The notes under the pieces are model-generated. The model did no database searches, was not told the origin of the DNA, and saw only the letters and a list, made by a program, of their open reading frames with translations. This document shows, piece after piece, positions 1 through 54,870 of a stretch of 54,870 bases of DNA. The stretch is from an uncultured Granulosicoccus sp. Lineage in GTDB: Bacteria > Pseudomonadota > Gammaproteobacteria > Granulosicoccales > Granulosicoccaceae. The translations under genes were made by a program, and so were the position numbers. The stretch's first letter is position 1, and every line of letters starts with the position of its first letter. Where the stretch lies: assembly GCA_937924505.1 (NCBI GenBank), contig CALDSR010000071.1, forward strand, positions 1 through 54,870. The letters are read 5' to 3'.

Positions 1-1
1 C

Positions 2-430
2 GCGATCTTCGTTATGTTCTGCATGAAGTACGTGTGGCCACCAATCATGGGTGCGCTGCGCGAACGTCAGGAGAAAATAGCGGAAAGTCTCGCTGCCGCC
101 GAACAGGGCGAGCAGCGACGCGAAGAAGCAGAGGCCGAAATTGCAGCGATGGTGCAGGACGCGAAAGCGCAAGCTGCAGAGATCGTCGCAGCTGCGCAAA
201 AGCGTGGCAATGAAATTGTCGAAGAATCCAAAAACACTGCGCGCTCCGAAGGCGAACGTTTGAAAGCTTCAGCGCAAGCAGAGATCGAGCAAGAAGTGGT
301 TACTGCTCGTGAAACCTTGCGTAAGCAAGTGGGTTCCATTGCCGTTGATGGCGCCAAGAAGATTCTCGGATCCGAGGTCAATGCCGATGCGCATGCCAAG
401 GTTCTGGATGATCTCGTAGGCCAGATCTAG
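2..430 (+). CDS. atpF: ATP synthase F0 subunit b (5' end cut by the window)
   Basis: Subunit b of the F0 sector forms the peripheral stalk that holds the F1 head against the membrane channel. The reading frame is open to the window edge, and the visible start ([16 protein letters not shown]) is the end of the usual N-terminal membrane helix, so perhaps 10-20 residues lie outside. After the helix comes a long charged, Ala/Glu/Lys-rich stretch typical of the stalk coiled coil. The stop is 3 bases before atpH, so the two are translated as a unit. The internal ATG at 14 is unlikely to be the true start because it would remove most of the membrane anchor. Confidence 0.95.
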
Positions 431-433
431 GCG

Positions 434-970
434 ATGGCTGATTTCACTACAGCAGCACGACCATACGCGAAAGCCGTTTTTGAAATGGCTCAAGAGTCCA
501 GCGAATTTGATAACTGGTCTGGCAAATTGGCGTTTTGGTCGGCTGTGGTGCAGAGCCCGGAAATGGCAGAGCGTCTCGCCATGCCTGGTCTTACGCATCA
601 GGATCGTGCCTTGATGATTGAGAAAGTCACTGGCGATGATTTGAACGACCATGGTCGAAATTTCATTCGTCTGTTGTCTGAGAACAATCGCCTGGCGCTT
701 ATTCCAGACATCCACGGTATCTATGAAGGCTTGCGCAGTGATGCGGAAGGTGAGATCGAAGCGACGGTTACATCAGCTTTCGAACTGACCGACGCGCAAA
801 GCGACAAGATCATTGCTGCCTTGTCCAAGCGTCTTAACCGAAAGGTGCGCATTGTCAATGAAGTCGACTCGGACCTCATTGGTGGCGCCATCATCCGGGC
901 CGGAGATCTCGTCATTGACGGTTCTCTGAAAGGACGGGTGGAAAATCTTGAACGCGTCGTTGCTAATTGA
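434..970 (+). CDS. atpH: ATP synthase F1 subunit delta
   Basis: The delta subunit caps the F1 alpha3beta3 head and joins it to the b-subunit stalk. The 178-residue product has the normal length and starts with the family pattern around TAARPYAKAVFEMA. The C-terminal part (IIRAGDLVIDGSLKGRVENL) is the conserved delta signature region. It begins 3 bases after atpF and is followed by a 98-base gap before atpA. Confidence 0.96.
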   Translation: MADFTTAARPYAKAVFEMAQESSEFDNWSGKLAFWSAVVQSPEMAERLAMPGLTHQDRALMIEKVTGDDLNDHGRNFIRLLSENNRLALIPDIHGIYEGLRSDAEGEIEATVTSAFELTDAQSDKIIAALSKRLNRKVRIVNEVDSDLIGGAIIRAGDLVIDGSLKGRVENLERVVAN

Positions 971-1068
971 CGGCGCAAGTAGTCAATGGCCGGTACCGGG
1001 CTGCTGCTGCACTTTACTGTGCGATGCGCAGCTGTTATTGGCAAACCAGTTTCTAGAGGATTGAAGTC

Positions 1069-2610
1069 ATGCAATTGAACCCATCCGAAATCAGTGAACT
1101 GATCAAGGCACGGATTGGTAATTTCGAAGCGTCTGCCGATGCCCGTACCGAAGGTACGATCGTCAGCCTGAACGACGGTATCGTGAAGATCCACGGTCTG
1201 ACCGATGCCATGTCAGGTGAGATGCTGTCATTTTCCAACGACCTTTACGGCCTCGCGCTGAACCTCGAGAGAGATTCAGTCGGTGCGGTTGTACTGGGTA
1301 ACTATGAAAGTCTGTCAGAAGGTGACAAGGTTCAGTGCACTGGCCGAATTCTTGAAGTGCCTGTCGGCCCTGAGCTACTGGGTCGTGTTGTCAACTCACT
1401 CGGTGAGCCGATTGACGGCAAAGGGCCCATTGAAACCAAACTGACCTCTCCGATCGAGCGTGTGGCGCCGGGTGTAATCGAGCGTCAATCGGTTGATCAA
1501 CCGGTACAGACCGGCTTGAAATCAATCGATGCGATGGTGCCGGTGGGTCGAGGTCAGCGTGAGTTGATCATCGGTGACCGACAGACCGGGAAGACGGCGG
1601 TAGCTGTCGATGCGATCATCAACCAGAAAGGCACCGGTATCAAATGTGTCTACGTGGCCATCGGTCAGAAGCAGTCAACAATCGCGAATGTTGTAACCAA
1701 GCTGGAAGAGCACGGTGCACTTGAGCACACCATCATTGTTGCGGCTGGCGCATCAGATTCCGCTGCGATGCAATACATCGCACCGTATGCGGGTTGCTCG
1801 ATGGGTGAATACTTCCTTGATCGTGGTGAAGATGCGCTGATCGTCTATGACGATCTGACCAAGCAGGCATGGGCATACCGTCAGGTATCACTGCTGCTGC
1901 GTCGTCCGCCAGGTCGTGAAGCTTATCCCGGTGATGTTTTCTACCTACATTCACGTCTGCTTGAGCGTGCTTGTCGCGTCAACGCTGACTATGTCGAGAA
2001 ATTCACCAACGGTGAAGTCAAAGGCAAAACAGGTTCCCTGACTGCTCTGCCTATCATCGAAACACAGGCGGGTGACGTGTCGGCCTTCGTACCGACTAAC
2101 GTTATCTCGATCACCGATGGTCAGATCTTCCTTGAAACTGATCTGTTCAACGCCGGTATCCGTCCTGCGATCAACGCGGGTTTGTCCGTATCGCGTGTGG
2201 GTGGTGCTGCCCAGACCAAGATCATCAAGAAACTCGGTGGTGGTGTTCGACTGGCACTGGCCCAGTATCGTGAACTTGCGGCTTTCGCCCAGTTTGCATC
2301 GGATCTCGATGAAACCACTCGAAAGCAGCTTGAGCGTGGTCAGCGTGTTACTGAACTGATGAAACAGAAGCAGTACTCACCTCTGTCTATCTCTGAGATG
2401 GGTGTCTCTCTGTATGCGGCAAACGAAGGCTTTCTCGATGATGTTGACGTCACCAAGATCGTCAGCTTTGAAGAGGGCATGCACGCTCACTTCCGCAGTA
2501 ATCATCAAGATCTTCTCGACCAGGTTGAGCAAAGCGGCGATTGGAACGACAACATCGAAGCGGCGTTCAAGAAAGGCCTCGAGGCCTACAAGGCCAACGG
2601 AAGCTGGTAG
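1069..2610 (+). CDS. atpA: ATP synthase F1 subunit alpha
   Basis: Alpha is the non-catalytic nucleotide-binding subunit of the F1 head. The 513-residue length is the bacterial standard. The P-loop is seen as [13 protein letters not shown] near residue 170, followed by the conserved [11 protein letters not shown] stretch and the ATP synthase alpha/beta signature near [14 protein letters not shown] purine-rich AGAGGA lies just upstream of the ATG, which supports this start. It sits in the usual order between the delta and gamma genes. Confidence 0.98.
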
Positions 2611-2669
2611 TCCGAATCTCGGACTCCCGGTTTACGTTGACCACATACACGATCTGAGCAGGCAATAAG

Positions 2670-3533
2670 ATGGCTTCAGGTAAAGAGATACGTACGCAGA
2701 TCAAGAGTATTCAAAATACTCAGAAGATCACCAAGGCCATGGAAATGGTGGCGGCGTCAAAGATGCGCAAGGCGCAGGATCGCATGCGGGCGAATCGTCC
2801 GTATGCGCAGAAGATGCGCAGTGTGATTGGACACGTGGCATCTGCCAACGTGGAATACCAACACCCCTATCTGATGGATCGCCCGGAGGTAAAGCGGGCG
2901 GGTTACATCATTGTCTCGACTGATCGTGGCTTGTGTGGTGGCTTGAATACCAATGCATTCAAGGCTGCCGTCGCATCGATGGGCGAGTGGTCGGGCAAGG
3001 GTGCGGAAATTGATATCGTCACGATCGGCAAGAAGGCCGCGCAGTTTTTCAGCCGCATGGGTGGAAACATTGTTGGTAAGGTCGCGGACCTTGGCGATGC
3101 CCCCGAACTTGCAGAATTGATCGGTGCTGTTCGCGTCATGCTCGATGCCTATGATGAAGGACGGATTGATCGCCTGTATGTGGTCGAGAATGAATTCGTG
3201 AACACGATGACGCAATCACCACAGGTCACTCAGTTGTTGCCAGCGTCACCTGACGTCGATGAAAAACTCCAGCACCATTGGGATTACATCTACGAACCGG
3301 ACGCCAAGGAAGTGGTTGATTACCTGATGACACGCTACATCGAGTCACTGGTGTATCAAGCAGTTGTCGAGAATGTCGCTTGCGAAATGTCAGCGCGAAT
3401 GATTGCCATGAAGAGCGCATCGGATAATGCGGGTGACCTGATTGGTGAGCTGCAACTTGTTTACAACAAGGCGCGGCAGGCATCCATTACACAAGAGATT
3501 TCAGAGATTGTCGGTGGTGCTGCTGCGGTTTGA
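2670..3533 (+). CDS. atpG: ATP synthase F1 subunit gamma
   Basis: Gamma is the rotating central shaft of F1. The 287-residue protein starts with the conserved helix [20 protein letters not shown] and ends with the matching C-terminal helix containing [19 protein letters not shown], the two that form the coiled-coil shaft. The ATG is preceded by GAGCAGG. It lies 59 bases after atpA and 63 bases before atpD. Confidence 0.98.
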
Positions 3534-3554
3534 CCGTAGCGATATCAGCACTGA

Positions 3555-4979
<1,425 letters not shown>

Positions 4980-4982
4980 GCC

Positions 4983-5405
4983 ATGGCTTCCTCACTACAC
5001 GTCGAGATCGTCTCAGCAGAGAAGGAAATCTTCTCCGGTGAGGCGAAGCTCGTAAGTGCGTCGGCACAAATGGGTGAGGTCGGTATTGCACCTGGCCACA
5101 CGCCTTTTATCACGCGCATCAAGCCGGGTGAGATTCGTGTTCATCCTGTTAATGATGGCGAAGAAGAGCTCGACATCTATGTCTCAGGTGGTGTGCTTGA
5201 GGTCCAGCCCTACGTCGTGACCATTCTTGCGGACACAGCCTTGCGAGTAGAAGAGCTCGACGAAGCCGAGGCACAGAAAGCGAAGGAAGATGCAGAGGCT
5301 GCTCTTGCTGGCAGCAAGCCTGGTGAAATTGATTATCAGGCGGTTCAGTCGCAATTGGCCGAAGCTGCGGCCCAGCTTCAGTTGATCAAGAAGCTGCGTA
5401 AGTAA
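4983..5405 (+). CDS. atpC: ATP synthase F1 subunit epsilon
   Basis: Epsilon couples the central shaft to the c ring and can inhibit ATP hydrolysis. The 140-residue protein has the N-terminal beta-sandwich (LHVEIVSAEKEIFSGEA, then GIAPGHTPFITRIKPGEIR) and an alanine/glutamate-rich C-terminal helical part. It is the last gene of the operon; an intrinsic terminator begins about 43 bases after its stop. Confidence 0.97.
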   Translation: MASSLHVEIVSAEKEIFSGEAKLVSASAQMGEVGIAPGHTPFITRIKPGEIRVHPVNDGEEELDIYVSGGVLEVQPYVVTILADTALRVEELDEAEAQKAKEDAEAALAGSKPGEIDYQAVQSQLAEAAAQLQLIKKLRK

Positions 5406-5447
5406 CACTCTGCCGGCGACACTCGTCGCGAGTTCTGTTCGAACTTC

Positions 5448-5485
5448 AAACCCGGATTTGGCGATAAGCTGAACCCGGGTTTTTT
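5448..5485 (+). terminator. Intrinsic terminator of the ATP synthase operon
   Basis: An 8-bp G+C-rich stem, AAACCCGG pairing with CCGGGTTT, encloses a 19-base loop and runs directly into a T tract (TTTTTT). It is placed between atpC and the convergent cysteine dioxygenase gene, whose stop is at 5489. The minus-strand copy would also have A/T next to the stem, so it may work for both directions. Confidence 0.85.
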
Positions 5486-5488
5486 CGT

Positions 5489-6043
5489 TTAAACAGCCTT
5501 GAAAACCTGACCCTTTGCCGGATTATCCGAGTACAGATGCAGTGTGAACACCCCTGGGCTTTCGGTTCTGATTCGGTGCACAAGGTTGTCAAATTGTCCT
5601 TCCTGCTGTGTGCTGAGGATGTTGTCGCCAGCACACATTTCGGTCGTTGACACCTTCTGAGCCTCATTCGCGCTGATGGGCTTGAACAATTCCATTGCGA
5701 TTCGCCCTTCCAGAACTTGATAGTAGGCAAATGAAGGGTGGCCGTGAATGGACGAGGTAATGTTCTGTTCCCAGCGACAGATCAAACCTACCCAGTTATC
5801 TTGCGTACCGATGATGTGGCGGCTATAGGTGTCATGTCTGGGCAGTGTCTGGAGATTCCCTTCATGGGAACTGGCGAGCTCGGTGAGTTGCGCGGCTATC
5901 GCTTTGCGTTGCTCACACGGACTGTCCGCTACGTTCGCCGTCAATACCTTTGCTGCCATCAATTGCTGGAACATGCTGGCAAACTTGTCGCGAGCGTCAT
6001 GTGTTTGCTGATCCGCCAGAATGGTGTCCAATGCTATGCACAT
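5489..6043 (-). CDS. Cysteine dioxygenase (cupin, Arg-type)
   Basis: Predicted non-heme iron enzyme oxidising L-cysteine to cysteine sulfinate with O2. From the chosen start the protein is 184 residues. The 3-His iron triad is visible as H100 and H102 (SSIHGHPS) and H156 (LVHRI). Y73/R75 (TYSRH) match the carboxylate-binding Tyr/Arg pair of cysteine dioxygenases; the Arg argues against the Gln-type mercaptopropionate dioxygenases. H169 and Y171 (TLHLYS) match the second-sphere His and catalytic Tyr. The cysteine that cross-links to Tyr in mammals is absent, as is usual in bacteria. A longer start at 6085 is possible, but ATG 6043 has an AAGGAG ribosome site and overlaps the upstream decarboxylase stop by 10 bases, so coupled translation is likely. 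Confidence 0.88.
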   Translation of the reverse strand: MCIALDTILADQQTHDARDKFASMFQQLMAAKVLTANVADSPCEQRKAIAAQLTELASSHEGNLQTLPRHDTYSRHIIGTQDNWVGLICRWEQNITSSIHGHPSFAYYQVLEGRIAMELFKPISANEAQKVSTTEMCAGDNILSTQQEGQFDNLVHRIRTESPGVFTLHLYSDNPAKGQVFKAV

Positions 6044-7503
6044 TGCATCATCTCCTTGTTTGTTTCTGCCGCTGCGGCGAGCCACAAGTCGAAGAATTCA
6101 TGGATGTCCGCTTCGGTAACATCCTTGTTGGTGATGATCAGACGGATGGTCACATCATCGTTCAGGTAAGCGATATTCACAAAAGTACTACCTGTTGTAT
6201 GGAGGCGTTGGCGTACTTTCTTGTTAAAGCTGTTCAAGTCCCCACTCGCGCATACAGTACTTCTGAAGCAGATATTGTTTATCCAGCGCTCGGTTTGCAA
6301 TTGCAGAGATGGTTCTGCGTTGATTCGTTCCTCAGCGATGGCTGACAAATGCATGAAGTGGTCAATTCGCGCTTCAAGACCCGCTTGACCATAGTAGATA
6401 TACTCAAGCCACATCTTCAGCATATCGACTCGTCGTCCGCACTGTAGTGAGTAGGGGCCTAGATCCTGACGATCTTCGCTATCGTGGAATATGTAAGATG
6501 TGTCGCCCAGGTTGCATACCTGGTCAAATCCGCCAGCGTCTCGGGTAAACAGTACGCCACACATCAAAGGTACACCGAGCATCTTGTGAGCGTCCCAGGT
6601 CATTGAATCGGCCTTGTCAAAACCTTGCAGGAATTTTCGCTGCTCGCTTGAGAAGGCAACAGCACCTCCCCAGGCACCGTCAACGTGGAGCCAGCAATCA
6701 TATTGTTTGGCAATTTTTGCGAGACTCTCGAAATCATCAAAGACGCCCCTCACGGTAGTACCAGCCGTACCGATAATGCTCACAGGTACACGACCTTCGT
6801 CAATGCAGGCCTGTATTTGCTTTTGGAGCTCATCGGTTCGCATGACTCCGCGATCGTCAGTGGGGATCTTGTATAACGAATCAAGTCCGATTCCCGACAT
6901 GACTGATGCCTTGTCCATGGAATAGTGCGCTTCGCTCGATACAAAAACCGCACATTTGGGTAATCCATACAAGCCTGACTGCTTGAGGTCGGGGAATTTC
7001 CGATGCAAGGCCAGCAACAAGGCCACGTAGTTACTGTTACTGCCACCGCTGGTGACCTGCGCATCGCCGGATTCGAAGCCGAAGATCCGCTTGAATACAC
7101 CGAGCATCTCGTTCTCAATGATGGTTGCAACTGGCGCCACTTCATAGGTGTACATTGAAGTGTTAGCAATAACTTCGATAATGCTACCGACCAGAGCCGG
7201 CTCCGATTGGCCCGCCCAAAGCTGATTGAAATACAGGGGGTGCGCGGTTTTGACGCTATTGTCCAGATAGGCTTGGACCGTTGCCCACACATTGTCCCAG
7301 GACTGGCTGCCGACCTGTATATCGAGCGCCTTGAGTTTGCCCTTCAGTGCTGCGTAATCCAGATGATCAACAACCTTCCCTGATTTGCGCACACTGGCAT
7401 AGTTGCTCAATACAGCCGCAAGATCTGTAAAAAGCGCGGTATCGCCATTGCTCATAGAGTCTTCATTTATCGGTATGGTGGCTGGTTGAATTGCGGTGAC
7501 CAT
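6034..7503 (-). CDS. Group II PLP-dependent decarboxylase, probably cysteine sulfinate/aspartate type
   Basis: Cytosolic pyridoxal-phosphate decarboxylase of the glutamate / cysteine-sulfinate / aspartate 1-decarboxylase family, 489 residues. K307 in TWDAHKMLGVP is the cofactor lysine, D275 in HVDGAWGG is the residue contacting the pyridine nitrogen, and H193 (SSEAHYS) is the ring-stacking histidine. The gene precedes and overlaps the cysteine dioxygenase gene by 10 bases, which suggests the substrate is cysteine sulfinate and the product hypotaurine, a precursor of taurine. Glutamate or aspartate decarboxylation cannot be excluded from motifs alone. No strong ribosome site is seen before ATG 7503; ATG 7455 (MSNGDT) is an alternative start. 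Confidence 0.85.
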   Translation of the reverse strand: MVTAIQPATIPINEDSMSNGDTALFTDLAAVLSNYASVRKSGKVVDHLDYAALKGKLKALDIQVGSQSWDNVWATVQAYLDNSVKTAHPLYFNQLWAGQSEPALVGSIIEVIANTSMYTYEVAPVATIIENEMLGVFKRIFGFESGDAQVTSGGSNSNYVALLLALHRKFPDLKQSGLYGLPKCAVFVSSEAHYSMDKASVMSGIGLDSLYKIPTDDRGVMRTDELQKQIQACIDEGRVPVSIIGTAGTTVRGVFDDFESLAKIAKQYDCWLHVDGAWGGAVAFSSEQRKFLQGFDKADSMTWDAHKMLGVPLMCGVLFTRDAGGFDQVCNLGDTSYIFHDSEDRQDLGPYSLQCGRRVDMLKMWLEYIYYGQAGLEARIDHFMHLSAIAEERINAEPSLQLQTERWINNICFRSTVCASGDLNSFNKKVRQRLHTTGSTFVNIAYLNDDVTIRLIITNKDVTEADIHEFFDLWLAAAAETNKEMMQCA

Positions 7504-7685
7504 CTTGACTATTTTGATTCGTGTTAGTCTGTCTGTGACACATCAAGACTGGATTCCAGTCGCGTAGTTCAACCCGATTTAGTGTAGTTAACGAATGTTA
7601 AAATAAATCGGGTAAACCAGCGTGGAAACTGAATCTTTTCCGATTGATATGGTCACATCCGTGACTCGGCCAGAGAAGAAACTGA

Positions 7686-8048
7686 ATGAAATTCACAATT
7701 TTTGGCGCACCGCTGCTACTACTTGCTTCTGTGGGCATCATGGCATCCGATTTCGATGGAAATGCCGATCGTGGCGAAGCGCTGTATGGCGTGTGTTCGG
7801 GATGTCATGGGGTCAATGGTGAGGGCAATGCGGGAATCAAGTCTCCACGGCTTGCCGGGCAATTCGAGTGGTATCTCGTCTCTCAGCTCAAGAATTTTAA
7901 ATCGGGCGTGCGCGGTTCCGTCGAAGGTGACACGGGAGGCGCGATCATGGCTCCGATGGCTCAGATTCTGAAAGACGATCAAGCCATTGAAGATGTGGTT
8001 GCCTACATCATGACACTTGAAGCCGCACCCTATAAATTCGAAGAATAA
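7686..8048 (+). CDS. Periplasmic class I cytochrome c (c4/c553-like)
   Basis: Small soluble electron carrier of 120 residues. Residues 1-20 form a signal peptide (hydrophobic LLLLASVGIMA), so the protein is exported. A single heme site CSGCH lies at residues 37-41, and a methionine in IMAPMAQIL (about residue 91) is the likely sixth ligand. The pattern resembles one domain of cytochrome c4 or a c553. It is divergent from the decarboxylase gene and separated from glmU by a long non-coding stretch, so it is probably a single-gene unit. Its redox partner is not visible here. Confidence 0.9.
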   Translation: MKFTIFGAPLLLLASVGIMASDFDGNADRGEALYGVCSGCHGVNGEGNAGIKSPRLAGQFEWYLVSQLKNFKSGVRGSVEGDTGGAIMAPMAQILKDDQAIEDVVAYIMTLEAAPYKFEE

Positions 8049-8399
8049 GATCTCTGTTCGGGGCGTTGATCAGAACACGCAGTTCTGGTCCGCTCTACTG
8101 AATCGATCATTTGGTTCGCTCATGCGGGCCGCCCACAAATGCCCGCTATCGCTAAAGATTCTGCTGGGTCTGGGTATCTGAAACCTGGCTCCGTCGTCAA
8201 CTTGGCGGCGAAGCAACCTCATTCGCCAATATCATGACGGTGACTTTGAGCTGTCGATCAGAGGCGGAATGCGCCTCAGTGTGAGGAGGTTCCGCTTTCT
8301 CCGTTAAGTCACATCAAATTTACTGCGAATCGTTCAATCAATTTGCCAAGCCGTCCGCTAGTTAATAAGTTAATCTCGCCTTTTTTACTGAGCAGACCC
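8049..8399. other. Non-coding stretch between the cytochrome c gene and glmU, with a compound stem-loop
   Basis: No credible gene is seen. At about 8264-8295 a compound hairpin can be drawn: GCGGAA pairs with TTCCGC on the outside and CCTCA pairs with TGAGG inside around a GTG loop, followed by TTTCTCC. It could terminate the cytochrome transcript or act in the glmU leader. An alternative 6-bp pairing GAGGCG/CGCCTC overlaps its left arm, so two exclusive folds are possible. Confidence 0.45.
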
Positions 8400-9758
8400 A
8401 TGCCTACACGAATAGTTGTGCTCGCCGCCGGAAAAGGGACACGTATGAAGTCCTGGCTGCCGAAGGTACTGCATCCGCTGGCTGGTAAGCCACTACTGGC
8501 GCATGTGCTCGATACCTCCGCCCGCCTCAAGCCTGCCAGTATCAATGTTGTCATCGGCCATGAGGCCGAAACGGTTCGGAACACTATCAAGCATGATGTC
8601 GTCTGGGCCATGCAGACCGAGCAATTAGGTACAGGGCATGCGGTGCAGCAGGGTCTTGAAGGCATTGACGATAACGACACGGTGTTGATCACCTATGGTG
8701 ATGTGCCCTTGACGAGAGCATCCACCTATCAGTCGCTATTGGATATTTGTAATGAGAAAACCATTGGCTTGCTAACCTTGATCATGGATGACCCAACTGG
8801 CTATGGACGTATTTTGCGTCACGATGGTGCCATTACGGGTGTCGTTGAGCAAAAGGATGCGACATCAGAGCAACTTCAAATTTGTGAAGTCAATGCGGGT
8901 GTGATATCGATCAAAGGTGGGCTGTTGCGTAACCTGCTTTCACGTATTGACAGCAATAACGCGCAAGGCGAGTACTACCTGACGGATATCCATGAACTGG
9001 CAGTCAAGGACGGGTTTTCGATAGCTGCTGTGCACCCTGATGATGCATGGGAGGTGGATGGCATCAATAGTCGCGCCCAGCTTGCCAGAGTTGAACGTTT
9101 GCACCAGGCGCAGATTGCCAATGAATTGATGGACGCCGGTGTGACACTGGCAGATCCCTCACGTATTGATATAAGAGGCTCATTGCGAACCGGCACTGAC
9201 GTATCGATTGATGTCAATTGTGTGTTTGAAGGCCACTGTGAGTTAGGCAGCAATGTTCGCATCGGACCGAATTGCCTGATTTCGGGCAGCAAGATTGCTG
9301 ATGGCACAACGATTCAGGCAAACTCTGTGCTCGAAGATAGTGAGGTCGGGCAAAATGCCAACATTGGACCCTTTGCCCGTTTACGTCCCGGTACGCAATG
9401 CGCTGATGAGTCAAAGATTGGCAATTTTGTCGAAACCAAAAACGCAACTATTGGCCGTGGAAGCAAGATCAATCATCTGAGCTATGTAGGTGATGCCACG
9501 CTGGGTGAAAACGTCAATGTAGGTGCCGGTACGATTACCTGTAACTACGATGGTGCTTACAAGCACCATACGAGCATAGAGGATGATGCGTTCATTGGTT
9601 CCAACTCTGCACTGGTTGCACCGGTTACGGTGCATAGCGGCGCCACGGTTGGCGCAGGTTCCACCATAACGCGAGATGTACCCAAAGATGAATTGTCGCT
9701 GACGCGGGCGAAGCAAACTGATATTCGAAACTGGTCTCGACCAGTCAAGAAAAAGTAA
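8400..9758 (+). CDS. glmU: Bifunctional N-acetylglucosamine-1-phosphate uridyltransferase / glucosamine-1-phosphate acetyltransferase
   Basis: Makes UDP-GlcNAc for peptidoglycan and lipopolysaccharide. From ATG 8400 the protein is 452 residues, close to the usual 456. The N-terminal nucleotidyltransferase starts with [20 protein letters not shown]; the C-terminal half consists of left-handed beta-helix hexapeptide repeats ending in the acetyltransferase region ([17 protein letters not shown]). The frame is open further upstream to a TTG at 8343, but the family N terminus fits 8400. It is followed by glmS after 14 bases. Confidence 0.96.
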
Positions 9759-9772
9759 AAGAGAATGAATTT

Positions 9773-11605
9773 ATGTGTGGAATCGTCGGTGCTGTTGCAC
9801 AACGAGATATAGCAGACATACTGTTGATGGGTCTGCAAAGCCTCGAGTATCGAGGTTATGACTCGGCCGGCATCGCCACTGTTGATGACAGTGGCGAGCT
9901 CAATCGTATTCGACGTGTTGGCAAGGTCAAGGCGCTCGTCGATTCAGTCGCGGAGCATGGCATGCCGGGTGGCATTGGTATCGCGCATACGCGATGGGCC
10001 ACCCATGGAGAGCCAAACGAGAAAAACGCACACCCACATGTATCAAGTGATCGTATCGCAGTTGTGCATAACGGCATTATCGAAAACCACGCGGAGCTGC
10101 GTGAGCGTTTGATGGGGTTGGGATATGTATTTGTGTCGGATACCGACACCGAAGTCATTGCGCATCTGATTGACCATGAGCTCAAGTCTGTTGGTTCATT
10201 GTTCAAGGCCGTGCAAGCAGCGGTTCCACAACTTGATGGCGCTTATGGCACGGTTATCATGGATCGTAACAAGCCTGATCATTTGATCGTGGCGCGTTCA
10301 GGTAGTCCCTTGGTCATTGGCTATGGTGTCGGTGAGCATTTTATCGCCTCCGATCAGCTGGCCTTGTTGCCAGTAACACGTCGCTTTTCGTATCTTGAAG
10401 AAGGCGATGTTGCGGAAATCACGCGCACGGCAGTGTCAGTGGTCGATGTGAATGGTAATCCTGTTACCCGCAAGATCGAAGAGTCAACCTTGTCGCGCGA
10501 TGCTAGTGATAAAGGCAACTATCGCCATTACATGCAGAAGGAAATTTACGAGCAACCAGTCGCTATCCAACGAACCCTGGAAGATCGACTTGCCTCTGGA
10601 GTTGTACTTGATTCAGCATTTGGTGAAAACGCTGAAACCTTGCTAAAAGACGTAGACCATGTGCAGATCATCGCCTGTGGAACCAGCTATCACGCCGGCA
10701 TGACAGCGCGTTACTGGTTTGAGGATTTTGCGGGTGTGTCCTGCAATGTCGAAATAGCATCCGAGTATCGCTATCGTCAGTCGTTCGTTCGACCGAACAG
10801 TCTTTTTGTCACACTCTCCCAATCAGGTGAGACCGCAGATACGCTTGCCGCCTTACGTTTGGCGAAGAAGCAAGGCTACATGAGCAGTCTGACCATCTGT
10901 AACGTGCCTGGGTCCTCGCTGACACGTGAATCAGACATGACATATTTGATGAAGGCAGGGGCTGAGATAGGTGTGGCGTCAACCAAAGCGTTTACCGTTC
11001 AGTTATCGGCTCTATTGATGTTGGCCGCAGCAGTTGGTCATCACAAATGCATGACAAAGGAAAAGCAGCAGCAAATTGTGACTGCCCTGCAAAGCCTGCC
11101 TGCCAAAATAGAACAGGTGCTCAGTATGGATGAGGCGATTCAAGCCTTGGCCGAAGACTTTGCCGACAAGCATCACAGCCTGTTTCTTGGTCGCGGTGAT
11201 CAGTATCCGATTGCGATGGAAGGTGCCTTGAAGCTCAAGGAAATATCCTATATCCATGCCGAAGCCTACGCGGCTGGGGAGCTCAAGCATGGACCCCTGG
11301 CATTGATAGATGCTGATATGCCCGTCATTGTCGTCGCCCCGAATAACGAGCTGGTCGAGAAGCTCAAATCCAATGTCGAAGAGGTGCGCGCGCGCGGTGG
11401 CTTGATGTACGTTTTTGCTGATCGCGATGCGCAGTTTGTCAGCGATGACACGATGAAAGTGCTTGAGGTTGCCCCTTGTGATCCGCTGATCGCGCCGATC
11501 ATCTATACGATACCGTTGCAGCTTCTGTCGTATCACGTGGCTATCATCAAGGGCACTGATGTTGATCAGCCGCGAAATCTTGCCAAATCAGTTACGGTTG
11601 AATGA
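9773..11605 (+). CDS. glmS: Glutamine--fructose-6-phosphate aminotransferase (isomerizing)
   Basis: First committed step of amino-sugar synthesis, forming glucosamine 6-phosphate from fructose 6-phosphate and glutamine. The 610-residue protein has the N-terminal glutaminase domain with catalytic Cys2 (MCGIVGAV) and two SIS domains ([31 protein letters not shown]), ending in the typical KSVTVE. It directly follows glmU, forming a two-gene unit for UDP-GlcNAc supply. No obvious glmS ribozyme or GlmZ site was recognised in the 14-base gap. Confidence 0.97.
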
Positions 11606-11613
11606 TTTTCCTG

Positions 11614-11638
11614 GCCCGCACCGACCCCCGGTGCGGGC
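11614..11638. terminator. Hairpin between convergent glmS and TPR gene
   Basis: A perfect 9-bp stem, GCCCGCACC with GGTGCGGGC, around a 7-base loop lies 8 bases after the glmS stop. No T tract follows on either strand, so it may be a weak or RNA-stabilising terminator shared by the two convergent genes. Confidence 0.55.
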
Positions 11639-11652
11639 AATGAAGCGGAATG

Positions 11653-12111
11653 CTACTCGCCGGCTTCAGCGAGGGCCTCGGCGAGATTTTCTCGCTCGAC
11701 GCAGGAGTCAGGGCAAAGCGTCTTGAGAATGGCTAGATTACCCTTAGCCCACTTAATTTTACCTTGCATAATGAATAGCTCCCCCTGATACTCCAGTGCG
11801 CCGAGGTGCTCTGGGTTTAAAGACAGTGCTCTCGCGTAGGCCTTGTCTGCACCGACAAGATTCCCCGTATTTTTTGCAGCGTAACCAAATAGATTCCATG
11901 CGTCGGCATTCTTTTTGTCCTTTGAAAGAACCTTGTCGAGCTCTTCAATGGCCTTTTTATAGCGCTCTTTGTAAATCAGTTGTTCTGCATTCTTGTAGTT
12001 CTGCGAAATTTTCGTGATTTCCTTGTCTGATTCATTATTTTCCGCGAGTGCATCCGCTTGCCCGGCTGTGAACATTATGAATACCAATATAGGTAACAAG
12101 GTTTTTTTCAT
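11653..12111 (-). CDS. Secreted TPR-repeat protein
   Basis: A 152-residue exported protein of unknown specific role. Residues 1-23 are a Sec signal peptide (MKKTLLPILVFIMF, cleavage near ADALA). The rest contains about two to three tetratricopeptide-like repeats, including YKKAIEELDKVLSKD, ADAWNLFGYAAKNTG and NLVGADKAYARALSLNPEH, so it probably binds a partner protein in the periplasm. Two cysteines near the C terminus (LCPDSC) may form a disulfide. It is divergent from the DMT transporter gene by 27 bases; no operon partner is seen. Confidence 0.75.
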   Translation of the reverse strand: MKKTLLPILVFIMFTAGQADALAENNESDKEITKISQNYKNAEQLIYKERYKKAIEELDKVLSKDKKNADAWNLFGYAAKNTGNLVGADKAYARALSLNPEHLGALEYQGELFIMQGKIKWAKGNLAILKTLCPDSCVERENLAEALAEAGE

Positions 12112-12138
12112 GGTTTGCTTTATTTTTATCAGTTGGTG

Positions 12139-13026
12139 ATGTCAAATAATATTCGTGCCGGTTTGTACATGATCTTGTCGATGGCCGGTTTTACAATTAA
12201 TGACACTTTGATCAAATCGCTCGATAATGCCTTGCCCGTATCCGAAATCATGGCAGTACGAGGATTCGTATTGACGGGTCTTATCTTCGTGCTCTTGATA
12301 TATAACGGATTCCTGTCAAGAATCAAGGAAGTATTTACACCACTTATTGGCTTGCGCGCGAGTATGGAACTGATGGCCACCTTCGCGTTTTTAACGGCTT
12401 TGCCTCTGCTGCCATTTGCGAGCTTGTCTGCCATTCTTCAGTCATTACCTTTGGTCGTGACGCTCGGCGCGGCACTGGTATTTCGTGAAAAGGTAGGCTG
12501 GCGGCGCTGGCTTGCAATACTGGTTGGTTTTATCGGGGTCTTGATTATCATCCGCCCCGGTAGTTCCGTATTCCAGTTCGCCTCGGTCATAATGATCATT
12601 TCGGTCATGTTTGCCGCAGCCCGTGATCTGGCAACGCGTGCGTTACCGGGTACGACACCCTCGTTACTGGTTTCCTGCGCAACCGCTGTTCTTGTTGCGC
12701 TGTTTGGCGCCGTGTTGACAACCTTTCAAGGAAATTGGTTACCCATCAACGTGGAACAGGGAATAACACTGGCACTCGCTGCCGGTTTCCTGTTTTTTGG
12801 CTATCAGTTCATTATCATGGCGATGCGTATTGGAGACGTTGCATACGTTGTGCCTTTTCGCTACACCAGTCTGTTGTGGGCAATTGGTCTGGGATACCTC
12901 ATCTTCGGCGAGATACCTGATCGATTCACGATTGCCGGATCTGTTATCGTCGTGTCGATGGGATTGTTTACCTTGTACCGTGAAGTGAAGCTGTCACGTA
13001 GCAAGCCTGAAACACGCTTGAATTAA
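12139..13026 (+). CDS. DMT-family (EamA) transporter
   Basis: Inner-membrane permease of the drug/metabolite transporter superfamily, 295 residues from ATG 12139 (the frame also opens at a TTG 24 bases earlier). About ten hydrophobic segments are visible in two EamA halves; the first half carries the characteristic LPLLPFASLSAILQSLPLVV region and the second ends with FRYTSLLWAIGLGYLIFGE. The substrate is unknown; members export amino acids or related metabolites. The C terminus is positively charged. Confidence 0.85.
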   Translation: MSNNIRAGLYMILSMAGFTINDTLIKSLDNALPVSEIMAVRGFVLTGLIFVLLIYNGFLSRIKEVFTPLIGLRASMELMATFAFLTALPLLPFASLSAILQSLPLVVTLGAALVFREKVGWRRWLAILVGFIGVLIIIRPGSSVFQFASVIMIISVMFAAARDLATRALPGTTPSLLVSCATAVLVALFGAVLTTFQGNWLPINVEQGITLALAAGFLFFGYQFIIMAMRIGDVAYVVPFRYTSLLWAIGLGYLIFGEIPDRFTIAGSVIVVSMGLFTLYREVKLSRSKPETRLN

Positions 13027-13040
13027 GATCTCAGAGGCGA

Positions 13041-14366
13041 TCAGTTGCCTGATTCATCACCCATGCGATTAATGACGTCAGAATCATAAGGGCGTGATTC
13101 CCATACTTCTTCGGCTTCTTCCAGATCTTCGAGTATCGCGTCATCAGCTGATTCGATCGCCAGTTCAGTTGCAATGACACCGGTTCGGTAGTTGATGGTC
13201 AGGTGTGGAGATGCATCATCTCCGATATCGTATCGGCGTTGTGTCATGCGGTAGAGACCGTACAGGCAGATGGCGCTTTGCAGTGCTATCAACGTAATGA
13301 AATACCATTCGATGCCAAGGTGTGACATCGCGTATCCCACCACGATAGGACCACTGACAGCACCGAGTCCGTTTATAAACAGCAAACCACCTGCGGCGGC
13401 TGCCATCTGGTCGTTATCGAGATAATCATTGGCATAGGCCACCAGCACTGAGTAAAGCGGATTGCTGCACCCACCCAGAACCAGGGCTACGCTGAGTAAA
13501 ACCCATAGCGCTGAACCAAAAAACATGGCGATCATAGCTGCAAACGCACCAATTGCAGTCAAACCGATAATCAGCCATCGGCGATCCAGACGGTCTGACA
13601 TCCAACCGATCGGATACTGGAAAAGAAGCCCGCCAAGAAAAATTGCAGTGATGAAATAAGACGTGTTGGCAATCGACAGGCCTCGTTCAGTGGCATAGAC
13701 CGGCGACATCGCGAACAGGACTGAAAATACGCCGCCCATCAATAGCGTGCCAACACAGGCCAGAGGTGAGGCCTTGATGAGATCGGTCAGGGACATGCTG
13801 CGCGCAGCTTCATGCAATGGCGCGGGAGAGGAAGACAGCAACATCGGTGCGAACGAGATTGACACCAGCACCGTTATCAACACAAAAAGATCGTAGCCAC
13901 CCGGATCGGCCACATTCAGTAATAACTGGCCGAGTACGATGCCACCCATTTGAACGATCAGATACAACGAAAGTGTCTGACCGCGAGTCTCATTTGAAGT
14001 GGAATCATTCAGCCAGCTTTCAGCAACTACATAGATGCCTGAAAAGCAGAAGCCGACCAACACTCGCAAAAGCCACCAGGCAATCGGATCGACGATTGCA
14101 GCGTACAAGATAAAGGCGGCTGAGACTAATGACCCCAATGCTGCGAACACACGAACATGCCCAACCCGTTGAAGCATGATGGGTGTGATCCGTGAGCCAC
14201 CAAGAAAACCGAGAAAATAGCCCGCCATGATGTAACCCATGGTGGAGGAATCGATATTCTCCAGCGAACCACGTACACCGAGTAGCGTGCCCTGCAGACC
14301 ATTGCCAAGCATCAGCAACAACATACCGATGAGAAGAGCCCAGGATTGGCGTAAGACAAGAAGCAT
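13041..14366 (-). CDS. MFS transporter (YcaD-like)
   Basis: Major facilitator superfamily carrier of 441 residues from ATG 14366; an upstream in-frame TTG at 14378 is possible but less likely. Twelve hydrophobic segments are apparent, with the MFS loop motif seen as YPIGWMSDRLDRRWLIIG in the second half. The overall look (LGVRGSLENIDSSTMGYIMAGYF near the N terminus, RVLVGFCFSGIYVVAESWLN) matches the YcaD-type group. An acidic cytoplasmic tail of about 60 residues follows the last helix. It is divergent from the isomerase gene. Confidence 0.85.
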   Translation of the reverse strand: MLLVLRQSWALLIGMLLLMLGNGLQGTLLGVRGSLENIDSSTMGYIMAGYFLGFLGGSRITPIMLQRVGHVRVFAALGSLVSAAFILYAAIVDPIAWWLLRVLVGFCFSGIYVVAESWLNDSTSNETRGQTLSLYLIVQMGGIVLGQLLLNVADPGGYDLFVLITVLVSISFAPMLLSSSPAPLHEAARSMSLTDLIKASPLACVGTLLMGGVFSVLFAMSPVYATERGLSIANTSYFITAIFLGGLLFQYPIGWMSDRLDRRWLIIGLTAIGAFAAMIAMFFGSALWVLLSVALVLGGCSNPLYSVLVAYANDYLDNDQMAAAAGGLLFINGLGAVSGPIVVGYAMSHLGIEWYFITLIALQSAICLYGLYRMTQRRYDIGDDASPHLTINYRTGVIATELAIESADDAILEDLEEAEEVWESRPYDSDVINRMGDESGN

Positions 14367-14509
14367 CGAGGTTAACAATCGTCGTTGTGTGCGACCTTAT
14401 ACCGGCTGTAGATCCATAACGCATGCCAAAAGGCGAAAACGTCATGTCGCAGTTGGAACAACGGAGCAGTTATACTGACTAAAAGAATTGTTCAACGGGA
14501 AAATAACTT

Positions 14510-15097
14510 ATGGCACACACTGTCGACTACTATCATTTTTTGATCTCCCCATGGAGCTACCTGGCCATCAGTCAGTTCAACGAGATCAAGCAAAAGACCG
14601 GTGCTAATGTCAATTATTACCCTATCGATGTCATGTCTACTTTTGGCAATATGGGTGGACAACCTCCTGCACAGCGTCATCCATCGCGGCAGAAATTTCG
14701 CATGGATGAACTCAAGCGCTGGTCAAGCTACCTATCCATTCCCATGAATCTTACGCCTGCCTTTTTCCCAGCCGACCAATCCACCGCTGCCAAGATGGTT
14801 TATGCGACGACGGGTGAAGATGCGGCAACCTTGAGCGACGCCGTTTTGACGGCTGTCTGGCGAGATGAGAAAAACATTGCTGATCCGGATACACTGGTCG
14901 CGATTGCCAATGAAGCGGGTCTGGATGGCCAGGCCTTGCTGGCTTCGAGTTCAGATGCATCCATGCAGGAGGCGTATGACGCCCGTACGGCACAGGCGCA
15001 TGAGCGCAATGTGTTTGGTTCTCCAAGCTGGATCGTCAATGATGAAATGTTCTGGGGTCAGGATCGACTCGACTTTCTTGAACGCGCACTAGCCTGA
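14510..15097 (+). CDS. 2-hydroxychromene-2-carboxylate isomerase-like (kappa-GST / DsbA fold)
   Basis: Cytosolic thioredoxin-fold protein of 195 residues. The N-terminal SPWSYLA with Ser near position 13 matches the glutathione-binding serine of the HCCA isomerase / kappa glutathione transferase family, and the C-terminal NVFGSPSWIVNDEMFWGQDRL is the family's cis-proline loop and end. Known members isomerise a naphthalene-degradation intermediate, but most genomic homologues, like this one with no aromatic-degradation neighbours, have no known substrate. Confidence 0.88.
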   Translation: MAHTVDYYHFLISPWSYLAISQFNEIKQKTGANVNYYPIDVMSTFGNMGGQPPAQRHPSRQKFRMDELKRWSSYLSIPMNLTPAFFPADQSTAAKMVYATTGEDAATLSDAVLTAVWRDEKNIADPDTLVAIANEAGLDGQALLASSSDASMQEAYDARTAQAHERNVFGSPSWIVNDEMFWGQDRLDFLERALA

Positions 15098-15143
15098 ATC
15101 CAGTTACTGAACCCCAACTACTCAGACTCATAAGAAGCAGGAC

Positions 15144-16769
15144 ATGATGATCCGAATAATTACGGCACTGATGCTGTTTTTTCTTGCCCCATATGTTTTA
15201 GCCGATACGTGTGAAGCGCCTGATTCAAGCCGGCCTTATCAGCTTGTCTTTGAAGAGAACTTCAATGGATCGACACTTGATCGTGGGCGCTGGAATACCG
15301 AGTTCTTGTGGGGGCCAGGTGTCATCATTAACAACGAAACGCAGTATTACGTCAATGACGGGCAGTTTGCTTATGATCCGTTTTCGATAACCGACGGTGT
15401 CTTGAGTATCTCCGCGATCAAGGCACCCTTTGATCGCAGCCTTTTGTATCTGACGCGTTCTATCTACTCTGCGAACACGGTTGAATTGTTGTGGCGGGTG
15501 CCCGCTGATGCTACATCCTATGAAATTTATCGCGATGGCGAGTTGCAAGGATCAGCGACCGGGGGCTCGTTTCTACAATCTGATCTGCGTGATGGTATCG
15601 ACTACGCCTACGAGGTTGTCGCGCTTGACAACAGTGGCAATCAGATCGTTGCCGCGCAGCTGACCGTTAATACTGCTGATCGGCCCATGCCGTCTCCGGA
15701 ACAAGCTTTCGGACTGGGTCTGGGGGCGAATGTGTATTCGGATACCAATGCTGAACTCGTCTGGCGTGCGCCGAACCGTGCTGGGTCTTATGTCGTTTAC
15801 CGCGATGGTGAACTGTATCGTACCTTGAGCAGCGGCAACTTCAAGAGCTTGTACGAAGTTGGGCTAGAGCCCGGCCGGACTTATGTTTACCGAGTCGAGG
15901 CTTATGACGCATGCGATGAATTGATCATCGCGGATCAAATTGATGTCAATACGGCTGACGGCATCACGCCTGCAGATAGCTCTGTTCAAAGACTGGTAAT
16001 TCGAGCAACCGAGTTTTCAAAATCAACTGCCGAGATAGCCTGGAATGCAGTTCAAGGTGCTCGTCAATATGATATTTATGACAATGAAGTGTTTATCGTG
16101 AACACAGATGGACGTTCATTGTTCATTGACGATCTTGTTCCGGGCATTGACAGAAAGTTCAGGGTTGTTGCACTCGATGCGGATGGCGCTGTACTTGACC
16201 AGACAACAAGAGTCCTGAACACAGCTGACAATAGTTTTGCTTTGAATCGACAGCCTTTTCTCTCCGGTGTTATCACCAGCTACGATTCATTCCGGTTTAA
16301 ATATGGTCGGATAGAGGCACGTGCACGAATGCCGGCAGGCAAAGGTCTCTGGAGTGCGTTCTGGTTACTGAATGCTTACTACAATCAGGATCAACCGGAA
16401 GATCCGGAAATTGACATCATCGAGGCTATCGGGGATGCAACAACCGTTGCCAATCATGCCTATCATTATTTCGAAGACTTCAACGGTGATGGTTTTTTTA
16501 ACAGCCTTGTGTCAAGCGAAGGGCGGGCTGCTATCAGCGATTTCTCCGCGGACTTCCATACCTACCGCGTTGACTGGGAGGAAGGTCGGATTGTCTGGTA
16601 CGTAGACGACGTCGAGACCCATCGTGTAGAAGGCCCACAAGTTTCAGATGAACAGATGTATCTCATCGCCAATCTGGCTGTTGGCGGTACGTTCCCGGGG
16701 CCTGCTGATGAGTCGACGCCTTTTCCAGCGAATTTTGAGATTGACTACATTCGGGTCTATCAGCGTTAA
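15144..16769 (+). CDS. Secreted GH16 glycoside hydrolase with three FN3-like repeats inserted in the catalytic domain
   Basis: Exported beta-glucanase-type enzyme of 541 residues. Residues 1-20 form a signal peptide. Residues 32-105 (LVFEENFNGSTLDRGRW, then NNETQYYVNDG) match the first strands of a GH16 domain; residues 370-541 hold the rest, including the catalytic motif EIDIIE with E422, D424 and E427, and end in the usual FEIDYIRVYQR. Between them lie three repeats of about 75-90 residues (near 107-178, 196-272, 287-362), each with a W-containing first strand, a YE/YVVYRDGEL-like turn and the closing VNTAD or LNTAD. Likely target is a beta-1,3 or mixed-linkage glucan (laminarin-like); kappa-carrageenan or agar types are less certain. 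Confidence 0.88.
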   Translation: MMIRIITALMLFFLAPYVLADTCEAPDSSRPYQLVFEENFNGSTLDRGRWNTEFLWGPGVIINNETQYYVNDGQFAYDPFSITDGVLSISAIKAPFDRSLLYLTRSIYSANTVELLWRVPADATSYEIYRDGELQGSATGGSFLQSDLRDGIDYAYEVVALDNSGNQIVAAQLTVNTADRPMPSPEQAFGLGLGANVYSDTNAELVWRAPNRAGSYVVYRDGELYRTLSSGNFKSLYEVGLEPGRTYVYRVEAYDACDELIIADQIDVNTADGITPADSSVQRLVIRATEFSKSTAEIAWNAVQGARQYDIYDNEVFIVNTDGRSLFIDDLVPGIDRKFRVVALDADGAVLDQTTRVLNTADNSFALNRQPFLSGVITSYDSFRFKYGRIEARARMPAGKGLWSAFWLLNAYYNQDQPEDPEIDIIEAIGDATTVANHAYHYFEDFNGDGFFNSLVSSEGRAAISDFSADFHTYRVDWEEGRIVWYVDDVETHRVEGPQVSDEQMYLIANLAVGGTFPGPADESTPFPANFEIDYIRVYQR

Positions 16770-17707
16770 TTGAGTTTCAGATCAATCACAACTGCCGATA
16801 TGATCAGTGCTCCGCCAAGAAACGATAGTGTACTAAGCTCGGTACCGATGAGAAAGTAGGCTGACAGGGTTGCGACGATGATTTCTGTCATGGTCAACAG
16901 CGCAGCCGTCGGTGCGGGAATTCGTCGTGCTCCCCATATTTGTCCAAGCATCGATGGCAACAGAACAATGCAGCCGAACAGTAATGCGAGCGGAATGACT
17001 GTCATAACGACGCCTGGCTCCGGCGTCAGGTAGGCAATTGTCATGCTGTCAGGGAGCAAGCTGCCCAGGCCAACAGCCGCGATCACGTTAAAGCCGATCG
17101 CAAGGCTTGCGGCAACGATACTACCTCCACACAATGCAGCGGCCGTTGCAGCGAAAGCGCCTGAGGTTTCCCGACCACGCAACAGGGCAAGGCTGACTCC
17201 CCAGAACAGGCCAGAACCGATACCACACCAATCTCCAATGTTCTTTGGTAGCGGTAGTTCGGTACCACCACCCAAGAGAAGCCACAAACCGCACAGAGCT
17301 ATGGCAATGACGAAGAATTTCTGTCGCTTGATTGGTTCACCATAAATTATTCGCGCCGCAAATGTGGTCCAGACGGGCAGCAGGTAAAACAAAAATATTA
17401 CCCGCACGACATCGGAGTACAGCAAGCCGATGAAATACATGACGCTGGAGGTACCCAGGGCAAAACCGACAAGCCAAGGTGTTGTGTTTCTGAATTCAGC
17501 CGATTCGCGTTGTTGCCAGACGAGAATCAGGGCGGGGAGCGCGGCGGCGGCCATGATCAGCGCAATGGCCCACAGTCCGTTGACCCCGTGTTCATCAAGG
17601 CGACGCAGCGGCAGCCAGAACAGACCCCAGACAGCCGAGCCCAGTGCTACGGCGAGAGCGCCACTGCGATCAGTCTTTGTGTATCCTTGAGGTACGGTGA
17701 TTGACAT
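16766..17707 (-). CDS. DMT-family (EamA) transporter
   Basis: Inner-membrane permease, 313 residues, with about ten hydrophobic helices in two halves. Its C-terminal stop overlaps the GH16 stop by 4 bases on the opposite strand. The second half carries IPAPTAALLTMTEIIVAT and LGGALIISAVV, the usual EamA end. It is not a close copy of the transporter at 12139-13026, so the two are not a recent duplication. Substrate unknown. Confidence 0.85.
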   Translation of the reverse strand: MSITVPQGYTKTDRSGALAVALGSAVWGLFWLPLRRLDEHGVNGLWAIALIMAAAALPALILVWQQRESAEFRNTTPWLVGFALGTSSVMYFIGLLYSDVVRVIFLFYLLPVWTTFAARIIYGEPIKRQKFFVIAIALCGLWLLLGGGTELPLPKNIGDWCGIGSGLFWGVSLALLRGRETSGAFAATAAALCGGSIVAASLAIGFNVIAAVGLGSLLPDSMTIAYLTPEPGVVMTVIPLALLFGCIVLLPSMLGQIWGARRIPAPTAALLTMTEIIVATLSAYFLIGTELSTLSFLGGALIISAVVIDLKLN

Positions 17708-17731
17708 CGCAAACAGCTTAGAGGATTTGTC

Positions 17732-18130
17732 ATGGATTTAATGAAAATGGGTAAGGATTTGTTGGGCGACAAGCTCGGCGATGCTGGTGGCATCATGGAG
17801 GCCTTGGGTGGGCTCACTGGTGGCAATGGTTTGGATCTTGGTGGCATCGCCGACAAGTTGAAGCAGGGCGGTCTTGGCGATCAGGTTGATTCATGGATGG
17901 GTGACGGTGAGAACCTGCCGGTATCTGCCGATCAGGTCAAGCAAGCCGTTGGTGAGGACAAGCTGAGTGAAATGGCCGGCAAGCTCGGTGTTGATACGGA
18001 TGGTGCTGCTGACAAGCTGTCGCAATTGCTTCCGTCTGTCATGGACAAGGCGAGCTCAGGCGGGAATTTGCTTGAGCAGTTCACGAGTGGTAATCCACTT
18101 GATATTGCCAAGGGACTTTTTGGCAAATAA
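17732..18130 (+). CDS. YidB-like (DUF937) protein
   Basis: Cytosolic 132-residue protein of the YidB family, rich in Gly, Asp and Leu, without cysteine. The central part DQVDSWMGDGENLPVSADQV and the segment KLSEMAGKLGVDTDGAADKLSQLLP match the family's conserved core. Its biochemical role is unknown. A 24-base gap separates it from the divergent DMT gene, so the two promoters must overlap; a large hairpin follows its stop. Confidence 0.82.
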   Translation: MDLMKMGKDLLGDKLGDAGGIMEALGGLTGGNGLDLGGIADKLKQGGLGDQVDSWMGDGENLPVSADQVKQAVGEDKLSEMAGKLGVDTDGAADKLSQLLPSVMDKASSGGNLLEQFTSGNPLDIAKGLFGK

Positions 18131-18151
18131 GAACTGTTTTATGTCTTGTAA

Positions 18152-18190
18152 GGCCACTAGCCGCAACGTTTACGGTTGCGGCTAGTGGCC
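18152..18190. terminator. Perfect 16-bp hairpin between convergent genes
   Basis: GGCCACTAGCCGCAAC pairs without mismatch to GTTGCGGCTAGTGGCC around a 7-base loop. It lies between the YidB-like gene and the convergent transhydrogenase gene, 21 bases after the former's stop. No T tract follows on either strand, so it is an unusual terminator if it is one. Confidence 0.6.
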
Positions 18191-18219
18191 AACTGCAAGT
18201 TACGTTCATGCAGTCGTTT

Positions 18220-19524
18220 CTACCAATAACTGACCGCTCCCAAATACATATTCTCCATATCAACCAGATTCGACTCCCGCGGTGCATTTGAAATAGCTCG
18301 CTTTTGCCTGAATGATGATTCTGCCAGCGCCTTTACGTGCGTCTCGCCAAAGCCCACGCCAGTCAGCCCATTGGGTATACCCGTCTCGCGCATCATCTCA
18401 ATCAGTCGTTTCGACAGTACCTCTCCCGCATCGTCGACAGTGGCTCCTTTGCTGTCTGCCTGTAAATAATTTGCACAGTCCAGATGACGGCTTGGGGTTG
18501 CTGCCGCGGTGTATTGGAATATGGACGGCGCGTTGACGATGACACTGATACCGTGAGGCACGAACGGTGACGGTATTGCATAACCCTCTGTCGTGATGTC
18601 TTTCATCAAATGTGTGATCCCATAAGACATGGCGTGTGGCAGATGGGTCCCGGAATTGCCGAAAGCGATGCCAGCCAGAGACGCTCCCCACATCAATTTG
18701 TCACGCGCTTCGTGGTCGGATGCATCGGCGACTCCGCGGGCGAGATACCGCCCGGCGATATGCAAGGCTTCTCTGGCGACGATTTCGCTGAACGGGTTTG
18801 TCCCCTGTAGAAACTGTCTCGTTGCGGGCTCTTTGATCTTGTCATGTTCGGTGTAGGATCGAGCGGTGTAACACTCAAGGGCGTGACAGCATAAGTCGAA
18901 ACCGGTAGACGCCACGACGTTAGCCGGCAAACTGTCACAGCAGGACGGATCGACCAACGCTTCATCGGGAAGCAGGTGAGGACTGGCCAACACGAATTTT
19001 GTATCAAACTCATTGATTCTCAAAACGGTAATCGACGTGCACTCGGACCCTGTCCCCGAGGTCGTCGGACAGCTAAGGTGAGTAAGTACCGGGCCGCTTA
19101 TCGGTTTGCCCTGACCCGCCGGCGGTGCAAAGTACTCATCAATTCTGCCACCATGCGCGTGAATCACGAGTGCGCCTTTGGCCGTATCGATAACTGACCC
19201 ACCACCGACTGAGACAAGGCCATCAACCTTTGCGTCCTGCAAGAACAAAGCGGCGCGGGTGACCGAATCATCATCTGGTTCGACGCGTATATCAGAGAAC
19301 ACGACGACTTCAAGGCCTGCAGATTCAAGTGAGGCGCGCGCGCGCGCGACAAGCGGTCCACCGGCCAACAATGGGTCAGTAAAAAGTGCGATTCGTTTCA
19401 GTAGGCGCGCCGCTGCGCGAGCACCAACTTCATCCAGACACCCGCGACCAAAGGTAAGCCTTGGCATGGCAACGGTGAATGTGTCTGCGCCGTTTTCGGT
19501 AGGTGCGTGATACTGGCAACCCAT
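18220..19524 (-). CDS. Iron-containing alcohol dehydrogenase, hydroxyacid-oxoacid transhydrogenase type
   Basis: Predicted enzyme that oxidises 4-hydroxybutyrate to succinic semialdehyde while reducing 2-oxoglutarate to 2-hydroxyglutarate. The 434-residue length exceeds the usual 380-390 of iron alcohol dehydrogenases and fits the ADHFE1/HOT group, as does VPHGISVIVNAPSIFQYTA. The nucleotide loop GGGS is at 107-110, and iron ligands are seen as D210 and H214 (GFDLCCHALE), H297 (LPHAMSYG) and H324 (PHGIS). An insertion between H297 and H324 is also as in the HOT group. A run of alternating G and C (about 19333-19349) encodes VARARASL. No 4-hydroxybutyrate gene is nearby. Confidence 0.85.
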   Translation of the reverse strand: MGCQYHAPTENGADTFTVAMPRLTFGRGCLDEVGARAAARLLKRIALFTDPLLAGGPLVARARASLESAGLEVVVFSDIRVEPDDDSVTRAALFLQDAKVDGLVSVGGGSVIDTAKGALVIHAHGGRIDEYFAPPAGQGKPISGPVLTHLSCPTTSGTGSECTSITVLRINEFDTKFVLASPHLLPDEALVDPSCCDSLPANVVASTGFDLCCHALECYTARSYTEHDKIKEPATRQFLQGTNPFSEIVAREALHIAGRYLARGVADASDHEARDKLMWGASLAGIAFGNSGTHLPHAMSYGITHLMKDITTEGYAIPSPFVPHGISVIVNAPSIFQYTAAATPSRHLDCANYLQADSKGATVDDAGEVLSKRLIEMMRETGIPNGLTGVGFGETHVKALAESSFRQKRAISNAPRESNLVDMENMYLGAVSYW

Positions 19525-19682
19525 AAAACCTCTGTCGCTCGACTGGCATGTTGATGTATGCCGTCATGGTAGCGCGATGGAGGCAAATAGGAAACGGCGC
19601 CTTGTGGCGCCGTTCGGTGTCGATCACAAGCAGCGATTCAATGGCCGCTTGCGTCGCATTTGGTCACGGTACGGAACCAGCG

Positions 19683-21011
19683 TTACTTCTGACTCAGGAT
19701 GTTCAAACCCTTGAGCAGATTCAGTGCTTCGTATAGCTGATAGTCGTCGTAAACAAGGCTATCTTCCTGATCGCCATTCTCGGCATCATCTGCACCTTCA
19801 CCCGCAGCGTCAGCGTCTTCGTCTTCAGATGTGTTGCTCAAGGCGCCACGTAAACTGGATTCAGTCAGTGGTGTGAAGTCACCCTCTTGCTCTGGACGAG
19901 TCCAGGAACCTGGCAACGTTGTGATATCCGGCTCGATACCCAGAGCCTGGATAGATCGACCATTTGGTGTGTAATAGCGTGATGTCGTCAGCTTGACCGC
20001 TCCACCGGCGGGCAGATCCTGAATGGTTTGAACCGAACCTTTGCCAAACGTCTTTGAGCCAAGTACTACGGCACGGCCGTGATCCTGCATCGCGCCCGCG
20101 ACAATTTCTGACGCCGAGGCTGAACCACCATTGACCAGAACGACCAGTGGGGCTCCGTCCAGAACGTCGCCGTTGGTGGCATCGTAGCGAAGCTTGGAAT
20201 CGTCTTCACGACCATCGGTGTAGACGATCATGCCATCGTTCAGGAACGCATCAGATACACCGACTGCCCCAGAAAGAACTCCACCGGGGTTGTTACGCAG
20301 GTCCAGTACCATGCCTTTGAGCGAGCCGCCTGACTCCTTCTTCATCTTTTTGATGGCTTTGAGCATGTCGGCGGTGGTCTTGGTCTGGAAGTTTGAGATT
20401 CGCAGATATCCGTAATCATCGTCCAGCATGCGATTGCGGACGCTGGTGACCTTGATAATGGCGCGTTTGATATCAATCGTCAGTGGTCGATCTTCACCTT
20501 CACGAATGACGGTAAGCCTGAGATTGCTGCCAGGTTTGCCGCGCATCAGCTTGACTGCATCATTGAGCGACAGGCCCTTGACGGGCGTGTCATCCAGTCG
20601 GATGATCAAATCACCTGATTGCATTCCCGCGCGTGCTGCAGGGGTATCGTCTATCGGGGAGACAACCCTGACGAAACCATCTTCCATACCGACTTCGATA
20701 CCGAGACCGCCGAACTCACCGGTTGTGCCGATGCGAAGTTCATTGAATTCTTCGGTGTTCAGATAGGCTGAATGCGGATCAAGCCCGTTGAGCATTCCGC
20801 GAATGGCAAACTCGAGCAATTCGTCGTCAGAGACCTCTTCAACGTAATCGTTCTTGATGCGGCTAAAAACGTCGGTAAACGTGCGCATCTGTTCGAGAGG
20901 CAGTTCGTGACCGCTGGTTCGAGTGGCCAGCACTCCCTGACCAATGGTCAGTGATCCACCGACTACGGCACCAATCAGAACCAGTGTGGCCGAGCGTTTT
21001 TTTCCAGTCAT
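19683..21011 (-). CDS. C-terminal processing protease (S41)
   Basis: Periplasmic, membrane-anchored serine protease of 442 residues. Residues 9-29 form a hydrophobic anchor or signal. A PDZ domain spans about 97-185 (GGLGIEVGMEDGFVRVVSP, GMQSGDLIIRLDD). The Ser/Lys dyad is S299 in NGGSASASE and K324 in TFGKGSVQ. An acidic linker (EDEDADAAGEGADDAE) precedes the C terminus. It lies just after envC, an arrangement common in proteobacteria where the protease takes part in cell-wall hydrolase control or general envelope processing. Confidence 0.93.
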   Translation of the reverse strand: MTGKKRSATLVLIGAVVGGSLTIGQGVLATRTSGHELPLEQMRTFTDVFSRIKNDYVEEVSDDELLEFAIRGMLNGLDPHSAYLNTEEFNELRIGTTGEFGGLGIEVGMEDGFVRVVSPIDDTPAARAGMQSGDLIIRLDDTPVKGLSLNDAVKLMRGKPGSNLRLTVIREGEDRPLTIDIKRAIIKVTSVRNRMLDDDYGYLRISNFQTKTTADMLKAIKKMKKESGGSLKGMVLDLRNNPGGVLSGAVGVSDAFLNDGMIVYTDGREDDSKLRYDATNGDVLDGAPLVVLVNGGSASASEIVAGAMQDHGRAVVLGSKTFGKGSVQTIQDLPAGGAVKLTTSRYYTPNGRSIQALGIEPDITTLPGSWTRPEQEGDFTPLTESSLRGALSNTSEDEDADAAGEGADDAENGDQEDSLVYDDYQLYEALNLLKGLNILSQK

Positions 21012-21089
21012 GCAGTTTTACTCCGATGCGGGATTCTGTCCCGTCGTCCAATTGCTTGAGTCAGTCTAGCTGTTTTCGGCCAGGTATCG

Positions 21090-22250
21090 CTATTTCTTGG
21101 CGCTCTGGAGCCGGTTATCAGTGTTAATCCACTGTTCCGGGTCGACCGGTTTTGCGTTGTGACGGACTTCAAAATAAACACCACTATCTGTCTGACCACC
21201 GGAATCACCTACAGTTGCAATAGTCGCACCGGCTTCGATCCATGTTCCGTCAGCCACGATGACATCCCGATTTCCACCGTACAGGGTCATATAGGCGTCA
21301 CCGTGGTCCAGAATGACTAACATTCCGAATCCTTGCAACCAGTCGCTATAGACGACCTCACCGTCCGCCACAGCCTTGACAGGGCGTCCGGCCGGGGCCG
21401 CCACGAAAAGCCCGTTCCAGTGCAGTTTGCCGACCGATTTGACATCCCCGAAGCGCGCCTTGATAGTGCCACTGACAGGCAACCGATAATTTCCCTTGCC
21501 CGACTCGAAATAGCCTGATTGAGCGATCGCCAGCGCTTTCAGCTCCTCCATCAATGCCGACAGCCTGGCCTGGTCAGCTTTCAGGGTGGCAACCGAGCGA
21601 TTTTTTTCCGTTATCTGTTTTTCGACCTTGTCGAGACTTTCGAGCTTCTGTTGCTGTTGCGCACGGTAGTCTTCATATTGACTGGATGCCTTGCGCTTGA
21701 TGTGGTTGAGCCAGTTTCGGTCTTTCAGTGCCGTCTGTCTTGCCGCATCGATCTTTTGGAGTGCGGCAATTTCCGCCTGGATCGAGGCATTCTGGGCATT
21801 TAGAAAATAGTCGGTGTAGACGCTGAGCCGATCGGCGAGCGCCGGGTTGTCATGTTGCAACAGAACCTTCAGGCCACTACCGGTACCGAGTTGCTGCGAG
21901 CGCCTGATCGAACGCGCAAGGCGCTCCTTGCGCAGCGCGACTGAGCTTTCTGCGTTTTTTACCTGAAGTTCGAGCTTATCGAGCTTCTGGGAGTACTTGT
22001 CGATGTCCTGGTCAAGTCCGCGAATTCGCTGTTCCCGATCACTGACACGATTCTCCACAGCCTTGACTGCCTGTTGCAGGGATAATTTTAGTGAGCGGTT
22101 TTCAGTTATCTCTTGGTCGAGTGCCTGCAGGCGCTTGTTTGTCGCTTGAATCTCTGCCTCGACGGCATCTATTGTTTTTGGCTCCTCGCCGCCAGCCAGT
22201 CCTGCAGCAAAGAGAAATCCGACAATGAATACCACCCGAACCAAAGCCAT
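21090..22250 (-). CDS. envC: Murein hydrolase activator EnvC
   Basis: Periplasmic 386-residue protein: signal peptide (residues 1-20), a long coiled coil (about 25-240, charged heptads) and a C-terminal LytM/M23 domain. The LytM metal ligands look incomplete: the first motif reads KLHWNGLFV instead of the H-x3-D form, so it should activate amidases rather than cut peptidoglycan itself, as in E. coli EnvC. It lies 9 bases after the PGPGW gene and 78 bases before the S41 protease gene, probably one operon. Confidence 0.92.
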   Translation of the reverse strand: MALVRVVFIVGFLFAAGLAGGEEPKTIDAVEAEIQATNKRLQALDQEITENRSLKLSLQQAVKAVENRVSDREQRIRGLDQDIDKYSQKLDKLELQVKNAESSVALRKERLARSIRRSQQLGTGSGLKVLLQHDNPALADRLSVYTDYFLNAQNASIQAEIAALQKIDAARQTALKDRNWLNHIKRKASSQYEDYRAQQQQKLESLDKVEKQITEKNRSVATLKADQARLSALMEELKALAIAQSGYFESGKGNYRLPVSGTIKARFGDVKSVGKLHWNGLFVAAPAGRPVKAVADGEVVYSDWLQGFGMLVILDHGDAYMTLYGGNRDVIVADGTWIEAGATIATVGDSGGQTDSGVYFEVRHNAKPVDPEQWINTDNRLQSAKK

Positions 22251-22259
22251 CTCTCAAGT

Positions 22260-22703
22260 TTAGCTCGCTGATTCCTGCTCGTTGCTTTTTCTTGTGACAG
22301 GATGGATGAATGGAGGCCTCTGACGTCGTGCACGAAGTTGGTTCATCACGTCGAAAAACCCTGGTCGGGCCGCGATGGCCCGTATCAGACGATGCTTGAA
22401 CGGTAGGCGAATCAGGGATAGCCCAGCGAGTATGACGACGAGCCCTGGCCCGGGTGTGAACATCATCGCGACCCCGAGCAGCAGCACAAAGGCGCCGACA
22501 ATATTGAGAACCCCATGCCACAGCCAACGCAGGGGACCGGTGCCATAGGTCTTTTGCGGGTCCTGACAAAAGTAGTCAGCTGGCAGGCGAGCCAACAGCC
22601 ACGGTGTTGCGACCACGGTGGTGGCGAGTAAAACGATGGAAGCCATGCTGATGCCCACTAGCAAACTTCGATTTTCGGTCAGTAGTGAGAGCAAAGTGTC
22701 CAA
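22260..22703 (-). CDS. PGPGW-type transmembrane protein
   Basis: Small inner-membrane protein, up to 147 residues. Two main hydrophobic regions are seen (LLVGISMASIVLLATTVVAT and LNIVGAFVLLLGVAMMF), the second followed by TPGPGLVVILAGLSLIRLPF, the family hallmark. The tail is basic. Function is unknown. The listed start is a TTG with no clear ribosome site; ATG 22646 (MASIVLLATT) would keep both helices and is an alternative. It is likely cotranscribed with envC. Confidence 0.8.
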   Translation of the reverse strand: MDTLLSLLTENRSLLVGISMASIVLLATTVVATPWLLARLPADYFCQDPQKTYGTGPLRWLWHGVLNIVGAFVLLLGVAMMFTPGPGLVVILAGLSLIRLPFKHRLIRAIAARPGFFDVMNQLRARRQRPPFIHPVTRKSNEQESAS

Positions 22704-22761
22704 GGCGGGGAATCTTCGGAATTTGAATGGGAGGCAGGCAAGCGCGGGCGCGCACCTTGAC

Positions 22762-23541
22762 TCATTCTATCCAGTTGATCTCGCTTGCTGTGAAGTCATT
22801 GATCATGACGCTGCGAAGACTCTCGGCCATATAAGAGGAGTATCGGGAGGTTGGAATGCGTCCAGCCATCACTTCGGCGTTTCGTTGTGGAAAGAGCGGT
22901 TGACGATTCGGATTGGCGAATCCATAGGGATAGGCTGGATTGCCATAGGCCGCATACTTGTCGATAGCTCCGACCGTATGCAGCAGCTCGTGAGCGACAA
23001 CGATGTTGTTCTGCGCGGTTTGTCGGGGTTGGGCAAACGCATGCACGAGCCCCATCAAACCCTTTTGCATGCCAAGTGAATGTGCGAGAGGTTTGTCGTC
23101 GTCGCCTTCCTGGTACATGACAAACATGCGTACGCGGGTCAGGCCGCTGTCGTCATCAGGTGTATTTCGCCATGCCCACCAACGAAATCGCAAACCCCAG
23201 AAAAGCACATCGATACCATTGGCATTATCCGGAAAAGCAGGAGGCAGCTTCTTGATCTGGGCACCGAGTTTCACGTCAAATGGCCTCTTCAGCGCCAGCC
23301 CGTGGCGCCCAGCTTCTCTGACACCCCAGCGATTTATCGCTGAAAAAGTATCATCGTTGAGCGTGCGAATGTAGCGTTCGGTTGCCAGATGGCCATCCCC
23401 GTTCAACGGAAAAACGGTCACGTTCAACGTTTGATTCCAATTGCGCGAATATACATGCTGATGTGCTGACATGAGGCCCACGATCAATAGCGCCGCCAGC
23501 AGCAACGTAATTCGAACTTGGGTAAAACTGGGTAGACGCAT
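22762..23541 (-). CDS. Membrane-anchored zinc-metallopeptidase-like protein
   Basis: Unassigned 259-residue protein. Residues 8-25 form a single N-terminal membrane anchor, so the rest should be periplasmic. The motif HELLHTVGAIDKY (H184, E185, H188, D194) resembles the extended metzincin zinc site with Asp as third ligand. Other landmarks are many Trp/Arg residues (FWGLRFRWWAWRN) and a C-terminal AGRIPTSRYSSYMAESLRSV conserved-looking stretch. The frame continues to a GTG at 23595, but ATG 23541 places the anchor at the N terminus. It is divergent from pepN. Substrate unknown; peptidase activity is inferred from the motif only. Confidence 0.7.
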   Translation of the reverse strand: MRLPSFTQVRITLLLAALLIVGLMSAHQHVYSRNWNQTLNVTVFPLNGDGHLATERYIRTLNDDTFSAINRWGVREAGRHGLALKRPFDVKLGAQIKKLPPAFPDNANGIDVLFWGLRFRWWAWRNTPDDDSGLTRVRMFVMYQEGDDDKPLAHSLGMQKGLMGLVHAFAQPRQTAQNNIVVAHELLHTVGAIDKYAAYGNPAYPYGFANPNRQPLFPQRNAEVMAGRIPTSRYSSYMAESLRSVMINDFTASEINWIE

Positions 23542-23671
23542 GCAGCGGCGTAACCTGAAGTATCCTTTGATCTGTTTTCGGTATAAGTAGAGCACTCTTG
23601 AGGCCGCTGATGCTCGACGGAGCAGCCTGTCTCATACCACCAATTCGCGTTCAACCCGAGTTCACAAAATC

Positions 23672-26317
23672 ATGAGAACCGATACCCCGGTCACTATCCA
23701 TCGCGAACATTACAAAGCACCTGCCTGGCTGATTCCGCGCACTGAATTGCACATTGAGCTCGATCCGGTTGCAACGCGAATTACTGCCCGCCTGCATCTG
23801 GAGCAACAGCGTGAGGAAACGTTGATTCTGGATGGTGTCGGTCTGCAGCTCGAATCGGTACAGCTGGATGATCTGGAGCTGACACCTGATCAATACGAGC
23901 TCACCGAACTACATCTGCAGATTCACAAGCTTCCATCATCATGTGTGTTGACGACAATTTGTATCGTCAATCCGGATGCGAATACGGCGCTGGAAGGTTT
24001 GTATCGATCGAGTGGTATCTTTTGCACGCAGTGCGAAGCCGAAGGTTTTCGCAAGATCACCTGGTTTCTGGATCGACCTGATGTGTTGTCGGTGTTTGAT
24101 GTGACGATCGATGCTGATCCGGACAGCTGCCCGGTTATGTTGTCCAACGGCAATCCAATATCCGGGCCTGCGGTCATTGCCGGTGATGAACGCGGCAGGC
24201 ATCGCGCGCGCTGGCATGATCCACATCCGAAGCCAAGCTACCTGTTTGCACTGGTCGCGGGCAATCTGGCAAGCATCGAAGACACTTTCACGACGGCATC
24301 CGGGCGAGAGGTGACTTTGCAGATTCTGGTCGAGTCGCACAATATAGATCGCTGTGATTTCGCCATGGCATCATTGAAGAATTCCATGCACTGGGATGAG
24401 CAAGTGTATGGACTTGAATACGATCTTGATCTGTTCATGATCGTCGCTGTTGATGACTTCAACATGGGGGCGATGGAAAACAAAGGGCTTAATGTTTTCA
24501 ATTCCAAGTATGTGCTGGCTGATAGTGAAACTGCCACCGATTCGGATTTTCTGGGTGTCGAATCTGTAGTTGCACATGAGTACTTTCACAACTGGACCGG
24601 TAACCGCGTGACCTGTCGAGATTGGTTTCAGTTAAGCCTCAAGGAGGGCTTGACGGTTTTTCGTGATCAGTGTTTTTCAGCAGACATGCACTCAGCCACT
24701 GTCAAGCGTATCGAGGACGTTCGGCTGTTGCGTGCCAGACAATTTGCCGAAGATGCTGGCCCGATGGCTCATCCAATTCGCCCGGACAGCTATATCGAAA
24801 TCAACAATTTTTACACAGTTACCGTGTATGAAAAGGGTGCTGAAGTCATTCGCATGCTGCACACCCTGCTGGGCCCTGAACGATGGCGCCTTGGCATGGA
24901 CGTGTATTTTAAACGTCACGACGGCACAGCGGCTACCTGTGATGACTTCGTTGATGCAATGCAGTCGGTCACCGAGCTTGATCTTGAGATTTTCAGACGC
25001 TGGTATTCAATTGCCGGAACACCCGTTGTCGAGCTTGACGAGCAGTTTGATGAGTCCACCGGGCGTTATGTTCTGATCGTCAAACAAGGCACTCCGGATA
25101 CACCTGGGCAGACAGAAAAACCGGCCTTGCATATCCCGCTGCGTATCGCCTTGATCGATCGGAGTGGAAAAACGGTCGTGCCTGAAGACGGTACCGAAAC
25201 AGTGCTGCACGTAACCAAACAAGAACAAGAGTTCGCGTTCGATAACCTAAGCGAAAAGCCTGTTCTGTCGGCACTGCGTATGTTCTCCGCGCCGGTCAAG
25301 CTTGAGCATACCGTATCGGATGAAGACCTGGCGTTTCTGGCAGCGCATGACACCGACGGTTTCAACCGGTGGGAAGCCGTTCAACGGCTGGTACAAAAGA
25401 TCATCACGCTCGAATACAAGGGGCCCGTCGAGAGGACTGGATCCGATAGTGGTTTCGATTCTGGTGTCGATTCTGGTGTCGATATCTTGATCGAGGTGAT
25501 TGCCAGTGTTCTCCATGATGACTCACTCGATGCAGAGTTCATTGCCGAGTTTCTGAATCTTCCTTCAACGGTCACCCTGGCTGAACAGCATGAATGGGTG
25601 GATATCATTGCGCTTGATGATGCTCGTACGCGAGTGATTCAAAAAATTGCTGGGGCGCATGAACAGAAACTAATGAGTCTGATCGAAACAGCGAAGCAGA
25701 CCCGAGGCAACGATCAGAGTTTTGCCGCGATGGGGCAACGTCGACTCGGCAATGCAGCACTCGGTCTTCTCAGTAGTCTTGATGAACAGATATGGGTAAG
25801 TACAGCGTTGGAACACTTCAAACAAGCCGATAACATGACTGACAGCGTGGCGGCGCTCGCGGCCTTGTGTCATACCGATACTGAGGAGCGAAGGCAATGC
25901 TTGTCAGAATTCGAAACGCGCTGGTCAAACAACAAGTTGGTCATGGACAAGTGGTTTGCCATGCAGGCCTTATCGCGACGAGCGTCAATCATCGAGGATG
26001 TCAGAATTTTGTCTCGGCACAAGGATTTCGATATAGGTAATCCGAATCGCTTGCGTTCCTTGGTTGGCAGTTTCGCGATGGGAAATACGCGCGGCTTTCA
26101 TGAAAAAAGCGGGCAGGGTTATACTTTTCTTGCCGACTACGTGCTGGCACTCGACAAGCGTAATCCGCAAATAGCCGCTGGCTTGTTAAGCCCCTTGAGT
26201 TCGTGGCGACGCTACGCTGAACATTATCAAAAGGGGATGCGCACCCAGCTGGAACGGGTTCAGGCGGCCGATGATCTCTCTCCTGACGTCTACGAGCTGG
26301 TGAGCAAGAGTAGTTGA
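23672..26317 (+). CDS. pepN: Aminopeptidase N (M1 family)
   Basis: Cytosolic zinc aminopeptidase, 881 residues, the usual length for the bacterial PepN group. The exopeptidase motif GAMEN is at 266-270 and the zinc site HEYFHNWTGNR at 302-312 with the third ligand E325 (LKEGLT). The C-terminal half is the helical PepN bowl. At residues 592-603 an acidic in-frame repeat (DSGF, DSGV, DSGV) is encoded by three 12-base units and looks like a lineage-specific insertion. It is a single-gene unit. Confidence 0.96.
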   Translation: MRTDTPVTIHREHYKAPAWLIPRTELHIELDPVATRITARLHLEQQREETLILDGVGLQLESVQLDDLELTPDQYELTELHLQIHKLPSSCVLTTICIVNPDANTALEGLYRSSGIFCTQCEAEGFRKITWFLDRPDVLSVFDVTIDADPDSCPVMLSNGNPISGPAVIAGDERGRHRARWHDPHPKPSYLFALVAGNLASIEDTFTTASGREVTLQILVESHNIDRCDFAMASLKNSMHWDEQVYGLEYDLDLFMIVAVDDFNMGAMENKGLNVFNSKYVLADSETATDSDFLGVESVVAHEYFHNWTGNRVTCRDWFQLSLKEGLTVFRDQCFSADMHSATVKRIEDVRLLRARQFAEDAGPMAHPIRPDSYIEINNFYTVTVYEKGAEVIRMLHTLLGPERWRLGMDVYFKRHDGTAATCDDFVDAMQSVTELDLEIFRRWYSIAGTPVVELDEQFDESTGRYVLIVKQGTPDTPGQTEKPALHIPLRIALIDRSGKTVVPEDGTETVLHVTKQEQEFAFDNLSEKPVLSALRMFSAPVKLEHTVSDEDLAFLAAHDTDGFNRWEAVQRLVQKIITLEYKGPVERTGSDSGFDSGVDSGVDILIEVIASVLHDDSLDAEFIAEFLNLPSTVTLAEQHEWVDIIALDDARTRVIQKIAGAHEQKLMSLIETAKQTRGNDQSFAAMGQRRLGNAALGLLSSLDEQIWVSTALEHFKQADNMTDSVAALAALCHTDTEERRQCLSEFETRWSNNKLVMDKWFAMQALSRRASIIEDVRILSRHKDFDIGNPNRLRSLVGSFAMGNTRGFHEKSGQGYTFLADYVLALDKRNPQIAAGLLSPLSSWRRYAEHYQKGMRTQLERVQAADDLSPDVYELVSKSS
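25445..25480 (+). repeat. 12-bp tandem repeat inside pepN
   Basis: Three copies of a 12-base unit (GATAGTGGTTTC, then GATTCTGGTGTC twice) follow each other in frame, coding DSGF-DSGV-DSGV. Because the unit is a multiple of three, copy-number change would alter loop length without frameshift. Confidence 0.85.
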
Positions 26318-26510
26318 GGCGACCGAGAATCAAAACAGTTCGGGTGATTGCACCTTTACCTGAATTGTTAACGAGTGATTCCAGATTGTAAACAAGCGTG
26401 GCAACCGCTATGCACCCATCTTGATGTGGGCCGGTGCGTGCTAGTTTCCTTGTCGGAAAACCCGGCTAAGTGGTAGGGGACATTTTTGCGACTGCACACT
26501 GGAGTTTTAC

Positions 26511-26720
26511 ATGTCTGATCGGAAGCAAGGCACCGTTAAATGGTTCGACAATGCCAAAGGCTATGGGTTCATCATCAGCCCCGAGGGTGAAGATGTATTT
26601 GTTCATTACAGAGTCATTGTTGGTGAGGGTTATCGCTCGCTGAACGAAGGTCAAAAGGTTGAATTTGTTGCGACTCGAGGTGACAAGGGCTGGCAAGCCT
26701 CTGAAGTTGCAGCGCTCTAG
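26511..26720 (+). CDS. Cold-shock domain protein (CspA family)
   Basis: Single cold-shock domain of 69 residues, a nucleic-acid chaperone. RNP1 is seen as KGYGFIISP and RNP2 as DVFVHY. The usual FVHFSAI is FVHYRVI here, so one aromatic position is Tyr and the loop differs from the common CspA type. CTGGAG lies 6 bases before the ATG. The 190-base leader between pepN and this gene could hold a long 5' UTR as in other csp genes, but I see no specific element. Confidence 0.93.
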
Positions 26721-26925
26721 AGGCGCGCCAGAGCGTCAGATTCAAAAACCTTGGATTTCGGGCTCTCAGCAGGCCCACCTCTGACAGGTCTGTTTCAGGT
26801 CAGATGCTGCTAGCGTTACGCCTGACCTCCAAACCTTGATCTCTTGGCCCGCCACCTCGGCACTCTGACTCTGGAGCCCCGGCCTCTGAACAATGCTGTG
26901 TCACAAGCGGTCTATGCTTGTGATC

Positions 26926-28821
26926 ATGTCACACGAAACTCAGTTTGATCTTCTCAGGAAGCGACGCTTTGCGCCGTATTTTCTCACCCAGCTCCTGAGT
27001 GCATTCAACGATAACGTTTACAAGAATGCGCTGGTCGCCCTCATCGCGTTCTCGGCGATCAGTAGTAGTGCCGCGAATGACGGTTTGTTGATCAATCTTT
27101 CCGCGGGACTTTTCATACTGCCGTTTTTCCTGTTCTCGGCGTTCTGCGGACAACTGGCTGATAAATACGAGAAATCGATGTTGATCCGTCGCATCAAGCT
27201 TGCGGAGATCTTCATCATGGCCGCTGGCGCGGTCGCCTTCTGGCTGCAGAGCGTGCCATTGCTCATTGCCGTGTTGTTTCTGATGGGTACACAGTCCGCC
27301 TTCTTTGGTCCGATCAAGTACGGCATCTTGCCGCAACATCTGAACGAGTCAGAATTGGTTGGTGGTAATGGTCTGGTAGAGCTGGGTACCTTTCTCGCCA
27401 TATTGATCGGCACGATTGCGGGTACACAGCTTATCGCCAAAGCCCCTGATGGCAGCGTGATGTTGGTCTGTACTGCCATTTTGGCTGTCGCCGTTGTTGG
27501 TTACCTTGTCAGTCGCGGTATTCCGAAAGCGCCGGCTAACGATCCGGAACTGTCCTTGCGCTTCAATCCGATCGTCGAGACATGGAAGCTGGTGCGTGAT
27601 ACGAAACAGGATCGAGTGGTCTTCCAGTCAATTCTGGCGATTTCCTGGTTCTGGTTTCTCGGAGCGACCTACCTGGCTCAGTTTCCGGTTTACGCACGCG
27701 ATGTGCTTGGCGGCAGTGTTGATGTCTTTACCATACTGCTTGCCACCTTCTCGATCGGTATCGCTGTGGGCTCCATATTGTGTGAGCGTTTGTCCCATGG
27801 TCGTATCGAGATTGGCCTCGTCCCGTTCGGCATATTTGGCATGACACTTTTTGGATTGGCTCTGGTGCTGTCGACACCCGCTTCACCACTGGGCAGTGGT
27901 ATGTCGGTGAGTCAATTTTTGTTCGCCGATGGTTCGTCTGCAAGCTGGAAAATTTTGGCCAGCATACTCCTGCTCGGTATGTTTGGTGGCTTTTATATTG
28001 TTCCACTTTATGCGCTGATACAGAAAACCTCGGAGCCGACACGACTGTCTCGCGCCTTTGCTTGCAACAATATTTTGAATGCGTTTTTCATGGTGATGTC
28101 TGCAGTGCTGGTACTTGCAATGTTAAGTTTTGATATGAGTATCAAGGGCATTTTTCTTATCATGGCTTTGGCTAATGCCGTGGTCGCGGCTTACGTATTC
28201 AGTCAAGTGCCGGAATTCATGATGCGCTTTATAGTGTGGATTCTCGTTCACACGCTTTATCGCGTCCGCAAGAAAGGATTGGAAAACATACCTGACAGTG
28301 GACCTGCAATAATAGTCGCCAATCATGTGAGTTTCATTGATGCATTGATACTCGGAGGGTGTATCCGGCGTCCGGTGCGCTTTGTCATGTATTACAAGAT
28401 TTTCAAATTACCAGTCATGAACTTTGTCTTTCGCACCGCAAAGGCAATTCCGATCGCCGGACAAAAGGAAGACAAAGCCCTCTACGACAAAGCCTTCATT
28501 GACATGAAAGCTGCGCTTGCTGAAGGCGACCTTCTCTGCATATTTCCTGAAGGGGAAATAACCGGTGATGGCCAGATGAACCCGTTCAAACCAGGCATCC
28601 TTCGGGTCCTCGAATCGCAACCGGTTGATGTCGTGCCAATTGCTCTACAGGGATTGTGGGGTAGTTTGTTCAGCCGCAAGGGCGGCCCCGCATTCCTGAA
28701 ATTGCCGCGTCGGCTGTTTGCGCGCCTGGGGATGATCGTTGGTGAGCCAATTCCTGCTGCTGATGTGACGCTTGAGACGCTGCAGTCGAGAGTAGCCGAC
28801 TTGCGCGGTGATCGTTGGTAG
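26926..28821 (+). CDS. MFS lysophospholipid-transporter / PlsC acyltransferase fusion
   Basis: Inner-membrane protein of 631 residues from ATG 26926 (an earlier in-frame ATG at 26893 lacks family support). Residues 1 to about 420 form an MFS domain resembling LplT (FLTQLLSAFNDNVYKNALVAL, LADKYEKSMLIRRIK). From about 440 a PlsC acyltransferase follows, with NHVSFID (H467, D472) and FPEGE (540-544). This matches the first two parts of the MFS-PlsC-acyl-ACP synthetase proteins that recycle lysophosphatidylethanolamine; the AMP-ligase part is missing. It starts a probable operon with a thioesterase and a Nudix enzyme. Confidence 0.88.
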   Translation: MSHETQFDLLRKRRFAPYFLTQLLSAFNDNVYKNALVALIAFSAISSSAANDGLLINLSAGLFILPFFLFSAFCGQLADKYEKSMLIRRIKLAEIFIMAAGAVAFWLQSVPLLIAVLFLMGTQSAFFGPIKYGILPQHLNESELVGGNGLVELGTFLAILIGTIAGTQLIAKAPDGSVMLVCTAILAVAVVGYLVSRGIPKAPANDPELSLRFNPIVETWKLVRDTKQDRVVFQSILAISWFWFLGATYLAQFPVYARDVLGGSVDVFTILLATFSIGIAVGSILCERLSHGRIEIGLVPFGIFGMTLFGLALVLSTPASPLGSGMSVSQFLFADGSSASWKILASILLLGMFGGFYIVPLYALIQKTSEPTRLSRAFACNNILNAFFMVMSAVLVLAMLSFDMSIKGIFLIMALANAVVAAYVFSQVPEFMMRFIVWILVHTLYRVRKKGLENIPDSGPAIIVANHVSFIDALILGGCIRRPVRFVMYYKIFKLPVMNFVFRTAKAIPIAGQKEDKALYDKAFIDMKAALAEGDLLCIFPEGEITGDGQMNPFKPGILRVLESQPVDVVPIALQGLWGSLFSRKGGPAFLKLPRRLFARLGMIVGEPIPAADVTLETLQSRVADLRGDRW

Positions 28822-28830
28822 GATGTAAGG

Positions 28831-29271
28831 ATGGAACAACAAGCGGGAAACAGACTCTTCGAACTTGACATACCGGTACGATGGGGCGACATGGACGCGT
28901 TCGGTCATGTCAATAACATCATGTATTTTCGATATTTCGAACAGGTGCGCATGTCGTGGTATGAGTCCGTCGGCTTCGATGCGTTAAAGTGCGATGACAC
29001 AGGATTGTTGATTGTCGACAACCACGCCGAGTATCTCAAGCCGCTTGTCTCTCCGGCCGTTGCGACCATCACGATGAGCGGTCACAGTCCGGGTCGAAGT
29101 TCTTTTGTCAGTGAGTACTGGTTGACGTCGAATAACATTCTATTTACACGTGGCAAAGCAAAAATTGTGTGGGTTGATTACGTCAAGGGCAAATCTGTAC
29201 CGTTACCGGATGCGATTCGCGCTCTTGTTGATCCAGAGAAAGTAAAATCAGAGAAAACCTGGGACCGATAA
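28831..29271 (+). CDS. Acyl-CoA thioesterase, hotdog fold (4HBT/YbgC group)
   Basis: Cytosolic thioesterase of 146 residues. The N-terminal VRWGDMDAFGHVNNIMYFRYFE carries the catalytic Asp of the 4-hydroxybenzoyl-CoA thioesterase family, and the fold is completed by LVSPAVATITMSG and RGKAKIVWVDY. The likely substrate is a medium- or long-chain acyl-CoA, in keeping with the adjoining phospholipid acyltransferase, which ends 9 bases upstream. GTAAGG directly precedes the ATG. Confidence 0.88.
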   Translation: MEQQAGNRLFELDIPVRWGDMDAFGHVNNIMYFRYFEQVRMSWYESVGFDALKCDDTGLLIVDNHAEYLKPLVSPAVATITMSGHSPGRSSFVSEYWLTSNNILFTRGKAKIVWVDYVKGKSVPLPDAIRALVDPEKVKSEKTWDR

Positions 29272-29288
29272 CGTGGAAACCACACTTT

Positions 29289-29864
29289 ATGGCTGATGGC
29301 TATTGTCTCCAATGCGGCAGTGCAGCGCATCATCAGATACCGGAAGGAGATAACCGCAATCGTCTTGTCTGCTCCGACCAAGCGTGCGCTTACATCCACT
29401 ACGATAATCCGAAAAATGTGGTCGGTTGTCTATTGGAATGGCAAGGTAAAGTGTTGCTGTGCAAACGTGCCATCGAGCCACGACTTGGCTATTGGACCTT
29501 GCCAGCTGGTTTTATGGAGAATCAGGAAAGCACCGTCGAGGGTGCTGCACGCGAAGCGTACGAAGAGGCAACAGCGGAGTGCGAAGAATTGAGGTTGTTT
29601 GCGGTCTATAACTTACCGCGCATCAGTCAGGTGTACTTGATGTTCTTCGGCAAACTCAAAGACGGCATTGCACGGGCCAACGAGGAAACACTGGAAGTCG
29701 GTTTGTTCGATGAAGACGAAATACCGTGGTCAGAGCTGGCCTTTCCGGTAGTCGTTGAAACGCTGACGCGTTATTACGAGATGCGCCAACAGCGTGACCA
29801 GCGGGTATATTCGGCGGATATTTTTAGTCGGCCCGGGGCGCCTCTGGAAATCCGTCGACACTAA
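29289..29864 (+). CDS. Nudix hydrolase with N-terminal zinc ribbon
   Basis: Predicted nucleoside-diphosphate-linked hydrolase of 191 residues. Residues 1-40 carry four cysteines (YCLQCGSAAH and LVCSDQACAYIHYDNP) that look like a zinc ribbon. The Nudix box reads GFMENQESTVEGAAREAYEE, with the REx2EE core. The layout resembles NADH pyrophosphatase-like or ADP-ribose/ NADH-type Nudix enzymes, but the NudC SQPWPFPxS motif is absent, so the substrate is open. It follows the thioesterase gene by 17 bases. Confidence 0.88.
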   Translation: MADGYCLQCGSAAHHQIPEGDNRNRLVCSDQACAYIHYDNPKNVVGCLLEWQGKVLLCKRAIEPRLGYWTLPAGFMENQESTVEGAAREAYEEATAECEELRLFAVYNLPRISQVYLMFFGKLKDGIARANEETLEVGLFDEDEIPWSELAFPVVVETLTRYYEMRQQRDQRVYSADIFSRPGAPLEIRRH

Positions 29865-30064
29865 CCAGGCGCCTATGCCCGTTGCCAGGTTTGAAGACCT
29901 TGGCGCCGCACATTGCGCCGCCGGAAGATCTCATCTCGATCCACGTTCACTTTCCCGATAGTTGGCTCGTCGCTAAAGTCGACCCCGCAACGGACACAAA
30001 AATCAGCGCATCGTGACCTGGCTGTAAATCAACCCATCAACAACAACCAAGTGGGTCAGTCAGG

Positions 30065-31729
30065 TTAAAGCTCCCGTAGCTCGCGCCTCAAGATCTTGCC
30101 AACATTGGTTTTGGGCAGTTCATCAACAAATTGAATAACCTTAGGTCGCTTGTAGCCGGTCAATTCTTCCTTGCAGTGGGCCTTGACGTCCTCTGCAGTC
30201 AAGGCCGGATCTTTCTTGACAATAACCACTTTGACGACTTCGCCGGAATGTTCATCCGGTACACCGATGGCACCCACTTCCAGCACGCCGGGCATCATCG
30301 CTATTACCCCTTCGACTTCATTGGGGTAGACGTTAAATCCTGATACCAGAATCATGTCTTTCAGTCGATCGACAATCTTGAAGTAGCCTTCGGCATTCAT
30401 GATGGCTACATCGCCGGTGTGCAACCAGCCGTCGCTGTCTATAGTCTCGGCTGTTGCATCCGGGCGTTGCCAATAGCCCTTCATTACCTGTGGACCGCGG
30501 ATGCATAGTTCACCCGCTTCGCCGATCGGTAATGGATTGTTGTTTTCATCTCGTATTGAGCCTTCGGTCGATGGAATTGGCAGGCCGATTGAATCGTTGT
30601 AGTCGGTTAGTGTCATCGGGTTGATACAAGCTGCGGGGCTGGTCTCTGTCAGGCCGTAGGCTTCGATCAACGGATTTTTGGTGATTTCCTTCCATTCTTC
30701 AGCGACGGCCTTCTGTACGGCCATGCCCCCGCCCAGCGTCATCTTCAATCCTGAAAAATCGATTTCCTTGAATCCATCGGTATTCATCAAGGCATTGAAG
30801 AGAGTGTTGACACCAGTAAAGGCGGTGAAGCGAAAATTCTTGAGCTCCTTGACGAAGCCTGGCATATCGCGCGGGTTGGTTATCAGTAGATTCAGTGCGC
30901 CGAGTTTCATGAAAGTCAGGCAGTTCGCTGTCAAGGCAAAGATGTGATAGAGCGGTAGCGCTGTGACAATGATTTCCTTGCCCTCTTCAAGATCGACGGC
31001 ATTGATCCAGGTCCATGCCTGAACAATGTTTGCCACCATGTTGCGATGTGTCAGCATGGCACCTTTGGCAACCCCCGTGGTTCCGCCGGTGTATTGCAGG
31101 AAGGCGATGTCATCGTGACCAACATCCGTTGTGGCTGTTGGCAAGCTTGCGCCCTTGGCGAGTACATCCTTGAATGAGTGCGACCCTGGCAAGCTGAAAG
31201 GTGGAACCATCTTTTTGATGTATTTCAGGACAAAATTTACCAGCATGGATTTCGGGAAACCGAGCATGTCGCCAAAGCGTGTGGTGATGACGACTTCGAC
31301 ATCAGTCTTGTGGGCGATTTCTGCAAACGTGCTGGCGAAGGCTTCAACAACGACGATTGCCTTGGCACCAGAATCCTTTAGCTGATGCTCCAGTTCCCGA
31401 TCGGTATACAGAGGGTTGGTATTGACGACAACCAGGCCCGCTCGCAACGCACCGAATACTGCAACTGGATATTGCAAGAGATTGGGCATCATGATTGCGA
31501 TGCGGTCGCCTTTCTTCAGACCTGCTTCGTGCTGACACCAGGAAGCAAACTGTTGGGTCAGCGTATCGAGTTCGCTGTAACTGATGGTCTTGCCGAGGTT
31601 GTGGAACGCCGGCTTGTCCGAGAAACGCTCGGTGGCCTCGGTAAATATTTCCACCACCGATTGATAGGAGTTGACATCAATTTCCGCAGGAACACCCGGC
31701 GGATAAGAGTTAATCCATGGTTTGTCCAT
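30065..31729 (-). CDS. fadD: Long-chain fatty acid--CoA ligase
   Basis: Activates fatty acids to acyl-CoA through an acyl-AMP intermediate; peripheral membrane enzyme, 554 residues. The AMP-binding motif is YTGGTTGVAKGAML, followed by LPLYHIFALT, EAYGLTETSPAACIN, and the C-terminal lysine region TNVGKILRRELREL. ATG 31729 has GGAGAGC a few bases upstream and is preferred to the longer frame at 31762. It converges on the lipid operon at 26926-29864. Confidence 0.94.
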   Translation of the reverse strand: MDKPWINSYPPGVPAEIDVNSYQSVVEIFTEATERFSDKPAFHNLGKTISYSELDTLTQQFASWCQHEAGLKKGDRIAIMMPNLLQYPVAVFGALRAGLVVVNTNPLYTDRELEHQLKDSGAKAIVVVEAFASTFAEIAHKTDVEVVITTRFGDMLGFPKSMLVNFVLKYIKKMVPPFSLPGSHSFKDVLAKGASLPTATTDVGHDDIAFLQYTGGTTGVAKGAMLTHRNMVANIVQAWTWINAVDLEEGKEIIVTALPLYHIFALTANCLTFMKLGALNLLITNPRDMPGFVKELKNFRFTAFTGVNTLFNALMNTDGFKEIDFSGLKMTLGGGMAVQKAVAEEWKEITKNPLIEAYGLTETSPAACINPMTLTDYNDSIGLPIPSTEGSIRDENNNPLPIGEAGELCIRGPQVMKGYWQRPDATAETIDSDGWLHTGDVAIMNAEGYFKIVDRLKDMILVSGFNVYPNEVEGVIAMMPGVLEVGAIGVPDEHSGEVVKVVIVKKDPALTAEDVKAHCKEELTGYKRPKVIQFVDELPKTNVGKILRRELREL

Positions 31730-31781
31730 GTTGCTCTCCAATAGGTTGACCGGCCGATCCAATAACCAGCAGGTAGGGATA

Positions 31782-32276
31782 TCAAGGGTTACCGCAGCAC
31801 TTCTTGTATTTCTTGCCGCTTCCGCAGGCGCAAGGATCGTTACGTCCTTGTTTGGGTGCGTCGCGACGATATTGGTTCACATTCGGTATCTCTGCATCGC
31901 GGAAATACCATTGGCCGTGGTATTTCTCGAACACAGCACGCTCATGATGAGTATGCCGGTTACGCGACGGATCGCGATATCGGGCCATGAATTCCACCCG
32001 GCCGCTTGAATCGTCCTCGCCACCTGCTTCTACATCGATGATTTCGAGGCTTTGCCACTCGGACTCACGTGCCCATTTGGATGTGGCCGCTTCATCAATA
32101 TCGTTTCGGGTCGACGGATGGTGGGTGGCCAGAATGAAGGCCATGTCACCAGTTGTATGTGCCGTATATCGAGCACGCATGAGCGCGTCAGCAGTGCGGG
32201 CTTTTTGCCGACCATCAATGATAGGTCGGCAGCATTCCGTCAACGGTTGACCGGAACCACAGGGACAAGCAGACAT
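31782..32276 (-). CDS. YchJ-like protein with two SEC-C motifs
   Basis: Cytosolic protein of 164 residues of the UPF0225/YchJ family. SEC-C zinc motifs stand at both ends: [13 protein letters not shown] at 4-16 and [13 protein letters not shown] near 149-161. Between lies the NTF2-like core ([45 protein letters not shown]). The role is unknown, possibly protein or RNA binding through the SEC-C zinc site. It is divergent from nothing close; fadD begins 53 bases downstream on the same strand. Confidence 0.9.
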
Positions 32277-32339
32277 TCGGTTCTTCGCTGGATTGGGATT
32301 CTTGACCGAAGTTTAGCGTAAACCTCGCCCTAAACCCTA

Positions 32340-32687
32340 CTAATGGATGTAGATCCGGTTGCCTTCGTCGTCGGTGGTATAGGGAATCAGCACGCCGAGG
32401 AGCTCATACCCGCGCATGGTTACGGTGCCACGATCACGGTGTGCACCCGAATCGGTGAACTCGAAATCGTATTCGCGGCGAAAGCAGCTGCCACCTTTCG
32501 CACTGCGGCTGAGTTTGAGTTTTTGTAGCGAGACGGTTTGATCAAGCAGCTGGATCTGTTGAGCTTGGCAGGCGCGGCGGGCGTGTGTGATTGCCAGTTC
32601 TCTGGCGCGTGAACTGGTCCACCAGAATGTGCCCATGGCGATGGGTACGCTGAGCAGCAACATATCGTAAAGAGGATGACCGGTCAT
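32340..32687 (-). CDS. DUF3301-like membrane-associated protein
   Basis: Small protein of 115 residues from ATG 32687. An N-terminal hydrophobic helix (LYDMLLLSVPIAMGTFWW) is followed by a basic helix ending in ACQAQQIQLLDQTVSLQKLKLSR and a beta-rich end (FRREYDFEFTDSGAHRDRGTVTM). This matches the DUF3301 pattern of gammaproteobacteria; function unknown. The frame extends to 32723 but that start would overlap the DUF1244 gene and the intervening promoter-like TATAAT. Confidence 0.8.
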   Translation of the reverse strand: MTGHPLYDMLLLSVPIAMGTFWWTSSRARELAITHARRACQAQQIQLLDQTVSLQKLKLSRSAKGGSCFRREYDFEFTDSGAHRDRGTVTMRGYELLGVLIPYTTDDEGNRIYIH

Positions 32688-32692
32688 GGCGC

Positions 32693-32698
32693 TATAAT
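32693..32698 (+). promoter_or_regulatory. Candidate -10 box for the DUF1244 gene
   Basis: A perfect TATAAT lies 24 bases before the DUF1244 ATG, in the short gap between divergent genes. No good -35 element is seen at the right distance, so the promoter is only a candidate. Confidence 0.4.
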
Positions 32699-32721
32699 AC
32701 GGCGCCACACAAGGAAAGCCC

Positions 32722-33039
32722 ATGTCTGATATCCAAGACCTCGAACCCGCGACTCAAATCGAACTTGAGGCAGCGGCATTTCGTACCCTCATCGCGCATT
32801 TGCGGGAACGCACCGATGTACAGAACATCGACCTGATGAATCTGTCCGGTTTCTGCCGTAATTGCCTGTCGAAGTACTACGTCGCAGCTGCAAAAGAGCG
32901 TGGTATCGAACTCGAATATGAAGATGCCCGTACGCGTGTCTATGGCGAACCCTACGCTAGCTGGAAAGAGAAGTATCAGAAAGAGGCAACAGCCGAACAG
33001 CAGGCTGCCTACAAGGCCTCGCACCCCAAGCACGACTGA
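32722..33039 (+). CDS. DUF1244 family protein
   Basis: Cytosolic protein of 105 residues. The core NLSGFCRNCLSKYYVAAAKERGIE and the end of the domain VYGEPYASWKEKYQKEAT are the recognisable DUF1244 features, with the CRNC pair. Function unknown. AAGGAAAG precedes the ATG. The orphan gene at 33054 starts 14 bases after its stop and may be cotranscribed. Confidence 0.88.
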   Translation: MSDIQDLEPATQIELEAAAFRTLIAHLRERTDVQNIDLMNLSGFCRNCLSKYYVAAAKERGIELEYEDARTRVYGEPYASWKEKYQKEATAEQQAAYKASHPKHD

Positions 33040-33053
33040 CGGCGCTGACGCAC

Positions 33054-33629
33054 ATGCTGGCGATTCCGTGGCAACATATATTAGAGCCCGGCAGCGACAA
33101 ACTGGTATTGATTGGCGCGCCACTCGATGCTCAGGGGAATCATCTGCCCGTCGAAGCACTCACGGACGACACACCTGCGGAGCTTGAGCTCGTCGTGGTT
33201 GATGCCATTGAACGCTATTCCCGTCAGGCAGAGCCTCGAATGACAACGGGCTATCTTTTTCTCGACGCCAGCTCCTTGTCTCAGGACGTTGCCCGGAAAG
33301 ACGCCAGACGGCAGGACCTGGAGCAGACGTTGGGCGATGCGTGTCGATTGTTTCCCCATCAGCTGCTGGTACAGCTGCAGAAGTTACCCGGCGACTGGTC
33401 GGCCGCCCCGTTGTTTGCATTCGGTTTTCGAGAAATGAAAGCGTCTGTCGGTTCGACCGTTTTCGAATTCCGTCTGAGCGACTACAAAGCTCCGCCAGCC
33501 TGGCTCAATGCGCGATTCTGGGCGAATCCCGAGCGTTATGAGCAACCCGACGACCCGGATGAGTTTAGTGATCTGACCGGTTCATTCGATGACACCTCGG
33601 ATGACACTATTGATGAAGAATGGGACTAA
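33054..33629 (+). CDS. Unrecognised conserved-looking protein
   Basis: A 191-residue soluble protein I do not recognise. There is no signal peptide, membrane segment or cysteine. The first 150 residues appear to be a mixed alpha/beta domain rich in hydrophobic strands (LELVVVDAIERYSR, YLFLDASSLS, APLFAFGFREMKASVG); the last 35 residues are strongly acidic (DDPDEFSDLTGSFDDTSDDT). It lies 14 bases after DUF1244 and 64 bases before the dehydrogenase-like gene, so it may belong to either transcript. Codon use looks like its neighbours. Confidence 0.7.
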   Translation: MLAIPWQHILEPGSDKLVLIGAPLDAQGNHLPVEALTDDTPAELELVVVDAIERYSRQAEPRMTTGYLFLDASSLSQDVARKDARRQDLEQTLGDACRLFPHQLLVQLQKLPGDWSAAPLFAFGFREMKASVGSTVFEFRLSDYKAPPAWLNARFWANPERYEQPDDPDEFSDLTGSFDDTSDDTIDEEWD

Positions 33630-33693
33630 CCTTTACTGAATGACAGATTTGAATATCAGCTTCGAAAATAACCAAGGCAACAAGGATCAAGCA

Positions 33694-34731
33694 ATGAGCG
33701 CGATACAGATAACCGAATTAATGGGTGACGGCATAGGTCCCGAGCTCGCAGAATCGATCCATGCTGTCGCCGATTCCCTGCCCGCTGAGTTCAATTTCAT
33801 ACCGGTGGATTGGAGTTTGCCCAATCGTGAAAAGCGCGGTGATGACGTCATTGATGAGGCAGAGAATTCAATGCGGCAAACCAAGCTTGCCGTCAAGTAC
33901 CCGACTGTCACCAATAAGCGCTCGCCAAACGCCCTGATTCGAAGACGCTGCGATTTCAGTGTTATTTATCGACCGGCCATTTCAATCAAGGGCATTCATA
34001 CGAATTTTAAGGAAGACGTCAATTTGCATATCGTGCGTATCGCGACGGGCGGTACTTATGATGATCCCGGCCAATTGGTGGGCAAGGATGCGGCGGTTTC
34101 ACTGCGTATGGTCGAGCGCAAACCATGTGAGCAGGCGGCCAGATTCGCCTTCAAGCTGGCGCGTCGGATTGGTCTGCGATACGACAACAACCATTATTCG
34201 ATGACGAGCTCGTCAAAGCACACGATCCAGCGGGTTACCGATGGTCTGTTCGAATCCGTGGTCGCTGAAGTACATGAGCAGTTTCAGGACGTCGATCATC
34301 ACGTTGAATTATTCGATGCTTTGTTGGCCAAGATCATTCTTGACCCGTCTGCCTTTGAGGTCGTTCTGGTGCTTAACGAATACGGCGATTTTCTGTCCGA
34401 TATGGCGTCCGGCCTGGTCGGTAGTCTGGGCACCGGCGCCAGCGGCAACTATTCCTTTGGTGCCGATGGCGAAGTGGATATCGCCATGTTTGATCCCGCT
34501 GGCGGTACGGCACCTGACATAGCCGGCAAGAATGTGGCTAACCCTGCGGCCGTTTTATTGGCTTTTGGCATGTTGCTTGATCATGTTGATCGCTATGATC
34601 TCGGACACGCGTTGCGCATGAGTTTACTCGGCGCAATCGAATCCGGGCAAAGTACTCGGGATCTTGGTGGGAAACTCAATACAGACGAGTTTACGAAGGT
34701 CATCATCGATAATATACCGGCGCACCTGTAG
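33694..34731 (+). CDS. Divergent isocitrate/isopropylmalate dehydrogenase family protein
   Basis: Member of the beta-decarboxylating dehydrogenase fold, 345 residues from ATG 33694, which has AAGGA 7 bases upstream; the longer frame at 33640 lacks one. Conserved family features are GDGIGPE, the Arg-rich substrate segment (R83-R85, R93), Y122, K175, and metal ligands D208, D232 and D236 (EYGDFLSD). Departures are notable: the usual REnTEGEYSG reads RIATGGTYDD, and the His stacking on adenine (HGTAP) is Gly (GGTAPDIAGK). The following Asp-Ile suggests NAD. It precedes sucA by 45 bases. Isocitrate dehydrogenase activity is possible but not assured. Confidence 0.75.
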   Translation: MSAIQITELMGDGIGPELAESIHAVADSLPAEFNFIPVDWSLPNREKRGDDVIDEAENSMRQTKLAVKYPTVTNKRSPNALIRRRCDFSVIYRPAISIKGIHTNFKEDVNLHIVRIATGGTYDDPGQLVGKDAAVSLRMVERKPCEQAARFAFKLARRIGLRYDNNHYSMTSSSKHTIQRVTDGLFESVVAEVHEQFQDVDHHVELFDALLAKIILDPSAFEVVLVLNEYGDFLSDMASGLVGSLGTGASGNYSFGADGEVDIAMFDPAGGTAPDIAGKNVANPAAVLLAFGMLLDHVDRYDLGHALRMSLLGAIESGQSTRDLGGKLNTDEFTKVIIDNIPAHL

Positions 34732-34776
34732 CCCCACGCTATGTGATAATTCAGGGATACGTCAGGGACTAACCGA

Positions 34777-37668
34777 ATGAGCGCGAATCCGAAGTCTGCG
34801 AGCCCAAAAGCTTCAATGCAAGAGCAGTGGGACACCTCTTTGCTGGGCGGGGCCAATTCTCCCTGGCTTGAAAGTCTGTACGAGCAATACCTGGCTGATC
34901 CGAACTCGCTCGATGAATCCTGGCGAGACTACTTCGCCGCGTTGCCGATGGTCGCCGAGAATTCGCGTGAGGTACCGCATTCGGTCATTCGGCGTCAGTT
35001 CGCCGAACTGATCAAGAGCGGAAGCGCTGTGCGTCCCGCGGCAAGCGGTAGAAGTGCTGGCGGTACTGCGGCTGAACTCAAGCAGATCTACGTTACGCAG
35101 TTGATCAATGCCTATCGGGTACGCGGGCATCAGTTGGCCAAGACAGATCCACTAGGTGTCGAAAAAGATGCCATGGTTCGAGAACTGCGCTTGCACGAAA
35201 ACGGTTTGTCAGAGGCTGATCTGGACACTGTTTTTCCGACGCCATCTCTGGAAGGAATTGATCATGCGCCTCTGCGTGACATCATTGAACACCTCGAACG
35301 TTGTTACTGCTCATCGATCGGTTACGAGTTCATGTATATCGATTACACGCCACAGAAGGACTGGTTGCAACAGCGTATTGAAAGCGTTGCCTCCGCGCCA
35401 ACACTGAATGCCGATACACGTCGCTGGATTCTGGAACGCGTCACCGCAGCGGAAAGCATGGAGCGGCATCTCGGTTCACGCTATGTTGGTCAGAAACGTT
35501 TTTCTCTGGAAGGTGGAGAGAGCCTTATTGTCATCATGAGCGAGCTGGTCAGGCGTGCGGGTGCCGCTGGCATGAAAGACATGGTTATCGGTATGGCACA
35601 TCGCGGCCGATTGAACGTTCTGGTCAACATACTCGGCAAGAATCCGGCAGATCTCTTCCAGGAATTCGAAGGCAAACAAATAGAAGCCAAAGAAAAAGAA
35701 AGCCTGTCTGCTGGTGATGTCAAATATCACCAGGGATTCAGCTCCGATATCAAGACGTCAACGGGTCATATGCATCTTGCACTGGCGTTCAATCCGTCGC
35801 ACCTGGAAATCGTATCGCCGGTTGTTGAAGGCTCGGTGCGTTCACGTCAGGATCGCTACGGTGACAAGGATGGGGACCTGGTGCTGCCGATAAGTATTCA
35901 CGGCGATGCCGCTTTTGCGGGTCAGGGCGTAGTTATGGAGACGTTCAATATGGCGGACTCGCGTGGTTTCTCGACCAAGGGCACCGTCCATATCATCGTC
36001 AACAATCAGATCGGTTTTACCACCAGTAATGCAGCAGACGCTCGATCAACCTTGTATGCCAGTGATGTCGCGAAAATGATCAACGCACCGATCTTTCACG
36101 TCAATGGTGATGATCCCCAAGCGGTATTCTTTGTCACGCAACTGGCGCTGGATTTTCGCATGGCGTTCAAAAAGGATGTCGTCATTGATCTTGTCTGCTA
36201 TCGACGTCACGGGCATAACGAAACCGATGAGCCGTCGGTTACGCAGCCGATCATGTACCAGACGATCAAGGCATTGGCGACAACTCGCAAGCTTTACGCA
36301 GATCAACTGGCCCAGGAAGGAATCCTCAGTGCAGAGGAGTCTGATCAGATGGTGCAGGACTATCGACAGGCACTCGATGACGGCAAAACCGTTGCGCCAG
36401 ATATTCTGGAGGGCCAGTCCGAAGCCCCTGAGCTCGCAGTCGAGTGGAGCCGCTTTGTCGGAGACGACTGGCGAGCACCCTATGAATCGAAGGTGCCACT
36501 CGCAACTTTGCAATCGCTCGCCAACACGCTGAACGAATTGCCTGATGGTCTCGCCTTGCACTCGCGTGTCAATAAAATTGTCGAAGATCGTCGCAAGATG
36601 ACGGCAGGTGCCTTGCCGTTGGATTGGGGCTATGCAGAAACGATGGCTTATGCCAGCTTGCTGAATGACGGCTACTCGGTTCGCCTGTCTGGTCAGGATT
36701 GTGGGCGTGGCACTTTCTCTCATCGCCACGCAGTACTGCATAACCAGAATAAACTTGGTGCTCATGTGCCACTTCGCGAGCTGACCGACAAGGCGAATTT
36801 TCTGGTTATCGATTCAGTGCTGTCTGAAGAAGCGGTACTCGCGTTCGAATATGGTTATGCGACAGCCGATCCGATGACGCTGGTTATCTGGGAAGCGCAA
36901 TTTGGCGATTTTGCCAATGGTGCGCAAGTGGTGATCGATCAGTTCATCAGTTCCGGGGAAACCAAATGGGACCGACTGTGTGGATTGACCATGTTGTTGC
37001 CTCATGGATATGAAGGACAAGGACCCGAACATTCCTCTGCGCGTATTGAACGCTTCTTGCAGCTCTGTGCCGAAGACAACATGCAGGTGCTCGTGCCGAG
37101 CACACCGGCTCAGGCATATCACATGTTACGTCGTCAGATGTTACGCCCCATGCGGCGCCCGTTGATCGTCATGTCTCCAAAAAGTCTCTTGCGTCATCGT
37201 CTGGCGACCTCAACGCTTGAAGATCTTGCCGACGGTCATTTTTATCCGGTCATTGATGAGATAGACGATATCGTTGCAAATGATGTCGATCGACTCGTCT
37301 TCTGTAGCGGCAAGGTGTATTACGATCTTCTCGAAGCGCGGCGCAAAGCTGAGATTGGCAATGTCGCGCTGGTGCGACTCGAGCAGCTCTATCCGTTTCC
37401 TTATGAGGAGATGACCGCGGCGGTCAAAAAGTATCCGAATGTAAAATCCATAGTATGGTGTCAGGAAGAACCGCGTAATCAGGGTGCCTGGCGTTCCAGT
37501 CGCCATCGCATCGAGCGGGTATCGCCTGCCTCGGTCGGAAATGTCGAATTTTCTGGACGGTCTCCGTCAGCCTCACCGGCGAGTGGTTACATGAGCCAGC
37601 ACCTGATCGAACAAAAACGTCTCGTTGAAGAAGCACTCGGTCTTATCCCGAATAGTCAGACGAGCTGA
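34777..37668 (+). CDS. sucA: 2-oxoglutarate dehydrogenase E1 component
   Basis: Thiamine-diphosphate dehydrogenase that decarboxylates 2-oxoglutarate in the TCA cycle, 963 residues. The N-terminal SPWLESLYEQYLADPNSLDE is the segment that binds the E2 core. Other landmarks are IGMAHRGRLNVL, FNPSHLEIV, HGDAAFAGQGVV, the ThDP/Mg region VNGDDPQAVFFV, and RRHGHNETDEP. The C-terminal half shows GQDCGRGTFSHRHAV and LPHGYEGQGPEHSSAR. All are as expected. It is followed by sucB after 49 bases. Confidence 0.97.
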   Translation: MSANPKSASPKASMQEQWDTSLLGGANSPWLESLYEQYLADPNSLDESWRDYFAALPMVAENSREVPHSVIRRQFAELIKSGSAVRPAASGRSAGGTAAELKQIYVTQLINAYRVRGHQLAKTDPLGVEKDAMVRELRLHENGLSEADLDTVFPTPSLEGIDHAPLRDIIEHLERCYCSSIGYEFMYIDYTPQKDWLQQRIESVASAPTLNADTRRWILERVTAAESMERHLGSRYVGQKRFSLEGGESLIVIMSELVRRAGAAGMKDMVIGMAHRGRLNVLVNILGKNPADLFQEFEGKQIEAKEKESLSAGDVKYHQGFSSDIKTSTGHMHLALAFNPSHLEIVSPVVEGSVRSRQDRYGDKDGDLVLPISIHGDAAFAGQGVVMETFNMADSRGFSTKGTVHIIVNNQIGFTTSNAADARSTLYASDVAKMINAPIFHVNGDDPQAVFFVTQLALDFRMAFKKDVVIDLVCYRRHGHNETDEPSVTQPIMYQTIKALATTRKLYADQLAQEGILSAEESDQMVQDYRQALDDGKTVAPDILEGQSEAPELAVEWSRFVGDDWRAPYESKVPLATLQSLANTLNELPDGLALHSRVNKIVEDRRKMTAGALPLDWGYAETMAYASLLNDGYSVRLSGQDCGRGTFSHRHAVLHNQNKLGAHVPLRELTDKANFLVIDSVLSEEAVLAFEYGYATADPMTLVIWEAQFGDFANGAQVVIDQFISSGETKWDRLCGLTMLLPHGYEGQGPEHSSARIERFLQLCAEDNMQVLVPSTPAQAYHMLRRQMLRPMRRPLIVMSPKSLLRHRLATSTLEDLADGHFYPVIDEIDDIVANDVDRLVFCSGKVYYDLLEARRKAEIGNVALVRLEQLYPFPYEEMTAAVKKYPNVKSIVWCQEEPRNQGAWRSSRHRIERVSPASVGNVEFSGRSPSASPASGYMSQHLIEQKRLVEEALGLIPNSQTS

Positions 37669-37717
37669 TCTACAATAGTCCCGTTTCCAGATACATGACG
37701 ACCAAAGGCCCACGCTG

Positions 37718-38965
37718 ATGTCTGATATCAAAGTACCCACTCTCCCGGAATCCATTGCCGACGCCTTGATTGTTACCTGGCACAAGAAAGAGGGCGATCC
37801 GGTCAAACGCGATGAAGTCATCGTGGAAATCGAAACCGACAAGGTCGTGCTGGAAGTTCCGGCGGCCGACGATGGTGTGCTTGGCAAGATCATCGAGGAT
37901 GAAGGCACGACGGTTTTGGCTCATCAGGTCATTGGCTCGATTGAAGTAGGTGCTACGGCTAGTGCAGCGCCTGCGGCTTCCTCAGCACCTGAACCAGAAT
38001 CGGGTGATGCGGTCTCCGGAGCTCCGGGGCAAACCAGTCCTGCTGTCAGGAAGCTGCTCGTCAAGCACAGTCTTCAGGCCAGCGATGTGCAAGGTACGGG
38101 CAAGAACGGTCGCATCAGCAAAGAAGACGTTGAACGTCATGTTAGTGGTATGGGGGGGAGTGAGGTTGCTGTCGGGACTGCGCCAGCTGCCGCCGCGGAT
38201 GTAAGTGCGGGTGCAAGCACATCTGCTACAGCGCCAGCCCTTGCGTTGCCGATTGGCGATGGCGAGCGAACCGAGAAGCGTGTTCCGATGTCGCGGTTAC
38301 GCGCTCGCATTGCTGAGCGTTTGTTGTCAGCGACTCAAAACACCGCAATGTTGACGACGTTTAATGAAGTCGATATGCACGCCTTCATCGAATTGCGCAA
38401 GCAATACAAGGACAAATTTGAAAAGAGTCACGGCATCAAACTTGGCTTCATGTCGATATTTCTCAAGGCCGCGACCGAAGCCTTGAAGCGTTACCCGGAC
38501 GTCAATGCATCAATCGACGGCGATGATATCGTGTATCACGGTTATTGCGACATTGGTGTGGCGGTCTCATCTGAACGCGGCCTTGTGGTGCCGGTCCTGC
38601 GCAATACCGAATTCATGTCGCTTGCCAATATGGAAGCAGGAATTGCGGAGTTTGCGGACAAGGCGCGAGCGGGTAAATTGTCGATGGACGAGATGAGTGG
38701 CGGCACTTTCACCGTTTCCAATGGCGGCGTATTCGGATCACTGCTGTCGACTCCGATCCTCAACCCTCCGCAGAGCGCTATTCTCGGTATGCATGCGACT
38801 CAAGATCGCCCTGTTGCGATCAATGGCGAAGTTGTGATCCGTCCGATGATGTATGTGGCCTTGTCTTATGACCACCGTATTGTTGACGGAAAGGGTGCTG
38901 TCGGGTTCCTCAAAACCATTAAGGAGTTGGTTGAAGACCCCGCTCGCATCGTCTTTGATCTGTAA
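37718..38965 (+). CDS. sucB: Dihydrolipoyllysine succinyltransferase (E2 of 2-oxoglutarate dehydrogenase)
   Basis: Core acyltransferase of the complex, 415 residues. A single lipoyl domain has the attachment Lys42 in [13 protein letters not shown]. After an Ala/Ser/Pro-rich linker, the E1/E3-binding domain lies near 108-145 ([20 protein letters not shown]). A second flexible linker leads to the catalytic domain with the site [13 protein letters not shown] (H386, D390). The gene is unusual only in being cut off from lpd by a LuxR gene and a repeat-bearing region. Confidence 0.97.
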
Positions 38966-38971
38966 CCCTAG

Positions 38972-39006
38972 AGTGCCAAGTGCCAAGTGCCAAGTGCTGA
39001 GTGCTT
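38972..39006. repeat. 7-bp tandem repeat just after sucB
   Basis: Directly after the sucB stop, the unit AGTGCCA is repeated about three times, followed by two decayed copies (AGTGCTG, AGTGCTT). It lies between the convergent sucB and luxR-type genes and shows no hairpin terminator of its own. Confidence 0.8.
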
Positions 39007-39022
39007 GGGGACCTTGTGATGA

Positions 39023-39760
39023 TCAGAACGGCATAATTTGCGAGTGGTTCAGTGCCTTGGCAACCGCGTGTGGGCGATTGGTCACTTCCATTTTTTCTAT
39101 CGCGTTCTTCAGATGAAAGGTGATCGTGCTTTCGGACAAGCGCAGGATCTGGGAAATTTCCCATGAAGTCTTGCCCGCCGCTGTCCAGCTCAGGCATTCC
39201 TTTTCTCGCGCTGTAAGTTCTTTTTTCAGGCTATTGGCGTCGTTGGCTTCTGCAACAACCCGCTTCACGCTGTCATGAATGGATTGAGCAATTATTTGCA
39301 ACCCATATTGCATTTCGTGACTGATGGTCATTTTCCGCTTCGCTGAACACAAGGACAACATCGACCCCTCAGCACCAGCACCGTGAACCGGTACAGAGAT
39401 GCCACTGATTAATTTGTGTTTTCTGGCTTCGGACATTACCCGCCGTTCTTCGGCGCGAGCGCGCCCTTTGGAAAAATTTATTTCATCCCACATCAATGGT
39501 GACGAATGCGTCCAGCAATGTTTGACGGTGGGGTCCTTGGCAATATAATTTTCGTCTTCGTAGAGTCGTTGCCACTCGGCCGGGAAGTTGCTGATGACCA
39601 GCAGTTCGCCGATTGCCGGATAGAATGCGCCTAGCTGATAGTTGTCGAAACCAAGTGTTGCAATCGTGTTGTCACAGGTCTTGTAGATATCCTCACGATT
39701 CTGGCAGGCATGAAAATGATCTGCGATTTCAAAACACACCAATGCACTTGTAGTGCTCAT
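39023..39760 (-). CDS. LuxR-type acyl-homoserine-lactone-binding transcription regulator (solo)
   Basis: Quorum-sensing type regulator of 245 residues. The N-terminal half is an autoinducer-binding domain in which the six residues typical of TraR/LuxR ligand pockets are all present: W63, Y67, D76, P77, W91 and G120. The C-terminal LuxR helix-turn-helix spans about 180-240 (LTAREKECLSWTAAGKTSWE, then STITFHLKNAIEKM). No luxI-type synthase gene is in the window, so it may sense signals made elsewhere in the genome or by neighbours. It stands convergent to sucB and divergent from lpd. A 17-bp palindrome lies 32 bases upstream of its start. Confidence 0.9.
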   Translation of the reverse strand: MSTTSALVCFEIADHFHACQNREDIYKTCDNTIATLGFDNYQLGAFYPAIGELLVISNFPAEWQRLYEDENYIAKDPTVKHCWTHSSPLMWDEINFSKGRARAEERRVMSEARKHKLISGISVPVHGAGAEGSMLSLCSAKRKMTISHEMQYGLQIIAQSIHDSVKRVVAEANDANSLKKELTAREKECLSWTAAGKTSWEISQILRLSESTITFHLKNAIEKMEVTNRPHAVAKALNHSQIMPF

Positions 39761-39791
39761 ACCATTCGAACCAATCCAGAAATATAATACA

Positions 39792-39808
39792 GGTGCATAG
39801 GCTGCACC
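39792..39808. promoter_or_regulatory. Candidate LuxR-type operator (17-bp palindrome)
   Basis: GGTGCA and TGCACC form an inverted repeat around a 5-base centre. On the minus strand it is followed within a few bases by TATTAT, a possible -10 box of the luxR-type gene. Its size and position suit an autoregulatory site, but it does not match the classic lux box closely. Confidence 0.4.
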
Positions 39809-40123
39809 GGGAACATTGGTTTCTCGGCCTCCTTTACTTCAACTTAATCGGTGACAAGTCCTGTTGTCGTCACAACCGCATGACGTCGTGGTTAACGAAA
39901 AATTGAACCCGGGAACGCGTTAATTGGCACGCTATCCCAGACGACCAACAGCTGTTAGCATACCCGTACTATTATATTGCTTGATACCTCTCAAATAATA
40001 TAGGTATTTAGCGCTAAGTACGTATAATGAATCCGAACGTGGAAAGGCCGTCAACTTATCACGTGCATCCAGCACAGCCCTGACATGACTCAGGTCTGTC
40101 TGTCCGGCCAAATCAATGATGAC

Positions 40124-40187
40124 TGATCCCCTGATCCCCTGATCCCCTGATTAGCTGATTAGCTGATTAGCTGATTAGCTGATTAGC
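40124..40187. repeat. 8-bp tandem repeat with a mid-array sequence switch
   Basis: Eight perfect 8-base units in a row: three copies of TGATCCCC followed by five copies of TGATTAGC. The last three or four bases of the unit change once, at the middle of the array, so the array seems to have grown from two related seeds. It lies about 270 bases upstream of lpd. Confidence 0.92.
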
Positions 40188-40459
40188 GGCGAGTTTTTCA
40201 CCTTGTTACCGATGATGGCCTTTGACGACCGGCCTGTCAGCCGATGCACGACTGCCAGGTAGCCGCAGGACTTCACCGTTGGCGGCGGGCCGTGGTTTTT
40301 TGCCTGCTCCCAAGAAATTTCAAGAAAATTGCGCTCGGTTAACAGTAAGGACCCAGCCATTCAGGCCCGATACATGAAGGCTTCAGGGAAATACCGTCGC
40401 CGAGCGCCGGCAATATATAATTGTGGGCTTCCCCACCCCCGATGCTGTGAGAAAACTTG

Positions 40460-41902
40460 ATGCTTGATACCTATGACGTGATCGTGATTGGCGGTGGCCC
40501 CGCCGGCTATGTGGCGGCCATTCGTGCTGCCCAGTTGGGGCTCAGCACCGCTTGCGTCGAGCAGTGGATCAACAAACAGGATAAACCGGCTCTTGGCGGT
40601 ACCTGTCTGAATGTCGGCTGCATACCTTCCAAGGCGCTACTCGAAAGCACGGAGCTGTTCGATGTTGCGCGAAACAATTTCGCTGATCTTGGCATCAACG
40701 TCGGTGAAGTATCGCTGGATGTGCCAAAGATGATTGACCGCAAGGATAAGGTCGTCCAGGAGCTTACTGGTGGAATCGAAATGCTGTTTAAACAGAACGG
40801 AATTGAATGGCTGCAGGGCAAGGGACAGCTGCTCGGCGACAAAAAAGTAAAGGTCACCGCGCAGGATGGCACGGACACGGAATATCAGGCAGGCAACGTG
40901 ATCATTGCAACCGGCTCGGTACCAATCGAGCTCTCGGCAACGCCGCTGGAGGGTGATATCGTCGTGGACTCAGCGGGTGCACTTGACTGGCAATCCGTGC
41001 CAGGCCGAGTGTGCGTAATCGGCGCCGGTGTTATTGGCCTCGAGCTCGGTAGCGTCTGGCGACGACTGGGATCCGAGGTGGTCTTGCTCGAGGCTCAGGA
41101 CACATTCCTGCCTATGGTCGACAAGGCCATTGCCCGAGAGGCGCAGCGCACTTTCAAGAAACAGGGACTCGATATTCGACTGGCTACCCGGGTCACCGGT
41201 AGCAAGGTTGAAGCGGGCAAGGTCAACGTCGGCTTCAGTGACAAGGATGGTGAGCATGAGGAAGTTTTCGACAAGCTGATTGTTGCTGTTGGTCGTCGCG
41301 CCTACACCGATAATGTTTGCGCTGATGAGGCGAATGTCGAAAAGGATGAACGTGGCTTGTTTCACGTCAACGAATATTGCGAGACTAATGTCCCTGGCGT
41401 ATATGCCATTGGTGACGTCGTGCGTGGCCCGATGCTTGCGCACAAGGGATCAGAAGAAGGTGTGATGGCTGCTGAACGCATTGCTGGTGAGCATGGTTCA
41501 GTGAATTACGACGTCATGCCGAATGTCATTTACACCCACCCTGAGGTGGCTTGGGTCGGCAAGACCGAAGAGCAGCTGAAAAGCGAGGGTGTTGATTATC
41601 AAGTTGGCAGCTTTCCGTTTGCCGCCAGTGGTCGTGCCAAAGCCAAAGGTGATACCAGCGGCATGGTCAAGGTCATTCGCGATAAAAAAAGCGACCGTAT
41701 GATAGGTGCCCATCTGATAGGTCCGAGTGCATCAGAGCTATTGGCTCAATCAGTTCTCGCAATGGAATTCGACGCGACAATCGAAGACATTGCCCACACA
41801 ATACACGCGCATCCGACCTTGTCGGAAGTGATGCATGAAGCCGCGCTGAGTGCGGATGGTCGTGCCATTCACATAGGTAATCGCAAAGCCAAGAGTGCGT
41901 AA
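40460..41902 (+). CDS. lpdA: Dihydrolipoyl dehydrogenase (E3)
   Basis: Flavoprotein that reoxidises the lipoyl groups of the 2-oxoglutarate dehydrogenase complex (and possibly others) with NAD. From ATG 40460 it has 480 residues. The FAD loop is VIVIGGGPAGYVAA, the redox disulfide C49/C54 is in GGTCLNVGCIPSK, the NAD loop is VIGAGVIGLELGSVW, and the catalytic His/Glu lie in HAHPTLSEVMHEA. It is in the suc cluster, with sucC 42 bases downstream. Confidence 0.96.
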   Translation: MLDTYDVIVIGGGPAGYVAAIRAAQLGLSTACVEQWINKQDKPALGGTCLNVGCIPSKALLESTELFDVARNNFADLGINVGEVSLDVPKMIDRKDKVVQELTGGIEMLFKQNGIEWLQGKGQLLGDKKVKVTAQDGTDTEYQAGNVIIATGSVPIELSATPLEGDIVVDSAGALDWQSVPGRVCVIGAGVIGLELGSVWRRLGSEVVLLEAQDTFLPMVDKAIAREAQRTFKKQGLDIRLATRVTGSKVEAGKVNVGFSDKDGEHEEVFDKLIVAVGRRAYTDNVCADEANVEKDERGLFHVNEYCETNVPGVYAIGDVVRGPMLAHKGSEEGVMAAERIAGEHGSVNYDVMPNVIYTHPEVAWVGKTEEQLKSEGVDYQVGSFPFAASGRAKAKGDTSGMVKVIRDKKSDRMIGAHLIGPSASELLAQSVLAMEFDATIEDIAHTIHAHPTLSEVMHEAALSADGRAIHIGNRKAKSA

Positions 41903-41944
41903 GCCTGGCACTTTCCTCAACCACTTTCGACTACAGGAAAATTC

Positions 41945-43114
41945 ATGAATCTGCATGAATACCAAGCCAAGGCTTTGTTTAAAGCCTATGGCATGCCCGT
42001 CCCCAATAATATAGTCGCATCGACCGCGGCCGACGCTAAAAAGGCCGCTGAAAAACTCACCACTGACAAGGTCGTCGTCAAGGCGCAGGTGCATGCCGGT
42101 GGTCGTGGCAAGGCGGGTGGTGTAAAGCTCGTCGACACACCGAATGAAGCAGAAGACTACGCGGCTTTAATGCTCGGTACCAATCTCGTTACTTACCAAA
42201 CGGATGCCAAAGGTCAGCCAGTCAATACGGTGCTTGTCGAAGAGACATGTGACATTGCCAACGAACTTTACCTTGGTATGGTCATTGATCGTGCTAGCCA
42301 GCGAGTGGTTGTCATGGCCTCGACTGAAGGCGGAATGGAAATCGAAACAGTTGCCCACGAAACGCCGGAAAAAATTCTCAAGGCTGAGGTCAATCCAATG
42401 CTTGGCATCATGCCGTATCAGTGCAGAGAGCTGGCGTTTGGACTTGGCTTTTCGGGTGCACAGGTCAAACAATTCACGTCACTGCTAACCGGGTTGGTCA
42501 AGCTTTTTCATGAAAAGGATTTGGCTCTGGTTGAAATCAATCCCTTGGTAGTTACCGTTAGTGGTGATCTGATTTGCCTTGATGGGAAGATCAATATCGA
42601 CAGTAACGCCATGTACCGAAACAAGGATCTCGAAGAACTCCGCGACAAGAGTCAGGAAGACGAGCGTGAATTGAGAGCCTCTGAATGGGATCTCAACTAT
42701 GTGGCGCTGGAAGGTAACATCGGCTGCATGGTGAACGGCGCAGGGCTTGCGATGGCGACCATGGATATCATCAAGCTCAAAGGCGGTCAGCCTGCCAACT
42801 TCCTTGATGTCGGGGGCGGTGCAACGAAGGAACGTGTCGCCGAAGCCCTGAAAATCATTCTGTCTGATCCGGATGTCAAAGGCATTCTTGTCAACATCTT
42901 TGGCGGCATTGTTCGCTGTGATCTTATTGCTGAGGGCATCATTGCAGCAGTTGCTGATGTCGGTATCGAAATACCCGTGGTTGTTCGACTCGAAGGTACC
43001 AAAGCGAAGGAAGGTCGGGACCTTCTCGACAAGAGTGGACTCAATCTGCAATCGGCCAGCGATCTTGGAGATGCGGCGATGAAGATTATTGCCACAGTGG
43101 GAGATGCCGCATGA
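41945..43114 (+). CDS. sucC: Succinate--CoA ligase (ADP-forming) subunit beta
   Basis: ATP-grasp subunit that, with SucD, converts succinyl-CoA to succinate with substrate-level phosphorylation. The 389-residue protein starts with [19 protein letters not shown] and has the ATP-grasp stretch [18 protein letters not shown] and the C-terminal [16 protein letters not shown] and [18 protein letters not shown]. Its stop overlaps the sucD start by 4 bases (ATGA), a sign of translational coupling. Confidence 0.97.
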
Positions 43115-43983
43115 GTGTTCTCATCAATAAGTCCACCAAAGTCATCTGCCAGGGTTTGACGGGTAGTCAGGGCACGTTCCACACTGAGCAAGCGATTGCC
43201 TACGGCACCAAAATGGTCGGTGGCGTCACGCCCGGCAAAGGTGGTAGCAAACATCTTGATCTACCGATTTTCAATACCGTGAAAAATGCAGTTAACGAAA
43301 CTGGTGCGACCGCAACGGTCATTTATGTGCCGGCGGCGTTTTGTAAAGACTCTATTATCGAAGCGGCGGAAAGCGGTGTCGAGCTGATTGTCTGTATTAC
43401 TGAAGGCATCCCGACACTCGATATGCTCGAAGCCCGCATCGCTGTCGACCACAATGGCGTACGTCTTATCGGACCAAACTGTCCGGGTATCATCACACCG
43501 GATGAGTGCAAGATTGGTATCATGCCGGGCTCCATTCATCAGTCGGGCAAGGTCGGCATCGTGTCGCGTTCTGGCACATTGACTTATGAGTGCGTCAAGC
43601 AAACTTCCGATCTCGGTTATGGGCAAAGTACCTGTATCGGTATCGGTGGTGATCCAATACCCGGTACCAGTTTCGTTGATGCACTCGCCTTGTTCCAGGA
43701 CGATGCACAAACCGAAGCCATTCTGATGGTCGGTGAAATCGGTGGAACAGCCGAAGAAGAGGCCGCTGAGTTCATCAAGAGCAATGTCACCAAACCCGTG
43801 TCAGCCTATATTGCCGGTGTCACCGCACCACCGGGCAAACGCATGGGCCACGCTGGCGCCATCATCGCAGGTGGTAAAGGCACCGCCGACGACAAATTCC
43901 AAGCCCTCGAAGCCGCCGGCGTCGCCATCACCCGCTCCCCCGCCGAACTAGGCCAAGCCGTAAAGCAAGCCACCGGTTGGTAG
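43111..43983 (+). CDS. sucD: Succinate--CoA ligase subunit alpha
   Basis: CoA-binding and phosphohistidine subunit, 290 residues. The CoA-binding N-terminal region shows [20 protein letters not shown], and the phosphorylated histidine is H247 in [10 protein letters not shown]. The [11 protein letters not shown] and [10 protein letters not shown] motifs are also in place. It is the last suc gene; two hairpins follow its stop. Confidence 0.97.
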
Positions 43984-44002
43984 GGGTCGGACCACGCCAA
44001 GT

Positions 44003-44026
44003 GCCTGATTCAAAAGAGAATCAGGC
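44003..44026 (+). terminator. Hairpin after sucD
   Basis: GCCTGATTC pairs perfectly with GAATCAGGC around a 6-base AAAAGA loop, 19 bases after the sucD stop. It has no T tract and may protect the 3' end or act together with the terminator 20 bases downstream. Confidence 0.55.
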
Positions 44027-44046
44027 GCTCCGCGCCGCCTGTTTGC

Positions 44047-44065
44047 CGCTTAAAAAGCGCTTTTT
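44047..44065 (+). terminator. Intrinsic-terminator-like hairpin touching the next start codon
   Basis: CGCTT pairs with AAGCG around an AAA loop and is followed by CTTTTT. The T run ends on the base before the ATG of the 4Fe-4S gene at 44066, so the terminator also occupies the place where that gene's ribosome site should be. Confidence 0.6.
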
Positions 44066-44791
44066 ATGATGAAAAAGCCGCCCGTAAGCTCCGCAACACG
44101 TACCGACATAGAGACGCTCGCGGAGTCTCACGGTCTGCGTATTCGCGGCACGCTGCCGGCAAAATCGCAAGACCTGCCGCCGCAAGCCGATGGATCCCCA
44201 TCACGTGCATTGCTTCTGATCGGTGCTGAAGGTGGTTCCTTGTGGTCGACGTTCAGCCACTCACCTGAATTCTGCGACAAACAAGCTGATCCATTAGACC
44301 GCTGGAGTCGTCGAGTAGGCGAATCAATGGCCGGTGAACTGGATGGTCTAGCCTTGTTCCCGTTTGACGGCCCACCATTTCATCCTTTTATCAGTTGGGC
44401 GACTCAGTCAGGTTCCGTTAACTCCTCGCGACTTGGATTGTCGCTGCATCGACGATTTGGCTTGTGGCATGCTTTTCGGTTTGCACTTGTTTTACCCTAC
44501 GAAATCGACCACGTAGAGCCGGTAACTGATACCGGATCGGCCTGTGACACCTGTCAGCAGACGCCTTGTCTTCAGGTGTGTCCAGTTTCCGCTTTCGATG
44601 GAGAGCAATATGATGTGCATGCCTGTTATCAGTATCTTCGCGACACGCCTGATGCTCCCTGTCATACGTCGGGATGTCTTGCAAGAAACGCCTGCCCGGA
44701 AGGTGCCGGGTATCGCTACCCCGATGAACAAGTGGTTTTCCATATGCGACAGTTCTATCAGGCATTGAATCGACGTTACAAAGAACCATGA
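44066..44791 (+). CDS. Dicluster 4Fe-4S ferredoxin-domain protein
   Basis: Cytosolic iron-sulfur protein of 241 residues. The first 150 residues form an unassigned domain with no cysteine cluster. The C-terminal part has C160-x2-C163-x4-C168-x3-C172-P and C187, C199-x4-C204-x5-C210-P, enough for two 4Fe-4S clusters; the segment resembles the ferredoxin part of QueG-type proteins (CLARNACPEGAGYRY), but the corrinoid part of QueG is absent. Its stop overlaps the next gene by 4 bases (ATGA). No ribosome site is visible, since terminator sequence directly precedes the ATG; ATG 44069 is equally possible. Confidence 0.8.
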   Translation: MMKKPPVSSATRTDIETLAESHGLRIRGTLPAKSQDLPPQADGSPSRALLLIGAEGGSLWSTFSHSPEFCDKQADPLDRWSRRVGESMAGELDGLALFPFDGPPFHPFISWATQSGSVNSSRLGLSLHRRFGLWHAFRFALVLPYEIDHVEPVTDTGSACDTCQQTPCLQVCPVSAFDGEQYDVHACYQYLRDTPDAPCHTSGCLARNACPEGAGYRYPDEQVVFHMRQFYQALNRRYKEP

Positions 44792-46785
44792 CTCCTCGTC
44801 TCGGTATCGATACGGGCGGCACCTACACCGATGCCGTTGTCGTCGATAGCGAACAAGCCGTATTGGCCGCCGCCAAGCGACTGACCACGCCGCAAGATCT
44901 TTGCATTGGTATTCACAATGCGCTGCAAGCGTTACCGCCTGCGCTATTAAGTAATCTTGAACTCGTTTCGCTGTCGACGACGTTGACAACCAACTCTGTT
45001 GTTGAAGGCCGCGGTGCACTTGTTTGCGTGCTGTTGCCTGGCTACACGGAAAAACAGCTTGAAGACTCCGGTTTGTTGGAACTCCTTGGCAAGGACTATG
45101 TTCACTGCCTTGATGGAGGCCACACGGCAACGGGTGAGCAGTGCAAGCCGCTGAATCTTGAGCGCATCGAAAATATTATTGTCGCGCAAAAGGACAAGGT
45201 TGCCGCCTTCGCCGTTTCATCACTATTCGCGACACGCAATTCCGAGCATGAACAAGCGATAGTCAATCTACTTGCCAAACACACTGATAAGCCTGTAACA
45301 ACAGGTCATGATCTAGCAGCCCAACTCGGCGCGCCTCGACGAGCACTGACCGCTGCCTTGAATGCACGGATGTTGCCGTTCATTCATGAGCTGATCTCAT
45401 CGGTCGAATCCATACTCAAGGAATTTTCAATCCGCGCACCCTTGATGATTGTCACCGGTGATGGATCACTGGTAAATGTCGAGACCGCTAAACATAAGCC
45501 ATTGATGACGATTCTCTCAGGGCCTGCCGCGAGTGTTGCAGGAGCGACCGCGCTCAGTGGTTATCAAAATGCCCTGATCGCGGATATGGGAGGCACCACG
45601 ACAGATATCGCCATCGTCAATGATCGCACGGCAGAACTTTGCGAAGACGGCGCGCGAATTGGCCATTGGCAACCGATGATTAATGCTGTGCGCGTCGTGT
45701 CCGTTGGCCTTGGTGGTGACAGTGAAGTGAGATTTAACGGCAGGCTGTTTCTGGCATCCCGTCGTGTAGTGCCGATGAGCTTGCTGGTGCATGAACACCC
45801 ACACTTGATGACATGCCTCGAGAAACAGTGGGACTCGATGCCGAATCCAAGACAAAATCGATTTGCACTGCGTCTCTATGCCAATCCGGAGTTGATTGAT
45901 CAGCTGGACAAGTCGCAGCGGCGAGCCTGGGATCACCTGGAGGCAGGTCCGGTTGAAATGGATGCACTGGCAGATACCGACAAGTCGTTGATGCGATCCA
46001 TCGCACGTCTGGAAAGGGCAGGCCTTGTCATCTTCAGCGGGTTCACGCCGACTGATGCGACACATGCACTTGGGCGCAGCGAACATTGGAACGCGGATGC
46101 CGCAACTGTCGCGGCGCGTATATGGGCTCGTCAGATGCGTTACCTCTACGGTTGTGGAAACTGGGACAATGGGGATGCAATGGCGCCGTGCAGAGACGTC
46201 GTAGATCTGGTTACTCACGAGCTCGCGCAACGCCTGCTCGAAGCGGGTCTGAATCATCGTGGACTACTCGATGAAGCCAAAGCCCAGAAGTTGACGCCGC
46301 TTTTAGCCGACATGTTGCTACGAAACATCACTGAGACAGGTAAGAAGCCAGTATTCGGTTTGCGATTTTCTAACGATATGCCTCTGGTTGCTGTCGGTGG
46401 CCCAGCTGCGGATTTTTTTCCGGCCGTAGCGAAACTACTTGGTATGGCGTATGAATTACCCAAGCATGCAAGTACCGCCAGTGCCGTTGGTGCTGTACTA
46501 GGATGTGTCAGTCAAACGGTATCAGTTACAGTGACGCAACCGGTATTCGGACGGTTCATCGTGTTTTATCAGGATCAACCAAATCAATTCAGTACACTCA
46601 ATGAAGCAATCGACCATGCGACAGAACTTGCAATCACAGGTGCGCGTGAGCGTGCCCAGGCTGCAGGCGGCAAAGGTATACGGGTGCACACGGAAGCTGC
46701 AGCTGATCATGTGGATCATGATATCGATGGTGAGCTTTTTCTTAACACGACTGTAACCGCAACAGCGACGGGCTCACCGATCTGA
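44788..46785 (+). CDS. Hydantoinase/oxoprolinase family protein (HyuA-like)
   Basis: Cytosolic ATP-dependent amidohydrolase-type protein of 665 residues. The N terminus GIDTGGTYTDAVVVD and the later DMGGTTTDIAIVNDRTAEL are the two ASKHA nucleotide motifs of HyuA proteins. Known relatives open hydantoins or 5-oxoproline, or carboxylate acetone or acetophenone, always with a HyuB-type partner. No hyuB is present here. It is coupled to the iron-sulfur gene (4-base overlap) and to the GMC gene (stop and start share one base at 46785), so the three act together. Confidence 0.85.
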   Translation: MTPRLGIDTGGTYTDAVVVDSEQAVLAAAKRLTTPQDLCIGIHNALQALPPALLSNLELVSLSTTLTTNSVVEGRGALVCVLLPGYTEKQLEDSGLLELLGKDYVHCLDGGHTATGEQCKPLNLERIENIIVAQKDKVAAFAVSSLFATRNSEHEQAIVNLLAKHTDKPVTTGHDLAAQLGAPRRALTAALNARMLPFIHELISSVESILKEFSIRAPLMIVTGDGSLVNVETAKHKPLMTILSGPAASVAGATALSGYQNALIADMGGTTTDIAIVNDRTAELCEDGARIGHWQPMINAVRVVSVGLGGDSEVRFNGRLFLASRRVVPMSLLVHEHPHLMTCLEKQWDSMPNPRQNRFALRLYANPELIDQLDKSQRRAWDHLEAGPVEMDALADTDKSLMRSIARLERAGLVIFSGFTPTDATHALGRSEHWNADAATVAARIWARQMRYLYGCGNWDNGDAMAPCRDVVDLVTHELAQRLLEAGLNHRGLLDEAKAQKLTPLLADMLLRNITETGKKPVFGLRFSNDMPLVAVGGPAADFFPAVAKLLGMAYELPKHASTASAVGAVLGCVSQTVSVTVTQPVFGRFIVFYQDQPNQFSTLNEAIDHATELAITGARERAQAAGGKGIRVHTEAAADHVDHDIDGELFLNTTVTATATGSPI

Positions 46786-48395
46786 TGGAAACCTTCGATT
46801 ACATTGTCGTGGGCGCGGGTTCTGCAGGATCGGTCATAGCCAATCGACTGAGCGAATCGGGTAAGTACTCCGTGTTGTTGCTCGAAGCGGGTGTCAGTGA
46901 TCGACGCTTGTACGTGCAGATGCCGATTGGCTACGGCAAGGTTTACTACGACAAACGCGTCAACTGGAAATACACGACAGAGCCTGTTGCCGGTCTCGGC
47001 AACCGCCCCAGCTATTGGCCACGAGGAAAAGTGCTGGGGGGGTCAAGTTCGATTAATGCGATGGTCTATGTACGTGGACATCAACATGATTACGCGCAGT
47101 GGCAATCAGTCGCGGATGGCTGGGGCTGGTCTGATGTTGAACCTTACTTTAAGAAAATGGAATGTTGGCTGGGGACGCCGAGCAGTCATCGTGGTACGGA
47201 TGGTCCTTTGCCAGTTACCGACATCACGAATGAAGCGCACCCACTATGCGATACCTATCTTGACGCTGCTAAACAACTTCAGTTACCCATTGCACAGGAT
47301 TACAACGGACCGGATATGGAAGGCGCCAGTCTTTATCAGATCACCACTGCCAATGGTCTGCGAGCTTCCACGGCACGTTGTTATTTGCGCCCTGCGATAA
47401 ACCGCTCGACGCTCACAATTCGAACAAAATCACTGGTTGTCCGGCTCAAAATTAAAAACCACCATGTCGTCGGCGTCGATTATCAGCGTAAAGGCCAGAC
47501 CCGTAGCGTTGAGGCGCGACGAGAGGTGATCCTGTCTGGTGGCGCCATCAATTCACCGCAATTGCTACAACTCTCAGGTATTGGTCCGCTGGATGTGTTG
47601 CACAAGGCAGGCGTCACACCACAGCACGAACTGGCGGCTGTCGGGCGGCATCTTAAAGATCATTTAGGTGCCGATATCGTTTGCCGAACCAATGTACCAA
47701 CATTGAATCAGACACTCAGACCCTGGCATGGCAAGTTACGCGCTGGCCTTGAATTTCTGCTCAAGCGTCGTGGCCCGCTAACCCTGAGCCTTAATCAGGC
47801 AGGTGGTTTTGTGCGTTCACATCAGGATGTCGAGTTCCCTGATTTGCAATTGTATTTTTCGCCTGTCAGTTACACTCGTGCGCCGGTTGGCAAGCGACCG
47901 TTGATCAACCCTGACCCGTTTCCCGGTTTCCTGATTGGGTTTAATCCCTGTAAGCCGACCAGTGAGGGGTATCTGAACATCACGACCAGCAACCCCCTGG
48001 ATGCGCCGGAGATACACCCTAACTATCTGGCGACAGACCACGACAATGCATTGATGCTTAAAGGTATGAGATTGTGCCGTGACTTACTTGCCACACCCGC
48101 TTTCAAATCGGTGGTCGAAGAAGAGATATATCCCGGCAGCAAGGTTGATTCCGATGAGTCATTGGCAGACTTCATCAAAGACAATGCCTGGACCGTATTC
48201 CATCCGTGTGGAACGTGTCGAATGGGTAGCAACATGCAAACGTCGGTGGTTGACAATCAATTGCGTGTGCATGGCATGACGGGTCTCAGAATTGCTGATG
48301 CCTCCGTGTTCCCGACCATAACATCAGGAAACACGAATGCGCCATCGATCATGGTTGGTGAAAAAGCCAGCGACTTGATTAAGCTCGATCAGTAG
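46785..48395 (+). CDS. GMC-family FAD oxidoreductase (choline dehydrogenase-like)
   Basis: Flavoprotein alcohol dehydrogenase or oxidase, 536 residues. The FAD loop is DYIVVGAGSAGSVIANRLSE, GMC signature 1 is RGKVLGGSSSINAMVYVRG, signature 2 is GGAINSPQLLQLSGIGP, and the active-site end has FHPCGTCRMG (catalytic His) and SGNTNAPSIMVGEKA. The C-terminal layout is that of choline/polyethylene-glycol-type dehydrogenases. It has no signal peptide. Its substrate is unknown and is presumably linked to the HyuA-like protein; the upstream ferredoxin-like protein could accept or donate electrons. Confidence 0.93.
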   Translation: METFDYIVVGAGSAGSVIANRLSESGKYSVLLLEAGVSDRRLYVQMPIGYGKVYYDKRVNWKYTTEPVAGLGNRPSYWPRGKVLGGSSSINAMVYVRGHQHDYAQWQSVADGWGWSDVEPYFKKMECWLGTPSSHRGTDGPLPVTDITNEAHPLCDTYLDAAKQLQLPIAQDYNGPDMEGASLYQITTANGLRASTARCYLRPAINRSTLTIRTKSLVVRLKIKNHHVVGVDYQRKGQTRSVEARREVILSGGAINSPQLLQLSGIGPLDVLHKAGVTPQHELAAVGRHLKDHLGADIVCRTNVPTLNQTLRPWHGKLRAGLEFLLKRRGPLTLSLNQAGGFVRSHQDVEFPDLQLYFSPVSYTRAPVGKRPLINPDPFPGFLIGFNPCKPTSEGYLNITTSNPLDAPEIHPNYLATDHDNALMLKGMRLCRDLLATPAFKSVVEEEIYPGSKVDSDESLADFIKDNAWTVFHPCGTCRMGSNMQTSVVDNQLRVHGMTGLRIADASVFPTITSGNTNAPSIMVGEKASDLIKLDQ

Positions 48396-48443
48396 CTATG
48401 GCATTCACCTTTGACTGTGATGCCGCTGAGCTTCAGGACAAGA

Positions 48444-48714
48444 TCAACTGATCCAGGCTTTTTTCTTCGCCATACTGGCATACCCGAGGAAAAAGAGACC
48501 CGCTATCAATGGTCCAAAGATCGCCATTGACGACTGACAAAGCAAACAGAATCGTAACCCAGGTAGGTCGTGATTCGGCGATTGCACGATGAGAGTCAGG
48601 CATTTGGGCCAATACATTGGGGTTGAATTGCATGGCGAGATTAAGCATACCCAAGCCATGCCAGATAAAAGCGATGAGTCCAACGAGCCATAAACTCCAA
48701 TGTGCTTTATTCAG
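48444..48714 (-). pseudogene. Decayed small membrane protein gene
   Basis: On the minus strand a frame reads NKAHWSLWLVGLIAFIWHG, then MLNLAMQFNPNVLAQMPDSH and RPTWVTILFALSVV, a small two- or three-helix membrane protein type. After about 48525 this frame turns into non-hydrophobic residues, while the neighbouring frame supplies the expected end (IFGPLIAGLFFLGYASMAKKK, stop at 48444). The frame upstream has no ATG, GTG or TTG; a CTG (48712-48714) sits where ATG AAT AAA would be expected. Either one extra base near 48527 or an out-of-frame internal deletion explains the shift. Intact relatives, as I remember them, are near 140-150 residues, which favours a deletion. Confidence 0.65.
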
Positions 48715-49152
48715 AATATTGCTGTCTTTAAGGGTGTGTTCAGTGGCTATCTGATCTACACAGGATGGCGACTCGCGATGGTCAAGTCAGGGGTGCAGAG
48801 CCATGTCGACGGGTTAATCATTCGCTTTATGCTGATTGTTGGGGTGTTGATGATGGGCTGCGGTGGCTATATGAGCGCCACTGGAAACAGCCTCGGTATA
48901 GCGTTGCTGGTATTTGGCGTTATAGGATTTACACCCGCCTGGTCAGACGTGAAACGGCACGGTGCGTGGCCAAAAGGCAGAGAGCGAATCATGAATCATG
49001 TGTCACGCATGGGTGGTGGCTGTATAGCGACAGTTACGGCCGTCTTTGTAACGAATGTTCAAACAAGTCCTGCATTCATTGCCTGGTTGCTGCCCAGTGC
49101 TATCGGTACGGTGTTGCTTACTTACTGGTCTCGTCGCCTTTTATCCGGGTAA
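48700..49152 (+). CDS. Probable N-terminally truncated DUF2306-like membrane protein
   Basis: A 150-residue hydrophobic protein. The start VFKGVFSGYLIYTGWRL and the later KRHGAWPKGRERIMNHVSRMGGGCIATVTAVF, WLLPSAIGTVLLTYWSRR look like the C-terminal two thirds of a membrane protein of about 220 residues. The first helices and a heme- or metal-type N terminus seen in such proteins are missing, and an in-frame stop lies 9 bases upstream of the ATG. It starts within the decayed gene on the opposite strand, so one deletion may have hit both. It may be a remnant or a short variant. Confidence 0.55.
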   Translation: MCFIQNIAVFKGVFSGYLIYTGWRLAMVKSGVQSHVDGLIIRFMLIVGVLMMGCGGYMSATGNSLGIALLVFGVIGFTPAWSDVKRHGAWPKGRERIMNHVSRMGGGCIATVTAVFVTNVQTSPAFIAWLLPSAIGTVLLTYWSRRLLSG

Positions 49153-49256
49153 GTACGTTAAGTATTGACCATTCCATAGATGATGTACGCATTACACACT
49201 ACGTAGTAAGCGCTAGCATCAGGCGTACCCGCATTCGCATAACACTCAACTTGCCA

Positions 49257-50279
49257 TTACCCACCAAGCAAGTAATCGTGATTGGCTACCCAACCGCGTG
49301 ATGTAAAAGCTTCAATCAACTTGCCGCGAGCAACTGGATCTGTAATCGCTGTGATTACCAGCTCATTTTTCCGGCGTTGCCATAGATCTTCGTAAGTTAT
49401 CACCGGTCTATGACGTTTCCGCTGGGCGGCACCGGGCCGATCAAGATCAACGAACCCTGACACATTGCAGCTTTCTGCAAGCAAGGCATCAAACCAGTAA
49501 CGAGCGTTTCTTCCGGTCCCGCAAATCCAGACATCCCGACCGGTATCAAGTGAAAGCCCAGAATGACCGTGACAAGCGGCGCTAGCGCGAGCGACGGTAA
49601 ATGCTTCACGACGGTAGCGTGAATCGCTCAACGTCAATCGTGAATCATGCACGCGCCAATCCAGCAAGATGTCACGCGGTTTGCCCATTTGCACGCCCGC
49701 TAACCAGGCACGCAATACGAAATCAAAATCTTCCGGCCCGTCAAATTCGCGATAACCTTCCAGCAAGTCAAAGGTTGTCCTGGGTGCCATCCATGTCGGG
49801 TGCGGCAATGCGCACTCGATGAAACAACTATCTGAAATGGCCTCGGGCGTCGTCAGGTCATTCAACCAATTTTCATAACGCCTGTTGCCCGGTCCAACAC
49901 CGTCGGGCAGTCCGTTTTGATCGACAAAGCGAATGCGAGCGCCACATAGTCCGATGTCCTTATATGATTCGAGATAGCGAAGCTGCGCGTCAAAGCGCGA
50001 AGTATGGGCAAGATCATCGTCGTCCATTCGCGCAATGAATTTGCCCTTGGCAATACCGAGCCCGGTATTCAGAGCGGATACGATTCCCGGTTGCTCACGA
50101 ACAACACACTTGATGCGAGGATCAGGAGGCAATCGATCACGCAGGGCTTCGACATCAGAGTCGCCAATCAGTAGCAATTCGAAATCGTCAAACGTCTGAT
50201 CAAGCACACTTTGAATAGCTGCAGCCGTGGTCTTGCGCCATTCGCGAATCGGCAGTAATACCGAAAGATGCGCAGCCAA
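49257..50279 (-). CDS. Family 2 glycosyltransferase with C-terminal Rossmann-like domain
   Basis: Cytosolic or membrane-associated transferase of 340 residues. The GT2 domain covers about 1-230, with LSVLLPIREW, the SVLDQTFDDFELLLIGDSD turn, and ARMDDDD as the metal-binding Asp motif. The C-terminal part begins DVWICGTGRNARYWFDALLA and GFVDLD, a Rossmann-like nucleotide-binding pattern. The start is a TTG at 50279, three bases after the upstream stop; the family N terminus leaves no room for another start. Glycan target unknown; no other glycan gene is nearby. Confidence 0.85.
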   Translation of the reverse strand: MAAHLSVLLPIREWRKTTAAAIQSVLDQTFDDFELLLIGDSDVEALRDRLPPDPRIKCVVREQPGIVSALNTGLGIAKGKFIARMDDDDLAHTSRFDAQLRYLESYKDIGLCGARIRFVDQNGLPDGVGPGNRRYENWLNDLTTPEAISDSCFIECALPHPTWMAPRTTFDLLEGYREFDGPEDFDFVLRAWLAGVQMGKPRDILLDWRVHDSRLTLSDSRYRREAFTVARASAACHGHSGLSLDTGRDVWICGTGRNARYWFDALLAESCNVSGFVDLDRPGAAQRKRHRPVITYEDLWQRRKNELVITAITDPVARGKLIEAFTSRGWVANHDYLLGG

Positions 50280-50282
50280 GAA

Positions 50283-50834
50283 TCAGCCAGCCTTCCACTT
50301 GATACTGCAACCAACACTGGGTGATGTATCAGTTGGTGCCAAGCCGCCCTCAAGCATCTGTAACGCAGCTGTGCGCAGATCACCACCATGCGCGACGTCT
50401 CGACCGGGTCGGGTGTCATCGAACTGGCCGTGGTAGAAAAGCTTGTGTTGCGAGTCGAACAAAAATATATCGGGCGTGCACACTGCGTTGTAAGAACGCG
50501 CTACTTGCTGGGTCTCATCAAAGCAATAGGGGAAATCGAAACCCTTGGCCGCAGCCAGGGCGGCCATTTTGGCAGGGCCATCTGCGGGATGACTGACGAC
50601 ATCATTCGAGCTGATGGCAATGGTTGTAACGCCGCGTTGGTTCAATTCAGCGGCGAGGGCGACAAGCGGGTCAACAATATGCACCACATACGGACAGTGA
50701 TTGCACATGAACACGATCAGTACCGGGCCTTCAATGTTGCCGAGTGTTACCGGTTCGCCGTTTCGTGTGTCTGGCAATGTGAAATCTGGTGCTGAGCTAG
50801 CGACCGGCATATTGGTTGATTCTGTCAGTACCAT
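50283..50834 (-). CDS. Thioredoxin-like peroxiredoxin/TlpA-type protein
   Basis: Cytosolic 183-residue thioredoxin-fold protein without a signal peptide. APDFTLPDTRNGEPVTL is the AhpC/TSA-type start, and FMCNHCPYV carries the CxxC pair (Cys-Asn-His-Cys) that gives redox activity. CSIKWKAG is the usual C-terminal end of this family of predicted thioredoxin-like proteins. GGAG lies 7 bases before the ATG. The glycosyltransferase gene begins 3 bases after its stop. It is divergent from gmk. Confidence 0.87.
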   Translation of the reverse strand: MVLTESTNMPVASSAPDFTLPDTRNGEPVTLGNIEGPVLIVFMCNHCPYVVHIVDPLVALAAELNQRGVTTIAISSNDVVSHPADGPAKMAALAAAKGFDFPYCFDETQQVARSYNAVCTPDIFLFDSQHKLFYHGQFDDTRPGRDVAHGGDLRTAALQMLEGGLAPTDTSPSVGCSIKWKAG

Positions 50835-50923
50835 CTGAGGCTCCAGTTGATTACAGGTTCAGGTTTGCGTCTATAGTATCGAGAGTAACAGTCTCAAATC
50901 AGTCGTATCGCGGGATTAAACTC

Positions 50924-51544
50924 ATGCAAAACACTCAGGCCCGAATGTTCATTGTCTCGGCGCCGTCCGGCGCTGGTAAGACCAGCCTCGTTCGACGGGC
51001 CATCGCTGAGCTGGATGATTTGACCGTCGCTGTGTCGCACACGACCCGTGGTGCGCGTTCGGGTGAAGCCGAGGGTGATGATTACTTTTTTGTCGATCGC
51101 TCTGACTTTGAGCGAATGATCGATGAGGATCAATTCCTGGAATATGCCGAGGTCTTTGGCAATTACTACGGCACCAGTGTTGGCACCGTGGAGGATGCCC
51201 TGGGCCGAGGACAGGACGTGATTTTGGAAATTGACTGGCAGGGAGCGGCACAGGTGCGCCGTAAATTTGAAAAAGTCGTGTCGATCTTCATCCTGCCGCC
51301 TTCCCGGGCCACGCTGATCGAGCGCCTGAAAGGTCGCGCGCAGGATTCCGATGAGGTCATTGAGCGCCGTACGCAAGAGGCTGTGCGCGAAATGCAGCAA
51401 TTTCATGAGGCGGAGTACCTGATCATCAACGACAATTTCGATGCAGCGCTGGCTGAGCTGAAGGCGGTTGTACTGAGCCACCGGGTGCTGAAATCCCGTC
51501 AGGCGCTGGTCCACGCGGGTCTGATCACAAGTCTTACTCACTAG
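50924..51544 (+). CDS. gmk: Guanylate kinase
   Basis: Converts GMP to GDP. From ATG 50924 the enzyme has 206 residues; the longer frame (50816) would add 36 unrelated residues. The P-loop is SAPSGAGKTSLV, followed by SHTTRGARSGEAEGDDYFF (GMP binding) and the lid/core segment VILEIDWQGAAQVR. It opens the gmk-rpoZ-spoT block typical of gammaproteobacteria. Confidence 0.97.
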   Translation: MQNTQARMFIVSAPSGAGKTSLVRRAIAELDDLTVAVSHTTRGARSGEAEGDDYFFVDRSDFERMIDEDQFLEYAEVFGNYYGTSVGTVEDALGRGQDVILEIDWQGAAQVRRKFEKVVSIFILPPSRATLIERLKGRAQDSDEVIERRTQEAVREMQQFHEAEYLIINDNFDAALAELKAVVLSHRVLKSRQALVHAGLITSLTH

Positions 51545-51638
51545 TAGATCAAAATACTCGCGAAAATTCCGTTTTTGGAGTGGTGTTTGCGTACAGAAGA
51601 CCCTAATATAGAGGGTTCCGCTACTTACAGGACCTATC

Positions 51639-51911
51639 ATGGCCCGAGTAACCGTTGAAGACAGCCTGTCGATGGTCAACAACCGATTTGATCTGGTGTT
51701 GATTGCTGCCAAGCGAGCACGAAATATTTCCATGGGTGCAGAGCCGATGCTGTCAGCCGATAACGACAAACCCACGGTAATCGCCTTGCGCGAGATTGCC
51801 GAGGGTATGGTCACAGAAGATATTCTGAAGGAAGCTGCGCCTCCACCACCAGCCCAGGTCGAACCTGTACTGTATGAGCAACAACCACCGCAAATTCGCG
51901 AAGACATCTGA
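51639..51911 (+). CDS. rpoZ: RNA polymerase omega subunit
   Basis: Small RNA polymerase subunit that helps assembly of beta' and is part of a ppGpp site. The 90-residue protein begins [20 protein letters not shown] and has the conserved RARNISMG and [13 protein letters not shown]; a Pro/Gln-rich tail follows ([18 protein letters not shown]). AGGA precedes the ATG. Its place before spoT is conserved. Confidence 0.96.
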
Positions 51912-52000
51912 GCCACGCTCAACTGTCGTCCTGACGCGCCAGCCCACCATGTGGCTGGCAGTGTCTATTTCCATCGAACCTGTTTTCAGGAAATAGGGCG

Positions 52001-54190
52001 ATGACACCGTCAGCCACAACCGTGACGGTCAATGCCGAAGGCAAGCCCGAATCCTCCACGCCCATTGAATGGCAAGCCTATGCGGCTTTGCAGGATCGAT
52101 TACAAACACGTTTCAATACTGAGCAAGTCAATGAAGTCTCGCGTGCCTATGTGGTCGCACGCGATGCGCATGAAGGACAAACTCGTAGCTCCGGCGAACC
52201 CTATATCACCCACCCGATAGCGGTTGCGGGCATCGTCTTCGACATGGGTCTTGATCACTACAGCGTCATGGCGGCCTTGATGCATGATGTGCTTGAGGAC
52301 ACGCGAGTGTCACGTGATGAATTAGCCTCGATATTCACAGAGGAGCTCGCTCAAATTGTTGATGGCTTGAGTAAGCTGAACCATCTTAAATTTCGCTCCA
52401 AGGCAGAGGCGCAGGCAGAGAGTTTCCGCAAGATGATGTTGGCCATGGCCAATGACATCCGTGTCATCCTGATCAAGCTCGCCGATCGCTTGCACAATAT
52501 GCGCACCATCGATGCCTTGCGTCCCGACAAGCAACGGCGTATCGGTAAGGAGACGCTCGAAGTCTATGCGCCGATCGCTGCACGACTCGGCATGTACACG
52601 ATCAAGAACGAGCTTGAGGATTTAGGTTTTCGTGCAAGCTACCCGATGCGTAGTCGTGTTCTTGAAGCCACGGTCGAACAGGCTCATCGCAATCGAGAGC
52701 ATGTTATCGATAGTGTCAAGACGCGTGTAAAGGCATCTCTGGAAGAGAAGGGTATAGAGGCAACCGTCACGGGTCGCGAAAAACACTTGTACAGCCTCTA
52801 TATCAAGATGCTGAAAAAACAGCTGCCATTTCAGCGCGTCTTTGATATGTCCGCATTACGTGTTGTGGTCAAGACGGTAGAAGAGTGTTATCAGGTGCTG
52901 GGTATTGTTCATCAGCTGTATACGCCGATATTTACACGCTTCAAGGATTACATCGCCATACCGAAGCAAAACGGTTACCAGTCACTGCATACGGTATTGA
53001 ATCATGGTACTGAGAGCATACCGGTAGAAGTGCAGATTCGCACACATGAGATGGACCAGCTCGCAGAGAGTGGCATCGCTGCACATTGGGCATACAAGGA
53101 AAATGCTGATTTATCTGTCAAGCAACCCACAGGTTCATGGTTGACCCGTTTGATTGATCTGCAACAAACGACTACTGACTCGGTCGACTTCGTCGAAAAC
53201 GTCAAGATCGATCTCTTTCCGGGAGAGATCTATGTCCTGACGCCAAAGGGTAAGATCATCCAGTTACCGCGTGATGCGACGCCTGTCGATTTCGCCTACG
53301 CGGTTCATTCGCAAATTGGTAACACCTGTGTCGCGGCGAAAGTTGACAGACGGCTTGTTTCCTTGAGTACACCACTTGAAAATGGCCAGACTGTCGAGAT
53401 CATCACTGGGCCGAATGAAGAACCCAGTCCGATGTGGTTGAATTCGGTCGTAACAGCCAAGGCGCGCACAGCTATCCGCCATCACCAGCGTGATCTTGAC
53501 AAGACGAAGGCTGTTGATTTTGGTGAGCGCCTGGTGCGTCGAGCGCTGGGTCGCTATGAACAATCGCTGGAAGGGATTTCGGAAAAGGCGGTGCAAGGAT
53601 TGCTGGCAGAATTTCATTTTGGCTCCACGGTCGAACTCTATGAATCGGTTGGGCTTGGTGTACATTTACCCAGCCAGATCGCGACCCGACTAATGGCGAA
53701 GCAACAAGGTGGTGGGCCAGATGAGCCGCAGCTACCGGTGCGTGAAACAGCCCCCGTGATGATCGACTCAAAGAAAAACCCGGCGTTGTACATGTCGCGA
53801 TGCTGCCACCCGATACCCGGCGACAATGTGCAAGGCTTTTTTACACCGGGTAAAGGTGTGGCTGTGCATCGTGCCGGATGTCGCAATGTACGCCGCTTTC
53901 GTCGCCGACCCAAGGAATGGGTAGCGGTTGACTGGGCGCCAGAAGTGCAGGGCAGCTTCGAGGTCGTGGTTATTGTGCATCTGGCCAATCAGCCCGGTGC
54001 GTTGGCCAGAGTTACCTCGACCATGTCCTTGATGAACGTGAATATCGAAAACATGGACTTTAACAACCGTGGTGGTGATGACATCAACATTCGTTTTGTC
54101 CTGGCTGTCGAGGATCGTGTTCAGCTGGCTCGTATTGTTCGTCGTCTGCGCAATCTCACCGTGGTTCGAAGCGTCAAACGCGAGGCCTGA
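52001..54190 (+). CDS. spoT: Bifunctional (p)ppGpp synthase/hydrolase SpoT
   Basis: Stringent-response enzyme of 729 residues. The HD hydrolase domain has H71, H95-D96 (MHDVLEDT), D162 and N166 (ADRLHNMRTI). The synthetase domain carries RFKD (313-316), the RxKD form found in bifunctional enzymes rather than ExDD of RelA, and NGYQSLHTVL. Then come the TGS domain (LTPKGKIIQLPRDATPVDFA), a conserved cysteine pair region SRCCHPIPGDNV and the C-terminal ACT domain (FEVVVIVHLANQPGALARV). The ribosome site GGAAATAGGG and start fit. It is followed by ridA. Confidence 0.97.
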   Translation: MTPSATTVTVNAEGKPESSTPIEWQAYAALQDRLQTRFNTEQVNEVSRAYVVARDAHEGQTRSSGEPYITHPIAVAGIVFDMGLDHYSVMAALMHDVLEDTRVSRDELASIFTEELAQIVDGLSKLNHLKFRSKAEAQAESFRKMMLAMANDIRVILIKLADRLHNMRTIDALRPDKQRRIGKETLEVYAPIAARLGMYTIKNELEDLGFRASYPMRSRVLEATVEQAHRNREHVIDSVKTRVKASLEEKGIEATVTGREKHLYSLYIKMLKKQLPFQRVFDMSALRVVVKTVEECYQVLGIVHQLYTPIFTRFKDYIAIPKQNGYQSLHTVLNHGTESIPVEVQIRTHEMDQLAESGIAAHWAYKENADLSVKQPTGSWLTRLIDLQQTTTDSVDFVENVKIDLFPGEIYVLTPKGKIIQLPRDATPVDFAYAVHSQIGNTCVAAKVDRRLVSLSTPLENGQTVEIITGPNEEPSPMWLNSVVTAKARTAIRHHQRDLDKTKAVDFGERLVRRALGRYEQSLEGISEKAVQGLLAEFHFGSTVELYESVGLGVHLPSQIATRLMAKQQGGGPDEPQLPVRETAPVMIDSKKNPALYMSRCCHPIPGDNVQGFFTPGKGVAVHRAGCRNVRRFRRRPKEWVAVDWAPEVQGSFEVVVIVHLANQPGALARVTSTMSLMNVNIENMDFNNRGGDDINIRFVLAVEDRVQLARIVRRLRNLTVVRSVKREA

Positions 54191-54239
54191 AGCGTTGCGG
54201 TTATACTGGCCGCCGTCTACCGAACAGGTTGTTAATGCC

Positions 54240-54623
54240 ATGCCTCGCAAGATCGTCATTACCGATAAAGCGCCCGGTGCCATCGGTGCCTATTCTCAAG
54301 CAGCCGTTGCCGGCAATATCGTCTTTTTGTCCGGTCAGATCCCGTTGTCGCCTGACACGATGGAAGTGGTCAGCGATGATGTTCGCAAGCAGATCGAACA
54401 GGTATTCAAGAATCTTGAGGCAGTCTGCGTGGCGGCCGGCGGCAGTTTTGCCGACGTGGTGAAATTGAACGTCTTTCTTACTGATCTGACGCACTTTCCG
54501 ATCGTCAACGAAGTCATGGCAACGCATTTCGAAGAGCCCTATCCTGCACGAGCGGCGATTGGTGTCGCTTCCTTGCCCAAGGATGTAGCTGTCGAGGTCG
54601 AAGGTGTCATGTATCTCGGCTAG
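54240..54623 (+). CDS. ridA: RidA-family enamine/imine deaminase
   Basis: Removes reactive 2-aminoacrylate and related enamines. From ATG 54240 the protein has 127 residues, the family length. Landmarks are GAIGAYSQAAVAGNIVFLSG, LEAVCVAAGGSFADVVK (catalytic-site region), EPYPARAAIGVASLPKD (Arg of the active site) and the end VAVEVEGVMYL. It sits where trmH lies in some relatives, between spoT and recG. Confidence 0.95.
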   Translation: MPRKIVITDKAPGAIGAYSQAAVAGNIVFLSGQIPLSPDTMEVVSDDVRKQIEQVFKNLEAVCVAAGGSFADVVKLNVFLTDLTHFPIVNEVMATHFEEPYPARAAIGVASLPKDVAVEVEGVMYLG

Positions 54624-54641
54624 CAACGGTTAGCGATAGCG

Positions 54642-54870
54642 ATGGCAGTGACGTCTGCGCCAGTGAGACTCGATACTGTCGATGTCACAACTCTAAAAGG
54701 GGTTGGGGCTGCGATGGCTGAGAAGCTCAAAGGTCTTGGCATACATCATTTACAGGACGTCCTGTTCCATCTGCCGTTTCGTTATCAGGATCGCACACAG
54801 CTTGTTCCTATCGGTAGTCTGCAACCCGGTCGTGAAGGGGTTGTTAGCGGCGAAGTGGCCATAGCCGACG
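54642..54870 (+). CDS. recG: ATP-dependent DNA helicase RecG (3' end cut by the window)
   Basis: Only the first 76 codons are visible. VRLDTVDVTTLKGVGAAMAE and LGIHHLQDVLFHLPFRYQDR are the RecG wedge-domain start (the KGVG and HLPFRYQDR motifs). RecG remodels stalled replication forks. ATG 54642 lies 18 bases after the ridA stop, in keeping with the conserved gmk-rpoZ-spoT-recG order. Confidence 0.93.
   Translation, partial: MAVTSAPVRLDTVDVTTLKGVGAAMAEKLKGLGIHHLQDVLFHLPFRYQDRTQLVPIGSLQPGREGVVSGEVAIAD

What the first reader, a model, noticed from the sequence alone, without database searches (positions are those of the whole stretch)
15144..16769. GH16 catalytic domain split by three FN3-like repeats
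The first GH16 strands (residues 32-105) and the catalytic remainder (370-541, EIDIIE at 422-427) flank about 260 residues of three related repeats, each ending NTAD. Accessory modules normally sit before or after a GH16 domain, not inside it. The insertion lies in a loop ahead of the conserved SGVITSYDSFRFKYGRIEAR segment, so it may sit at the edge of the substrate groove and alter binding of long glucans.
Basis: partly seen in the sequence, partly recalled or inferred. Interest (0 to 1): 0.72.

Follow-up and report, generated by a model that had tools for sequence, protein, structure and literature searches.

The report
Sugar-cutting enzyme split by fibronectin-like domains
A bacterium related to Granulosicoccus encodes a sugar-cutting enzyme whose single folded core is interrupted in sequence by three fibronectin-like domains, a rare arrangement inherited by its relatives that shows how accessory domains can be built into an enzyme's core instead of hung on its end.

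The parts
15144..16769 (+). whole gene of the split GH16 protein, 541 aa plus stop
   Evidence: 294 homologues at E<=1e-3, best 120 listed
15144..15203 (+). residues 1-20, apparent signal peptide (…VLA before DTC; no lipobox); read from the sequence, no predictor run
   Evidence: helix 2-12 in model
15213..15428 (+). residues 24-95, upstream half of the GH16 jelly roll (strands to beta-4)
   Evidence: blastp to three unsplit GH16 proteins, HMM, superposition
15429..15449 (+). residues 96-102, entry linker; mean column identity of 96-104 is 81%
15450..15683 (+). residues 103-180, FN3-1
   Evidence: Pfam fn3, model and VIA
15708..15959 (+). residues 189-272, FN3-2, carries C257
   Evidence: profile cross-scores, model and VIA
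15987..16226 (+). residues 282-361, FN3-3
   Evidence: Pfam GH85_C, profile cross-scores, strand pattern; barely covered by the VIA rows
16227..16256 (+). residues 362-371, exit linker with short helix 364-369; mean column identity of 362-372 is 90%
16257..16766 (+). residues 372-541, downstream half of the GH16 jelly roll with the catalytic strand
   Evidence: Pfam GH16, PDB laminarinases
16407..16424 (+). EIDIIE 422-427: E422, D424 and E427 each 56 of 56
15210..15212 (+). C23, third residue of the predicted mature protein, 56 of 56
15912..15914 (+). C257 in FN3-2, 56 of 56

Best explanation
It is an exported, catalytically competent GH16 beta-glucanase of the laminarinase type. An array of three FN3 domains sits in the beta4-beta5 loop, at the side wall of the substrate groove. 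The array was gained once, in an ancestor of this Granulosicoccaceae lineage, and has been inherited since. Shown by computation: the split, its site, its single origin in the sampled rows, intact catalytic residues, two conserved junctions and an invariant cysteine pair. Inferred: C23 and C257 form a disulphide that holds the middle FN3 against the N-terminus of the catalytic domain, so that the array is a fixed arm held at both junctions and by the staple rather than a flexible tail. Inferred with less certainty: the arm works as a structural extension of the enzyme surface, shaping or guarding the negative-subsite side of the groove and spacing the catalytic face from its surroundings, rather than as a carbohydrate-binding module of a known family. 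The likely substrate is a beta-1,3-glucan such as laminarin or a mixed-linkage glucan.
Against: The insert modelled alone has pTM 0.52, so the FN3 domains are not firmly placed relative to each other and a fixed arm is not shown. No coordinates or PAE were available, so neither the C23-C257 distance nor contact with the groove was measured. FN3 domains often serve only as spacers (recalled). Stretches 56-60 and 412-415 of the catalytic domain have pLDDT under 50. The third W of the GH16_3 pattern and the Arg of ULam111 are missing here, so the substrate is less sure than the fold. Other unsplit paralogues of the same sister group do have cysteines, at other places, so cysteines as such are not special to the split form.
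Confidence: 0.7

Rival explanations
1. The FN3 insert is a tolerated, near-neutral spacer or stabiliser: it landed in a permissive loop, was fixed by chance and does not affect catalysis or binding.
For: The same loop varies freely in relatives: 5-50 residues and up to 70. FN3-2 is the least conserved part (61%). In GH33 sialidases NanI and NanJ an inserted domain is judged not to affect activity (PMC11525138, passages).
Against: Linkers more conserved than the FN3 domains and the invariant cysteine pair point to a maintained spatial relation; the insert length varies little (266-281 residues between halves).
Confidence: 0.3
2. The insert binds glycans: the FN3 units act like an inserted carbohydrate-binding module, as CBM4 does in GH10 Xyn10C/Pm25 and CBM58 in SusG.
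For: Closest architectural precedent among papers seen: tandem CBM4 inserted in GH10, which help degradation of complex substrate (PMC7848910, passages).
Against: Pfam finds only fn3 and GH85_C above or near cut-off in the insert, no CBM; VIA rows shown are FN3 domains.
Confidence: 0.2
3. The cysteines form an intermolecular bridge, so the protein is a covalent dimer, or they anchor the protein to a partner.
For: Two invariant cysteines and no others in 116 of 118 sequences; their distance could not be measured.
Against: One conserved pair within one exported chain is most simply an internal disulphide; no partner gene is apparent.
Confidence: 0.15
4. Artefact: mis-assembly or a chimeric ORF.
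For: None found.
Against: The same architecture in 12 of 12 genome loci, in 19 of 48 genomes of the order and in independent metagenome contigs, in one open frame.
Confidence: 0.01

Closest known systems
GH16 laminarinases, e.g. 2hyk (Nocardiopsis BglF), 3azx/4dfs (Thermotoga), 5wut (ULam111)
   Same: Whole jelly roll superposes; ExDxxE with beta-bulge, catalytic His; 372-540 aligns at E 1e-27 to 6e-29
   Different: Catalytic domain uninterrupted in these; WPA is WSA here, the third W (WPX) and the Arg of SAR are absent
Granulosicoccaceae GH16 paralogues with FN3 in front (e.g. L031, L041 ORFs)
   Same: Catalytic halves about 43-56% identical, same IK(T/A)P ... QP(Y/F)LSGVITSYDS surroundings of the site, FN3 units of the same general type
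   Different: GH16 unbroken with a 7-9-residue loop; FN3 upstream in 11 of the 12; 9 of the 12 have a lipobox; no cysteine in the part examined
GH10 Xyn10C-like xylanases (Pm25) and SusG (GH13 with CBM58)
   Same: Accessory modules inserted inside a glycosidase domain, tandem in Pm25 (PMC7848910, passages)
   Different: Other folds; inserted modules are CBMs with tested binding; here FN3 in a jelly roll, binding unknown
7ww4/7wwc multidomain beta-1,3(4)-glucanase and 8va4 CapGH16_3
   Same: Multidomain proteins with a GH16 domain near the C-terminus
   Different: GH16 aligned as an uninterrupted stretch (241-483 and 135-380), so not split

Membership tests
GH16 (clan jelly roll) | Whole beta-jelly-roll fold | tested here: met
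GH16 (clan jelly roll) | ExDx(x)E catalytic motif | tested here: met
   EIDIIE 422-427; E422, D424, E427 56 of 56
GH16 (clan jelly roll) | Curated profile above cut-off | tested here: met
   PF00722 83.4 bits, cut-off 22
GH16 (clan jelly roll) | Hydrolase or transglycosylase activity | not testable with these tools
   needs an assay
GH16_3 (laminarinase subfamily) | Beta-bulge form ExDxxE | tested here: met
   feature from PMC6827312 (passages)
GH16_3 (laminarinase subfamily) | Largely conserved pattern WPA ... WXX ... WPX | tested here: not met
   WSA 403-405 and WLL 407-409 present, no W between 410 and 421; pattern from PMC6827312 (passages). So called laminarinase-like, not filed as GH16_3
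FN3 | Pfam fn3 above cut-off | tested here: met
   31 bits for the protein and 34 for the insert, cut-off 25; best stretch is FN3-1; 12 of 15 inserts match at E<=0.01
FN3 | FN3 sandwich fold for each unit | tested here: inconclusive
Inserted-CBM glycosidases (Xyn10C, SusG type) | Inserted module inside the catalytic domain | tested here: met
Inserted-CBM glycosidases (Xyn10C, SusG type) | Inserted module is a carbohydrate-binding module | tested here: inconclusive
   no CBM family in Pfam scan; binding not testable
EglC (NCBIfam NF052454) | Score above curated cut-off | tested here: not met
   138.9 bits, cut-off 700

The most novel reading that the evidence does not exclude
The three FN3 domains form a disulphide-latched arm that is part of the substrate groove: the lineage turned a mobile accessory array into a fixed wall of a jelly-roll glycosidase, and reduction or reoxidation of C23-C257 would change what the enzyme can bind or cut.
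Probability: 0.2. Interest if true: 0.68.

Novelty: new variant of a known kind. Interest (0 to 1): 0.5.

Why it matters
Domain insertion is a way for enzymes to gain new surfaces, but natural cases with close unbroken paralogues in the same genomes are useful and uncommon material. Here the same kind of FN3 unit is found in front of GH16 in 17 of 32 unsplit ORFs examined from these genomes and inside it in one clade, with a clear receiving loop of 7-9 residues. That makes the question 'what does moving an accessory domain into the catalytic core do?' directly testable by swapping the loop back. It also warns annotation: Pfam sees only the downstream half, so the protein reads as FN3 followed by a truncated GH16. 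Granulosicoccus is reported as an abundant genus on macroalgae (PMC10233909, passages), which makes algal glucan a sensible first substrate.

Tried and rejected
Own genome: none is held for the window, so paralogues were taken from relatives. 7ww4, 7wwc and 8va4 looked like possible split precedents from sequence but align uninterrupted. EglC was considered because NCBIfam hit it in two stretches; the Sinorhizobium fredii ORF taken as an example has an unbroken domain with 46 residues between the HMM halves. Donor of the FN3 array: units of the insert score each other at medians of 39-57 bits and the 47 other FN3 segments at medians of 22-34, but the best of those reach 52-62, so local duplication versus capture of a ready array is unresolved. 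G+C of the two halves and the insert is the same (0.500, 0.501, 0.504), so there is no trace of recent transfer. Presence is patchy: 29 of 48 genomes of the order lack a full-length match at E<=1e-80, 12 of them with 29 or more GH16/FN3 candidates, so it is not claimed as a core gene. In one search only the three best candidates per genome were scored. The 120-protein survey is a sample near four unsplit query proteins, capped at the best 120 of 7463 hits, not all GH16; splits elsewhere in GH16 are not excluded. The 32 paralogue ORFs were picked by me from a capped list.

Papers: ten searches showed no GH16 protein split by FN3 in their listings; in PMC6827312 the main text has no word beginning with 'insert', 'fibronectin' or 'FN3'. 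The library is open-licence only, so prior description elsewhere is not excluded. The listings were not all opened.

Full report
What is there. The ORF at 15144-16769 (+) encodes 541 residues. Residues 1-20 look like a signal peptide (read from the sequence; no predictor was run). Pfam finds GH16 only at 355-503, fn3 with its best stretch at 109-167, and GH85_C at 292-349. NTAD occurs at 176, 269 and 359. The three units are related to one another: each unit's profile scores the other two at medians of 39-57 bits in the 56-row alignment.

How unusual. In 36 unsplit ORFs with 41 GH16 domains (four plasmid-borne and 32 from Granulosicoccaceae-type genomes picked by me) the gap between the two half-profiles is 5-50 residues, and none has FN3 between them; 17 of the 32 have FN3 in front. 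In a second sample, the best 120 hits of a search with four unsplit GH16 proteins, the gap is 14-70 in 120 of 120. In the split family 119 of 121 sequences (P0001 and its database copy P0002 both counted) give 266-281; the other two gave no pair, and two members, P0061 and P0120, lack the N-terminus. So this loop is variable in length across GH16, and here it has taken in three domains.

Origin and spread. All 12 loci found in genome contigs are Granulosicoccaceae by title and carry the split form; each of those 12 genomes has one full-length match. In the order, 19 of 48 genomes have one each. In 369 genomes drawn from the class only three match at E<=1e-62, all already known. A tree of catalytic halves without the insert puts the 15 split rows in one clade (100/100), beside 26 unsplit rows from the same kind of genomes (joint node 97/81; the 26-row group itself 91/80). 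The order MFS, DsbA-like, split GH16 is kept at 10 of 12 loci; at the other two the contig begins 2.6-2.9 kb upstream. So the insertion is best read as one event followed by inheritance. The 12 closest paralogues fetched (L031-L042) show the receiving site: IKTP, then 7-9 residues, then (G/N)QPYLSGVITSYDS, against IKAP, 276 residues 96-371 and FLSGVITSYDS here.

Site and groove. In ULam111 beta-4 (55-63) is in sheet B and beta-5 (66-73) in sheet A, the cleft sheet (PMC5595797 section 5). The model's strand 86-93 and strands 372-374/376-378 correspond, so the insert lies in the beta4-beta5 connection. Arg71 of ULam111 corresponds to V376 by the match range; the residue alignment to 5wut was not printed, but in the printed one to 2hyk V376 faces the Arg of SARL. 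V376 is I, V, M or A in 55 of 56 rows shown in the count. The catalytic Glu, Asp, Glu and His correspond to E422, D424, E427 and H441, each 56 of 56. The GH16_3 tryptophan pattern is only partly present, so I do not file it as GH16_3.

A cysteine staple (new in this work). P0001 has two cysteines, C23 and C257. Both are 56 of 56 in the alignment. Of 118 sequences with an ADTC start, 116 have exactly these two in the mature part and two have three; P0034 has AETC and two cysteines. The 12 paralogues L031-L042 have none after the lipobox (nine) or in the catalytic part (three without a recognised lipobox). Ten other unsplit ORFs of the same sister group do have cysteines at other places. The simplest reading is a disulphide from the mature N-terminus to the middle FN3, gained with the split. 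This is inference: no distance was measured.

Conservation. Mean column identity is 81% for the entry linker 96-104 and 90% for the exit 362-372, against 72, 61 and 67% for FN3-1, -2, -3 and 76 and 80% for the catalytic halves. Junctions and the FN3 units next to the catalytic domain are thus more constrained than the middle unit. Against a rigid arm stands the insert-alone model: pLDDT 88.2 but pTM 0.52.

Known relatives. Glycosidases with modules inserted in the catalytic domain exist: GH10 Pm25/Xyn10C with two CBM4 and SusG with CBM58 (PMC7848910, passages), and GH33 sialidases with an inserted beta domain (PMC11525138, passages). A GH16 split by FN3 was not seen in ten paper searches of an open-licence library. 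Verdict: real, ordinary enzyme chemistry, unusual architecture, a new variant of a known kind; functional effect open.

Noticed in passing
L043, L044, L045, L046, L058; P0143: ORFs with two GH16 domains in tandem; in these the beta4-beta5 loop is also long (33-50 residues, up to 70 in P0143), so this loop seems a favoured place for growth.
   Followed up: partly
L051-L054, L057, L061, L062: Unsplit paralogues with two cysteines about 10-11 residues apart in or beside the same beta4-beta5 loop, suggesting a loop disulphide of their own.
   Followed up: no
L037 ORF: A GH16 paralogue whose catalytic strand reads PRVFIAE in place of PEIDIxE, so probably without hydrolase activity; perhaps a binding protein.
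   Followed up: no
window 14510-15097: Upstream neighbour kept at 10 of 12 loci, Pfam DSBA. It begins …FLISPWSYL without an evident CxxC there, so it looks more like a 2-hydroxychromene-2-carboxylate isomerase type (recalled) than a disulphide oxidase.
   Followed up: partly
L023-L030: Long ORFs in the same genomes with runs of the same FN3 type but no GH16 half found; possible donors of the array.
   Followed up: partly
G001-G012: 24-62 matches to the GH16/FN3 alignment per genome, a large expansion of GH16 and FN3 proteins in this lineage.
   Followed up: no
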